From the NCBI GenBank assembly GCA_903854475.1, contig CAINWP010000220.1:1-50034 (forward strand): DNA of 50,034 nt. Reading direction: 5' to 3'. The stretch is from an uncultured Verrucomicrobiota bacterium. Its GTDB lineage: Bacteria > Verrucomicrobiota > Verrucomicrobiia > Limisphaerales > UBA9464. Positions within the stretch are counted from its first letter, which is position 1. The number at the start of each line of letters is the position of its first letter. A program made the position numbers and the translations under genes. Positions 1-50,034 of the stretch are shown here, one piece after another. Below the pieces are notes generated by a model, which ran no database searches, was not told the DNA's origin, and saw only the letters and a list, made by a program, of their open reading frames with translations.

Positions 1-1776
1 CTGCTGTCGCCCACGGCCATCGCCTATTGGGCGGCGCCGTGGTTGGTGACTCCCGCGGTGCGAGTGCCCCGGGTGGCGGCGGGCTCAGCGACCGTGGTCT
101 CTGAGGTTTCGCACGTTGTCGAGCCGGTCGGACTGAAGACCGCGACGCCCGCACACCCGAAGCTCGAATTGGCCGGCGGGCTTCTGCTGGTTTGGGTCGT
201 CGGTTGCGGTGCCTGGGCAATCTGGGTGCTGGTGCGGAGCCGGGAGGTGGCCCGGCCGGTTCGGGATTCGGACGAGGCACCGGAGGCCTTGCAAACAGTG
301 CTGGCCGAGACCGCGGCCGGGCTGGGGCTGCGGTCGAAGCTTCCGCGGCTGTGCCTTACCGATACGGCGCAGGGGCCGGCGCTGTGTGGACTGTTCCGGC
401 CGGTGATCTTGCTGCCCCGGGGGCTCAGCGAGCAGATCGAAGCCGAGTCGCTCCGGCAGGTGCTTCGGCATGAACTCATTCATTTGCAGCGGTGGGACCT
501 CGCCTGGAACTTGCTCCAAGTTTGCGTTCAGATCGCGTGGTGGTGGAATCCGCTGGTGTGGTTTGCCAACGCCCGCATCCGGTCCTTGCGCGAGGCCGCG
601 GTCGATGAGGCGGTGATGCTCGAGCCGGGTGCCGACGACTACCCGGCCACGCTGGTCGCCGTGGCCCGCTACTGCGCAGTTCCCCCACGGATGCCCATGG
701 CCTTCCTCGGAGTCCTCGAATCCGGTAGCCGGCTTGAGGCGCGAGTTCGACGGTTGTTGGAACGTCCATTACCCCGTAGTGCCCGATTGGGCTGGGTGGG
801 CTGTGTGACGGTGCTCGTGGCCGGCGCGCTGTTCCTGCCGATGGGATTTGCCCGGGTCGAGACCCCAGCTCTGCCCACGCCGGTAGCGAAGGCACCGACC
901 GATCCGAAAACGCTCCCGGTGGGTGGTTCGACGGCGAGTTTGAAACCCATCCCGGCCGCCGCCGCGGAATTAAACTCCGCCTCCAAGGTTGAGCCGGCCG
1001 CGCCGGACAGCCCGCGGGCCACCGGCGGTTCCGTCGTCCCAGCGATCGATGCGCCTTTGCAAGTTGATATCCAAGGGCGATTCGTCGAGATCCACGGCTC
1101 CCTGCCTCCGGAGTTGGTCGGCGTGCTTTCCTCGAACCGTAGTTCCGTTCGGCTTACGGCGACGGCAGCCCGTGTTCTCATGAAGGTCTTCGAAGAGCAC
1201 CTTGGCACCGATATCCTGGCCGGGCCGCGTGTAATCACTCAGGTGAATTTTCAGGCTGCAATTTCGGTGTCACAGGACAGAACGGTGATCGACGGCAAGA
1301 TTCCGCAATCCCGGCTGAGTCCGTCGGCCGACCCGGATCCCTTCACGGTTCGAAAGGTGAGTGTGGGCCCAACCTTGCGGGTCATGGCGAACATGTCTCC
1401 GGCCTCGTCGAACCTGGTCGAACTCGTCGCAGATGCCTCCATCGTTCAAATGCTGGGATACGAGCTCGCTTCGAACGGAACCTCCGAACCGCTGATCCTC
1501 ACCAACCGCGCCTCGGGCCGGGAGCGGATCTGGGATGGCCAGAGTGTGCTCATGGATGCGGGTGCGGTCACCAACCGGGTGCACTTCGTCGACAAGGTGG
1601 TTCACCTGGGAGATCTGCCGCTCGTCGGCCGGTTCTTCCGCAAGGAAGGCACCCAAGATCAGGTGAGTCGACTGTTCGTCCTGGTGACCCCGACGCTCAT
1701 CGACGCCGCCGGGCGCCCCATCCACGACCCGGCGCATCCGCCCTTCGATCCTGCGACTTTCCCGCCGAAGCCCTGA
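1..1776 (+). CDS. M56 (BlaR1/MecR1-like) metallopeptidase with secretin-like C-terminal domain, 5'-truncated by window edge
   Basis: The frame is open from base 1, so the start lies outside the window. The N-terminal half is an integral-membrane M56 peptidase: a hydrophobic segment (about 172-222), the zinc motif HELIH at 469-483, a hydrophobic WWWNPLVWF stretch, and REAAVDEAV supplying the likely third ligand. Another membrane segment ([18 protein letters not shown]) follows. In BlaR1 proteins such a module cleaves a partner repressor after sensing an envelope signal. After a Pro/Ala-rich linker, roughly 1050-1740 encodes a domain ending in [12 protein letters not shown]...[12 protein letters not shown], which resembles the C-terminal part of GspD/PilQ-type secretins. 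No BlaI/MecI repressor is visible; it would normally be upstream. The peptidase call is firm, the secretin-like call moderate. Confidence 0.85.
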
Positions 1777-1804
1777 CGACCGGCCCGCACCGTCCGCACA
1801 GGAC

Positions 1805-2269
1805 TCACTTCCAGGTCCATGAGGTCAATTGGTAAGGCTCCGGCTTGCGCCAGGTCTGCCACCAGACCAACGCCTCGGCTGTCTTCTTCTCGCCGTCGAG
1901 GGTCACCCACAGCTGCAGTCGGTAGTTCATCCCGGCCACCACCTGGTGTTCGGCCCCCACGATCCGCACCAGTGCCAGTCGAGGGACGGGCTGCGTTTTG
2001 GCCTTGGGATCGTCTTGGCCAGAGGCCGGCCTCCGCAGGGCCGCCTGCTGGGCCTTCACGGCGAAGGTGGCTGCGGACTTCACTTCGTGTCCCGTGGTGG
2101 AAACCACCGAGAACCCGCCGATCTTTCGATCGGAACTCTCTGAGCCTGCCGAAAGGGGCGGAGGGTCCAGTGGACCCTGAGCGCCCGTGCCCGCCCGCAG
2201 GCCTGTGGCACCCGACATCCACAACAAACACCCGCCCAAAACAGGGACAGATGGGAGAAAGCGAGTCAT
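1805..2269 (-). CDS. secreted cystatin-like protein
   Basis: 154 residues. The N-terminus is a signal-peptide-like stretch (MTRFLPSVPVLGGCLLWMSG). After a low-complexity linker come the hallmarks of the cystatin fold in order: IGGFSVVSTTGHEVKSAATFAV (conserved Gly pair and helix), then EHQVVAGMNYRLQLWV, which contains the inhibitory-loop consensus Q-x-V-x-G, then AEALVWWQTWRKPEPYQL. Cystatins inhibit papain-like cysteine proteases by wedging the Gly pair and the QVVAG loop into the active site. The second hairpin (usually Pro-Trp) is only loosely kept (W-R-K-P). It lies 42 bp downstream of the unknown gene at 2312-2845 on the same strand, so the two may be cotranscribed. The fold assignment is from motif reading only; the target protease is unknown. 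Confidence 0.72.
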   Translation of the reverse strand: MTRFLPSVPVLGGCLLWMSGATGLRAGTGAQGPLDPPPLSAGSESSDRKIGGFSVVSTTGHEVKSAATFAVKAQQAALRRPASGQDDPKAKTQPVPRLALVRIVGAEHQVVAGMNYRLQLWVTLDGEKKTAEALVWWQTWRKPEPYQLTSWTWK

Positions 2270-2311
2270 GCGATCGGCTGTTCCTCAACAAATCGCCACG
2301 TCCAACACTCA

Positions 2312-2845
2312 TTATCCACGGACGACCTCCGGGCGGATCCATTGGCTGCGGATTCCGCGGCCTTCGCGGGTGATTCCAGTCATGGCCATGAACCGGGTAG
2401 GATGTGGCAGCACTCCGCCGGGGATCGGACCACGATCGGGAAGTTCATGCAGCAGGTACGACCACAATGGGTGGGTGGGTTCGATACTCCGGCCGATCTT
2501 GGCCAGTTCACGAACGAGGGTTTCAGCACGTTCCATTCGGGCCAATCGCAGGAGTTTACTCGGGTCATTGTCTCGGGCGCCGAGCATGGCGGCTCCCATC
2601 CGCAGTGCTGCCGGTGACCATTCCCAGCTGCCATGGAGCAATCCAATCGCGAGTTCCTCGTTGGGCACCCTGTCCGTTCCTGGGTCCACTACGGTTCCCG
2701 TCACGGTGTCGCGATAATAGCGGCAGCCTCGTTGGACCGCCAACCGCATGAGCGACTCGGCGTCCTCGAGCCCCGATGCCGTGAGACGTCGTCGGAGCGG
2801 CGAGCAATGGCTCGTCATACCCAGCCGGCGGAATAGAGACGGCAT
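2312..2845 (-). CDS. conserved hypothetical protein
   Basis: 177 residues with no domain I can name; it looks like a soluble, mostly helical protein without signal peptide or membrane segment. Noticeable blocks are NEELAIGLLHGSWEWSP followed by AALRMGAAMLGA, an ARMERAETLVRELAKIGR helix and a Pro-rich end (GVLPHPTRFMAMTG). The spacing of Arg, Met and Ala residues suggests a helical bundle. A second Met at residue 10 (MTSHCSPLRRRL) is an alternative start. It is the first gene of a probable two-gene minus-strand unit with the cystatin-like gene and is divergent from the DUF1549 gene. Function unknown. Confidence 0.6.
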   Translation of the reverse strand: MPSLFRRLGMTSHCSPLRRRLTASGLEDAESLMRLAVQRGCRYYRDTVTGTVVDPGTDRVPNEELAIGLLHGSWEWSPAALRMGAAMLGARDNDPSKLLRLARMERAETLVRELAKIGRSIEPTHPLWSYLLHELPDRGPIPGGVLPHPTRFMAMTGITREGRGIRSQWIRPEVVRG

Positions 2846-3045
2846 GGATGGAAACTATCCCTGCCGCGCACGGAGTTCAATGCGCAGAACCATGGTGACC
2901 GAGCCGGCGGCGGGGGAACCGAGGACATGGCTACGTTTCTAACATCCCCCGATCTTGCCCTCGGGGTGGCCAGAGAGGGCTTGTCCTTGTTCGAATGGCG
3001 TCTAGCGCCGGATCGTCGGCTTGCCTAGATTCTTCAACAGTTCTC

Positions 3046-6000
3046 ATGAAGCCATCCCACTCCGCTGCGCGTGTCCTCTTCGGGTCAGTCTCGGCCTCGG
3101 CCTGGATTCGGGCCGCGCTCCTTTCCGGAGGCCTCCTTGGTGCCTCCGCTCGCGCCGCCGAACCGGTGGGCTTCAACCACGACATCCGGCCCATCCTCTC
3201 CGACGCCTGCTTCCACTGCCATGGCCCGGATCCCGGCACCCGCAAGGCCGGCCTGCGCCTCGACACCCGGGAGGGTTTCTTTGCCGCCACCGCCAAGCGC
3301 GGACCGGCCGTCGTGTCCGGTGACCTCGGCAAGAGCCCCCTCTGGCAGCGCCTGGTCTCCACCGATGCCGACGAGGTCATGCCTCCGCCCGAGGCCCACA
3401 AAGACCTTACCGCGGCCCAGAAGGAGGTCGTGAAGCGGTGGATCCTCGAGGGCGCCCAGTGGCAACCGCACTGGTCGTTCCTAAAGCCCGAGAAGGCGAC
3501 CCTCCCTCCGGTGAAAGACATTGGTTGGGTGCGGGGCGGGCTCGATGCGTTCATTTTGGCTGGGCTCGAGGCCAAGGGGCTTCAGCCCAATCCCGAGGCC
3601 GACCGCCGCAGCCTGGCGCGCCGCTCCGCTCTCGACCTCACCGGCTTGCCGCCCCGGTCCGAATGGGTCGAGGAGTTCGTTCGTGACACGCGCTCAGACG
3701 CCTACGAGCGATGGGTGGATCGTCTCATGGACACGCCGCAGTGGGGTGAGCACCGGGCACGCTACTGGCTCGATGCGGCCCGCTACGCCGACACGCACGG
3801 GCTGCACTTCGACAACTACCGCGAGATGTGGCCCTACCGCGACTGGGTCATCGGGGCCTTCAATCGCAACATGCCCTTCGACCGGTTCACCGTAGAGCAA
3901 ATCGCCGGCGACCTGCTGCCCGGAGCCAGCGAAGACCAGCAAATCGCCACCGGCTTCCACCGGTGCAACATGACCACCAATGAGGGCGGCACCATCGAGG
4001 AGGAGAACCTCGCGAACTACGCCAACGACCGGGTGACCACCACCTCGTGGGTCTGGCTCGGGCTCACCGCCAACTGCGCGGCCTGCCACGACCACAAGTT
4101 CGACCCGGTCAGCCAGAAGGACTTCTACTCTATGGCGGCCTTCTTCCGAAACACCCAGCAAGGTGGGTTCGATGGCAACGTAAAGGATTCCAATCCCAGC
4201 ATCGTCGTGGTGACCGACACTAAAGACCGTGCCCGGTGGGATGCCCTGGCCGGGGTCATCGAGTCCGCCAAGAAGACCGTTGAGACCTGTAAGAAGGACG
4301 CGGAGGGGGCCTTTGATCGATGGGTTGGTGGGTTGAAGTTCCCGGAACTCGAGGCGGCGCTCGGGCGAGATCTCACCTTCAAGGCCCCATTGAACGAAGG
4401 CTCGGGCACCACCGTTTCCGTCACAGCTCCCTCTGGCCCGAAGACCTTCCCGGCCACCGGCGAGCCGGCGTGGAAACCCGGCGGTCCCCTCGGAGCCTCT
4501 CTGGTCACTGACTCCGGCAAGACCATGGCCTTTGCCGACGCAGGCGACTTCGAGTTGGGCAAGCCGTTCTCGCTGGGCGGTTGGTTCTTCGTGCCTGAAA
4601 AACCACCGGCCACCGGATCACTGCTGGCCCGCATGGACAACACCCAGGCCCACCGCGGCTGGGATTTGTGGTACGAGAACGGATCGTTCGGCTCCCACTT
4701 GGTGAATCGCTGGCCCGAGAACGCCCTCAAGGTTCGCACTCGCAAGGCGTTGGCCAAGAAGGGGCAGTGGCAGCACCTGTTGCTTACTAGCGATGGCTCC
4801 GGCCGGGCCGACGGCATGCGTTTGTACGTCGATGGAGTGGCCGCTGATCTCGAACCGGGCCCGTCTACCGTGACGGGCACGATTCGCACGGGTGTGCCGT
4901 TGAAATTGGGTCAGCGCCATGAGTCCGATGTGCTCGCCGGCACCTCCGTGCAGGATTTGCGCAGTTATTCCCGCGCCCTGAGCGCGCCCGAGGCCCGCAC
5001 CTGGGCGGCCCCCGAAGCCTTTCGCACCCTCCTGGCCAAGCCCACGGCGGACTGGCCTAAGGAAGAGCGCGCCGGGTTGTTGTCGGGTTTTCAGGCGGAG
5101 TTCCTGCCCTTGAAGCAGGCCCAGTCTGCGATCGTGGCCCTCGAGAAGGAGCGCTCCGAAATTCGCGGCCGGTATCCGGTGACCCACATCCAGCGCGAGA
5201 AGGCCGACACCATGCCCATGGCCTATGTGCTCAATCGTGGGCAATACGACCAGAAGCGCGATGTGGTGGGTGGGGCGGTCTTCAAGGCTCTCAACCCGTT
5301 GCCCGCTGGGGCACCCACCAATCGTCTGGGTCTGGCTCAGTGGCTGGTGTCGCCCGAAAATCCGCTGCCCGCGCGGGTTACGGTCAATCGATTTTGGTCC
5401 GAAGTCTTTGGGGCCGGCATCGTTCGCACCTCCGAAGACTTGGGCATCATGGGTGACTTGCCTTCCAATCAGGCCCTCCTCGACTGGTTGGCCGTGGACT
5501 TCATGGAGCACGGTTGGGACGTGAAGCGTTTCTTCCGCCAAATGGTTTTATCGGCCACCTACCGCCAATCGGCCACGGCCTCGAAAGACGCCCTGGAGAA
5601 GGATCCGGCCAACCGGTTGATGAGCCGGGGTCCGCGCTTCCGCATGGATGCGGAGATGGTCCGCGACTATGCCTTGGCCGCCGGCGGACTGCTCGTCCAC
5701 AAGGTGGGCGGAGCCAGTGTGAAACCTTACCAGCCCGAGGGTGTGTGGGAGGCCGTGGCCATGCCCGAGAGCAATACCAAGCGGTATGTGCCGGACGCCG
5801 GTGAGAGCCTGTATCGGCGCTCGCTCTACACGTTCTGGAAGCGCGCGTCACCGCCGGCGTTGATGGATCTCTTCAACGCTCCGAGCCGCGAGTCGTGCAG
5901 CGTCCGCCGCGAGCGCACCAATACCCCCCTGCAGGCGCTGGCCACGCTCAACGACCCGCAGTTTGTCGAGGCGGCCCGTGTCTTGGCTTCGGGGGCCTTG

Positions 6001-6270
6001 CGCGATTCCGGGAACGACCAACCCGACCGGGTCGTTGATTTCTTGGCCCGACGGCTTCTGTCCCGTCCGCTGGACGCCTCCGAGGCGGTGGTGGTCCGCG
6101 AGGGCTACACCCAGGCCTTGGCGTTTTACCGCCAGCATCCCGAGGACGCCGGTCGCCTCGTGCGCGTGGGTGATTCCAAGCCGGATCTCTCGGCCGGAGA
6201 ACCGCTTTTGGCGGCCACGACCTTGGTGGCCAATCAGCTCCTCAACCTCGACGCCGTTCTCAACAAGTAA
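3046..6270 (+). CDS. DUF1549/DUF1553 Planctomycete-type cytochrome c protein with internal LamG domain
   Basis: About 1074 residues from the ATG at 3046; an in-frame ATG at 2995 would add 17 residues before a clear signal sequence (RAALLSGGLLGASARA), so the internal start is preferred. Order: an N-terminal PSCyt1 haem motif CFHCH within FNHDIRPILSDACFHCHGPDP; DUF1549 with the second motif CAACHDHKFDP; a central LamG/concanavalin-A-like domain (about 4560-4980, ending LRSYSRALSAPEARTW); DUF1553 with VNRFWSEVFGAGIVRTSEDLG and ERTNTPLQALATLNDPQFVEAARVLA. These exported proteins are common in Verrucomicrobia and Planctomycetes and are thought to act with DUF1501 partners in degrading complex sugars; the reaction is not established. 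Its partner follows 20 bp downstream, so the two form an operon. Confidence 0.93.
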   Translation: MKPSHSAARVLFGSVSASAWIRAALLSGGLLGASARAAEPVGFNHDIRPILSDACFHCHGPDPGTRKAGLRLDTREGFFAATAKRGPAVVSGDLGKSPLWQRLVSTDADEVMPPPEAHKDLTAAQKEVVKRWILEGAQWQPHWSFLKPEKATLPPVKDIGWVRGGLDAFILAGLEAKGLQPNPEADRRSLARRSALDLTGLPPRSEWVEEFVRDTRSDAYERWVDRLMDTPQWGEHRARYWLDAARYADTHGLHFDNYREMWPYRDWVIGAFNRNMPFDRFTVEQIAGDLLPGASEDQQIATGFHRCNMTTNEGGTIEEENLANYANDRVTTTSWVWLGLTANCAACHDHKFDPVSQKDFYSMAAFFRNTQQGGFDGNVKDSNPSIVVVTDTKDRARWDALAGVIESAKKTVETCKKDAEGAFDRWVGGLKFPELEAALGRDLTFKAPLNEGSGTTVSVTAPSGPKTFPATGEPAWKPGGPLGASLVTDSGKTMAFADAGDFELGKPFSLGGWFFVPEKPPATGSLLARMDNTQAHRGWDLWYENGSFGSHLVNRWPENALKVRTRKALAKKGQWQHLLLTSDGSGRADGMRLYVDGVAADLEPGPSTVTGTIRTGVPLKLGQRHESDVLAGTSVQDLRSYSRALSAPEARTWAAPEAFRTLLAKPTADWPKEERAGLLSGFQAEFLPLKQAQSAIVALEKERSEIRGRYPVTHIQREKADTMPMAYVLNRGQYDQKRDVVGGAVFKALNPLPAGAPTNRLGLAQWLVSPENPLPARVTVNRFWSEVFGAGIVRTSEDLGIMGDLPSNQALLDWLAVDFMEHGWDVKRFFRQMVLSATYRQSATASKDALEKDPANRLMSRGPRFRMDAEMVRDYALAAGGLLVHKVGGASVKPYQPEGVWEAVAMPESNTKRYVPDAGESLYRRSLYTFWKRASPPALMDLFNAPSRESCSVRRERTNTPLQALATLNDPQFVEAARVLASGALRDSGNDQPDRVVDFLARRLLSRPLDASEAVVVREGYTQALAFYRQHPEDAGRLVRVGDSKPDLSAGEPLLAATTLVANQLLNLDAVLNK

Positions 6271-6290
6271 CCCCCAGAGACTTTCCTACG

Positions 6291-7754
6291 ATGAACCTCT
6301 TTCAGGAATTCCGAGCACTCGAGAACCGCCGACACTTCCTCGGCCGCGGCAAGAATCTCATGGGCCATGCGGCGTTGGCCTCGTTGCTCGGTGGGGCGGC
6401 CGGCCGTGGTTTGGCCGAAGCGGGTGCGGGTGCCGATTTGCGATCTTCGCAGTTTCCGGCCAAGGCCAAGCACATCATTTACCTGCACATGGTCGGCGGC
6501 CCGTCCCAGATGGATCTCTGGGACTACAAGCCCAAGATGCAGGAGTGGTACGACAAGGACTTGCCCGAGTCGGTGCGCAATGGTCAGCGGCTCACCACCA
6601 TGACCGCCGGTCAGACCCGATTCCCCATCGCGCCGTCGAAGTTTCGCTTCAGCCAGGTGGGCTCCAATGGCCTCTGGATGAACACGGAGATGCTGCCGTG
6701 GACGAGCAAGGTGGCCGATGACTTGTGCCTCATTCGTTCCATGCACACCGAGGCCATCAACCACGAGCCGGCCATTTGCGCCATGCAAACGGGCAATCAG
6801 GTGTCGGGACGTCCGTGCATCGGCTCCTGGGTGAGTTATGGCCTGGGGAGCCTCAACGAAAACCTCCCGGCCTTCGTGGTGCTGGTGGCTGAGCCCACCA
6901 ACAAGGAGCAAATTCAGGCCATTTCTGCCCGATTATGGTCGAGTGGCTACTTGTCCGGTGAACATTCCGGGGTGTCCTTCCGGAGCGCTGGTGATCCCAT
7001 TCTTTTTATCAATAACCCGCCGGGCATTCCGGACACGCTCCGCCGTTCGCAGCTCGATGGCCTCCGTCGCCTCAACGAAATCACCCATCGCGAGGTGGGC
7101 GATCCCGAGACGCACACGCGTATCCAGCAGTTCGAAATGGCCTTCCGCATGCAGTCCAGCGTGCCCGAATTGACCGCGGTGGCCCAAGAGCCGGACTCCA
7201 CTTATCAGCTCTATGGCGATCAGGCCCGCAAGCCCGGTTCCTTCGCCTACACCGCACTCTTGGCGCGCCGGCTCGTCGAACGGGGCGTGCGCTTCGTGCA
7301 GGTGTATCTCAACAACTGGGATCACCATGCCAACACGGCCGGACGCATGCCTTCCCAGTGCAAGGACATCGATCAGGCGTGCTACGGGCTCATCACCGAT
7401 CTCAAGCAGCGCGGCTTGTTTGACGACACGCTCATCATTTGGGGCGGTGAATTTGGTCGCACCATTTACAGCCAGGGCGGTGTTTCGAAGGAGAACTACG
7501 GCCGGGATCACCATCCGCGATGTTTCTCCATGTGGATGGCCGGTGGCGGATCTAAGGGCGGTACGGTGTATGGAACCACCGACGAGTTCTCCTACAACAT
7601 CGTCGAGAACCCCGTACATATCCGGGATTTCCACGCAACGGTCCTGCACCTCTTGGGTCGCGACCACCGCCGCTTCACTTACCGACACCAAGGTCTCGAC
7701 CAGCGCCTCACCGGTGTTGAAGAAAGTCGAGTGATTCGCGAGCTGATGACTTGA
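6291..7754 (+). CDS. DUF1501 family protein (sulfatase-fold, Tat exported)
   Basis: 487 residues. The N-terminus has a twin-arginine motif (ENRRHFLGRG) before a hydrophobic stretch (AALASLLGG), indicating Tat export of a folded protein. Characteristic DUF1501 blocks are IIYLHMVGGPSQMDLWDYKP, the ARRLVERGVRFVQVY stretch, NNWDHH and IIWGGEFGRT. The family is distantly related to alkaline phosphatase/sulfatase enzymes and nearly always lies next to a DUF1549/DUF1553 gene, as here with a 20-bp gap. It probably works with that partner in the periplasm; the substrate is not known. A perfect 10-bp inverted repeat starts six bases after the stop codon. Confidence 0.93.
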   Translation: MNLFQEFRALENRRHFLGRGKNLMGHAALASLLGGAAGRGLAEAGAGADLRSSQFPAKAKHIIYLHMVGGPSQMDLWDYKPKMQEWYDKDLPESVRNGQRLTTMTAGQTRFPIAPSKFRFSQVGSNGLWMNTEMLPWTSKVADDLCLIRSMHTEAINHEPAICAMQTGNQVSGRPCIGSWVSYGLGSLNENLPAFVVLVAEPTNKEQIQAISARLWSSGYLSGEHSGVSFRSAGDPILFINNPPGIPDTLRRSQLDGLRRLNEITHREVGDPETHTRIQQFEMAFRMQSSVPELTAVAQEPDSTYQLYGDQARKPGSFAYTALLARRLVERGVRFVQVYLNNWDHHANTAGRMPSQCKDIDQACYGLITDLKQRGLFDDTLIIWGGEFGRTIYSQGGVSKENYGRDHHPRCFSMWMAGGGSKGGTVYGTTDEFSYNIVENPVHIRDFHATVLHLLGRDHRRFTYRHQGLDQRLTGVEESRVIRELMT

Positions 7755-7759
7755 GCGGC

Positions 7760-7785
7760 CTTTTAGAATGAAAAAATTCTAAAAG
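7760..7785. terminator. A/T-rich perfect inverted repeat just after the DUF1501 gene
   Basis: The arms CTTTTAGAAT (7760-7769) and ATTCTAAAAG (7776-7785) are perfectly complementary with a 6-base loop. The repeat sits six bases after the DUF1501 stop. It lacks a clean T-run, so it may be a weak terminator or 3' stabiliser, or a protein-binding palindrome upstream of the LamG gene. The low G+C of this patch contrasts with its surroundings. Confidence 0.4.
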
Positions 7786-7919
7786 CTTCGGTTAATTGTA
7801 AAAATTGCTGGTCGATGTATAAACGGTTGTCAGGTAGGTGAATTTTCGGTGAAGTCATCAAGCTGGCCGCAGAGGTTCCCTAATCCTATGTGGTCAGGTT
7901 TTGACGACATCGCTGAACT

Positions 7920-10900
7920 ATGAACGTACCGAAAAACCTTTGGGTTTTTGCGGCCTTGGCGGCTCTGCAGTCTGCCCAAGCCGGAATAACCACGAATAAC
8001 CTCCCCTCATCGGCTCAACTTCCCGTTTCGGGATCGACCGAGCGAGGTTTCATCATCCGCGCCCTCCAGGGGCCTGCCGAGCCTGCGCTCGCCAACAACG
8101 GCGTCCGTGCCCTGCGCCAAATCAATGGAACCCTTATGGATGCCGCCGGTGTGGCTGTGCCCAATGAGGCCTTATCCGGATCTCTCACCTCACCCGCCGG
8201 CGCCTACTTGGTAGACACCGTCAATTTCGAGTTGGACGGTTCTCCAGTCGATGTCACCGACATCGAGGGCACCCTCATCACCTCGTTTGCTCCCAGCGTG
8301 TTCCCCGGCGTCCCGGGCAATGGTTCGCACACCGATAACTTCGCTGTGGAAGTCGTCGGCTTCCTGAAGCTGCCGGCCGGTGTGACCACCTTCGGCGTCA
8401 GCGTGGGTGCAGATCGCACCGACGTGAACAACGACGATTCCTACTCCGTGTTCGTCGGCACCAACCCGCGCGATTTCTTCGCGACCAAGGTGGGAGAGTT
8501 CGAGCGGAATTCTCGCGCGTTCCAGAGCAAACAGCGCAATGAGAACCAGTTTGCGGTGAATGCCCCGGTGGCCGGCGTGTATCCGTTCCGCATGATCTAC
8601 TGGCAGACCGGTCTCGGTGCGAACCTCCAGTGGTACACGGTCAACGAGGCCGGCGAGCGCATCTTGGTCAATGATCCGGCCGATACCCGTGCGATTCCTT
8701 CCTACACCGGTTCGACGGCGGCGTCCTCTTCCGGACCCTATGTGGCGGAAGCTACCCCAGGCCCCGGCTCCGATGGTTTGCAGGCCACCGCTCCGGTGAC
8801 GGCGTTAATTCAGGATGGCACCACCACGGTGGCCACCTCCGGCGTGAAGCTCGACTTCAATGGCGCTGCCGTGACCCCGCAGAAGCTGGTCAAAACCGGC
8901 AGTCGCATCGAGTTGCAGTATGACCCGAATGCCTCCCGCACCACGGCCAACAATCTAGTGAGCCTCCGGTTCACCGACTCCGCCTCGACGACCCGGACCA
9001 ACAACTGGTCCTTCGGTATTGTCACGACCGGCGGTTCTACCACCCGTGTCGCAGGCCAGTGGGACTTCGACAAGGGTGACCTGAGTGCGACCACCGGCAA
9101 GGCCCTGGAATACCTCGACGGAGCCACCGGCTTGACCAAGACCGGAACTGCGTTCGGTTTGGCCAGCGAGCTCGGTGTGCCGGCTCTGCCGGGCGGCGAT
9201 GCGCGCGTCATGAAGGTCCCCGGTGACCTCTCTAACAAGATTGGTTACGTGATGACCCACGGCATCGCCCCCAACGGCGGTGGCACCCGGGTCAACCAGT
9301 ACACCATTGTGTATGACCTCTTTGTCGGCACCGCCGGACCGGGTGCGGCCTCGCTGCTGCAAACCAGCTCGACGGCCAATACCGACGACGGCGACTTGTT
9401 CTGGCAGGGCAGCAACTTTGGCCAAGGCGGCGGCGGCTACAATGGCCGTGGCACCTTCACGGCCGGAGCCTGGCACCGCGTTGTTGCGGCTTATGACATG
9501 GCCGCTACCCCTCCGGTGGTGACCAAGTACGTGGACGGCATCAAGCAGGACGACTGGACCGCCAATCAAGGTCTGGATGCCGCTCGCCGCGCAATGGCCC
9601 CGTCAGCCATCCTCTTCGGTGACGGTGACCAAGACGAGCGCCGTGAGATGTTCGTTAATTCCATTCAGGTTCGCGCCGGTAAGCTGAGCGATGCTGAGTG
9701 TTTCGCACTCGGTGGCCCTTCGGCCGCCGGTATCCCGGCCACCATTCCGTCCAGCACGGTGACCGGTCAGTGGGACTTTGAGTTCGGTGATCTCGGTGCC
9801 TCCATCGGTGCGCCGTTGGACTACTTCGACGGGGCTGAGGGCCTCACCAAGACCGGCACCGCGTTCGGTCTGGCCAGCGAGCTCGGCGTGCCGGCCCTTC
9901 CGGGTGGCGACGCCCGCGTGATGAAGGTTCCGGGCGATCTGTCCAACAAGATCGGCTACATCATGAACCACCGCATCAACCCCAACGGTGGAGGCAGCAA
10001 GGTCAACCAGTACACCATTGTGTATGACCTCTTCGTCGGAACCGCCGGACCGGGTGCGGCCTCGCTGCTGCAAACCAGCTCGACGGCCAATACCGACGAC
10101 GGCGACTTGTTCTGGCAGGGCAGCAACTTCGGTCAGGGCGGCGGCGGCTACAATGGCCGCGGCACCTTCACGGCCGGAGCGTGGCACCGCGTTGCAGCGG
10201 CCTACGACATGGCGGCCACGCCGCCGGTGGTGGTGAAGTATGTGGATGGCATTAAGCAGGACGACTGGACCGCCAACCAGGGCCTCGATGCCCCGCGCCG
10301 CGCCATGGGTTCGTCGGCCATCCTCTTCGGTGATGGCGACCAGGACGAGCGCCGCGAGATGTTCGTGAGCTCCATCCAGGTCCGTGCCGGCCGCTTGAGC
10401 GACGCCGAATTGGCCCTTCTGGGAGCCCCGACCGCGGCCGGCATCCCGGTGGCGTTGCCGACCACTACGGTGACCGGTCAGTGGGACTTCGAGTTCGGTG
10501 ATCTCGGTGCCTCCATCGGTGCGCCGCTGGCTTACCTCGACGGTGCCGAAGGCCTCACCAAGGCCGGTACTGCCTTCGGTCTTGCCAGCGAGCTCGGCGT
10601 GCCGGCCCTTCCGGGTGGCGACGCCCGCGTCATGAAGGTTCCGGGCGATTTGTCCAACAAGATCGGTTACATCATGACCCACCGCATCAACCCCAACGGT
10701 GGCGGTAGCAAGGTGAACCAATACACCCTCGTGTTTGACCTCTTCGTGGGAACCGCCGGACCCGGTGCGGCCTCGTTGTTGCAAACCAGCTCGACGGCCA
10801 ATACCGACGACGGCGACTTGTTCTGGCAGGGCAGCAACTTCGGTCAGGGCGGCGGCGGCTACAACGGCCGTGGCACCTTCACGGCCGGAGCGTGGCACCG

Positions 10901-12095
10901 CGTTGCAGCGGCCTACGACATGGCGGCCACGCCGCCAGTGGTGGTGAAGTACGTGGATGGCATTAAGCAGGACGATTGGACCGCGAATCAGGGCCTCGAC
11001 GCCCCGCGCCGCGCCATGGGTCCGCTGGCCGTTCTCTTCGGTGATGGTGACCAGGATGAGCGTCGCGAGATGTTCGTGAGCTCCATCCAGGTTCGCGCCG
11101 GTCGCTTGAGCGATGCACAACTGCTGCTGCTCGGCGCCCCGGATGCTTCAGGTATCCCCATCGCCCTGCCGACCAGCACGGTGACCGGTCAGTGGGACTT
11201 CGACTTCGGTGATCTCGGCGCTTCCATTGGTGCTCCGTTGGCTTACCTCGATGGTGACGCCGGCCTGACTAAGGAAGGCACCAAGTTCGGTCTCGCGAGC
11301 GAACTCGGCGTCGATCTCATCGGCGGCCAGGACGTCCGCGTGATGCGCGTTCCGGGCGATCTTTCCAACAAGATCGGCTACGTGATGGCTCACCGCATTA
11401 ATCCCAACGGTGGCGGCAGCCGCGTCAATCAATACACCTTGGCCTTCGACCTCTTCGTCGGAACCACGGGTCCGGGTGCCGCCTCGCTGTGGCAGACCAG
11501 CTCCGCCGCCAACACCGATGACGGTGACTTGTTCTGGCAGGGCAACAACTTCGGCCAGGGTGGCAACGGCTACAATGGGACCGGAGCCTTCACCGCAGGT
11601 GCTTGGCACCGCGTCATTGCCGCCTATGACATGGCTGCCACCCCTCCGGTGGTCACCAAGTTCGTGGATGGCATCAAGCAGGACGATTGGACTGCCAATC
11701 AAAGCCTCGATAACACCCGTCGCACCTTGTCCACCACCGCCATCCTCTTTGGTGACGGTGACCAGGACGAGCGTCGTGAGATGTTCGTGAGCTCCGTCCA
11801 AATCCGCTCCGGCAAGCTGTCGGATGGGGAAATGGCCGCACTCGGTGGACCTAGCCCCGAGGGCCTCCCGATCCTGATTGGCGCGGCCGCTCCGGCCCCG
11901 ACCCGTCCGGTCATCAAGCTCACCCGCAACAGCGATGGTTCCGTGACCCTCTCTTGGGCGGGTTCTGAGCCGTACGTCCTGGAGTCCAAGGCTTCCCTCT
12001 CGGAGGCTGCTTGGTCACCAGTGAGCGGTGTGGCCAACAATTCCATCACCATCACCACCTCTGCGGCCTCGGCGTTCTATCGTCTGAAGCAGTAA
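7920..12095 (+). CDS. giant secreted LamG-repeat protein
   Basis: 1391 residues. A signal peptide (MNVPKNLWVFAALAALQSAQA) is followed by a roughly 350-residue N-terminal region, beta-rich, containing GVYPFRMIYWQTGLGANLQW, which resembles PA14-like carbohydrate-binding segments. Then come four consecutive LamG/concanavalin-A-like units of exactly 237 residues, each starting GQWDF and containing VMxVPGDLSNKIGY, the DDGDLFWQG block and GDGDQDERREMFV. The protein closes with a short C-terminal module (VTLSWAGSEPYVLESKASL...FYRLKQ), a common ending of secreted verrucomicrobial proteins. Probable roles are binding of carbohydrate or matrix at the cell surface. It follows the DUF1549/DUF1501 pair but has its own 165-bp upstream region. 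No catalytic residues were recognised. Confidence 0.88.
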   Translation: MNVPKNLWVFAALAALQSAQAGITTNNLPSSAQLPVSGSTERGFIIRALQGPAEPALANNGVRALRQINGTLMDAAGVAVPNEALSGSLTSPAGAYLVDTVNFELDGSPVDVTDIEGTLITSFAPSVFPGVPGNGSHTDNFAVEVVGFLKLPAGVTTFGVSVGADRTDVNNDDSYSVFVGTNPRDFFATKVGEFERNSRAFQSKQRNENQFAVNAPVAGVYPFRMIYWQTGLGANLQWYTVNEAGERILVNDPADTRAIPSYTGSTAASSSGPYVAEATPGPGSDGLQATAPVTALIQDGTTTVATSGVKLDFNGAAVTPQKLVKTGSRIELQYDPNASRTTANNLVSLRFTDSASTTRTNNWSFGIVTTGGSTTRVAGQWDFDKGDLSATTGKALEYLDGATGLTKTGTAFGLASELGVPALPGGDARVMKVPGDLSNKIGYVMTHGIAPNGGGTRVNQYTIVYDLFVGTAGPGAASLLQTSSTANTDDGDLFWQGSNFGQGGGGYNGRGTFTAGAWHRVVAAYDMAATPPVVTKYVDGIKQDDWTANQGLDAARRAMAPSAILFGDGDQDERREMFVNSIQVRAGKLSDAECFALGGPSAAGIPATIPSSTVTGQWDFEFGDLGASIGAPLDYFDGAEGLTKTGTAFGLASELGVPALPGGDARVMKVPGDLSNKIGYIMNHRINPNGGGSKVNQYTIVYDLFVGTAGPGAASLLQTSSTANTDDGDLFWQGSNFGQGGGGYNGRGTFTAGAWHRVAAAYDMAATPPVVVKYVDGIKQDDWTANQGLDAPRRAMGSSAILFGDGDQDERREMFVSSIQVRAGRLSDAELALLGAPTAAGIPVALPTTTVTGQWDFEFGDLGASIGAPLAYLDGAEGLTKAGTAFGLASELGVPALPGGDARVMKVPGDLSNKIGYIMTHRINPNGGGSKVNQYTLVFDLFVGTAGPGAASLLQTSSTANTDDGDLFWQGSNFGQGGGGYNGRGTFTAGAWHRVAAAYDMAATPPVVVKYVDGIKQDDWTANQGLDAPRRAMGPLAVLFGDGDQDERREMFVSSIQVRAGRLSDAQLLLLGAPDASGIPIALPTSTVTGQWDFDFGDLGASIGAPLAYLDGDAGLTKEGTKFGLASELGVDLIGGQDVRVMRVPGDLSNKIGYVMAHRINPNGGGSRVNQYTLAFDLFVGTTGPGAASLWQTSSAANTDDGDLFWQGNNFGQGGNGYNGTGAFTAGAWHRVIAAYDMAATPPVVTKFVDGIKQDDWTANQSLDNTRRTLSTTAILFGDGDQDERREMFVSSVQIRSGKLSDGEMAALGGPSPEGLPILIGAAAPAPTRPVIKLTRNSDGSVTLSWAGSEPYVLESKASLSEAAWSPVSGVANNSITITTSAASAFYRLKQ
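9054..11897 (+). repeat. four tandem 711-bp coding repeats (237 residues each)
   Basis: Units start at the Gly codon of GQWDF: 9054-9764, 9765-10475, 10476-11186 and 11187-11897. The period is exactly 711 bp throughout, without indels. Units 1-3 share very long identical nucleotide stretches (for example the CTCGACGGCCAATACCGACG block at about 9371, 10080 and 10791). Unit 4 is the most diverged in both DNA and protein. Confidence 0.95.
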
Positions 12096-12115
12096 GCGGT
12101 TGATTGGTTCTTACG

Positions 12116-12147
12116 AGCGGCGATCCTTCGGGATCGCCGCTTTTTTT
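12116..12147 (+). terminator. Rho-independent terminator of the LamG-repeat gene
   Basis: The arms AGCGGCGATCC (12116-12126) and GGATCGCCGCT (12131-12141) close a UUCG tetraloop and are followed by a run of seven T (12141-12147). It lies 20 bp after the LamG-repeat stop and ahead of the preferred start of the esterase gene. Confidence 0.93.
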
Positions 12148-12174
12148 GTGAATGCAACCGGGGCCATTGCGTTG

Positions 12175-13305
12175 ATGATGACAACTGTAATGGATGTCCT
12201 CACCCCTGCTTACCACCCGCCGCGGGTTTCCCGTGCGGCGTTGGCCTTGGCGGCAAGCCTTCAAGCTTCTGCGGCGGTGGATCCGATGGTGAACGCCCCC
12301 ACAGTCATTGCTTACCCGGACCATTCCCGCTTGCTCGAAGTGCGGGATGCCTCCGGCTCGGTTCGTCCGGTGGGTCCTATTGCCGACTGGGCCGAACGAG
12401 CCTCGCACATCCGGGCCGGCCTTCAGCAGGCCATGGGTCCGTTGCCCGGCGCTGCAGCCCGGGTTCCGCTCGATCTGGAGGAGTGTGGCGAGACTTCCTC
12501 GGGAAAATACCTGCGCCGCAAGATTCGCTTCACGCCAGAACTCGGAGATCGGGTACCTGCCTGGCTGCTCATCCCTCATGGGTTACGGCACCGGGCTCCG
12601 GCCATGCTTTGCCTGCATCAGACCACCGACAGTGGTAAGGATGAGCCCGCCGGCTTGGGCGGACGTGCGTCGCTGCACTACGCCCACGAGCTGGCCGAGC
12701 GGGGTTATGTGTGCCTCGTTCCGGATTATCCGTCCTTCGGAGAGTATCCCTACGATTTCGCCAAGCAGGGCGCGCATCATGCCAGCGGCTCCATTAAGGC
12801 GGTTTGGAACAACGTGCGAGCGGTGGACCTTCTCGAGTCGCTCCCGCAGGTGGATGCCGGGCGCATGGGTATCATTGGACACTCGCTCGGAGGCCACAAC
12901 GCGCTCTTCACCGCTGTTTTTGATCCCCGCCTGAAGGCGATTGTGACCAGTTGTGGGTTTACGCCGTTCCACGACTACTACGGGGGCAAGGTGGCCGGTT
13001 GGACCAGTGATCGGTATATGCCCCGGATCCGGACGGTTTATGGCAATGACGCCAGTCGAATTCCGTTCGACTTCTACGAGGTACTGGGAGCCATCGCCCC
13101 GCGGGGGGTGTTCTCGAACTCACCGGTCCGAGATGAAAACTTCGATGTCACCGGGGTGCGCAAGGCGTTCGCGGCGGCAGCTCCGGTCTTCGCCCTGCAC
13201 GGGGCGGAATCACGCCTAGTGCTCAAGACGCCGGATTCTGGGCACGACTTCCCCGAGGCCGAGCGGCGCGCCGCCTACGCCTGGCTCGACAGTGTTTTGC
13301 GCTGA
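12175..13305 (+). CDS. secreted alpha/beta hydrolase (acetyl-xylan-esterase/dienelactone-hydrolase-like)
   Basis: About 376 residues. The frame is open from 12100, but that start lies inside the preceding terminator, so the ATG at 12175 (or 12190) is chosen. A signal-peptide-like segment (RAALALAASLQASAA) follows. The body shows an alpha/beta-hydrolase core: AWLLIPHGLRHRAPAMLCLH with an oxyanion-type loop, the nucleophile elbow GIIGHSLGGHNALF (Ser of GHSLGG), and a late His in TPDSGHDFPEAERRAAY as catalytic base. Similar verrucomicrobial proteins are annotated as prolyl oligopeptidase-like or acetyl xylan esterase-like. The substrate is not deducible; a carbohydrate ester is a reasonable guess given the upstream carbohydrate-binding protein. 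Confidence 0.8.
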   Translation: MMTTVMDVLTPAYHPPRVSRAALALAASLQASAAVDPMVNAPTVIAYPDHSRLLEVRDASGSVRPVGPIADWAERASHIRAGLQQAMGPLPGAAARVPLDLEECGETSSGKYLRRKIRFTPELGDRVPAWLLIPHGLRHRAPAMLCLHQTTDSGKDEPAGLGGRASLHYAHELAERGYVCLVPDYPSFGEYPYDFAKQGAHHASGSIKAVWNNVRAVDLLESLPQVDAGRMGIIGHSLGGHNALFTAVFDPRLKAIVTSCGFTPFHDYYGGKVAGWTSDRYMPRIRTVYGNDASRIPFDFYEVLGAIAPRGVFSNSPVRDENFDVTGVRKAFAAAAPVFALHGAESRLVLKTPDSGHDFPEAERRAAYAWLDSVLR

Positions 13306-13389
13306 GCCGGAACGAGAGAATTGGCGAGGAGTTCGGGGGGAGGGGATCCTGCTTGACCCAGGGGTGGCAGATCGCTGGGGATTGACTGC

Positions 13390-13800
13390 ATGCCGTCCAC
13401 CGATGACATCGCGCGGTTCGGTCGAAGGGTTCAAGATCTCCTCCAAGAGATCGGTTCGGCGGATCTAGTGGAAATTCTCGGCGTGTATCTCATCGATACC
13501 CGCGGTCGGATGGAGCTCCTGCCGCACCTCTTGAGCGCTCGGGATTTTCGGCATCTGGCCCGGTGTGCCCACTCCGTTCAAGGGGGCTCATCGATCTTCG
13601 GTCTGGACGATCTCGCACAGGCCGCGCTGGAGGTGGAACTGGCCGCAGGCCTGCCTGATAATCCTCAATTATTTCTGCTCATCGGTGCAGTGCGAGATCG
13701 GTACGTCGATTTGGAGCCCGAACTGCAGGCCACCCACGCCACCCTGCTGGCGAGTCTCCTGGGATCTGAACCGTCTGGATCCGAATCGTCGGCGGCATAA
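13390..13800 (+). CDS. stand-alone Hpt (histidine phosphotransfer) domain protein
   Basis: 136 residues, all helical in appearance. The block LARCAHSVQGGSSIFGLDDL matches the Hpt signature H-x-x-K-G-x-x-x-x-x-G, with the phosphoacceptor at His61. The usual Lys is Gln here, while the following Gly residues are kept. Hpt proteins relay phosphate between receiver domains in multistep phosphorelays. No histidine kinase or receiver gene lies in the window, so this is an orphan Hpt. Its stop codon overlaps the A-tract that serves, on the other strand, as the U-run of the typA terminator. Confidence 0.75.
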   Translation: MPSTDDIARFGRRVQDLLQEIGSADLVEILGVYLIDTRGRMELLPHLLSARDFRHLARCAHSVQGGSSIFGLDDLAQAALEVELAAGLPDNPQLFLLIGAVRDRYVDLEPELQATHATLLASLLGSEPSGSESSAA

Positions 13801-13827
13801 AAAAACCCGCCCCAGATCGGGGCGGGT
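13799..13827 (-). terminator. Rho-independent terminator of typA
   Basis: Read on the minus strand, arms CCCGCCCC and GGGGCGGG (13806-13813 and 13819-13826) with a 5-base loop are followed by seven T (complement of A at 13799-13805). It lies about 55 bp past the typA stop and overlaps the stop codon of the convergent Hpt gene. Confidence 0.9.
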
Positions 13828-13881
13828 GAGAGGGATCGATGGAGGTTTCGGTGGAAACCCAGTAATCTGAGTGTGCGGAGA

Positions 13882-15717
<1,836 letters not shown>

Positions 15718-15902
15718 AATGGCCGTTTCCCTCCAATAGGGCCGTGCAGAATGGCGAGTGGATGGAAAACGTCAAGTTGCAGGAAGGGGTCAAACCCTGT
15801 CGGCCGCGTAACAATTTTATGACGGCGGATGTATAGGGTTGCGACGGATCGGGGCGCAAACCCCGATCAGGACGCCCAGTGAACCGTGCCAATCCCCTGC
15901 AT

Positions 15903-16697
15903 TTAACTGTTGTCGCCATCGAGGAAACCGCCCAAACCACCCAAAATGGAGCCTTCTTCGCGACGGCTTCCACCTCCCGCCGGCGAGGCGGCGATGATTC
16001 GGTTGGCCAAGCGGCTCAAGGGCAGCGACTGGAGCCAGATCTTTCCGGGCCCCCGCAGCGTGGCGAAGAAAAGACCTTCGCCACCGAAGAGGGCGGTTTT
16101 GACCTTACCCACGTACTGGATGTCGAAGGCGACCGAGTTCTGGTAAGCCACCACGCAGCCGGTGTCCACGCGCAGGGTCTCGCCCGGGGCCAAGACCTTT
16201 TCCATGAGTGTGCCGCCGGCATGCACGAAGGCCCATCCATCGCCCTGAAGGCGTTGCATGATAAAGCCCTCTCCGCCGAAGAGGCCTGCCCCGAGCTTCC
16301 GTTGCAGGGCGATGCCCACGCTCACGCCTTTGGCTGCACAGAGAAACGAGTCCTTTTGGCAAATGAGTTCGCCACCGAGGTTGGCTAGGTTCACTGCGAC
16401 GATCTTGCCGGGATAGGGCGCTCCGAAACCCACGCGGGACTTCCGGGGTGAGTGGTTCTGGAAGACCGTCATGAACAGCGACTCACCCGTGAGCAGTCGC
16501 TTGCCGGCGCCCAAGAGAGCTCCCATAAAGCCGCTCTGTTGTTGAGATCCGTCACCGAAGATGGTCTCCATTTCGATGCCTTCCTCCATGAACATCATTG
16601 CGCCCGCCTCGGCCACCACGGCTTCCATGGGGTCTAGCAGCACCTCGACATATTGAAGGTCGTCTCCGCGGATTTCGTACTCGATTTCGTGCATCAT
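15903..16697 (-). CDS. AIM24/TIGR00266 family protein
   Basis: 264 residues. The start [23 protein letters not shown] and the blocks [29 protein letters not shown] and [23 protein letters not shown] are typical of the AIM24 (DUF124) family. The fold is a trefoil of beta-helical units (the mitochondrial homologue AIM24 influences cristae structure); the bacterial function is unknown. The C-terminus is Gly/Ser-rich ([12 protein letters not shown]...[11 protein letters not shown]). It is transcribed towards typA and divergent from the aldo/keto reductase gene. Confidence 0.92.
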
Positions 16698-16880
16698 GGC
16701 TTTGGATTGAGGGTGGGGTCGCCGCCCTGCAAAGAGCCACCCAAACGCCAGTTGGCCTCGGGGTCAAGTGGAGGACTGGCCTTGAATCCCAAAGACATTC
16801 CGGCTCGGGCGGCTTTGGCCTGTCGGGAATCCGCGGTCGGGATTTGCCGACGGGCATCGGAGTAGGTACCGTCGCCACTC

Positions 16881-18062
16881 ATGAAGTACCGTCGTTTCGG
16901 CCGGACCGGAATTCAGATGCCTGTCTTTTCCTGCGGCGGCATGCGTTACCAGCAGTCGTGGTCGGACATTCCGTGGGACCAAGTGCCCGCCGCCGGCCAA
17001 GCCAATCTCGAGGCGACCATTGCCCGCTCCATGGAGCTGGGAATCCATCACATCGAGACTGCTCGCGGCTACGGTTCTTCGGAGATGCAGCTCGGGCCGG
17101 TGCTGGCGCATTATCCGCGCGAGTCGATGATCCTTCAGACGAAGGTGATGCCCAAGCCGACCGCGCGGGAGTTCCTCGAGACCTTCGAGACTTCCATGGC
17201 CTACTTGAAGCAAGACTACGTGGACTTGCTTTCCATCCACGGCATCAACAACCGCCAGCACTTGGACGAAACGCTTCGCAGCGGTGGCTGTATGGAAGTT
17301 TGTCGCCAACTTCAGCGCGAGGGACGGGTTCGTCACGTGGGCTTCAGCACCCACGCCACGCCGGATGTGATTTCCGAGGCCATCCGCAGCGATGAGTTCG
17401 ATTACGTCAACTTGCACTGGTACTTCGTGAACGACCTCAACCGCGTCTGCGTGGCGGAGGCGGCCCAGCGGGACATGGGTGTCTTCATCATCAGCCCGAA
17501 TGACAAGGGTGGGAAACTCTACCTCGAATTGCCCAAGATGCGTTCGTTGTGTGCGCCGTTGACGCCCATGCAATTCAACGACCTCTACTGCCTGGCCCGT
17601 CCGGAAGTGCATACCCTGTCGCTGGGTGCGGCCAAACCGTCGGATTTCGATGAGCACATCGCCGGTCTCGAACATTACGAGCAGGCGGCTCAGGCGGTGG
17701 AGTCCATCGACCGCCGTTTGCGTGAGGAAATGGAACGCGTGCTCGGGGCTGAGTGGTGCCGCCGCTGGTGGGCCGGGCTTCCGGAATTCGTGGCCGTGCC
17801 GGGCGAGGTGAACCTGGTGGAGATCTTGCGCATCTGGACCTACGCCAAGCCCTTGGAACTGACCGAGTGGGCGAAGTTTCGCTACAACATGCTCGGCAAT
17901 GCCGATCACTGGTTCCCGGGCGAACACGTCGAGAAGCTCGACTGGTCACGGCTCGATGAAGTGATTGGTCGCAGCCCGTTCGCCGATCGGTTGGCTGGGA
18001 TCTTGCGCGAGGCTCATGACCTGTTCCATGACGTTCCGGTCCAGCGACTCAGTCAAAGCTGA
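16881..18062 (+). CDS. aldo/keto reductase family oxidoreductase
   Basis: 393 residues. The N-terminal two thirds are an AKR TIM barrel beginning MKYRRFGRTGIQMPVFSCGG, with candidate catalytic residues in ETARGYGSSE (Tyr), LQTKVMP (Lys) and LLSIHGIN (His). This protein belongs to the long AKR type (COG1453-like), which usually has a C-terminal [4Fe-4S] ferredoxin-like region. Here that region (EWCRRWWAGLPEFVAVPGE and GNADHWFPGEH) has the right layout but only one cysteine, so cluster binding is unlikely. Substrate unknown; NAD(P)H-dependent carbonyl reduction is expected. It is monocistronic and divergent from the AIM24 gene. A degenerate 11-bp tandem repeat follows its stop codon. Confidence 0.88.
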   Translation: MKYRRFGRTGIQMPVFSCGGMRYQQSWSDIPWDQVPAAGQANLEATIARSMELGIHHIETARGYGSSEMQLGPVLAHYPRESMILQTKVMPKPTAREFLETFETSMAYLKQDYVDLLSIHGINNRQHLDETLRSGGCMEVCRQLQREGRVRHVGFSTHATPDVISEAIRSDEFDYVNLHWYFVNDLNRVCVAEAAQRDMGVFIISPNDKGGKLYLELPKMRSLCAPLTPMQFNDLYCLARPEVHTLSLGAAKPSDFDEHIAGLEHYEQAAQAVESIDRRLREEMERVLGAEWCRRWWAGLPEFVAVPGEVNLVEILRIWTYAKPLELTEWAKFRYNMLGNADHWFPGEHVEKLDWSRLDEVIGRSPFADRLAGILREAHDLFHDVPVQRLSQS

Positions 18063-18068
18063 GCCCAA

Positions 18069-18122
18069 TCGGAGTCTAGTCGGAGTCCAGTGGGAGCCCA
18101 GTCGCAGTCCAGTTCGAGTCCG
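18069..18122. repeat. degenerate 11-bp tandem repeat after the aldo/keto reductase stop
   Basis: Five head-to-tail copies near the consensus TCGGAGTCCAG: 18069-18079, 18080-18090, 18091-18101, 18102-18112 and a 10-base last copy 18113-18122. It starts six bases after the stop codon at 18062, in a 99-bp convergent intergenic space. Confidence 0.8.
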
Positions 18123-18161
18123 TCCCCGGGTGATCGTTTTTGACGCGATCCTTTGGGCGGG

Positions 18162-19415
18162 TCACTCGTACCGCAGCGAATCGATCGGGTCGAGGTGGGC
18201 GGCCTTCCAGGCGGGGTAGGTGCCGAAGACAATTCCCACGGCTGAGCAAATGGCCAGTCCGATGCCCACCCAGTCCCAGGGGATTACCGGCGGGGCTTTC
18301 ACCACGAAGGAAATCAGGTTGCCGAAGAGGATGCCACCGACCACTCCCAAGGCGCCGCCCACTTCGCTCAACAACACGGCTTCGGCGATGAACTGGAGCA
18401 TCACGCTGCGCTTGCGCGCCCCAATCGCCCGCCGGATACCGATCTCGCGGGTCCGCTCGGTGACGCTCACGAGCATGATATTCATGATGCCAATGCCTGC
18501 GGCGATAAGGGCGATGCTGCTGATGGCTGCCACGCCGAGGCGAATGGCCGAGGTCAGGCTGCGGAACTGGCTCACGGCCGATTCGTTGGAGACGATCTCG
18601 AAGTCGTCATCGTCGCCGGGCGGTACTTGTCTCATCGTGCGCATGACGCCCCGGGCTTGTTCGACCATCTCCGCATAGGTGTCGCGGTTCGGGGCTTGTA
18701 CCTGGAGTTGAACCGACAAGTTCTCACCATACAGGCGTCGGGCCGAGCCGAGCGGAATGGCGATGAAGTTGTCGCGACTTTGGCCGAACAACGCACCGCG
18801 TTGGGCGAGCACCCCCACCACTTTGTAGCTAATACCTTGAAACTTCACCGACTCGTTTAAAGGCGAACCCCGCGGGAACAGTTTGGCGGCCAAGTCGAAA
18901 CCAAGCACACAAATGAGTCGGCCGCTGTCGTCATCGGCGGCGCTGAATCCGCGACCTTCGCCCAAGGTAAGATTCTGGGTCGTGAAGGCTTCGGGAGTCA
19001 TTCCGTTGCCGGGGATGTTGGGATTGGTTTGCGCGTAGCGGGAGGAAGCCTCGCCCGATCCGAAGTTGGCACTGGCCGAGACGGCTTGAGCCAGCGTGAC
19101 CCGCCGTTCGAGCTGGCTCAGATCCACGATGCGGAAGCGCCGTCGACGCAGATATTTTTCCCAATCAGCGTCATCGAAGCTGATGGCTGGGAAGCGCTGG
19201 AACTGGAAGGTGTTGGCCCCGAGGCCGTTCATGGCGTCCTCCAGGTTTTGCTGGAGCACGCGGATGCCGGTCATCACGGCGATGATGGAGAATACGCCGA
19301 CAAACACTCCCAGGATGGTGAGCGATGAGCGGAGGATATTGGTTTTAACGGCGTTGGCCGCCATCCGCACCATCTCAACGAGTTCGCGCCAAGGAGTCAT
19401 CGTCCGGGGGTTCAT
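18162..19415 (-). CDS. MacB/FtsX-type ABC transporter permease (second of pair)
   Basis: About 417 residues from the ATG at 19413-19415 (MNPRTMTPWRELVEMVRMA). An upstream in-frame ATG at 19592 would lie inside the preceding permease gene and is rejected. The layout is MacB-like: an N-terminal membrane helix (ILRSSLTILGVFVGVFSIIAV), a large periplasmic domain, then three C-terminal helices of the FtsX fold with the conserved block SVTERTREIGIRRAIGARKR. The end HLDPIDSLRYE is standard for the family. The preceding permease stops two bases upstream, indicating translational coupling. It probably forms a heterodimer with that permease. Confidence 0.93.
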   Translation of the reverse strand: MNPRTMTPWRELVEMVRMAANAVKTNILRSSLTILGVFVGVFSIIAVMTGIRVLQQNLEDAMNGLGANTFQFQRFPAISFDDADWEKYLRRRRFRIVDLSQLERRVTLAQAVSASANFGSGEASSRYAQTNPNIPGNGMTPEAFTTQNLTLGEGRGFSAADDDSGRLICVLGFDLAAKLFPRGSPLNESVKFQGISYKVVGVLAQRGALFGQSRDNFIAIPLGSARRLYGENLSVQLQVQAPNRDTYAEMVEQARGVMRTMRQVPPGDDDDFEIVSNESAVSQFRSLTSAIRLGVAAISSIALIAAGIGIMNIMLVSVTERTREIGIRRAIGARKRSVMLQFIAEAVLLSEVGGALGVVGGILFGNLISFVVKAPPVIPWDWVGIGLAICSAVGIVFGTYPAWKAAHLDPIDSLRYE

Positions 19416-19417
19416 GG

Positions 19418-20662
19418 CTATTCGCTTCGAAGCGCGTCGACCGGGTTCATGCGGCTGGCCCGCCACGCCGGGATGAAACCAGCCACCATGCCCGTGGCGG
19501 CTGAGACGAAGAGTGCCAGGGCCACGATCCACCAAGACATGCGTGCCTCGAAGACGGAGCCATTGGCTCGCGCGATCTCGCCGATTTTCCAAGAGATGGG
19601 CCAGGCGATCCCGACCCCGATGAGTCCAGCCAAGAGGGTGATTCCGGCGGCCTCCATGAGGAACTGCATCAGGATGGACCGGCGCTTGGCGCCCAGCGCC
19701 TTGCGAATACCAATCTCCTTGGTGCGCTCTGTGACCGACACGAACAAGATATTCATAATGCCGATGCCGCCCACGAAGAGGGACAGGCCGGTGACAAAGA
19801 ACCCGAAGCTGCCCAAGACCGCCTTGAAGCCGTCGAAAAACTTGGTGATCGCCTCCTGTTGGTTGATGGCGAAGTCGTCAGGTCGGCCGGGCTCGATCTT
19901 GCGGATGCTGCGGAAAAGGGATCGCGCTTCTTCCAGGGTCTCGGAGACGGCCTCTGGTTTAAGCGCTTTGACCGTGATGACGTAGTCGGGCCGGCGTTGA
20001 ATGTCGTCCTGGAAACGGGAGATGGGAATGACGGCCTGGTTGTCTTGGTTCCAGCCCAGCATGCTGCCCATTTTGTCGAGGACTCCCACGACCTCATAAG
20101 GCGTATCATTAATGCGGACCTTCTTGCCCACCGGGTTGTCGTTCGGGAAGAAGGATTCGGCCAAATAGGATCCGAGGACGCAAACGGGGCGCCCTGAACT
20201 GACGTCGGAGGCGCTGAGCCAACGCCCTTGGGCGACTGTGAGACCGCGAATGATGAGCGATTCTGGAGTGTTTCCGAGGAGCCAAACACCCTTGGCTCGG
20301 CGGCGTTCGTAGGCCACCGACGCTTGGAAGGCTTCGCACTGAGGGGCCATGACCGCGGCGGTGGTCATGCGCGACTCGAGCTCGCGGTACTGGGCGAAGG
20401 TGATTTCCCGCCGGTTCCGATAAATTCGGTAGTCTTCAAAACTCATCCACGGAAAGCGGCCGATGAAGAGCACGTCGGAGCCCATGGAAGAGACGGACCG
20501 GGTAAAGGCCTCACCCATGCCGTTGATCATGGTACCCACCAGTGTGGCCGTTAGGATGCCAATCACCACGCCGAGGGTAGTTAGGCCTGAACGCAGCTTG
20601 TTGGCCCGGATGGCCGCCACCGCAATGCGGGCCGATTCGCCCAGTTCGCTCCGGAGGGTCAT
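19418..20662 (-). CDS. MacB/FtsX-type ABC transporter permease (first of pair)
   Basis: 414 residues. An N-terminal helix ([22 protein letters not shown]) is followed by a periplasmic MacB-like domain with [36 protein letters not shown] split over the window's codons, and C-terminal FtsX helices with [20 protein letters not shown]. The last residues, [11 protein letters not shown], are the usual family ending. The start codon overlaps the stop of the ATPase gene by four bases. MacB-type transporters do not import; they use ATP to drive a periplasmic mechanical movement that pushes substrates (lipoproteins, peptides, macrolides) out with a MacA-type adaptor. Confidence 0.94.
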
Positions 20663-21378
20663 GGTGCCGATACCGAGGCCACGACGGCCCTGGGGTGCGG
20701 GTTGGTCTCATCGGCGGCGATCAGGCCGTCGCGAATGCGGATGACCCGGCGGGCGTGAAGGGCGACCTCTTCTTCGTGGGTGACCACGATGATGGTGTTT
20801 CCACGGCGGGACAGTTCCTCGAAGAGGCTGAGGATTTCGACACCGGTCTTAGAATCCAAATTCCCGGTGGGCTCGTCGGCCAGGATGATGGATGGAGAAT
20901 TGACCAAGGCCCGGGCGATGGCGACGCGCTGACGCTGTCCGCCGGAGAGTTCGTTCGGACGATGATGCATGCGCTCACCGAGACCCACGTTGACTAAGGT
21001 CTGTCGAGCGCGCTCACGCCGTTCCTTCGGGGGGACTCCGGCATAGATGAGCGGGAGCTCGACGTTGTGCAGGGCGTCGGCTCGAGCCAGCAGGTTGAAG
21101 CTCTGAAAGACGAAGCCGATCTCCCGGTTGCGGATGTCGGCGAGCTCGTTGTCGCTCATTCGAGCCACGTCCTTGCCGTTGAGTTCGTAGCTGCCCTCGC
21201 TGGGCGTATCTAGGCAACCCAGCAAGTTCATGAGGGTGGACTTGCCGGACCCCGACGGACCCATGATGGCCAGGTACTCGCCACGCTCGATTTGCACCGA
21301 GACCCCGCGCAGCGCGTGCACCGTTTCGGTGCCCATCACGTATCGGCGGGCCAGGTTCTGGATTCGGATGAGAGACAT
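20659..21378 (-). CDS. MacB/LolD-type ABC transporter ATP-binding protein
   Basis: 239 residues. All ABC motifs are present: Walker [11 protein letters not shown]-loop [20 protein letters not shown], signature [15 protein letters not shown], Walker [13 protein letters not shown] and the H-switch [12 protein letters not shown]. The first 20 residues ([20 protein letters not shown]) are typical of the LolD/MacB/FtsE class. It is separate from the permeases, unlike E. coli MacB, where both are one chain. It lies 20 bp after the adaptor gene and overlaps the first permease gene by four bases, so all four genes form one operon. Confidence 0.97.
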
Positions 21379-21398
21379 GGCCTTGGCAAGAGAGCGGC

Positions 21399-22673
21399 TC
21401 AGGGCTTCGAGTCTTTGGCCTTCTTCGCCTCCTCGAGTTGGACGAGCGAGCCGTCGTTCAACTCCTTGGAGATGGCTTTGAAATTCCCTGTGATGATTTC
21501 TTGGCCCTCGGTCACTCCTTCCAAGATCTCGTAGTGGGAGTCGTCGCTAATACCCCGCTTCACGGGCAGCATTTTGGCTTTGTCGATTTCTCGGACGAAG
21601 ACCACCTCGATGGGTTTGATCACGTTGCGAGCCTTCTTGCCGGCCAGAAATTCGATTTGTCCCTTGTCCTCCTCCGAAGTGGACCCGGTCTTCTTTGGGT
21701 CGGGTTCGGTGGACGAGGAGCCGGGCATGCGTGTGGTGACGGCTTGGATCGGAACAGTAATAACATTGGTTCGGTAGCGCGTCTCGATGTCGGCGGTCAC
21801 GCTCATGCCCGGCAAGAAAAGTCCTGTGTCGGCCATGCGGATACGGACCTCGAACTTGGTCGACTCTTGCTGGGTGCCAACGGCGGCGGTCTTGGCCGAA
21901 CGGGCCACCTGGGTGACCTGACCATCGAACTTCCGGTCCTTGAAGGAATCGACATCCAGGCGCGCCTTGAACCCGGGCTGGATGAGCACGACGTCCATTT
22001 CACCGACCTCGACGCGGGCTTCCATTTTGGTCAGGTCGGCCACGGTCATGATGTCGGTACCGGCCATCATACCTGTGCCAGAGACGCGTTCGCCAAATTC
22101 TGAATTGAGTTTGGAAACAGTGCCGTCGATGGGGCTGAAGATAATCGTTTTGGCGAGATCCTCTTGCGAACGCTTGAGGCTGGCTCGGGCCATCTCGATG
22201 CGTTGGGTCGAAGCAATGGCGTTGGCTCGAGCAACCTCGGCTCCGGTCCGAATTTCATCGAAGAGCGATCCGCTAATGAGTTGCCGGGAAAAGAGGTCTT
22301 CGTTGCGTTTGAGCTCAGCTTCGGCCTTCCGGGCGTTGGCCTCGGCGGTCAGCAGGTCGGCCTGTGATGACTTCAGGCTGGCCTCTTGGCTGCGGAGGGC
22401 GGCGGCATAGAGGTCGGGCCGCACTCGGACGAGCAAGTCGCCCTTGTGCACGTGTTGCCCCTCTTTCACTGGCAGGTCGATGATCTCGCCGGCCACCTCG
22501 GAGCTGATCTTCACTTGCACCACGGGTTGCAGCTTGCCGCTGCCGGTCACCACCTCGGTGAGGTTGCGGCGTTGGGCCTTCTCGGTGGTCACCGTCACAG
22601 GCTTCTGGCGGTTGCAGCCCGCGCCGAAGAGGGCAGCGGCCGCAAGCAACGGGAGGAGGTGGCGATGAGACAT
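21399..22673 (-). CDS. MacA-like periplasmic adaptor (HlyD family) lipoprotein
   Basis: About 424 residues from the ATG at 22671-22673. The start [20 protein letters not shown] carries a lipobox (FGAGC), so the protein is a lipoprotein; longer in-frame starts (up to 22949) lack sense. The order is standard for membrane fusion proteins: first half of a lipoyl domain ([20 protein letters not shown]), a long coiled-coil hairpin ([29 protein letters not shown]), the second lipoyl half ([19 protein letters not shown]), then the beta-barrel and membrane-proximal domains. It bridges the inner-membrane transporter to an outer-membrane channel; no TolC-type gene is visible nearby, so a shared channel is likely. 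It is the first gene of the exporter operon. Confidence 0.93.
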
Positions 22674-22926
22674 TTGGAAGGAATGAAAACGGTTCGACGA
22701 GGGGTACTTGAAAGTCCTGAGAGGCTTGGGGCGGAGAGTCGTTCGGTTCAGAATGCGTCGAACTTGTCTCAGATCGGACACCGAATTTCGGAAATCTTTG
22801 GGACTGAAGACCGAGTTCATCGGCTGAAGAGTCCGGGCTGGGGAGTGCCTTCCGGGCTGTGATGGCCCCAATCGACTCAGGCCCCGCGGAATCATTCGAC
22901 ACGATCCGTCGGGGCCGTCGGGCGAC

Positions 22927-23094
22927 TTAATGTTGGTCCAAGCAACCAAATTTCACGAACAGGCCGCCGAAGATCGCTGTGCCGCCCAAAAGCAGGTAGA
23001 CACCATACCCTTTACCGCTGGCAGTGCAGGCGATGCCGGCACTCAGTACGGCCGTGGTCACGAGGAAAAAGGCGAGCGACGCGATGAACTTCAT
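22927..23094 (-). CDS. small membrane protein (55 residues)
   Basis: Start chosen at the ATG 23092-23094 ([20 protein letters not shown]). The longer in-frame reading to 23445 would run antisense through the start of the pseudopilin gene and is rejected. Two hydrophobic segments (residues 5-22 and about 31-47, [18 protein letters not shown]) are separated by a short polar turn, suggesting a two-helix inner-membrane protein. The tail is FGCLDQH. No family recognised. It is divergent from the pseudopilin gene and lies upstream of the exporter operon on the same strand, 254 bp away. Confidence 0.55.
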
Positions 23095-23245
23095 GTCGGA
23101 CGAACATAGCCAGAACCCCATGAGGCTCAAGTCACGAATAGATGGGTGGGTGGGTCTGGTTACAGCAGACTGTGCGTTTAGCACATTGCCTCCGGCAGTG
23201 GTCCTGCCCACTGTATCCACTAGATCCCGCATTTCTGACCGCCTT

Positions 23246-23998
23246 ATGAAGAGGACCCCGTCTGCCCTTTCGGCCCGCCGCGCCTTCACCTTGATCGAAC
23301 TCTTGGTGGTTATTGCGATCATCGCCATTCTGGCCGGGATGCTCTTGCCCGCCTTAGCCAAGGCTAAGAGCAAGGCCGTTGTGACGAAGTGCTCCAGCAA
23401 TTTGCGCAATCTGGGGCTGGCGGTGCGGATGTACGCGTTCGACAACCGTGATCAGTTTCCCGATTGCACGGGGGCTGTTTGGCCTTGGGATCTTCCAGCC
23501 AAGGCGGCCAATGCCTTCGTGGTTAATGGCGGCCAACGGAGCATTTTGTACTGCCCGGGTTTCGAAAAACAAAATAACAACCAACTCTGGTCGTTCACCA
23601 CGGGGGTGACCAATGAGGTGGCGGGGGAAACGGCCAACGGATACCGCGTGATTGGTTATGCCGTGGCGTTCAAGGGCTCAGGACGCATCAAGGCCACCAA
23701 TATCACCGAGGGTTTCAACCCCAAGCCCTGGACCATCGCTGGTCAGGAGTTCGAGCCAGGCCCCTCCTCGCGGGTCGTTGTCGCTGACGCCACCTTGTCG
23801 AACTCGGCCAATCGCACGGGGGGTAGCCGCAATTTCACCAAGGTGGATGGCGGATGGGCTGGCCACAGTTCGGCTCACCTCAATGGTTCGCTTCCGGCGG
23901 GCGGTAATGTGCTCATGCTCGATGGACATGCCGAGTTCCGAAAATTTGCCCAGCAAGAGGTCCGGACCGACGGATCCGTTCCGCATTTCTGGTGGTGA
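23246..23998 (+). CDS. type II secretion/type IV pilus-like pseudopilin
   Basis: 250 residues from the ATG at 23246. The N-terminus [19 protein letters not shown] followed by [18 protein letters not shown] is a class III signal: the prepilin peptidase cleaves before Phe and methylates it, with Glu at +5. The body has [23 protein letters not shown] and ends in [14 protein letters not shown], the arrangement common to the abundant pseudopilins of Verrucomicrobia and Planctomycetes (related to DUF1559 proteins). Such proteins are inner-membrane anchored and face the periplasm. No secretion genes are adjacent, as is usual for these dispersed pseudopilins. Confidence 0.9.
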
Positions 23999-24021
23999 GC
24001 CGGTCGTGATCAGTTGTGAAC

Positions 24022-24043
24022 CAATTCCTTCTGAGCGGAATTG
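24022..24043 (+). terminator. possible weak terminator of the pseudopilin gene
   Basis: Arms CAATTCC (24022-24028) and GGAATTG (24037-24043) form a 7-bp stem with an 8-base loop, followed by TTTCGG. The T-run is short, so efficiency is doubtful. Confidence 0.35.
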
Positions 24044-24130
24044 TTTCGGCGCGCGCGGGTTTTTGTGAGTGTTGTTCCAACGTCCGCGTTGCGTCGGTAG
24101 GCTGTTTCTGTAAGTTTTTTCACTCTATCT

Positions 24131-24808
24131 ATGGCTCTCGACGGCACTGACTTTGTGGATACTGACCTGCGCACCTCGGGCGGATCTTCCCCACGGCTGG
24201 CCACGGCCAGTTCGTCGATGTCTGGGGCCACCGGGCGGGCTCCGACTCGGGAAGAACTCGATAGCCAATTGACGGCCACCCAGCAGGACTTGGCCAAGTT
24301 ACGCGAGGCTCAGGAGCAACTGGAGCGAGCCAAGGCAGCGATCGAAGAAATGCGCCGCCGCCGCGGTGAGTTTCACACGGGTCGCGAGGAGATGCTGCAG
24401 AACCTTCTCCGGGGAGTCGCCTTGCTGGAGCAGGCCGAGATGAATCTTCGGCGGGACGCTCTCCAAATGGGACGCACGCTGGAGGGGTTGCGAAGTGCGC
24501 TGGGCAATGTGCAGGGACTCAATGAGCAGGCTTGGACGGACACTACCTGGGAAACGGAATTATCCCGAGCCTTGGCGGCCATCGAAAATGCTCGCATGGA
24601 GTGGAATCAGGCCCGCTTGGCTTGGTCGGTGTTGGAAGAGGGGGCTGCCTCGGCCGGACAGCCCACTGGGTCCGCTACGCCCGTTTCGCTGCTGACCGGA
24701 CTGACCACCGCTCAATTGGCTCGTCTGGGCTTGGCCTTCAATTGGCCGGTGGCCTTGCTCGGCCTGGGAGTCTTTGCCTTAGCCGCGGTTCTGGCCCTCA
24801 AGCGCTGA
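24131..24808 (+). CDS. hypothetical coiled-coil protein with C-terminal membrane anchor
   Basis: 225 residues, no family recognised. After a Ser/Thr/Gly-rich N-terminus of about 40 residues comes a long heptad-rich region (ELDSQLTATQQDLAKLREAQ, then EEMLQNLLRGVALLEQAEMN), very likely coiled coil to about residue 170. A single hydrophobic segment closes the chain (NWPVALLGLGVFALAAVLAL, ending KR), so the protein looks tail-anchored with a cytoplasmic body. It lies 18 bp before a second tail-anchored gene; the pair probably forms an operon and perhaps a complex. Confidence 0.7.
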   Translation: MALDGTDFVDTDLRTSGGSSPRLATASSSMSGATGRAPTREELDSQLTATQQDLAKLREAQEQLERAKAAIEEMRRRRGEFHTGREEMLQNLLRGVALLEQAEMNLRRDALQMGRTLEGLRSALGNVQGLNEQAWTDTTWETELSRALAAIENARMEWNQARLAWSVLEEGAASAGQPTGSATPVSLLTGLTTAQLARLGLAFNWPVALLGLGVFALAAVLALKR

Positions 24809-24826
24809 GGACGGGCGACGAAGACC

Positions 24827-25285
24827 ATGGCTTGGTTTATCAAAGCAAAGGATCCGATGTCGGTCCGCCAGGCCGAGTTGGACCGTGAAATCGAGGTCAT
24901 TCAGCGGCGCATCTCGGACCTTTCAGCTCGGCCGCTGCCCCCGGCTCGAGCGTTGCCGCCCCGACCTCGAGAAGCCACCCAGCCCTTTGGATCAGTTCCG
25001 CCGCGGGCCGTTCCGGCTCCAACTCCCACGAGTGTGGTGGGCTCGCGATCAGGGGCGTCCGTGCCTACCGATCGTTTTAATCTTGTTGAGGCCTGGCAGC
25101 GCTGGGTGCAGCGATTCGGGGGGCAGCCTCGCCGTCCCTCCGGTTTGGTTCATCTAATGGCGGCCGGTTCGGTTCACGGTTTGCGTCCCCTCCGCTACGA
25201 GCGCAAGATTGCTCGCCGCCGTTTCCTTCTGTCCTTGAGTCTCCTTCTCCTTCTGCTCTACGGCATCGCCCGCGAAGTTTTCTGA
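24827..25285 (+). CDS. hypothetical Pro-rich protein with C-terminal membrane anchor
   Basis: 152 residues, no family recognised. The start MAWFIKAKDP precedes a short coiled-coil-like helix (QAELDREIEVIQRRISDLSA), a Pro/Ala-rich linker (ARPLPPARALPPRPRE), a basic segment (RPLRYERKIARRRF) and a final hydrophobic helix (LLSLSLLLLLLYGIAREVF). The arrangement, with a positive flank before the terminal helix, indicates a cytoplasmic tail-anchored protein. It follows the coiled-coil gene by 18 bp and overlaps the convergent DUF7009-like gene by 28 bp at its 3' end. Confidence 0.65.
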   Translation: MAWFIKAKDPMSVRQAELDREIEVIQRRISDLSARPLPPARALPPRPREATQPFGSVPPRAVPAPTPTSVVGSRSGASVPTDRFNLVEAWQRWVQRFGGQPRRPSGLVHLMAAGSVHGLRPLRYERKIARRRFLLSLSLLLLLLYGIAREVF

Positions 25286-25632
25286 TCTGCCGAGCTGTCG
25301 GTGTCCCCGTTCCCAAGCCGGAGGTGGCGCCGGGGAAGGTCTTTCTCGAGGATGAGTCGAGTGCCCCAGGGAGTGAGGTATTCGAGTGTGAGGGTTTCTG
25401 AATCGGCCCAGTGCTGCGCAGCCGACTGAGGGACAGCCACATTCCAACATCCCGATTCAGTGGTGATCTTCCAGTCGGGCCCGGGGTTCAGCTCCAGGCG
25501 ATAGGCCCATCGATCTTGGGCTAAGGGGCCGATTTGGATCTCGCCGGCGCACTGCCCTGTCGCCATCCAATCTGCCACCTCCGGAGAGCGCATCCGGAAA
25601 CGCATTGTCGAATCGACCCACCGTACCTTCAT
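25258..25632 (-). CDS. DUF7009-like small protein
   Basis: 124 residues. The sequence MKVRWVDSTMRFRMRSPEVA, then WAYRLELNPGPDWKITTESG, VAVPQSAAQHWADSE and RLILEKDLPRRH follows the pattern I associate with DUF7009: MKIRI...S.R.R...SEV, a Y-x-L strand, a VP...W block and an EKD motif near the C-terminus. Function is unknown; it is a small, probably all-beta cytoplasmic protein with a polar tail. The usual C-terminal Asn-Pro element was not found. It is convergent and overlapping with the tail-anchored gene. Confidence 0.6.
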   Translation of the reverse strand: MKVRWVDSTMRFRMRSPEVADWMATGQCAGEIQIGPLAQDRWAYRLELNPGPDWKITTESGCWNVAVPQSAAQHWADSETLTLEYLTPWGTRLILEKDLPRRHLRLGNGDTDSSADQKTSRAMP

Positions 25633-25679
25633 CGGCCAAACGCTGAACGGAACGGGGCCAAAGAGGAAGAGGGCTCCGC

Positions 25680-25947
25680 AGGCTCAGTGACAAGAAATCG
25701 GTGAGGATCGCTCCAGGAGAGTCCGGAGGGTTTGACCGGTGGGGCGGGGTCGCGTTGGATGAAGCCCATGCTCCCGTTGCGTTCCTGGAGGTGGATTCCC
25801 AAGCTCTTGATGGGTTGGGCGACGACCTTGAGTCAACGATCACCTGGGCGGGGGGGAGCCGATGTGTCTGCGTTGCGGGAGACGCCCGTGCGCCTCTGGT
25901 GGTTCCTAAAGGATGCCGATCTCTACGCGTTCCAATTTCCAGAATGA
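25680..25947 (+). pseudogene. frameshifted C-terminal remnant of a secreted glycoside-hydrolase-like protein
   Basis: Two frames join into one recognisable C-terminus. The first reads DDLESTITWAGG and stops making sense after a run of seven G at 25850-25856. The next frame continues GADVSALRETPVRLWWFLKD followed by ADLYAFQF and a stop at 25945-25947. The composite G.G.DL..TITW.GG.DVSAL...PVRL.F.LKDADLY.F.F is the usual ending of large glycosyl-hydrolase-like proteins (GH32-type and similar) in Planctomycetes and Verrucomicrobia. Removing one G restores a continuous frame. A stop at 25644 closes the first frame upstream, so only about 85 residues remain. It occupies the otherwise gene-free space before the NamZ-like gene. 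Family identity is from memory of the motif; the frameshift is directly seen. Confidence 0.6.
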
Positions 25948-27305
25948 GAGTGAACCCATTGCTTATGCCGTTTTCAGATCAACCCACCGAAGGAGTCGGT
26001 CGTATTCCGTGCCAAAGCCTGCTTGTGAGTTCGGGAGGTTGGGCTCTGCTTGCCGCGTGGCTGTGCTTGAGTGCGATGATCCCGGTTGAGGTCCGGGCCG
26101 AGATTCGCACGGGCGCCGATTACTTGCTGGCTGACGAGGCGTCGCCGCTGCGGGGCAAACGGATTGGCTTGATCACCAACCCCACCGGCGTGACGCGCGA
26201 CTTGGAGTCACTGCCCTTGAAGCTGCGCCAGCGGAAGGACTTCGAGTTGGTGGCACTCTACGGTCCGGAGCACGGGGTCCGGGGTAACGCACAGGCGGGT
26301 GACAAGGTGGGGTTTCAGTGGGATTCGGTGCTGGGGCTCCCGCTCTTCAGCCTGTACGGCAAAACCTTTAAGCCCACGGGCCCCATGCTGACCAACATCG
26401 CAGGGATGGTCCGCGGCAGCCCGGGTATCCCCACCAATGCCGCCCTGGCCGAACGCATCGACCTCATGGTCTTCGACATCCAGGATGTGGGTTCGCGGGC
26501 CTACACCTACGTGGGCACCCTTTCCAAGGCCATGGAGGCCTGTGCCGAGCATGGCATTCCGCTGCTCGTGCTAGACAGGCCCAACCCACTCGGGGGCGTC
26601 GTGCTGGAGGGTCCCGTGCTGGAGGCACCTGAGTGGGTGTCGTTGGTGGGAATCCAGCCCATCCCCATGCGCCACGGAATGACCGTGGGTGAGCTGGCGC
26701 GCCTCTTCAACGCCCACTTCCTGGCCAAGCCGGTAGCCTTGACGGTGACACCGGTCACCGGGTGGTCGCGTTCCCTGGACTTCGCGCAAACGGGCCTGCC
26801 TTGGGTGATGCCCTCGCCCAATATGCCTACCCTGGACACCGCCCGCGTCTATCCGGGCCAAGTGCTGCTCGAGGGGAGCAACCTCTCCGAGGGTCGCGGA
26901 ACCACTCGACCGTTCGAGTACTTCGGTGCGCCCTGGATTCGGGGGAGGGAATTGACCGATGCCCTCAATGCACTCCATCTGCCCGGGGTCGTCTTTCGGG
27001 AGGCGTGGTTCACCCCGTCCTTCTCGAAGCACCGCGGCGAACTTTGTGGAGGCAGTCAAATCCATGTGACCGATGCGGCCCGCTTCCGCTCGGTAATTAC
27101 CACGCTCCGCCTCCTCGAGACCGTGCGACGGTTGTACCCGGGTCAGCTCACTTTTCAGGGGTCGACCTTCGACCGCCTCATGGGTACAGCGAAGGTGCGC
27201 CCTTTGTTGGAAGCGGGACTCGACCTCGCCCCGGCGATAGCGCGTATCGAGTCCGACGTGAAGGCGTTCGAGACTCTCCGACAGCCTTACCTGCTTTATC
27301 CCTGA
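25944..27305 (+). CDS. DUF1343 / NamZ-like exo-beta-N-acetylmuramidase, secreted
   Basis: About 453 residues from the ATG at 25944 (another at 25965); an N-terminal hydrophobic segment (GGWALLAAWLCLSAMIPVEVRA) acts as signal peptide. The body begins RTGADYLLADEASPLRGKRIGLITNPTGVT and has the family marks ALYGPEHGVRG, VFDIQDVGSRAYTYVGTL and LLVLDRPNPLGG. NamZ (GH171, formerly DUF1343) releases N-acetylmuramic acid from the non-reducing end of peptidoglycan fragments, supporting cell-wall turnover or use of bacterial walls as food. The longer open frame upstream belongs to the gene remnant at 25680-25947. The stop codon overlaps the end of lnt by 10 bp. Confidence 0.9.
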   Translation: MRVNPLLMPFSDQPTEGVGRIPCQSLLVSSGGWALLAAWLCLSAMIPVEVRAEIRTGADYLLADEASPLRGKRIGLITNPTGVTRDLESLPLKLRQRKDFELVALYGPEHGVRGNAQAGDKVGFQWDSVLGLPLFSLYGKTFKPTGPMLTNIAGMVRGSPGIPTNAALAERIDLMVFDIQDVGSRAYTYVGTLSKAMEACAEHGIPLLVLDRPNPLGGVVLEGPVLEAPEWVSLVGIQPIPMRHGMTVGELARLFNAHFLAKPVALTVTPVTGWSRSLDFAQTGLPWVMPSPNMPTLDTARVYPGQVLLEGSNLSEGRGTTRPFEYFGAPWIRGRELTDALNALHLPGVVFREAWFTPSFSKHRGELCGGSQIHVTDAARFRSVITTLRLLETVRRLYPGQLTFQGSTFDRLMGTAKVRPLLEAGLDLAPAIARIESDVKAFETLRQPYLLYP

Positions 27306-29005
27306 GGTGTCCCTGGCTCGGACCCGATTGACTGTCGGCGCAGGGAACGGAGAAGGCGCCAGGCTACCAGGGCCAGGGAGCTTTGGGCGAACACGTCGCC
27401 GTATCGGTGATAGGGGGTTTCGGTGTGGGGGAGTCCAATGGGCACGGTGGCTAAGAGGATGCCGGGGGCATAGACTTGGCCCGTTGAGTCGCCCAGGACG
27501 TCGCGCGGGGTGCCGCAGGCGTCCCACCAACCGGTGAGGCCATTGTTGCACACTCTCACCAAGGCGACGCCATTTTCCACGGACCGGAAGACGGCGCTGG
27601 CGGTGTGTTGCCATTGAGCCGCGCTCTCGGCAAACCAGCCGTCGTTGGTGAGGCCGAGAATAAAATCGACCTCCGGACGGACATGGTCCCGGATGCCGTG
27701 CGGGAAGACATCTTCAAAGCAAATCACCGGGGCCACGGTGGCGCCCCCAGTGAGGCGGAAGGTCCAGGGGCGATCGCCGCTTTCAAAGCCATCGCCGATG
27801 GGTGTGATCCACTTAAGGAAGGGAAGCCACCGGGCCAGCGGGACGTACTCGCCAAAGGGAACGAGTCGCCGCTTCCAGTAGGCCGGTGGCATGGAGCCAT
27901 CGGTGCGTCGCAAAAAGGCCGCGTTGTAGCGGGCCACCGCGGGGCGATTTCCGGACCCGCCTTCCCGGGTCACGGAATCGTCGGCTCCCAGGATCCAGTC
28001 GGGCCCGTTCTTTCCGAGCAGTGTCACCATGCGACTGTAGTTGGTTTCCGTGAGGCCAAAGGCTCCTTCGGGCCAGATGAGTACCTCTGGCTCCAGTGCC
28101 AACGCTTGACGGGACAGGCTCTCGATCTTGGTAAAAATACGCCCTTGTTCGTCGGGATCCCATTGAAGGGTCTGCGGCACCGAAGGTTGGACGAGACCCA
28201 GGCGAACGGTCTCGGGGTTGGCTTGGCGCTCCAGGCGGCGGTAGCCCATGACTTCCCAGAACCCCCAGCCCATGACCATCAACGTCACCAGCAGTGGCAG
28301 TCGCGCTTCCGCAGTCCAGCTCCAGCGCGATTCCGGACGCAGGCCCATGCTAAGGAAGGCCCCTCCCAAGGCTAGACTGCTCCAGCACACCAAGAAAGAA
28401 ACGCCGTACACCCCGGTGATGCTCGCCAGTTGGATGAGGGGTAGTTGCCGCCACTGGCTCACGCCGAGAGGAGCCCAGGGGAATCCGCTCAAAAGGTGCG
28501 AGCGCACATATTCTAGGGCCACCCAGCCCAGGGCCAGAGTCAACAGTTGCGAAGCCCTCAAAGGCCAGGGTTGCCGGGCATAGGCCCGAGCCCCGAAGAG
28601 CCAGTCGTGCCAACTCCCAGTCTGCCGGTCGGTGGGCGGATGATCGGCACTCGGGTCAACGGGTTGGCTGCCCCCTTGAGTAATTTGTAGCCCGAGTCGA
28701 ATCCAAAGCGCGGGGAACAAGGCGCAGTAAGCGCTCAAAGCCACCCATCCCGTATAGGCTCCGACGGGAAAGGGGATGTGGCGCATCCAGCGCAGCAGCA
28801 CCAGGAAGTGGACGAGCCCTGCGACGTAGCCGTAGCGAAACCCCTCGGGCCCGCGCAGTCCGCAGGCCCCAAACCACAGGATCGCGGGAGCAATCCAAGC
28901 CAACCCGGCCCAACCCGGAGTCGGATGAGCCAAGGCACCGGCCAGCCCGGCCAGTACCGCCACCGGGTACCGCTGCGTCTCTCGGTTGATCCAAGCGCTC
29001 GTCAC
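27296..29005 (-). CDS. lnt: apolipoprotein N-acyltransferase
   Basis: 569 residues with a GTG start. The N-terminal half has six or more membrane helices (YPVAVLAGLAGALAHPTPGW, VHFLVLLRWMRHIPFPVGAY, and others); the C-terminal half is a periplasmic nitrilase-fold domain. The catalytic triad is visible: Glu in VLIWPEGAFG, Lys in AYWKRRLVPFGEYVPLARW and Cys in APVICFEDVFP. Lnt adds the third acyl chain to lipoproteins in the inner membrane, so this organism should make triacylated lipoproteins, consistent with the MacA-like lipoprotein at 21399-22673. It is convergent with the NamZ-like gene and divergent from the MFS gene. Confidence 0.96.
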   Translation of the reverse strand: MTSAWINRETQRYPVAVLAGLAGALAHPTPGWAGLAWIAPAILWFGACGLRGPEGFRYGYVAGLVHFLVLLRWMRHIPFPVGAYTGWVALSAYCALFPALWIRLGLQITQGGSQPVDPSADHPPTDRQTGSWHDWLFGARAYARQPWPLRASQLLTLALGWVALEYVRSHLLSGFPWAPLGVSQWRQLPLIQLASITGVYGVSFLVCWSSLALGGAFLSMGLRPESRWSWTAEARLPLLVTLMVMGWGFWEVMGYRRLERQANPETVRLGLVQPSVPQTLQWDPDEQGRIFTKIESLSRQALALEPEVLIWPEGAFGLTETNYSRMVTLLGKNGPDWILGADDSVTREGGSGNRPAVARYNAAFLRRTDGSMPPAYWKRRLVPFGEYVPLARWLPFLKWITPIGDGFESGDRPWTFRLTGGATVAPVICFEDVFPHGIRDHVRPEVDFILGLTNDGWFAESAAQWQHTASAVFRSVENGVALVRVCNNGLTGWWDACGTPRDVLGDSTGQVYAPGILLATVPIGLPHTETPYHRYGDVFAQSSLALVAWRLLRSLRRQSIGSEPGTPQG

Positions 29006-29120
29006 CCCTTCAATCTACAGCCACACGGAGGCCTCCGGCGAGGAAGCCTTTTTGCTGGGTGATTCACTGAAACTGAGAGCGTTCTGTCGGGTTTGATTAC
29101 ATTCGTAATTTTCAAACAGG

Positions 29121-29166
29121 CTTCAAATAGGTTCCAATAGGTTCCAATAGGTTCCAATAGGTTCCA
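29121..29166. repeat. 10-bp tandem repeat in the lnt/MFS divergent intergenic region
   Basis: Perfect decamers GTTCCAATAG start at 29131, 29141 and 29151, with a partial copy GTTCCA at 29161-29166 and a diverged copy CTTCAAATAG at 29121-29130. The period matches one helical turn. It lies about midway between the two divergent starts (29005 and 29254). Confidence 0.9.
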
Positions 29167-29253
29167 AGACCGGGCTCTGGGGTTGGCTTTCATTCAAAGT
29201 GTGGTAACAGTGCGTCTACTGGCTGGGGCCGGTGGAGCCCTTTTGGAGACCCA

Positions 29254-30522
29254 ATGACCGAATCCCGTGAACGACGACTTCTGCTGCTCCTAGCGGCTGT
29301 GCAGTTCACCCATGTCTTGGATTTCATGGTGATGCTCCCGCTCGGACCCCAGTTGATGAGGGAACTCCACATCGGTCCTGCCGGATTTAGTGCGCTGCTC
29401 GGCTGTTACTCGGTGGCCTCGGGTTTGGCAGGATTTTTTGGGTCCACCTTCATTGATCGATTCGAGCGGCGGTCGTTGCTCCTCCTCACTTACCTCGGAT
29501 TTATTGTCGGCACGCTCGGGTGTGCGCTGGCCCACAGCGCTCCGATGTTGGCCGTGGCTCGGTCGATTTGCGGTATCTTCGGTGGCCTCTGCGGATCCTT
29601 GGTCATGACTGTGGCCTCGGACTTGGTGCCGCCCCAGCGGCGGGCGGCCGGCCTGGGGTTGGTGACCACCTCTTTTTCGGTAGCGGCCGCATTCGGGGTT
29701 CCATTGGGTCTAGCGCTTGCTAATCGCTTCAATTGGGAGGCCCCCTTTTGGGTGGTGGCGATCTTTTCCGTGATCTTGTGCGGGCTGATTTCTGTGAACT
29801 TGCCGACTCTCAAGGAACACATTCATCCCACTGCCCGCGTTGGTTTTGCTCCGATCCTGGAAGTAGTCCGAGACTCCAATGCCCGTCGGGCTTTGGCTTT
29901 TTACGGAATGCTGGTCTTTGCTCATTTCACCATCATTCCGATGCTCGCGCCCTACCTCATCGGTAATGTTCATCTGGCCGAAAATCGGTTGTTCTTGGTT
30001 TATCTCGTGGGTGGTCTTTTGAGTCTCTTTTCTACGCCCCGCATCGGTCGGTTGGCTGATGATCTGGGTCGGGTTCGCGTTTATGCGGGTTTGGTGGGGT
30101 TCGCCATCCTGATCACCCTCGGAATCACTCATGCCCGTCCGATGCCACTCTTCTGGTTGGTGCTCTTGGGTGGATCCTTCTTTGTCTTTGCCAGCGGACG
30201 GTTCATCCCGGCTCAGGCGATCCTGAGTCTTGCGGTGCCTCCCCGTCGGCGCGGAGCGTTCTTGAGTCTGAGTAGTTGTGTTCGCGATATCATGGCCGGG
30301 CTCACCACGGCAGTGGGCGGTTGGCTCGTGGTGAAGACTCCCACCGGTGAAATCGTGGGCTACGATCGGCTCGGTTGGATCGCGGTGGTCTCGGGTGTCT
30401 TTAGCCTGTGGCTCGCCAGCCGGGTTCGCTCTGTCGAGCACTCGATGCCCATGGTAGATGTAGGAGTGCCCGCTGCAGGAGGGGCAGAAGTAGCTGATCA
30501 GGTGAAACGCTCCAACGGGTGA
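29254..30522 (+). CDS. MFS transporter
   Basis: 422 residues, about 12 hydrophobic segments. The N-terminus ERRLLLLLAAVQFTHVLDFM and MVMLPLGPQLMRELHIGPAG, the loop FIDRFERRSLL between helices 2 and 3 (the family's D-R-x-G/R-R loop) and ARSICGIFGGLCGSL are typical of the DHA1-like arabinose-efflux type (AraJ-like). It probably exports a small metabolite or drug with proton antiport; the substrate is not deducible. Its 3' end overlaps the convergent fmt gene by 25 bp. A decamer tandem repeat lies upstream. Confidence 0.9.
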   Translation: MTESRERRLLLLLAAVQFTHVLDFMVMLPLGPQLMRELHIGPAGFSALLGCYSVASGLAGFFGSTFIDRFERRSLLLLTYLGFIVGTLGCALAHSAPMLAVARSICGIFGGLCGSLVMTVASDLVPPQRRAAGLGLVTTSFSVAAAFGVPLGLALANRFNWEAPFWVVAIFSVILCGLISVNLPTLKEHIHPTARVGFAPILEVVRDSNARRALAFYGMLVFAHFTIIPMLAPYLIGNVHLAENRLFLVYLVGGLLSLFSTPRIGRLADDLGRVRVYAGLVGFAILITLGITHARPMPLFWLVLLGGSFFVFASGRFIPAQAILSLAVPPRRRGAFLSLSSCVRDIMAGLTTAVGGWLVVKTPTGEIVGYDRLGWIAVVSGVFSLWLASRVRSVEHSMPMVDVGVPAAGGAEVADQVKRSNG

Positions 30523-31439
30523 CCGGCCAGAAAGGCGGCGGCATCCATGCGACGTCCCCCTTCAGGCTGCAGCGTTAGCAGCTCGAGAGCCCCACTGCCG
30601 CACGCGACCACCACGCGTCCCTTGCCGTGGTCGAGTCGCTCTCCGGGTCGACCAGAACCCTCGCACGGGGTGGCGGCGTGGACCTTTACGAAGCGGGTCT
30701 TACCGCCCCCCTCGGCCTGACAGAAGGCCCCGGGCCATGGGGTGAACGCCCGCAGGCGTCGCCAGAGTTCCACAGCTGGACGCTCCCAGACCAGTCGGCC
30801 GTCCTCCTTGGTAATCTTACGTGCGAGGCTCACTCCGTCGACGGGTTGGGATCGGGGCGGCAAACGGCCGGCGAGATAGTCGGGCAGTGACTGGACTAGT
30901 AGTTCGCCACCGAGGCCGGCCAGTCGGTCGTGGAGTGTCTGGCCGGTGTCCGCATCCTGGATTGGGGTGGTAGCCGTGGTGACGATGGGGCCGGTGTCCA
31001 AACCGGCATCCATGCGCATGAGAGTCACGCCGGTTTCCTGCAGTCCATCAGCCAGGGCCCATTGGATGGGGGCGGCTCCCCGATAAGCCGGCAGCAACGA
31101 TGTGTGCACGTTGAGGCAACCGTGACGGGGCACATCCAGAAGCGCTTGCGGCAGCAGTTGCCCGTAGGCGGCGACCACCATGAGATCGGGTGCCAGGGAG
31201 CGGAGGCGCTCGATGAAGACGGGATCACGGGCTTTGGCCGGTTGATCGACCGGGATACCGGCCTCGAGGGCGGCTTGCTTGACCGGGGTGGGCTGCAGAG
31301 CCAAGTCACGCCCCTTCGGTCGATCCGGCTGGCTCACCGCGAGGATCACTTGCCAGCGCGGGTCCGCCGAAAGACGTCGCAGCACCGTGGCGGCGAGGTC
31401 GGCGGTTCCCATGAAAACCAGTTGGGGCAGAGCGGACAT
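30498..31439 (-). CDS. fmt: methionyl-tRNA formyltransferase
   Basis: About 313 residues from the ATG at 31437-31439 (MSALPQLVFMGTADLAATVL); the longer frame to 31544 adds a non-conserved tail and is rejected. The formyltransferase domain has MVVAAYGQLLPQALLDVPRH, the signature NVHTSLLPAYRGAAPIQWAL and GVTLMRMDAGLDTGP with the catalytic Asn/His/Asp set. The C-terminal tRNA-binding domain follows (LRAFTPWPGAFCQ). Fmt formylates initiator Met-tRNA using 10-formyl-tetrahydrofolate. No def gene is adjacent, although fmt and def are often neighbours. Confidence 0.96.
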   Translation of the reverse strand: MSALPQLVFMGTADLAATVLRRLSADPRWQVILAVSQPDRPKGRDLALQPTPVKQAALEAGIPVDQPAKARDPVFIERLRSLAPDLMVVAAYGQLLPQALLDVPRHGCLNVHTSLLPAYRGAAPIQWALADGLQETGVTLMRMDAGLDTGPIVTTATTPIQDADTGQTLHDRLAGLGGELLVQSLPDYLAGRLPPRSQPVDGVSLARKITKEDGRLVWERPAVELWRRLRAFTPWPGAFCQAEGGGKTRFVKVHAATPCEGSGRPGERLDHGKGRVVVACGSGALELLTLQPEGGRRMDAAAFLAGHPLERFT

Positions 31440-31595
31440 TGAGTCGTTAGGATCTGTCACCACCACTCGGGGAGCAAGAGAGGCGAATCGGGGTCCTTTG
31501 GCTTCGTGAAAATGCCTCCGGTGAGGCGGAGCCTCAAAGCACACCTTGGATCGTGCACGGGTTGGGATGAGTGAGAACGCTGGAGCGGCCGGGGG

Positions 31596-32558
31596 TTACC
31601 AGGGGAGTCGGTGATGTTGCCACGGGATCGGGGCCGGGCTCTCCGGATCCCATTCGGCCGTGAGCCAGCCACCATCTTTGAGTGCTTGAGCCCCGGTGGG
31701 GGACGGGCAGAGGCGTACCCGAAATTCTTTCCAGGCCCGGGCCCGATGGAGTGCCGTCGAGTAGCGTTTCACAGACGACCCCAACCCTCGGAGGATGGGC
31801 ATGCCGGCCAGCACTGCTGCTAAGCGGGCGATAGCCGGCGAATGCAGGTGTCCGATGATGGTTGATTCCCACTGTGGGAGGCGGTTCCGAACCTCCGGCA
31901 GCTCCGCCAGAAAAGGCAGGGCGGAAGGATCGTGGCAAAAGAGAATGATGCGGCGGTCGGTTTCGAGTGAAGTGAGTGCAACCTGGATTTCGTAGAGGAC
32001 CCGTTGCCGTTCCGCCCTCCAGACGGGCGCTTCCTCGGGTAATAATTCTGACTCGAAGGCGGGCAGCGCCACCAGGGTCGATGGGACGGCGATGAGGCGA
32101 TAACGGCCGACGTCTCGTTGCCACCAAGTGGGAATCGACAACCGAGATTCCAGCCGCAACCAACTCTCCCAGCGAGGGCCTCCCACGCCGCCAAAAAGGC
32201 TGTGCTTGCCGAGTTCGTGATCGCCGATCACCGGAAGCAACCGGTCTCCGTAGGCAGCCCGTAAGGCACCCAGGCAACGCTCGGCACTGTCGCACGCGGC
32301 CTCGTCAGAGATTCCCACGAAGGCTGAATCCACCGAATAGTCTCCGTTGGCGATGACCAGATCTGGATTGGGATTAAGGGCGAGAATGCGGTCCAACTTG
32401 TCGTTGTGCGCCAGCGGATCGGCCAGCCAGAAACCGGTGCGCCAGGCGGCGGCCAGAATCCGCTGCATCGGATGGGGCATCGCGCGCGCCTCGTATCCGC
32501 GGCGAGCCTGCTCGGCTGGGCCAGCCCAGTGGGGATCGCTGACCACCAGGAGTTTCAT
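31596..32558 (-). CDS. calcineurin-like metallophosphoesterase
   Basis: About 320 residues from the ATG at 32556-32558 (MKLLVVSDPHWAG); an ATG five codons earlier is possible. The metal-binding motifs of the family are in order: D-x-H in VVSDPHW, NGD in VIANGDYSVD, GDHE in PVIGDHELG, a lone His in ILFCHDPSALPF and GHLH in TIIGHLHSP. The fold is a dimetal phosphoesterase, acting on phosphomonoesters, phosphodiesters or nucleotides; the substrate cannot be told from sequence. It lies 43 bp after argF on the same strand. Confidence 0.9.
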   Translation of the reverse strand: MKLLVVSDPHWAGPAEQARRGYEARAMPHPMQRILAAAWRTGFWLADPLAHNDKLDRILALNPNPDLVIANGDYSVDSAFVGISDEAACDSAERCLGALRAAYGDRLLPVIGDHELGKHSLFGGVGGPRWESWLRLESRLSIPTWWQRDVGRYRLIAVPSTLVALPAFESELLPEEAPVWRAERQRVLYEIQVALTSLETDRRIILFCHDPSALPFLAELPEVRNRLPQWESTIIGHLHSPAIARLAAVLAGMPILRGLGSSVKRYSTALHRARAWKEFRVRLCPSPTGAQALKDGGWLTAEWDPESPAPIPWQHHRLPW

Positions 32559-32601
32559 GACGCGTGGAGTCAATCAGAGGACCGAGGGCCAGTGAGCCTC
32601 C

Positions 32602-33498
32602 TCAGCCGACGATCCAATCGACGATGGCCTTCTGAGTGTGGAGGCGGTTTTCGGCCTCCCGGAAAATGGTGTCAGCGTGGGCTTCGAGGGTTTCTTCGGT
32701 GATCTCCTTGCCGCGATACGCCGGCAGGCAGTGCATCACCAGTGCTCCGGGGTTGGCCCGGCGCACCAGGGCCTCGTTGATCTGGTATCCGGCGAGGTCC
32801 TTCAGGCGTTGAGCCCCCTCGGCTTCTTTGCCCATGGATACCCAGACGTCGGTATAAAGCACATCGGCGCCGCTGGCTGCTGCGTCGAGGTCTTCGGTGC
32901 AGTGGATGGATCCGCCTGCCCGGCGGACGAGGTCTGCATCAGGTTGGTAGGCCTTAGGAGCGGCGATGCGCAATTCGAAGCCCAGGCGTGCCGCCGCCCA
33001 GATCCAGCTCACAGGCACGTTGCAGGCCCCATCGCCCACAAAGGTGACGACCTTGCCTTGGATGGATTGGCCCCGTTGCTCTTCGAAGGTGAAGATGTCG
33101 GTCAGAATCTGGCAGGGGTGCTCCGCATCGGTCAGCGCATTGATCGTGGGGATACCCGAAAATTGGGCGAAGTCTTCGACATCCTGCTGGGCGAAGGTGC
33201 GAATCACCGCGCCGTGGATCATGCGTCCGAGGACGCGGGCTGTGTCCTTAATGGGTTCGCCGCGACCGAGTTGGATGTCTCCGCCATTAAGGAAGAGAAC
33301 CTCGGCTCCCAATTCTCTGAGACCCACTTCAAAGCTCACACGGGTCCGGGTGGAACTCTTGCTGAAGATGAGCGCCCAGGTCTGGCCGGCCAGCGGTCGG
33401 TCATGCTGACCCCGGCGGCTCTTGAACGCGGGAACACGGTTCAGGATATCCCGCATTTCAGTGCCGGACAGTGCCTCAAGGCTCAACAGGTGTTTCAT
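32602..33498 (-). CDS. argF: ornithine carbamoyltransferase
   Basis: 298 residues, close to the family norm. It carries the carbamoyl-phosphate motif SSTRTRVSFEVG, the HPCQILTD motif, and the ornithine-binding/catalytic motif MHCLPAYRGKEIT (HCLP). The enzyme joins ornithine and carbamoyl phosphate to citrulline in arginine biosynthesis. N-acetylornithine transcarbamylase is less likely because HCLPAYRG is the ornithine-type sequence. No other arg gene is adjacent. It is upstream of the metallophosphoesterase gene on the same strand. Confidence 0.95.
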   Translation of the reverse strand: MKHLLSLEALSGTEMRDILNRVPAFKSRRGQHDRPLAGQTWALIFSKSSTRTRVSFEVGLRELGAEVLFLNGGDIQLGRGEPIKDTARVLGRMIHGAVIRTFAQQDVEDFAQFSGIPTINALTDAEHPCQILTDIFTFEEQRGQSIQGKVVTFVGDGACNVPVSWIWAAARLGFELRIAAPKAYQPDADLVRRAGGSIHCTEDLDAAASGADVLYTDVWVSMGKEAEGAQRLKDLAGYQINEALVRRANPGALVMHCLPAYRGKEITEETLEAHADTIFREAENRLHTQKAIVDWIVG

Positions 33499-33624
33499 CG
33501 TACGCGTCGATTCCGCGTCGCACAGAAAGACTGGGACGAGCGGAAAGGCGATTGCCTACACCATCGTGGGGCATCCGGTCACGTAATAATCTGGAGTCGG
33601 TGATTTTGGATTCGCAGGCAATTG

Positions 33625-36600
33625 TTACTCGGCCTGAACCCGGTAGAAAGCCGCGCCGTCGGGTGGGAGCGGATCTTGAAAAGCTTGGGATCCGGAGGAC
33701 CCTCCCAAGCCGGTGGCGATGGGCGCGAAGGGGCCCTCTAAGCGATCAGCCCGGAGGACCGAATAGCGGCGACCGGTCTGGCCTAGCCATTGAAATTCAG
33801 CTCCAAGTTGTCCATGGACGCCCACCGCTGCTGAGAATCCGAGCACTCTCAAGGGCGAGGCTCCGTCTGCGGGGTTGAATCCCTGCTGGAGTTCGTTCCG
33901 GGTGGAGAGGCCGTCTCCGTCTGGATCGGACTCCGCATTATTGCCTAAGGTGGGAAAATACTCGAGTTCCTGGGCGTCGACGAGGCCATTGCCGTCCTGG
34001 TCTTCGGTCGCGGGATTGAGGCGAATCACCTCGGCTTGTGAGCCGACGGCGTTGTGCAAATGCAACAACAGCGCCTGCACCACCGAGGTGCTTCGGGCCA
34101 CGCGAAGGCGCACGCGTTGACCTTCCTGAAACCAGGGCGAACCGCTGAGTCCGGGGGCTTCGGAAGCAACCAGGGGAGCGGCGAGGTCGAAAGTGGCCCA
34201 ACCGGTGGTTTCGTTGGCCCCCTCAGTGGCCGCGCTCACTCGGTATCGGAAGGAGGTTTTGCGCCCGCCCAAGCCCAACGCGGAGGCAGGGATGGAATGC
34301 ACGAGAACGCCGTTGTGAAAGAGAGCGGTGTCTCGAGATCGAGGATCTAGGACGTTGAGGGTGCCGCCTTCGATCCAGTTGGTGCTTCCGGTGGTCATGA
34401 CTGCCGAAACGAGGAAGTCGTTCGAGAGCGAGTCATCGGTGATGTCGTTTCCGTTGAGGTTGCCGGCGGTGGTGTTGACCACGCGGGCGTCCACCGAACC
34501 GTTGTTGTCCAAATCGATTTCCACGTCGAGGGAGGTGAAAACTCGTTGGGGGGTGATCCATTTGCCGGCGGTCGCCAGTCCGAAGAAAATCCGAGCCGAG
34601 GCGATGTCTCCGCCCGGTGCGTCGGTGGCGGCTCCGTAGGCCAGCAGGTCGGCCGCCCCATTAGGGAAGGCCAGGTTGCGCGAGGGGCTGATCCCGCCCA
34701 ACTGGAAGACTCCGACTAATCCCGGGGCTTGTTGTCCATCGCGGAGGGTGGGCAACGGCACGGTGGTCGTTCCCGATCCGGACGGAAGTCCGATGCGCAG
34801 GGCACCCGCATGGGCGGGCGCCAGTGGTCGGACAATCGCGTGCCAGGGCACGTGGATGGGAACCGGCCCGCCATGAAACCAGAGTTGACCGCTGGCTTCC
34901 GGCATCTTCGGTCGGAAGCGGGTCCCTTGGATGTCTGCGGTGGTCGGATCGTCACCAACTCCAGCGGGATTGGCCTCGAAGCGGAAGGGAATGGCTACTT
35001 CCTGACCTGCCGACAGGGTGATTTGATCGAGCAGGGGCACCATTCGTGCGGCGGTGACGCCCACGGTGTTGCTGGCGCTGATTTTCAAGGTGACCGATCC
35101 GGACCCTTTGTTGGTCAGGCGGACTCGGCGCTCTTCAGTGTAGGGAGTGGCCAGCTCCAGGGCCCCCATCGAGATGGAAACCTGATCACTCGCCGAGGCG
35201 TTGCGCGCAATCACGGTGGTGGCCAGCGCGTCGATCACCGCCACCCGGCCCGCACCCACCCGGGATTCCGGATAAGCGACGCCATCGCCATTGGCCGTGC
35301 GGGCCGCCGTGTTCATAAGCGCGGCCTTAATTTCTAAGGCGCTCCAGGTGGGGCGTGCTTGTCGTATTAAGGCTGCGGCCCCGGTGACATGGGGTGCAGA
35401 CATCGAGGTGCCCGTCATTGGAATGGATTCGGTGCCGTATCCGGCGCGCGTGGAGGGGATGGCGCTGCCGGGTGCGGCGAGGTCGGGTTTAAGGCGGCTC
35501 GTGTAGGCCACCGGTCCGCGGGAGCTGGACTCGTTCACTCGGTCGGCCAACTCCGGACGCACCGTGGCAGAGCGGGGTTCGAGGGTGATGGACACGCCCT
35601 CGGCCAATCGGCGGCGAAGGATTGCGCCGTCGGTCCGAGAGATCATCACGCCGGGGATCTTGATGTCGCTGGTATCTCCGGACCCGCCCATCGGGATGGG
35701 AAATCCATCGACATTATTAATCATCACCACCGCGACGGCTCCGGCTTGTTGGGCCGCCCGAATCTTGCTGGAAAAAAAGCAGGTTCCCCGGTCGATGAGC
35801 GCGATCTTACCTCGGATCTCGGACGAATTGGAGACCTTGCCGTTGTCCCCATCCTGGCAGGCATTCAGCGGTTGGGTGGCAACGACTTGCGCGGAGATTT
35901 TCCCTGCCGAGGCGATGGGGAAGGTAAAGATCCCTTCGACGGCCGCATACTCTCCCACGACGGCCGCGGGTGCGGTGACGCTAATGGTGGAGGACGTGGA
36001 ACCGTCATCATAGGTGTTGGCCACGGTGATGGCTTTACTGGAAACCCCCGGGGAACCGATGACATAGTGGGTGTTGCCGGAATTGCCGGCCGAAACCACG
36101 ACCACGGTGCCGAGATTGACCAGTCGGTTGATGGCGGCGGTTTGCGAGGACTCCGCTTCGGTGGCGAAGGGAGACCCGAGGGATAGGTTGAGCACATCGA
36201 CTCGGTCGGCGGTGTTGCCGTCGCGGTCCGGATCGGCCGCTGCATCGAGCGCCAAGGGAACGAGGGCGGTGTTGCCTCGGGCTCCGAACACCTTGTAGGC
36301 GATGAGGGATGCCTCGGGGGCCACCCCCGGACCCACCTTGAAGTCATTGGTGTAAATATCGGGCCCGTAGGGGCCGGCGAACGGTTTGCCATCAGCCAGC
36401 ACGCCTAAGCCCGCTGCGATTCCTGCAACGTGGGAACCATGTCCATTCGAGCGCGGATCTAGTGGGTCGCCATCCGGACGCGGTGACGTGCTTCCGAATT
36501 CCCCACTGGCATCATAATCATCGCCCGCGAAGTCCCAACCACCGATCACTTTGGTGGTGGGGAAAGAGCCTAGCTCGAGGAGGGTGGGATCATTCGTCGC

Positions 36601-37128
36601 GTAGTCGGCAGGATCGCCCGATCCGCCGAACTGGGCGTGCAAATAATCGATACCGGAATCCACGATAGCGATGCGCACTCCGCGTCCGGTGAATCCGGAC
36701 TCGGCTCCTTGGGGCAGCCACACCGAGGGTGCCCCGATGAAGGGGACCGACGTCCGGGTATGGCGTTCGAGGGGTTGCACGCGTTCCACCGAGACGACGC
36801 CGGGGAGCGCGCGCAGTTGATTCAGCGAGGAGGCCTCGGCCGTTACCAGCAGGCTATTGAGGAGGGTGTAAGTGCTGCCCACGACCACGGTTCCGGAGCC
36901 GGCCAGTTGCTTTTGTAGCACCGCGTGCTCACCGACGAGAACCCGTCTCCGGGCCTTGCCGGCATCGACCAGGGCCTTAGTGGTGCTGCCGGATTTGGCG
37001 GCGGTTTCGCGTGCATCGACAACGGACTCGCCGGCGAGGAGGAGTTGGTAGGTGTCGGGCGCAGCGGACAGCACGAGGGCCCAGCCATAGCAGAGGCCGA
37101 GAAGGATCAGGCGAAGGGGCCGAGTCAT
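33625..37128 (-). CDS. secreted S8 subtilisin-like serine protease with PA domain
   Basis: 1167 residues. A signal peptide (LRLILLGLCYGWALVLSAA) is followed by an inhibitor I9-like propeptide region and the peptidase domain. The catalytic triad is seen as Asp157 (IAIVDSGIDYLH), His230 (GHGSHVAG) and Ser575 (GTSMSAPHVTGAAALI), with the oxyanion Asn in VVSAGNSGN. A protease-associated (PA) domain at about 400-505 (KIALIDRGTCFFSSKIRAAQ) is inserted between His and Ser, as in lactocepin-like subtilases. The C-terminal 550 residues are beta-rich, with a calcium-like repeat (EDQDGNGLVDAQELEYFP, DPDGDGLSTRNELQQGFNP; dockerin/thrombospondin type-3 style) and a verrucomicrobial ending. Probably surface-bound or secreted, and degrades proteins as nutrients. 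Confidence 0.94.
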   Translation of the reverse strand: MTRPLRLILLGLCYGWALVLSAAPDTYQLLLAGESVVDARETAAKSGSTTKALVDAGKARRRVLVGEHAVLQKQLAGSGTVVVGSTYTLLNSLLVTAEASSLNQLRALPGVVSVERVQPLERHTRTSVPFIGAPSVWLPQGAESGFTGRGVRIAIVDSGIDYLHAQFGGSGDPADYATNDPTLLELGSFPTTKVIGGWDFAGDDYDASGEFGSTSPRPDGDPLDPRSNGHGSHVAGIAAGLGVLADGKPFAGPYGPDIYTNDFKVGPGVAPEASLIAYKVFGARGNTALVPLALDAAADPDRDGNTADRVDVLNLSLGSPFATEAESSQTAAINRLVNLGTVVVVSAGNSGNTHYVIGSPGVSSKAITVANTYDDGSTSSTISVTAPAAVVGEYAAVEGIFTFPIASAGKISAQVVATQPLNACQDGDNGKVSNSSEIRGKIALIDRGTCFFSSKIRAAQQAGAVAVVMINNVDGFPIPMGGSGDTSDIKIPGVMISRTDGAILRRRLAEGVSITLEPRSATVRPELADRVNESSSRGPVAYTSRLKPDLAAPGSAIPSTRAGYGTESIPMTGTSMSAPHVTGAAALIRQARPTWSALEIKAALMNTAARTANGDGVAYPESRVGAGRVAVIDALATTVIARNASASDQVSISMGALELATPYTEERRVRLTNKGSGSVTLKISASNTVGVTAARMVPLLDQITLSAGQEVAIPFRFEANPAGVGDDPTTADIQGTRFRPKMPEASGQLWFHGGPVPIHVPWHAIVRPLAPAHAGALRIGLPSGSGTTTVPLPTLRDGQQAPGLVGVFQLGGISPSRNLAFPNGAADLLAYGAATDAPGGDIASARIFFGLATAGKWITPQRVFTSLDVEIDLDNNGSVDARVVNTTAGNLNGNDITDDSLSNDFLVSAVMTTGSTNWIEGGTLNVLDPRSRDTALFHNGVLVHSIPASALGLGGRKTSFRYRVSAATEGANETTGWATFDLAAPLVASEAPGLSGSPWFQEGQRVRLRVARSTSVVQALLLHLHNAVGSQAEVIRLNPATEDQDGNGLVDAQELEYFPTLGNNAESDPDGDGLSTRNELQQGFNPADGASPLRVLGFSAAVGVHGQLGAEFQWLGQTGRRYSVLRADRLEGPFAPIATGLGGSSGSQAFQDPLPPDGAAFYRVQAE

Positions 37129-37391
37129 AGGAATGCAAATAAGTATCCTCTTTCGAAGTTGAATCCCGGAAGTGGACTGCGCCAGCGGTTTTCACGCCCG
37201 CGAGGATGGGTGAACCGTTCCGGGCTGGGCCGACAGCAAGGTGTCCCAGATCGGTTCCCGCAATGGTTGAAGATGGGCCGGTGGGCCGAGGGGAGGGCTC
37301 GGATGCGCTGGGTTGCCTCAAACTTTGGGCCGTGGGCTCAGTGGGCGGAGGGCTTCCCATCCTGCTCCGACCGGACTAGCGTCCTTTCGCC

Positions 37392-37961
<570 letters not shown>

Positions 37962-38007
37962 GTCCCGGGGCTCGCGTTGGCCGGAAGGTCGCCTTAAGCT
38001 TCGGAGC

Positions 38008-39012
38008 GTGAAAGCTGCCGTCCTTCGCGGTGTCCAGGAATTGGTCGTCGATACTGTCCCTCAGCCGACTCCGCACGTCGGTGAGGTGGTTGTCCGCCTC
38101 CACGCGGCCGCCTTGAATCATCGCGACGTGTGGATCAAGGGAGGAAACTATGCCGGGCTAAAATTCCCGGTCATCCTCGGTTCTGACGGCGCGGGCACCG
38201 TAGTCCAGGCCGGGCCTGGGGTGGATCCCTCCGTGGTGGGCCAAGAGGTGATCCTCAATCCATCCCTCGACTGGGGGCATTCTGAAAAAGCCCAGGAACC
38301 CCGATTCTCCATCCTGGGGTTGCCTCGGGATGGCACCTTTGCCGAGTTCGTTTCTATTCCGGCCACGCAGTTGTCCCCGAAGCCGACTCACCTGTCTTGG
38401 GAAGAGGCTGCGGCACTGCCCTTGGCCGGGCTTACTGCCTATCGGGCGATCTTCAGTCGGGCCGGGCTCAAGGCCCACGAACGCATTCTCATCAATGGCA
38501 TCGGCGCCGGAACAGCGCTGTTTGCCCTACAGTTTGCAGCAGCAGCGGGGGCGATTCCCTGTGTGACTTCCAGCGCACCTTGGAAACTGGAGCGGGCCCA
38601 TGAATTAGGTTCCAGGGCGGGCAGCCTCTACAACTTGCCGGACTGGCATGTCGAATTTGGCAAGCATTATGGACCCTTTGACGTGGTGATCGACAGTGCT
38701 GGAGGGGCTGGCTTTGAAACGCTCATCGATTTGACCGCGTCCGGCGGGCGGATCGTTTTCTTCGGGGCCACCTGCGGAAATCCGCCCGAGCTGCCTATTC
38801 GCAAGTTGTTCTGGCGACAAATTTCCCTCCTGGGCACGACACTGGGCAGTTCTGCCGAGTTTGCGGCGATGGTCGAGTTCGTGAAGACCCATGTTATCAA
38901 GCCAGTGGTGAGCGAAGTCTTTGACCTAGATCATATCGGAGCCGCTTTTGAACGAATGGAACGGGGTGAGCAGTTCGGAAAGTTGGTGGTCCGTTTGTCC
39001 TCCGAGCCGTGA
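38008..39012 (+). CDS. zinc-type alcohol dehydrogenase/quinone oxidoreductase-like (MDR superfamily)
   Basis: 334 residues, GTG start (38008). The N-terminal GroES-like part is MKAAVLRGVQELVVDTVPQP with HAAALNHRDVWIKGG and PVILGSDGAGTVVQAG; the nucleotide-binding domain has LINGIGAGTALFALQFAAAAG. The typical four-Cys structural zinc lobe and the catalytic-zinc ligand set are absent, so it is more like the zinc-free quinone-oxidoreductase/enoyl-reductase branch of the MDR family. NADPH-dependent reduction of an electrophilic carbonyl or quinone is expected. It follows trpG by 46 bp; a functional link is not evident. Confidence 0.9.
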   Translation: MKAAVLRGVQELVVDTVPQPTPHVGEVVVRLHAAALNHRDVWIKGGNYAGLKFPVILGSDGAGTVVQAGPGVDPSVVGQEVILNPSLDWGHSEKAQEPRFSILGLPRDGTFAEFVSIPATQLSPKPTHLSWEEAAALPLAGLTAYRAIFSRAGLKAHERILINGIGAGTALFALQFAAAAGAIPCVTSSAPWKLERAHELGSRAGSLYNLPDWHVEFGKHYGPFDVVIDSAGGAGFETLIDLTASGGRIVFFGATCGNPPELPIRKLFWRQISLLGTTLGSSAEFAAMVEFVKTHVIKPVVSEVFDLDHIGAAFERMERGEQFGKLVVRLSSEP

Positions 39013-39110
39013 TCTCGGAGGGGTAATCGGCTTGAGAGCTCTCCGTGCCGGTGATGTTTGGAAGCACGGGACGGCGTGAATCTCGCTTCGGACTCTTTTG
39101 AAAACGAATA

Positions 39111-39134
39111 GGCCGCGAGGTGTCCCTCGCGGCC
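39111..39134. terminator. bidirectional stem-loop between the MDR gene and cysK
   Basis: Arms GGCCGCGAGG (39111-39120) and CCTCGCGGCC (39125-39134) are a perfect 10-bp stem with loop TGTC between convergent genes. The minus-strand side is followed by TATTCGTTTTC, a moderate T-rich tail, so it mainly suits cysK. Confidence 0.75.
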
Positions 39135-39185
39135 CGTGTTCTTCAGTCAGTGGGCTCCGAGGGGTAACCCCGCGGACGCCCTACT

Positions 39186-40181
39186 TCAGCCCCCGACTTC
39201 AGCCCGCGCCTCGGCGGCCAAGGCCGTGGACAAGTAGCGTTCACCCGTGGAGCAGGCGATCGTGACGAGGGTCTTGCCCTTGTTTTCGGGTCGCTTGGCC
39301 ACCTCGATGGCAGCCCACACGTTGGCGCCTGAAGAAATACCGGCGAGGATCCCTTCTTCCTTGGCCAGTCGGCGAGCGATGGCAAAGGCGTCCTCGTTGC
39401 TCACTTGCACCGCTTCGATGATCTGGGGATTGCCTGCGGCATCTTTCAGACGAAGGTTCTTCGGCACAAATCCCGCACCGGTGCCCTGGATTTTGTGCGG
39501 TCCGGGTTTCACTGCCTCGCCGAGCAGCGTCTGGGTGATGACCGGAGAATCTTTGGGTTCAACCGCGATGGCCGTAAACGACGGCTTGAGAGGTTTGATG
39601 AACTCGTAGCAACCGGTGATGGTTCCACCCGTGCCGACTGCTGAAATGAAAATGTCCACGGCGCCGGCGGTGTCTTCCCAGATTTCGGGGCCGGTCGTCG
39701 CGGTGTGGATGGCCGGGTTGGCGCCGTTTTCAAACTGCTGAGGGATCCACGAATCCGGGATCTCCTTGGCCAGCAATTCGGCCCGGGCGATGGCGCCGCG
39801 CATGCCTTCGCTGCCGGGGGTGAGCACCAGCTTGGCACCCAAGAGGGCCAGGAGGGTGCGGCGCTCCAGCGACATGGTTTCGGGCATGGTCAGGATGACC
39901 TTGTAGCCCTTGGCCGCGGCGACGAAGGCCAGCGCAATGCCGGTGTTGCCCGAGGTGGGCTCGATGATGGTGGTGCCCGGCTTCAGAATGCCTTTGTCTT
40001 CGGCATCTTGGATCATGGCCATGCCGATGCGGTCCTTCACCGATCCCAGCGGGTTGAAGAACTCGCATTTGAGCAGGATCTGCGTGGACGGATCCACGCC
40101 CAGACTGGCGGGGATGCGGTTCAGGCGGACGAGCGGCGTGCGCCCGACGGTCTCGATGATGTTGTTGTAGATGCGGCCCAT
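39186..40181 (-). CDS. cysK: cysteine synthase A (O-acetylserine sulfhydrylase)
   Basis: 331 residues from the ATG at 40179-40181 ([20 protein letters not shown]); longer in-frame starts to 40373 have no conserved sequence. PLP lysine is in [13 protein letters not shown]; the substrate loop is [18 protein letters not shown]; the glycine-rich phosphate loop is [16 protein letters not shown]. The enzyme replaces the acetyl group of O-acetylserine with sulfide to make cysteine. No cysE is adjacent. It is divergent from the lytic transglycosylase gene, with a 169-bp spacer. Confidence 0.95.
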
Positions 40182-40350
40182 AAACAGAGGGTTTGGAAAC
40201 GTGTAACCAGTGTGTCGGGTGAATCCACCGGGGCAAGTCTCGGTTTTGTGTCCGGATTGGGTTGAAGCCATTCGCTGAAGTCTTGGTGACTTGACGCATG
40301 CAGAGTTTGCCGAGGGGCATCCCCTGCGCGAGGGTTCAAGGGCACCTGCT

Positions 40351-41403
40351 GTGAAACGCATTCCTCGATCCATCCTGTTCGCGTTCCTCTTGCCCCTCCC
40401 GCGAGTGATGGTGGCCCAGACCCCCGAGGCCCAACCTTTGCCCAGCCTGGAGTCGTTGCTAAATGAGGGACAGCGCTGGTGGGATCAGAACATCGATGAA
40501 GAGGTGTTGTCGCCGCTGCCCGAGCTGGATCTTGAGCAGGTCGAGCCTCTCTTGCGTCAAGTTCAGGATCGCCTGCAAGCCGAGAACCTCCTCGATCTGG
40601 CCGAGTTGCGCCGGGTGGCCGACGCCCTCCTTCCGTGGTTGGAGCGCGAGACGGCCTTACGCCCGTACGTGCCTTGGCTCCGGGCTCGATTGAATTACTT
40701 CAAGGCGGCAGAAATCTTGGCTCGTCCCCTGCCGCGTTCGGGGACCGTTCCGACGCCGGAGGCACCGCCTCTTCCGCTACGGCCGCAAAAACCAACATCG
40801 CCCGAGAAACCGTTACCATCACTAAATCCCATCGCGGTCCCTAGCCAGCCGGCTCCGGGGCCGTTGCAGCGAGTGCCGACCGAGGCTCAGCAGCGGAAGG
40901 TCTGGTCGGACATTACGATCGTTGAATCGTGGCCCACCGAGGCCCGGCGGAGGGTTCCGCAGCTCAAGCCCATCTTCCGTGAAGAGGGAGTGCCCGAGGA
41001 GTTGGTCTGGGTGGCCGAGGTCGAGTCGTCGTTTGATCCGGGGGCTCGCAGCCCCGCAGGAGCGGCCGGCCTTTACCAATTAATGCCGGAGACGGCCCGG
41101 GCGCAGGGGCTTTCCACCTTTCCCTTCGACCAGCGCTACCGTCCGGAGAAGAACGCCCGCGCCTCGGCCCGATACCTCCGAGCGCTTCACCGACGATTCA
41201 AGGACTGGCCTCTGGCCTTGGCTGCTTACAATGCCGGCGAGACCCGGGTCGCCAATCTCTTGAGCCGCCATCGCGCCAAGACCTTCAGCGACATCGCCCG
41301 CTATCTTCCGGCCGAGACCCAAATGTATGTGCCGCGCATCGACGCCCTTCTTCAGCGTCGCGAGGGGCGATCACTGGCTCGGCTGCCGGGCCCGACCCGG
41401 TAA
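40351..41403 (+). CDS. lytic transglycosylase (SLT domain)
   Basis: 350 residues with a GTG start at 40351 and a signal peptide ([22 protein letters not shown]); an earlier TTG at 40291 would add an unlikely polar tail. A helical N-terminal part ([19 protein letters not shown]) precedes a Pro-rich linker. The C-terminal SLT domain shows the catalytic Glu in [19 protein letters not shown], then [19 protein letters not shown] and [16 protein letters not shown]. It cleaves the glycan backbone of peptidoglycan to 1,6-anhydro-MurNAc ends, in the periplasm. No LysM repeats were found. Confidence 0.92.
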
Positions 41404-41423
41404 AGCTCTGAACCCTCGTTCGA

Positions 41424-42167
41424 CTACAGCAGCAGGCGCAGTGCTGCTACCCAGGCGAAGATCAGGATAAAGGTGTCGAAGGTGCGCTGGGGCAGGCGTG
41501 AAACCACCGCTCGACCGATGAAGAGCCCGGCCACGACCAGGGGCAGCAGTCGCACGTTGAACGCCAGTGAGTCGAGGTGGATGAGCCCCAGTTGCAGGCT
41601 GAAGGGAACCTTGAAGAGGTTGATGAGTAGGAAGAACCACGCGCTGGTCCCCACGAACACATTCTTGGGCAACGACACGGCCACGAGGTAGACGGCCATC
41701 ACGGGTCCGGCTGCGTTGGCGACCATGGTCACGCCGCCGGCCAGCAGTCCGATGCTCCAGGCGAAGGATCGGGTGTGCGGCAAGTCCGCGAGCGTTTCAG
41801 GCCGCCAGTGGCGGATGAGTTGGATCACCGCCAAGGTCAGCACGATGACTCCGATGATCGGGCGGAAGTTGGCCTGTCCCCAGAAGTGCATCACCGCCCA
41901 ACCCGCAATCACTCCAATGCCCGCGGGCGGAAGAGTTCGGCGGATGTGATGCCAATCGGCGTGGCGTCGGAAGAGCAGCACCGCACCGATGTCGCCCGCT
42001 ACCAGCATTGGCAGCACGACTCCCGTCGATTGAAGGCCCGGGAAGAGTTGGGCGAAGAGCACGACGTGCAACAGGCTGACTCCGGGCAGTCCGCTCTTAG
42101 AAACGCCGATGCCCACCGCAGCCAGACAGGCCAGTGCCCATTGCTGAAGGGTCAAATCGTGGGACAT
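41424..42167 (-). CDS. TauE/SafE family sulfite exporter-like membrane protein
   Basis: 247 residues, about seven to eight hydrophobic segments. The N-terminus QQWALACLAAVGIGVSKSGLP with GxxxG-rich helices and LLAGGVTMVANAAGPVMAVY are the two half-repeats characteristic of the TauE/SafE (DUF81) family. Members export sulfite, sulfoacetate or other organosulfur anions, or are of unknown role. The position near cysK (1.2 kb away) may be fortuitous. It is convergent with the transglycosylase gene, with a 20-bp gap, and lies 49 bp after trpD on the same strand. Confidence 0.9.
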   Translation of the reverse strand: MSHDLTLQQWALACLAAVGIGVSKSGLPGVSLLHVVLFAQLFPGLQSTGVVLPMLVAGDIGAVLLFRRHADWHHIRRTLPPAGIGVIAGWAVMHFWGQANFRPIIGVIVLTLAVIQLIRHWRPETLADLPHTRSFAWSIGLLAGGVTMVANAAGPVMAVYLVAVSLPKNVFVGTSAWFFLLINLFKVPFSLQLGLIHLDSLAFNVRLLPLVVAGLFIGRAVVSRLPQRTFDTFILIFAWVAALRLLL

Positions 42168-42216
42168 GCGCAGGGAGGGGCAACGGGGGATTAGCGAGGG
42201 ATTTGCAGGCGTCGGA

Positions 42217-43263
42217 TCAACGGGTCTGGCGCAAGGACTCGAGGGTTTTTAGCACTGTCCCGTCTTGCAGGAGTTTCTCCGCCAAATCCCAGCCCTGGCT
42301 CATGCTGCGAACTCGGGCCCCGACAAACAGGGCCGCCGCCGCATTGAGCAGCACCGCGTCGCGTCGGGGACCGCGATCGGCTCCGTCCAGGATGCGCACG
42401 ATGATTGCGGCATTATCGGCGGCGCTACCGCCTTCGAGGTCGGCCAGCGTGGCCGGGATGAGCGGGAAGTCGGACGCCGATCCTGACGACGCGCTAAACC
42501 CGCGGTCTTGGTAGAACTCCGCCACGTGGTTAGTTCCGAGCGTGGACAGTTCATCGAGGGTGCCGTGGCCGGGGACTTCGCCCGACACCACCATGCCACG
42601 CCGGAGTCCGAGGGCTTGCAGCGTCCGCGCCATCGGCTCCACCCATTCGGTGCGCGAGACTCCGAGCAACTGGGCGCTGGGCCGTGCCGGGTTAAGCAGC
42701 GGACCCAGGCGATTGAAGACCGTGCGCTGGCCCCGCTCGGCACAAAGGGCTCGCACCGGGGCGATGCCTTTGAACGCCGGATGAAAGCGCGGAGCAAACA
42801 AGAACGCGAAATGCACCTCTTCGATGGCTCGAGCCGCGGCCTCTGGGGGCAAATCGACCGGAATGCCCAAGGCCTCGAGCACGTCGGCGCTGCCCGACTT
42901 GGAGGTGATGGCGCGGTTGCCGTGCTTGGCCACCGGAACGCCCGCCGCCGCGCACACCAGCGCCACGGTGGTGGAGATGTTGAAGGTGTTGAGCCGGTCG
43001 CCGCCCGTGCCGCAGACGTCCAGAATTTCCCGCGATTGCCGGAACGACTCGCTCAGGGGTACCGCCACCGAACGGTTGCGCAGCTCACTGGCCAAGGCAG
43101 CCACCTCGGCCGGAGTTTCGCCCCGAATAGCCCAGGCGATGAGGAAATCGGCCCGCTCGCTCACGGGTTGAGCGGCGTCTCCCAGAGCGTCAACCAGTCC
43201 GGGCATTCCTTCGGGGCCCAGTTCCTGGCCGGCGGCCACCGTGCGGGCAAGTTCGCTGAACAT
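42217..43263 (-). CDS. trpD: anthranilate phosphoribosyltransferase
   Basis: 348 residues. The phosphoribosyl-diphosphate motif is DVCGTGGDRLNTFNISTTVA, followed by VPVAKHGNRAITSKSGSADVLEALGI and RTVFNRLGPLLNPARPSAQLLGV, as in all TrpD proteins. It transfers phosphoribose to anthranilate, the second step of tryptophan synthesis. The fusion partner seen in some lineages (TrpG-TrpD) is absent; trpG is encoded separately at 37392-37961. The start overlaps no other gene; 322 bp separate it from metK on the other strand. Confidence 0.95.
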   Translation of the reverse strand: MFSELARTVAAGQELGPEGMPGLVDALGDAAQPVSERADFLIAWAIRGETPAEVAALASELRNRSVAVPLSESFRQSREILDVCGTGGDRLNTFNISTTVALVCAAAGVPVAKHGNRAITSKSGSADVLEALGIPVDLPPEAAARAIEEVHFAFLFAPRFHPAFKGIAPVRALCAERGQRTVFNRLGPLLNPARPSAQLLGVSRTEWVEPMARTLQALGLRRGMVVSGEVPGHGTLDELSTLGTNHVAEFYQDRGFSASSGSASDFPLIPATLADLEGGSAADNAAIIVRILDGADRGPRRDAVLLNAAAALFVGARVRSMSQGWDLAEKLLQDGTVLKTLESLRQTR

Positions 43264-43585
43264 GGGGACAGGCTAATGGGCCTGCCCGCGCCCGGCCAGC
43301 CTGCAACCGGGGGGTTCCAACCCCTTGTTCCTTCCCGGTGAAGCGGAGTTCCTCCTGAGGGGCTCCGTACCCCGGGAGTTCGGTGAGTCAGGGGAATAAT
43401 CCAATTCTCCAAGCTGATGGAATTGCGATTGCAGCGTTCCAGCGATCTTCCAAAAGCTTCAGTGCAGGAGTGACTGTTCTGATCCTCCGAAAATGCCCGT
43501 TGACCGTAGGCAAATCTCACGCATCATCGGATCCTGATTCGTTAATACGTTCAATTCTGACAGCCAACTACCGTCTTCAACGTTC
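43264..43585. other. 322-bp divergent intergenic region between trpD and metK
   Basis: No credible gene. The trpD-proximal third is very GC-rich and palindromic: GGGGTTCCAACCCC near 43308, and CGGAG...CTCCG arms around 43344-43368. The metK-proximal part is less GC-rich and holds no sequence I recognise as a SAM riboswitch (no SAM-I core GATGAAACCC... found). The promoters of both genes must lie here; none can be assigned with confidence. Confidence 0.5.
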
Positions 43586-44767
43586 ATGAGCAACCGCTTC
43601 ATCTTCTCGTCCGAGTCCGTCGGCGAGGGTCATCCCGACAAGGTCGCCGACACGATCTCCGACGCCGTTTTGGACGCCTGCCTCGCGCAGGACAAGTTCA
43701 GCCGAGTCGCCTGTGAAACCTACGTGAAGTCCAACATCGCCGTGGTCGGCGGTGAGATCACCACCAAGGCTAAGCTCGACTACGTGCAGCTGACCCGCGA
43801 GGCCATTCGTGAGATCGGCTACGTGAACGACGACGACGTATTTCACGCCGACAAGGTGATGGTGAATGTGTATGTCACCCAGCAGTCCCCCGACATCGCT
43901 CAGGGCGTCGACGCCAAGGCGGCCAAGGGTAAAAAGAAGTCCGAGCAGGGTGCCGGTGACCAGGGATTGATGTTCGGTTATGCGAGCGACGAGACGCCTG
44001 AGCTCATGCCCGCGCCGATTATGTTCGCCCACCATTTGGGCCGGAAGCTCACCCAAATTCGCAAGGCCGGGAAGCTCGCCCCGTGGCTGCGTCCCGACGC
44101 GAAGTCGCAAGTTTCGGTGGTGTACGAAAATGACCGCCCGGTGGCCATTTCCAACGTGGTGATCTCGACCCAGCACTCCGCCGATGTCGATCATGCGACC
44201 ATCGAAGAATTTTGCATCGAAGAGATCATTAAGAAGGTGCTGCCGAAGAACCTTCTGACTAAGAACACCCTCTTCCTCATTAACCCCACCGGTCGCTTCG
44301 TGGTGGGTGGTCCTCAGGGCGACACCGGTTTGACCGGCCGCAAGATCATCGTCGACAGCTACGGTGGGTTTGGTCGCCACGGCGGCGGCGCCTTCTCTGG
44401 TAAGGATCCTTCCAAGGTCGATCGCTCCGCCGCCTACATGGGCCGTTATGTGGCCAAGAACATCGTGGCCGCAGGCCTGGCTGCTCGCGCCGAGATTCAG
44501 TTCGCCTACGCGATTGGCTATCCTGACCCGGTCAGCGTGTACGTGAACACCTTCGGCACCGCCAAGGAAGGTCTCAACGACGCCGCGATTACGAGCGCCG
44601 TCGAAGAGGTGTTCAGCTTTAAGCCGGCCGACATCGTCAGCCAGCTCAAGCTGCTCCGCCCGATCTACTCCAAGACCACCAACTACGGTCACTTTGGCAA
44701 AGACGACAAGGACCTCACCTGGGAGGCCGTCGACAAGGTCAAGGCGCTGCAGAAGGCTGTAAAGTAA
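43586..44767 (+). CDS. metK: S-adenosylmethionine synthetase
   Basis: 393 residues, full length. It begins [20 protein letters not shown] and has the ATP/methionine-site blocks [35 protein letters not shown] and [21 protein letters not shown] short Lys-rich insertion ([10 protein letters not shown]) precedes GAGDQG. The enzyme makes SAM from methionine and ATP. With ahcY only 41 bp downstream the two genes form a SAM/SAH-cycle operon: MetK makes the methyl donor, AhcY removes the by-product. Confidence 0.97.
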
Positions 44768-44807
44768 CCCCGCCACCGTCCAAGACACCTTTTCCAAGAA
44801 CCCTCTC

Positions 44808-46307
<1,500 letters not shown>

Positions 46308-46335
46308 TTCGGACGATTCGCCTTCGACCCCTTCA

Positions 46336-46376
46336 AGCGGTGGCTGGACCCAGACAGGTCTCGCCGCCGCTTTTTT
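46336..46376 (+). terminator. Rho-independent terminator of metK-ahcY
   Basis: Arms AGCGGTGGC (46336-46344) and GCCGCCGCT (46363-46371), pairing with one G-U, enclose an 18-base loop; six T follow (46371-46376). It lies 29 bp after the ahcY stop. Confidence 0.85.
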
Positions 46377-46393
46377 CATTTTCAATGGTTAGG

Positions 46394-46502
46394 AGCAGGT
46401 TTCCTGCCCCATGGGTTCAGCCCACGAGTCCCCCCTGTAGGCCGGGTCCCCCGACCCGGCGTCCCCCGCATTTTCCCTACGGCCCGGTGAGGGTTCCGGG
46501 CC
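46394..46502. repeat. cluster of GC-rich hairpin palindromes (REP-like)
   Basis: Several inverted repeats occur in about 110 bp. The strongest are GCCGGGTC/GACCCGGC (46441-46448 and 46453-46460, loop CCCC) and GGCCCGG/CCGGGCC (46481-46487 and 46496-46502). Smaller ones include GCAGG-TTT-CCTGC near 46396 and TGGG...CCCA just after it. The 520-bp space 46308-46827 contains this cluster, the ahcY terminator and no credible gene; further weak palindromes lie near 46640-46690. The arrangement resembles interspersed REP-like elements; other genomic copies cannot be checked here. Confidence 0.5.
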
Positions 46503-46827
46503 TGTATGGGAGGCCTTTTGGGCTACATCCTGGGGTCACGCCACAAACTCCACCTCACCCGAGCACTTCCGAGGTAGGGCGATTTCTCCGAAAGCGCCGC
46601 TGCGATACAGACCGCCCGGAAATACTCCTACTGCTGAGTCAGCGGCCACGTCACGGTGACCGCTGCTGGCCCGGGTCATCGGTCGACGGTGACCGGCTAT
46701 CTCCCGCATCTCAACCCTCGTCCTAGGCCCAGGACCATCCCAGCCGATCGTCGACGGCCTGAAGCTTCTCGCGGTGCATCCCTCGCTGTCCCTTTTGGCG
46801 TTCCAGCCCTGACCGCAGCGTGTGCGC

Positions 46828-47304
46828 TTAGCCCTTGTTTTCGGGAGGAGGGGTTCCGGGTGACTCGATATCGGGCGGGGTCAATCCGGTGCGCGTGTAG
46901 AAGCGGGGGGTATTCTTGTCGCGCTTCAGACTTACTTCAAATTTCAGAGCGGCCTTGCGCGAAAGCTTGTCGTGCCGCCACACCACGGGCCACGGGCCCG
47001 GTTGGCCGGTCCATTTGGCCACCTCGGTGTCGGCCGTCAGGGCAAATTGATCCAGGTGCTCGGTATGACCCACGAAGCAGCGCCCCGCCGGATTGCGGAG
47101 GACGAAGACGGACCAGATGTCGGACGGATCGGACGGAGCCGGAGCAGAAGATTCCACGTCCCAAGCATGGGGCGAGTCACCTTGGAGGGGGAGCAGATTC
47201 GCTTCTTGCGGCAACGGACTCGCTAGCAAACGGACCCTCCCCCGGCTCACCGCCGCATCGAGGCCGAGGCGCCGTCGGCGAGGGTCTGGATCCTCTTCGC
47301 ACAA
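46828..47304 (-). CDS. degenerate GIY-YIG-like protein, probably catalytically inactive
   Basis: 158 residues from the ATG at 47302-47304; a GTG at 47155-47157 would give 109 residues and is more plausible, because the first 20 codons run through a remnant of the kinase gene in another frame. The C-terminal part IWSVFVLRNPAGRCFVGHTE, then AKWTGQPGPWPVVWRHDKLS and ALKFEVSLKRDKN follows the GIY-YIG (YhbQ/UPF0213-like) layout WYVYLL..DGRFYVGIT...KWTRGRGPW.LVY...ALRREKELKR. The catalytic Tyr pair and the Arg after the second strand are replaced (Val/Phe and none), while the helix Glu is kept. Nuclease activity is therefore doubtful. Family assignment is from motif layout only. Confidence 0.5.
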   Translation of the reverse strand: MCEEDPDPRRRRLGLDAAVSRGRVRLLASPLPQEANLLPLQGDSPHAWDVESSAPAPSDPSDIWSVFVLRNPAGRCFVGHTEHLDQFALTADTEVAKWTGQPGPWPVVWRHDKLSRKAALKFEVSLKRDKNTPRFYTRTGLTPPDIESPGTPPPENKG

Positions 47305-47309
47305 AACTC
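47247..47309 (-). pseudogene. displaced copy of the 3' end of the PfkB/KdgK-like kinase gene
   Basis: On the minus strand this reads CAKRIQTLADGASASMRR and stop (TGA at 47247-47249). The truncated kinase gene at 49033-49351 ends RAAEIQALADGASASMRR and stop. The DNA is identical over 26 bases from 47245 (aligned with 49031) and, after one mismatch, over 13 more; weaker similarity extends on both sides (about 47226-47309). The two copies are direct repeats flanking the toxin-antitoxin module. Confidence 0.75.
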
Positions 47310-47690
47310 GATGAGTCGTTTCTTTGGAAGGGATGTCAGTACCGGTTTTAAAACTACTGAGCCCAGAAACTCAACGGATCATCGATTGGGCCTCAGCTTG
47401 TCGGTTGCCCAAACGAATGCTCATCAACTCTGCTGGACCCCGGACACATTGGGTCTTCATTGGCAGAAGGATTAACCGCCGGCGTTCATCTTGGAAGGAG
47501 ACGGATCCGAATATCCGCCAACGCTGAGGATTTCAAACCGGCAGTTTTCCTTGGATTCTGGAACGTTGCTGAGAGCCCACGAACCGGGCTGAATAAATCC
47601 AATGCCTTTGCCCAGGCTCATTAAGGCGACGGGATTCGCCGCGCTGGGCGCGCGGGATTTTCTCGAGGCGACCGGTCCGATCCCAGATTT
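47310..47690. other. gene-poor stretch upstream of the toxin-antitoxin module
   Basis: No open frame here is convincing; the longest plus-strand reading (47324-47527, 67 residues) has no recognisable motif, and the minus-strand frames overlap the antitoxin gene. Base composition is lower in G+C than the flanking core genes. A 14-base palindrome-free segment near 47600 shares CCAATGCCTTT with the CRISPR repeat, probably by chance. The stretch lies inside the presumed inserted segment between the two kinase 3' ends. Confidence 0.4.
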
Positions 47691-47722
47691 CAGGGCTCCG
47701 TCTGGTCAGGGCTCCGTCTGGT
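47691..47722. repeat. perfect 16-bp tandem duplication upstream of the antitoxin gene
   Basis: CAGGGCTCCGTCTGGT occurs at 47691-47706 and again at 47707-47722 without mismatch. It lies 13 bp before the inverted repeat that may be the operator of the module. Confidence 0.9.
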
Positions 47723-47734
47723 TTCTGCGGATGA

Positions 47735-47759
47735 TTTACAAGGTTGACTACTTTGTAAA
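47735..47759 (+). promoter_or_regulatory. candidate operator of the Xre/RES module
   Basis: Arms TTTACAA (47735-47741) and TTGTAAA (47753-47759) form an inverted repeat with 11 bases between; the spacer contains TTGACT (47744-47749), a possible -35 box. It ends eight bases before the antitoxin ATG. Xre-type antitoxins usually repress their own promoters through such palindromes. The promoter assignment is uncertain because no good -10 box follows. Confidence 0.5.
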
Positions 47760-47767
47760 CCGATGCG

Positions 47768-48358
47768 ATGCCTTCTTCCATGACCACGGTCGCTTTGAAG
47801 CACGCGGGGAGCTTGGAGTTGTCGAAAGACGACCAGGCGGTGGTGAAGGAGTTCAACAGCGTGCTGCGAAAGCATGCGAAGCGCTCGGCCGGCTCCTTGG
47901 CCCGACTGGCGGAGGTGGCGTTTAGCCATTCATTTGGCGGGGGTTCCACCCGTCGGGAAAAGCTCGATCTGGCTATGGCTCGGGGAGTTTTGGCCCGGCA
48001 GGAGCTGATGGATGAGGAGGGCGGAAGCCTGTCGTCGGAGGCCGTATCCGGCCTCTTGGGCCTCTCCAAGCAGGCGGTGATGAAGCGCTTGAAGGCCGGT
48101 ACGTTGTTGGCGTGGCGGGAAGAGCGGCTGAAAGCGGCCCGGTTTCCACGGTGGCAATTGGATGCCCATGGGCATGTGCTGCCGGGCTTCGAGGAGGCGT
48201 TGAGGATTCTTAATCAGGACGAACGTCTCGATACGTGGGCGAAGATGCTGTTCTTCCTTCAGGAGAAGCCGTCGCTGGGTGGAAAGCGGCCGTTGGACCT
48301 GTTGCGCGAGAAGAAGCTCGAACAGGTGCGGCTGAGCGCTCAGGCCTATGTCGAGTGA
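47768..48358 (+). CDS. Xre/MbcA/ParS-type antitoxin
   Basis: 196 residues; ATG at 47768, with another at 47780 (MTTVALKHAGS). The layout is that of RES-partner antitoxins: a variable N-terminus (LSKDDQAVVKEFNSVLRKHA), a helical DNA-binding segment (GSLSSEAVSGLLGLSKQAVMKRLKAGTLLAW; helix-turn-helix with the typical S-K-Q-A-V-x-x-R core), and a C-terminal DUF2384/MbcA-like region with GFEEALRILNQDERLDTWAK and the end GGKRPLDLLREKKLEQVRLSAQAY. It should bind and block the RES toxin and repress its own promoter. It overlaps the toxin gene by 11 bp (translational coupling). The middle of the protein is longer than many Xre antitoxins. Confidence 0.85.
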   Translation: MPSSMTTVALKHAGSLELSKDDQAVVKEFNSVLRKHAKRSAGSLARLAEVAFSHSFGGGSTRREKLDLAMARGVLARQELMDEEGGSLSSEAVSGLLGLSKQAVMKRLKAGTLLAWREERLKAARFPRWQLDAHGHVLPGFEEALRILNQDERLDTWAKMLFFLQEKPSLGGKRPLDLLREKKLEQVRLSAQAYVE

Positions 48359-48962
48359 TCCGTCTTCAGGGCGTCGGGACACCTACCTGCCGCGCTCGGA
48401 TTTCAACAGCCTCAGCATCCCGATGTCGCGTCAGCCGAAGCGGCATTGGTTTCGGGTTCATCGATCAGAACTGCCGGCGATCGACTTCGGGATCCGGCCC
48501 TACCATCGTTTTTCGCATCCGGAATCCCTCTTTCCCCTGCTGTATGTGGGAGCGTCTCTCTCGACGTGCCTTTGGGAGTATTTCGGAGACGATATTTTTA
48601 GGCGGAGGCAGGTGATTTCCAAGGTGAAGTGGGACGGCTGCAGCCTGAGCAGGATTGAAGTCCCCCAATTGCGAGTGTGCTCCATGGGTGATGGGAGGAC
48701 GCGGGAGGTGATGAGGGTGGATGTGTCGGCCGTTTACGACGCAGATCTTCATGTGCCCCAGTCCTGGTCTTTAGCCATTCAAAGACACCCTTCGGGTTTT
48801 GAGGCGATCCAATACCTGAGCCGTTTCAGCGATGAGCCTTGTTTGGCGGTGTTCGATCGCTCCGGGATCCACGACCGGCTCAAGGAGATCCCGATGGGAT
48901 CCTTGAACGAGCTCGACGAGGCGGTTCAGTGGTTGACTGAGCGCGGAGCGGCGTTGGTGTAG
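48348..48962 (+). CDS. RES-domain toxin
   Basis: 204 residues; the ATG at 48348 overlaps the antitoxin end. The RES domain shows WFRVHRS (Arg), LLYVGASLSTCLWEYFGDD (Tyr and Glu) and FEAIQYLSRFSDEPCLAVFD (Ser/Arg), the R-E-S residues that name the family, in the right order. Characterised RES toxins (MbcT, ParT, PP_2434/Res) are ADP-ribosyltransferase-like enzymes that degrade NAD+ or modify targets, stopping growth. The first 30 residues (DPSSGRRDTYLPRSDFNSLS) are an extra extension. The module sits between the two kinase 3' ends and beside the CRISPR array, i.e. in a defence-rich patch. Confidence 0.87.
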   Translation: MSSDPSSGRRDTYLPRSDFNSLSIPMSRQPKRHWFRVHRSELPAIDFGIRPYHRFSHPESLFPLLYVGASLSTCLWEYFGDDIFRRRQVISKVKWDGCSLSRIEVPQLRVCSMGDGRTREVMRVDVSAVYDADLHVPQSWSLAIQRHPSGFEAIQYLSRFSDEPCLAVFDRSGIHDRLKEIPMGSLNELDEAVQWLTERGAALV

Positions 48963-49032
48963 CCTCGCCCGACCCAGGATTTGTCGGCCCCATTCAAAGT
49001 GTTGTGCCCGACCCGAACGTCCGCTCCGCCGC

Positions 49033-49351
49033 TCACCGCCGCATCGAGGCCGAGGCACCGTCGGCGAGGGCTTGTATCTCTGCGGCCCGGAACTGCGAGG
49101 TGTCTCCCCGGGTGGTGTGGACCAGTGCGGCATAAGCCAAGGCGAAGTCTAGTGTTCGGCCGAGCGGTAGGCCTGACAGGAGTCCATGCAAGAGGCCGGC
49201 GGAGAACACATCGCCGGTGCCCACACGATCCACGATCTCGAGGTCGCGGTATTCCCGGCCCCGGCCGAAGCGCGGGCCTATGCCGACGAATCCGCTCAGG
49301 TCGTGCCGATTCCCTTGATGCACGTCCGCGATGCTGCTGACGGCAACGAGA
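49033..49351 (-). pseudogene. 3' fragment of a PfkB-family sugar kinase (KdgK-like), cut by the CRISPR array
   Basis: About 105 C-terminal residues remain, from VALVAVSSIADVHQGNRHDL to the stop at 49033. The conserved PfkB signature is present: EIVDRVGTGDVFSAGLLHGL, with the catalytic Asp in GTGD, followed by LDFALAYAALVHTTRGD. This matches 2-dehydro-3-deoxygluconokinase rather than fructokinase (HTxxGD ending). The N-terminal two thirds, with the sugar-binding domain, are missing: upstream (to the right) the reading enters the first CRISPR repeat directly. The fragment cannot be active. The remainder could lie beyond the array outside the window. Confidence 0.8.
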
Positions 49352-50034
49352 GCTACCAATGCCTTTCGGCCTGTTGTGGTGTTGTTACAAGGAGCCGACG
49401 CAATGCTCAAAGCGAGGGAGGTCAAGTCACCAATGCCTTTCGGCCTGTTGTGGTGTTGTTACAACGATGACCAATTTTTCAGCGTTCGGGATTAGAGGGC
49501 GTCACCAATGCCTTTCGACCTGTTGTGGTGTTGTTACCTGGATCAAGCGCGGCGAAGCTCTCGTTGAAGTCGTGACGTCACCAATGCCTTTCGGCCTGTT
49601 GTGGTGTTGTTACGAAACTATGCGTTCTAATCCTACAGCCGCATTTGATAAGTCACCAATGCCTTTCGGCCTGTTGTGGTGTTGTTACAACGCGAACACA
49701 GCATCGACGGCGGTAAAACGTGGCTCCGTCACCAATGCCTTTCGGCCTGTTGTGGTGTTGTTACGCGACAAAGAGATGGACAAGGTGCTGGCGGACACGA
49801 AGGAGTCACCAATGCCTTTCGGCCTGTTGTGGTGTTGTTACCTGCCCGAGGACGCTCGCCTCATCGCCTCCGCCCCCGAGTCACCAATGCCTTTCGGCCT
49901 GTTGTGGTGTTGTTACATATCCTTCCGCGCTGAAAGCCGCGAATGACTACGGCGTCACCAATGCCTTTCGGCCTGTTGTGGTGTTGTTACCTAAATCCCA
50001 ATTCTAAATCCCATGAAAGTCCTAGAATAGTCAC
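49352..50034. CRISPR. CRISPR array, nine 37-bp repeats plus the start of a tenth; no cas genes in window
   Basis: The repeat begins GTCACCAATG, contains CCTTTCGGCC and ends TGGTGTTGTTAC. Copies: 49352-49388 (first three bases degenerate), 49426-49462, 49501-49537 (one G to A at position 18), 49577-49613, 49652-49688, 49728-49764, 49805-49841, 49880-49916, 49954-49990; GTCAC at 50030-50034 is the start of another. Spacers are unique and 37, 38, 39, 38, 39, 40, 38, 37 and 39 bases long. On the minus strand each repeat holds a GCC-GAAA-GGC hairpin followed by ATTGGTGAC, like the stem and 3' handle processed by Cas6-type nucleases. Left-end decay suggests that the leader is to the right. Class 1 is the likelier class; type cannot be fixed from the repeat alone. 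Confidence 0.97.

Follow-up and report, generated by a model that had tools for sequence, protein, structure and literature searches.

A CRISPR array cut by a contig end in an uncultured Verrucomicrobiota bacterium as the probable leader-distal part of a type III-B locus inserted at a pfkB-family kinase gene

In the III-Bv system CRISPR3 of Synechocystis sp. PCC 6803, host RNase E recognises the stem-loop of the pre-crRNA and cuts the single-stranded region that follows it, as summarised in a review (PMC10989914), and the mature tag is reported to be 13 nt long, AUUGAUUGGAAAC (PMC3575380). Other III-B loci are described as borrowing Cas6 from a second system (PMC11127173), and in Bacteroides fragilis III-B a CRISPR-associated NYN nuclease is described as working beside Cas6 (PMC11346440). 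For the type III-B system of Marinomonas mediterranea it is reported that the crRNA has to be antisense to its target RNA and that, of the spacers taken up by RT-Cas1, almost half lie in a useless orientation (PMC5576922). Here, we describe a CRISPR array at a contig end in an uncultured Verrucomicrobiota bacterium. The best explanation overall, to which we give a probability of about 0.8, is that the array is the leader-distal end of a III-B locus inserted at the 3' end of a kinase gene and split by the assembly, with transcription from the minus strand, putative processing by RNase E/G and antisense targeting of phage mRNA.

The array in the window and the cas locus on contig C329

The window, which is the whole stretch of DNA analysed, is the entire contig C220 (50034 bases) from a genome of 340 contigs (97.32 percent complete, 3.24 percent contamination). 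Nine 37-nt repeats lie at 49352..49990, the first at 49352-49388 and the last at 49954-49990, with eight complete spacers of 37-40 nt between them. Seven of the nine repeats are identical, the repeat at 49501 has one mismatch, and the outermost one at 49352, at the presumed trailer end of an array probably transcribed from the minus strand, is degenerate with two. On the 3' side, a ninth spacer of 39 nt and 5 nt resembling the start of a tenth repeat (49991..50034, minus strand) are cut by the contig end; the contig stops inside the array and the record holds nothing further to the right. The repeat was not found elsewhere in the window within 12 mismatches on either strand. The near-identical repeats and regular spacers bear out the view of an earlier note on this DNA that the array is genuine.

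The identical repeat is present in 19 more copies on contig C329 of the same genome, and no copy within 3 mismatches was found in any of 58 other genomes searched. The array on C329 occupies positions 3-1384, and a cas2 ORF lies 204 bp beyond it. From the array onwards, all on the minus strand, the genes are cas2, cas1, a gene for an NE0113-type CARF protein, a 116-aa DUF2130-like ORF, genes for a CARF-PD-(D/E)XK and a CARF-HEPN protein, cmr1, cmr6, cmr5, cmr4, cmr3 and cas10/cmr2. The Cas10/Cmr2 protein matches PF12469 and PF22335 above cut-off and has a GGDD palm motif at residue 687. The genes for Cmr1, Cmr3, Cmr4, Cmr5 and Cmr6 are all present, Cmr5 being recognised by PADLOC models only (E 9e-11). 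Among the three CARF proteins of the locus, the NE0113-type protein carries the NCBIfam name ring nuclease, the CARF-HEPN protein corresponds to TIGR02710 and contains the motif RNASILAH, and the PD-(D/E)XK nuclease contains ELD...VDCKH. No reverse-transcriptase match was found in Cas1 in Pfam. All genes of the operon were placed in cas families except the 116-aa ORF.

The locus on C329 with its array is a type III-B CRISPR-Cas locus with its own cas1-cas2, and by its genes it should work like a III-B system with cyclic-oligoadenylate effectors. The earlier note had seen no cas genes to the left of the array, which holds for the 12 proteins encoded by the cas locus on C329: a tblastn search of these against the window gave no convincing match (best E 0.026, over 65 aa of cas2). 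It had also considered that cas genes might follow to the right, and they are found on C329 of the same assembly. A less-studied subtype, which it had thought possible in that case, finds no support, and an unknown or rare subtype is ruled out by the III-B gene set. The orphan array served in trans that it had offered otherwise is ruled out as well, since the same repeat adjoins the cas locus.

The 116-aa ORF (L006, which is C329, 4412-4762, minus strand) matches only the last third of DUF2130 (PF09903, above cut-off), and a relative with 72 percent identity is present in locus L019. Rfam searches of L001 and L006 gave nothing at gathering score.

Spacer targets in one phage lineage

Exact 22-mers from seven spacers were tried against viral contigs. 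Matches were obtained for one spacer, C329 939-975, in 19 contigs, with 37/37 identity in 18 of them; the 22-mers of the other six gave none. The target gene encodes a RecT-like annealing protein (phrog_561; below the Pfam RecT cut-off) and is followed by an exonuclease gene (phrog_412). The best cultured-phage matches of this RecT are less than 60 percent identical. A phage set was assembled from 80 of 119 contigs with relatives of this RecT and was thus chosen via the target of a single spacer. In this set, 8 of the 27 visible spacers match at no more than 7 mismatches, a fraction that is valid for this lineage only, and the other 19 have no match in it. Matched spacers on C329 are those at 413, 565, 640, 716, 939 and 1088, with best mismatch numbers of 1, 7, 0, 5, 0 and 6, respectively. 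In the window they are those at 49389..49425 (minus strand; best 3 mismatches, 6 contigs) and 49689..49727 (minus strand; best 5 mismatches, 2 contigs). At least one spacer match was found in 51 of the 80 contigs and two or more in 49. In a control with five shuffled versions of each spacer, one locus minimum fell at or below 10 mismatches, at 9.

All eight matched crRNAs are antisense to the target gene, as judged from RecT-oriented contigs, ORFs and codon-position substitution patterns. The support for this orientation is strong for recT and for the target genes of 565 and 1088, fair for 716 and 49689 (one tested contig discriminates) and weak for 49389, while for 413 it comes from the exonuclease ORF. 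Calling the strand by the longest ORF had made some targets sense; this was overruled by the oriented contigs and codon periodicity. No PAM-like flank shared among the eight targets was found. These eight spacers, all oriented for RNA targeting, link the bacterium to uncultivated phage contigs.

The targets of C329 1088 and 565 fall within one stretch of 110 bp (L149:18874-18982), and those of 939 and 640 are similarly close in recT; target sites look clustered along the phage genome. Self-targeting was considered and rejected, as the array parts matched only the arrays and a 25-bp kinase stretch in the source genome. Neither array part matched phage records, and in plasmid records each gave one weak match (30 bp, E 0.1, and 26 bp, E 0.6), which we take as chance. 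The array had been called recently active in the earlier note. The support for this is only indirect: the repeats are almost identical, and two spacers, which are not the leader-proximal ones, match present viral contigs without a mismatch.

Repeat class and crRNA processing

Transcription of the array from the cas2 side, on the window's minus strand, is suggested by the gap that precedes cas2, by the degenerate repeat at the outer end on C220 and by a conserved core near one end of the repeat, and the orientation of the spacer targets agrees with this. The repeat is then GTAACAACACCACAACAGGCCGAAAGGCATTGGTGAC. Its unfamiliar look in the earlier note is partly explained by the choice of strand: the one considered there is probably untranscribed, and its complement ends in ...GGCATTGGTGAC, which is an ATTG-type end. 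On the crRNA strand, the repeat ends with a GCC-GAAA-GGC hairpin followed directly by AUUGGUGAC, leaving 9 nt after the hairpin. In the predicted fold within the C329 array transcript, 16 of 19 repeats on the crRNA strand form the hairpin with a probability above 0.6, versus 4 of 19 on the other strand, and the AUU after the hairpin has a mean unpaired probability of only 0.53.

A search with this Cas10 identified 52 loci in genome contigs. Verrucomicrobia, Lentisphaerae or Kiritimatiellae groups, to which we take some of the names to belong, account for the titles of 44 loci, and the other eight include Hydrogenedentes, Omnitrophota and Acidobacteria. An array finder detected 12 arrays in 11 of the 52 loci, with repeats of 36-38 nt and a short stem-loop near the end. 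This stem-loop is GCC-GAAA-GGC in nine of the arrays, GCC-GACA-GGC in two (both L030) and CCC-GACA-GGG in one (L042), the last being a compensatory change at one pair. The repeat-core pattern derived from the 12 arrays, GCCGAMAGGCRNTKRWGAC, is present in 34 of 53 genomes with this Cas10, in 31 of them in at least two copies, versus none of 53 for the reversed control; this count omits four loci, L017, L025 and L027 (genome shared with others) and L060 (very partial). It is absent from 19 of the 53, including Oligosphaera ethanolica and the genome of L042.

The source genome shares its family with the genome of L017 (G019/G067). Among 50 genomes of the family, the core occurs in all six with this Cas10 (in G099 as one copy only) and in two of the 44 without it (one copy in G001, two in G102), an association with a hypergeometric probability of about 2e-6 when relatedness is ignored. 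The repeat is one of a class rather than a singleton. The hairpin alone is not diagnostic, because a Leptospira broomii repeat is reported to have the identical hairpin string, GCCGAAAGGC (PMC4758666). In the titles and abstract openings of the papers surveyed, we recognised no description of this repeat class in Verrucomicrobiota. The leaders of four loci, compared by eye, had no clear motif.

Single core copies at L115:1501 (G001) and L117:1501 (G099, near a contig end) stand without a visible array and may be chance occurrences, array remnants or ectopic repeats. In G008, which belongs to the same genus as the source genome, 96 core copies lie on two contigs (L026; C68 and C90), and the Cas10 match has an internal stop codon in one stretch.

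Models for Cas6 (PF10040 and TIGR01877) had no match in the draft source genome, so that a Cas6 shared from another system was not found there with them either, and no gene of the C329 operon matched an NYN-type nuclease family. Among genomes with this Cas10, covering some of the 52 loci, TIGR01877 scored above cut-off in none of 31, with one weak match in G085. PF10040 did so in one of 36 genome labels (G085, titled Acidobacteria), with a match below cut-off in G074; the 36 labels stand for 33 distinct genomes, as G008/G075, G019/G067 and G026/G076 share coordinates. In 14 well-known genomes used as control, TIGR01877 was positive in seven and PF10040 in only two. Within the phylum, TIGR01877 matched 9 of 194 genomes at E 0.001 and two above cut-off. 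From these counts, Cas6 can be found in such genomes, with models that are not fully sensitive. RNase E/G was found above cut-off in 34 of the 36 labels (31 of the 33 distinct genomes), including the source genome, where TIGR00757 scores 493.5 bits at G000:C80 (44062-45351).

By analogy with Synechocystis, it is plausible that host RNase E processes these repeats. Observations that count against the overall reading are the mean unpaired probability of the AUU, a 9-nt tail that is shorter than the Synechocystis tag, the 19 of 53 Cas10 genomes without the core, a Cas6 search limited to two models on draft genomes, and the 19 of 27 spacers unmatched in the phage set. The main rival keeps the same III-B locus and assigns repeat cleavage to a Cas6 that has diverged beyond the reach of the two models or lies in an unassembled part of the genome; we hold this to be a real possibility, a little below even odds. 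Cas6 is a fast-diverging family, seven of the nine TIGR01877 matches in the phylum fall below cut-off, and a hairpin just before the repeat end is a type of site that Cas6 enzymes also cut. Borrowing from a second system, as described for other III-B loci (PMC11127173), would fit as well. Against a diverged Cas6 stand the above-cut-off counts among genomes with this Cas10 and an operon in which only the DUF2130-like ORF is left without a cas family. A phmmer search with three Cas6-like proteins of Verrucomicrobiota and Acidobacteria likewise gave no relative among 3887 ORFs of III-B loci, a weak negative since one query misses the other two.

More broadly, we tentatively suggest, at somewhat less than an even chance, that Verrucomicrobiota and their neighbours have a widespread III-B branch, often with its own cas1-cas2 and lacking Cas6, whose hairpin of the GCC-GAAA-GGC type and 9-nt tail are due to processing by host RNase E. 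If this were true, RNase E maturation would be the rule of a whole lineage and not a special case of Synechocystis.

Probable insertion site and comparison with known systems

C220 and C329 share the 3' end of one pfkB-family kinase gene. Window positions 49013-49324 are 97.1 percent identical over 312 bp to C329:15659-15970, which is the 3' end of an intact kinase gene beyond cas10 (C329:15679-16908). In the window, the duplicated end is a kinase 3' fragment at 49033..49324 (minus strand), and the 27 bp between it and the first repeat (49325..49351) form the insertion junction. In G011 and G017, two genomes of the same genus, an intact kinase runs straight into window-like DNA without CRISPR, representing the empty site. 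The kinase side of these genomes is 97.2 and 96.6 percent identical to C329 over 2,750 bp, and the downstream DNA is about 95 percent identical to window 47520-49324 (G011) and 48181-49324 (G017). The two kinase 3' copies differ from each other at 8 positions over 290 bp, and from G011 at 6 (intact gene) and 10 (fragment). G010 and G016 are uninformative on the empty site, as their downstream DNA has no match in the window.

Since both contigs carry this kinase end and the flanks are joined without CRISPR in G011 and G017, C220 and C329 are, on sequence grounds, very probably opposite flanks of a single inserted locus. The two parts are tied further by their spacers, which on both contigs hit the same phage lineage. 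Both contigs also break inside the array in the same orientation, with the degenerate repeat and the leader gap at opposite ends. As the contig ends do not overlap, we infer their adjacency, and a count of the missing repeats cannot be given.

An earlier insertion appears to have occurred at the same kinase end. It includes a RES-domain protein, likely a toxin (48348..48962, plus strand), and an overlapping 196-aa ORF without Pfam match that is a possible antitoxin partner (47768..48358, plus strand). To the left lies an older, shorter copy of the kinase 3' end (47229..47317, minus strand), which by comparison with relatives is the probable ancestral site. In G005, the kinase is joined directly to the DNA left of 47229-47317, with neither the RES module (47768-48962) nor CRISPR in between, and BLAST placements in G001, G007, G012 and G018 are of the same kind.

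A single kinase gene shows two nested insertions at its 3' end, first the RES module and then CRISPR-Cas (window 47229-49324 and L006:15659-16908), each apparently leaving a copy of that end, which is a possible hotspot for defence-type modules. A 592-bp stretch of lower G+C (0.554) between cas10 and the kinase (L006:15067-15658) has no identified gene and may hold a trace of the arrival of the locus.

The flanking copies, direct repeats of 312 bp with 97.1 percent identity, could also be read in the opposite direction, with a CRISPR-Cas locus that is old here and was lost in relatives: a single recombination between them would produce the arrangement found in G011. We consider this improbable: among 19 genomes of the genus only G008 has this Cas10 besides the source genome, with its kinase on another contig; G005 has neither the RES module nor the CRISPR locus; and insertion is the simplest way to account for a duplicated 3' gene end. 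The array on C220 might also belong to the same system but be independent of the C329 array and sit at another place in the genome, as the non-overlapping contig ends and the arrays of the same repeat core on two contigs in G008 could suggest. This is very unlikely, because C220 and C329 carry the two halves of one empty site and break in the array in the same orientation with the degenerate repeat and the leader gap at opposite ends.

In the preferred reading, the apparent orphan array is one side of a single III-B (Cmr) locus inserted at the 3' end of the sugar-kinase gene and split by the assembly between C220 and C329. The pre-crRNA would be transcribed from the cas2 side, on the window minus strand, and cleaved immediately after the GCC-GAAA-GGC hairpin of each repeat; as no Cas6 was found, host RNase E/G is the most likely enzyme. 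The 5' ends of the crRNAs would be expected just after GGC, giving a tail of AUUGGUGAC or UUGGUGAC, and the crRNAs would pair with phage mRNAs of recT, the exonuclease and other genes. Judged from the protein families, Cmr with Cas10 would produce cyclic oligoadenylates as a signal that activates both the CARF-HEPN RNase and the CARF-PD-(D/E)XK nuclease and is ended by the NE0113-type ring nuclease. With its repeat core common to many Verrucomicrobiota, the locus lends itself directly to testing how crRNAs are processed where no Cas6 has been found.

Compared with type III-B (Cmr) systems with CARF effectors, the locus has the same Cas10/Cmr2, Cmr1, Cmr3-6, CARF-HEPN, CARF-PD-(D/E)XK, ring nuclease and own cas1-cas2 with array, and it differs in that no Cas6 was found with two models in the locus or the genome. 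With the RNase E-matured Synechocystis CRISPR3 as described, it shares type III-B and a repeat with a predicted stem-loop and an AUUG directly after it, which may be single-stranded as it is there. Taken with the negative Cas6 search, this is a resemblance to III-Bv rather than proof of membership, and the tag there is 13 nt (AUUGAUUGGAAAC) whereas only 9 nt follow the hairpin here. Marinomonas mediterranea has a type III-B system with the same antisense requirement, as reported; there, almost half of the RT-Cas1 spacers lie in the useless orientation, whereas here Cas1 is without a reverse-transcriptase match and eight of eight matched crRNAs are antisense.
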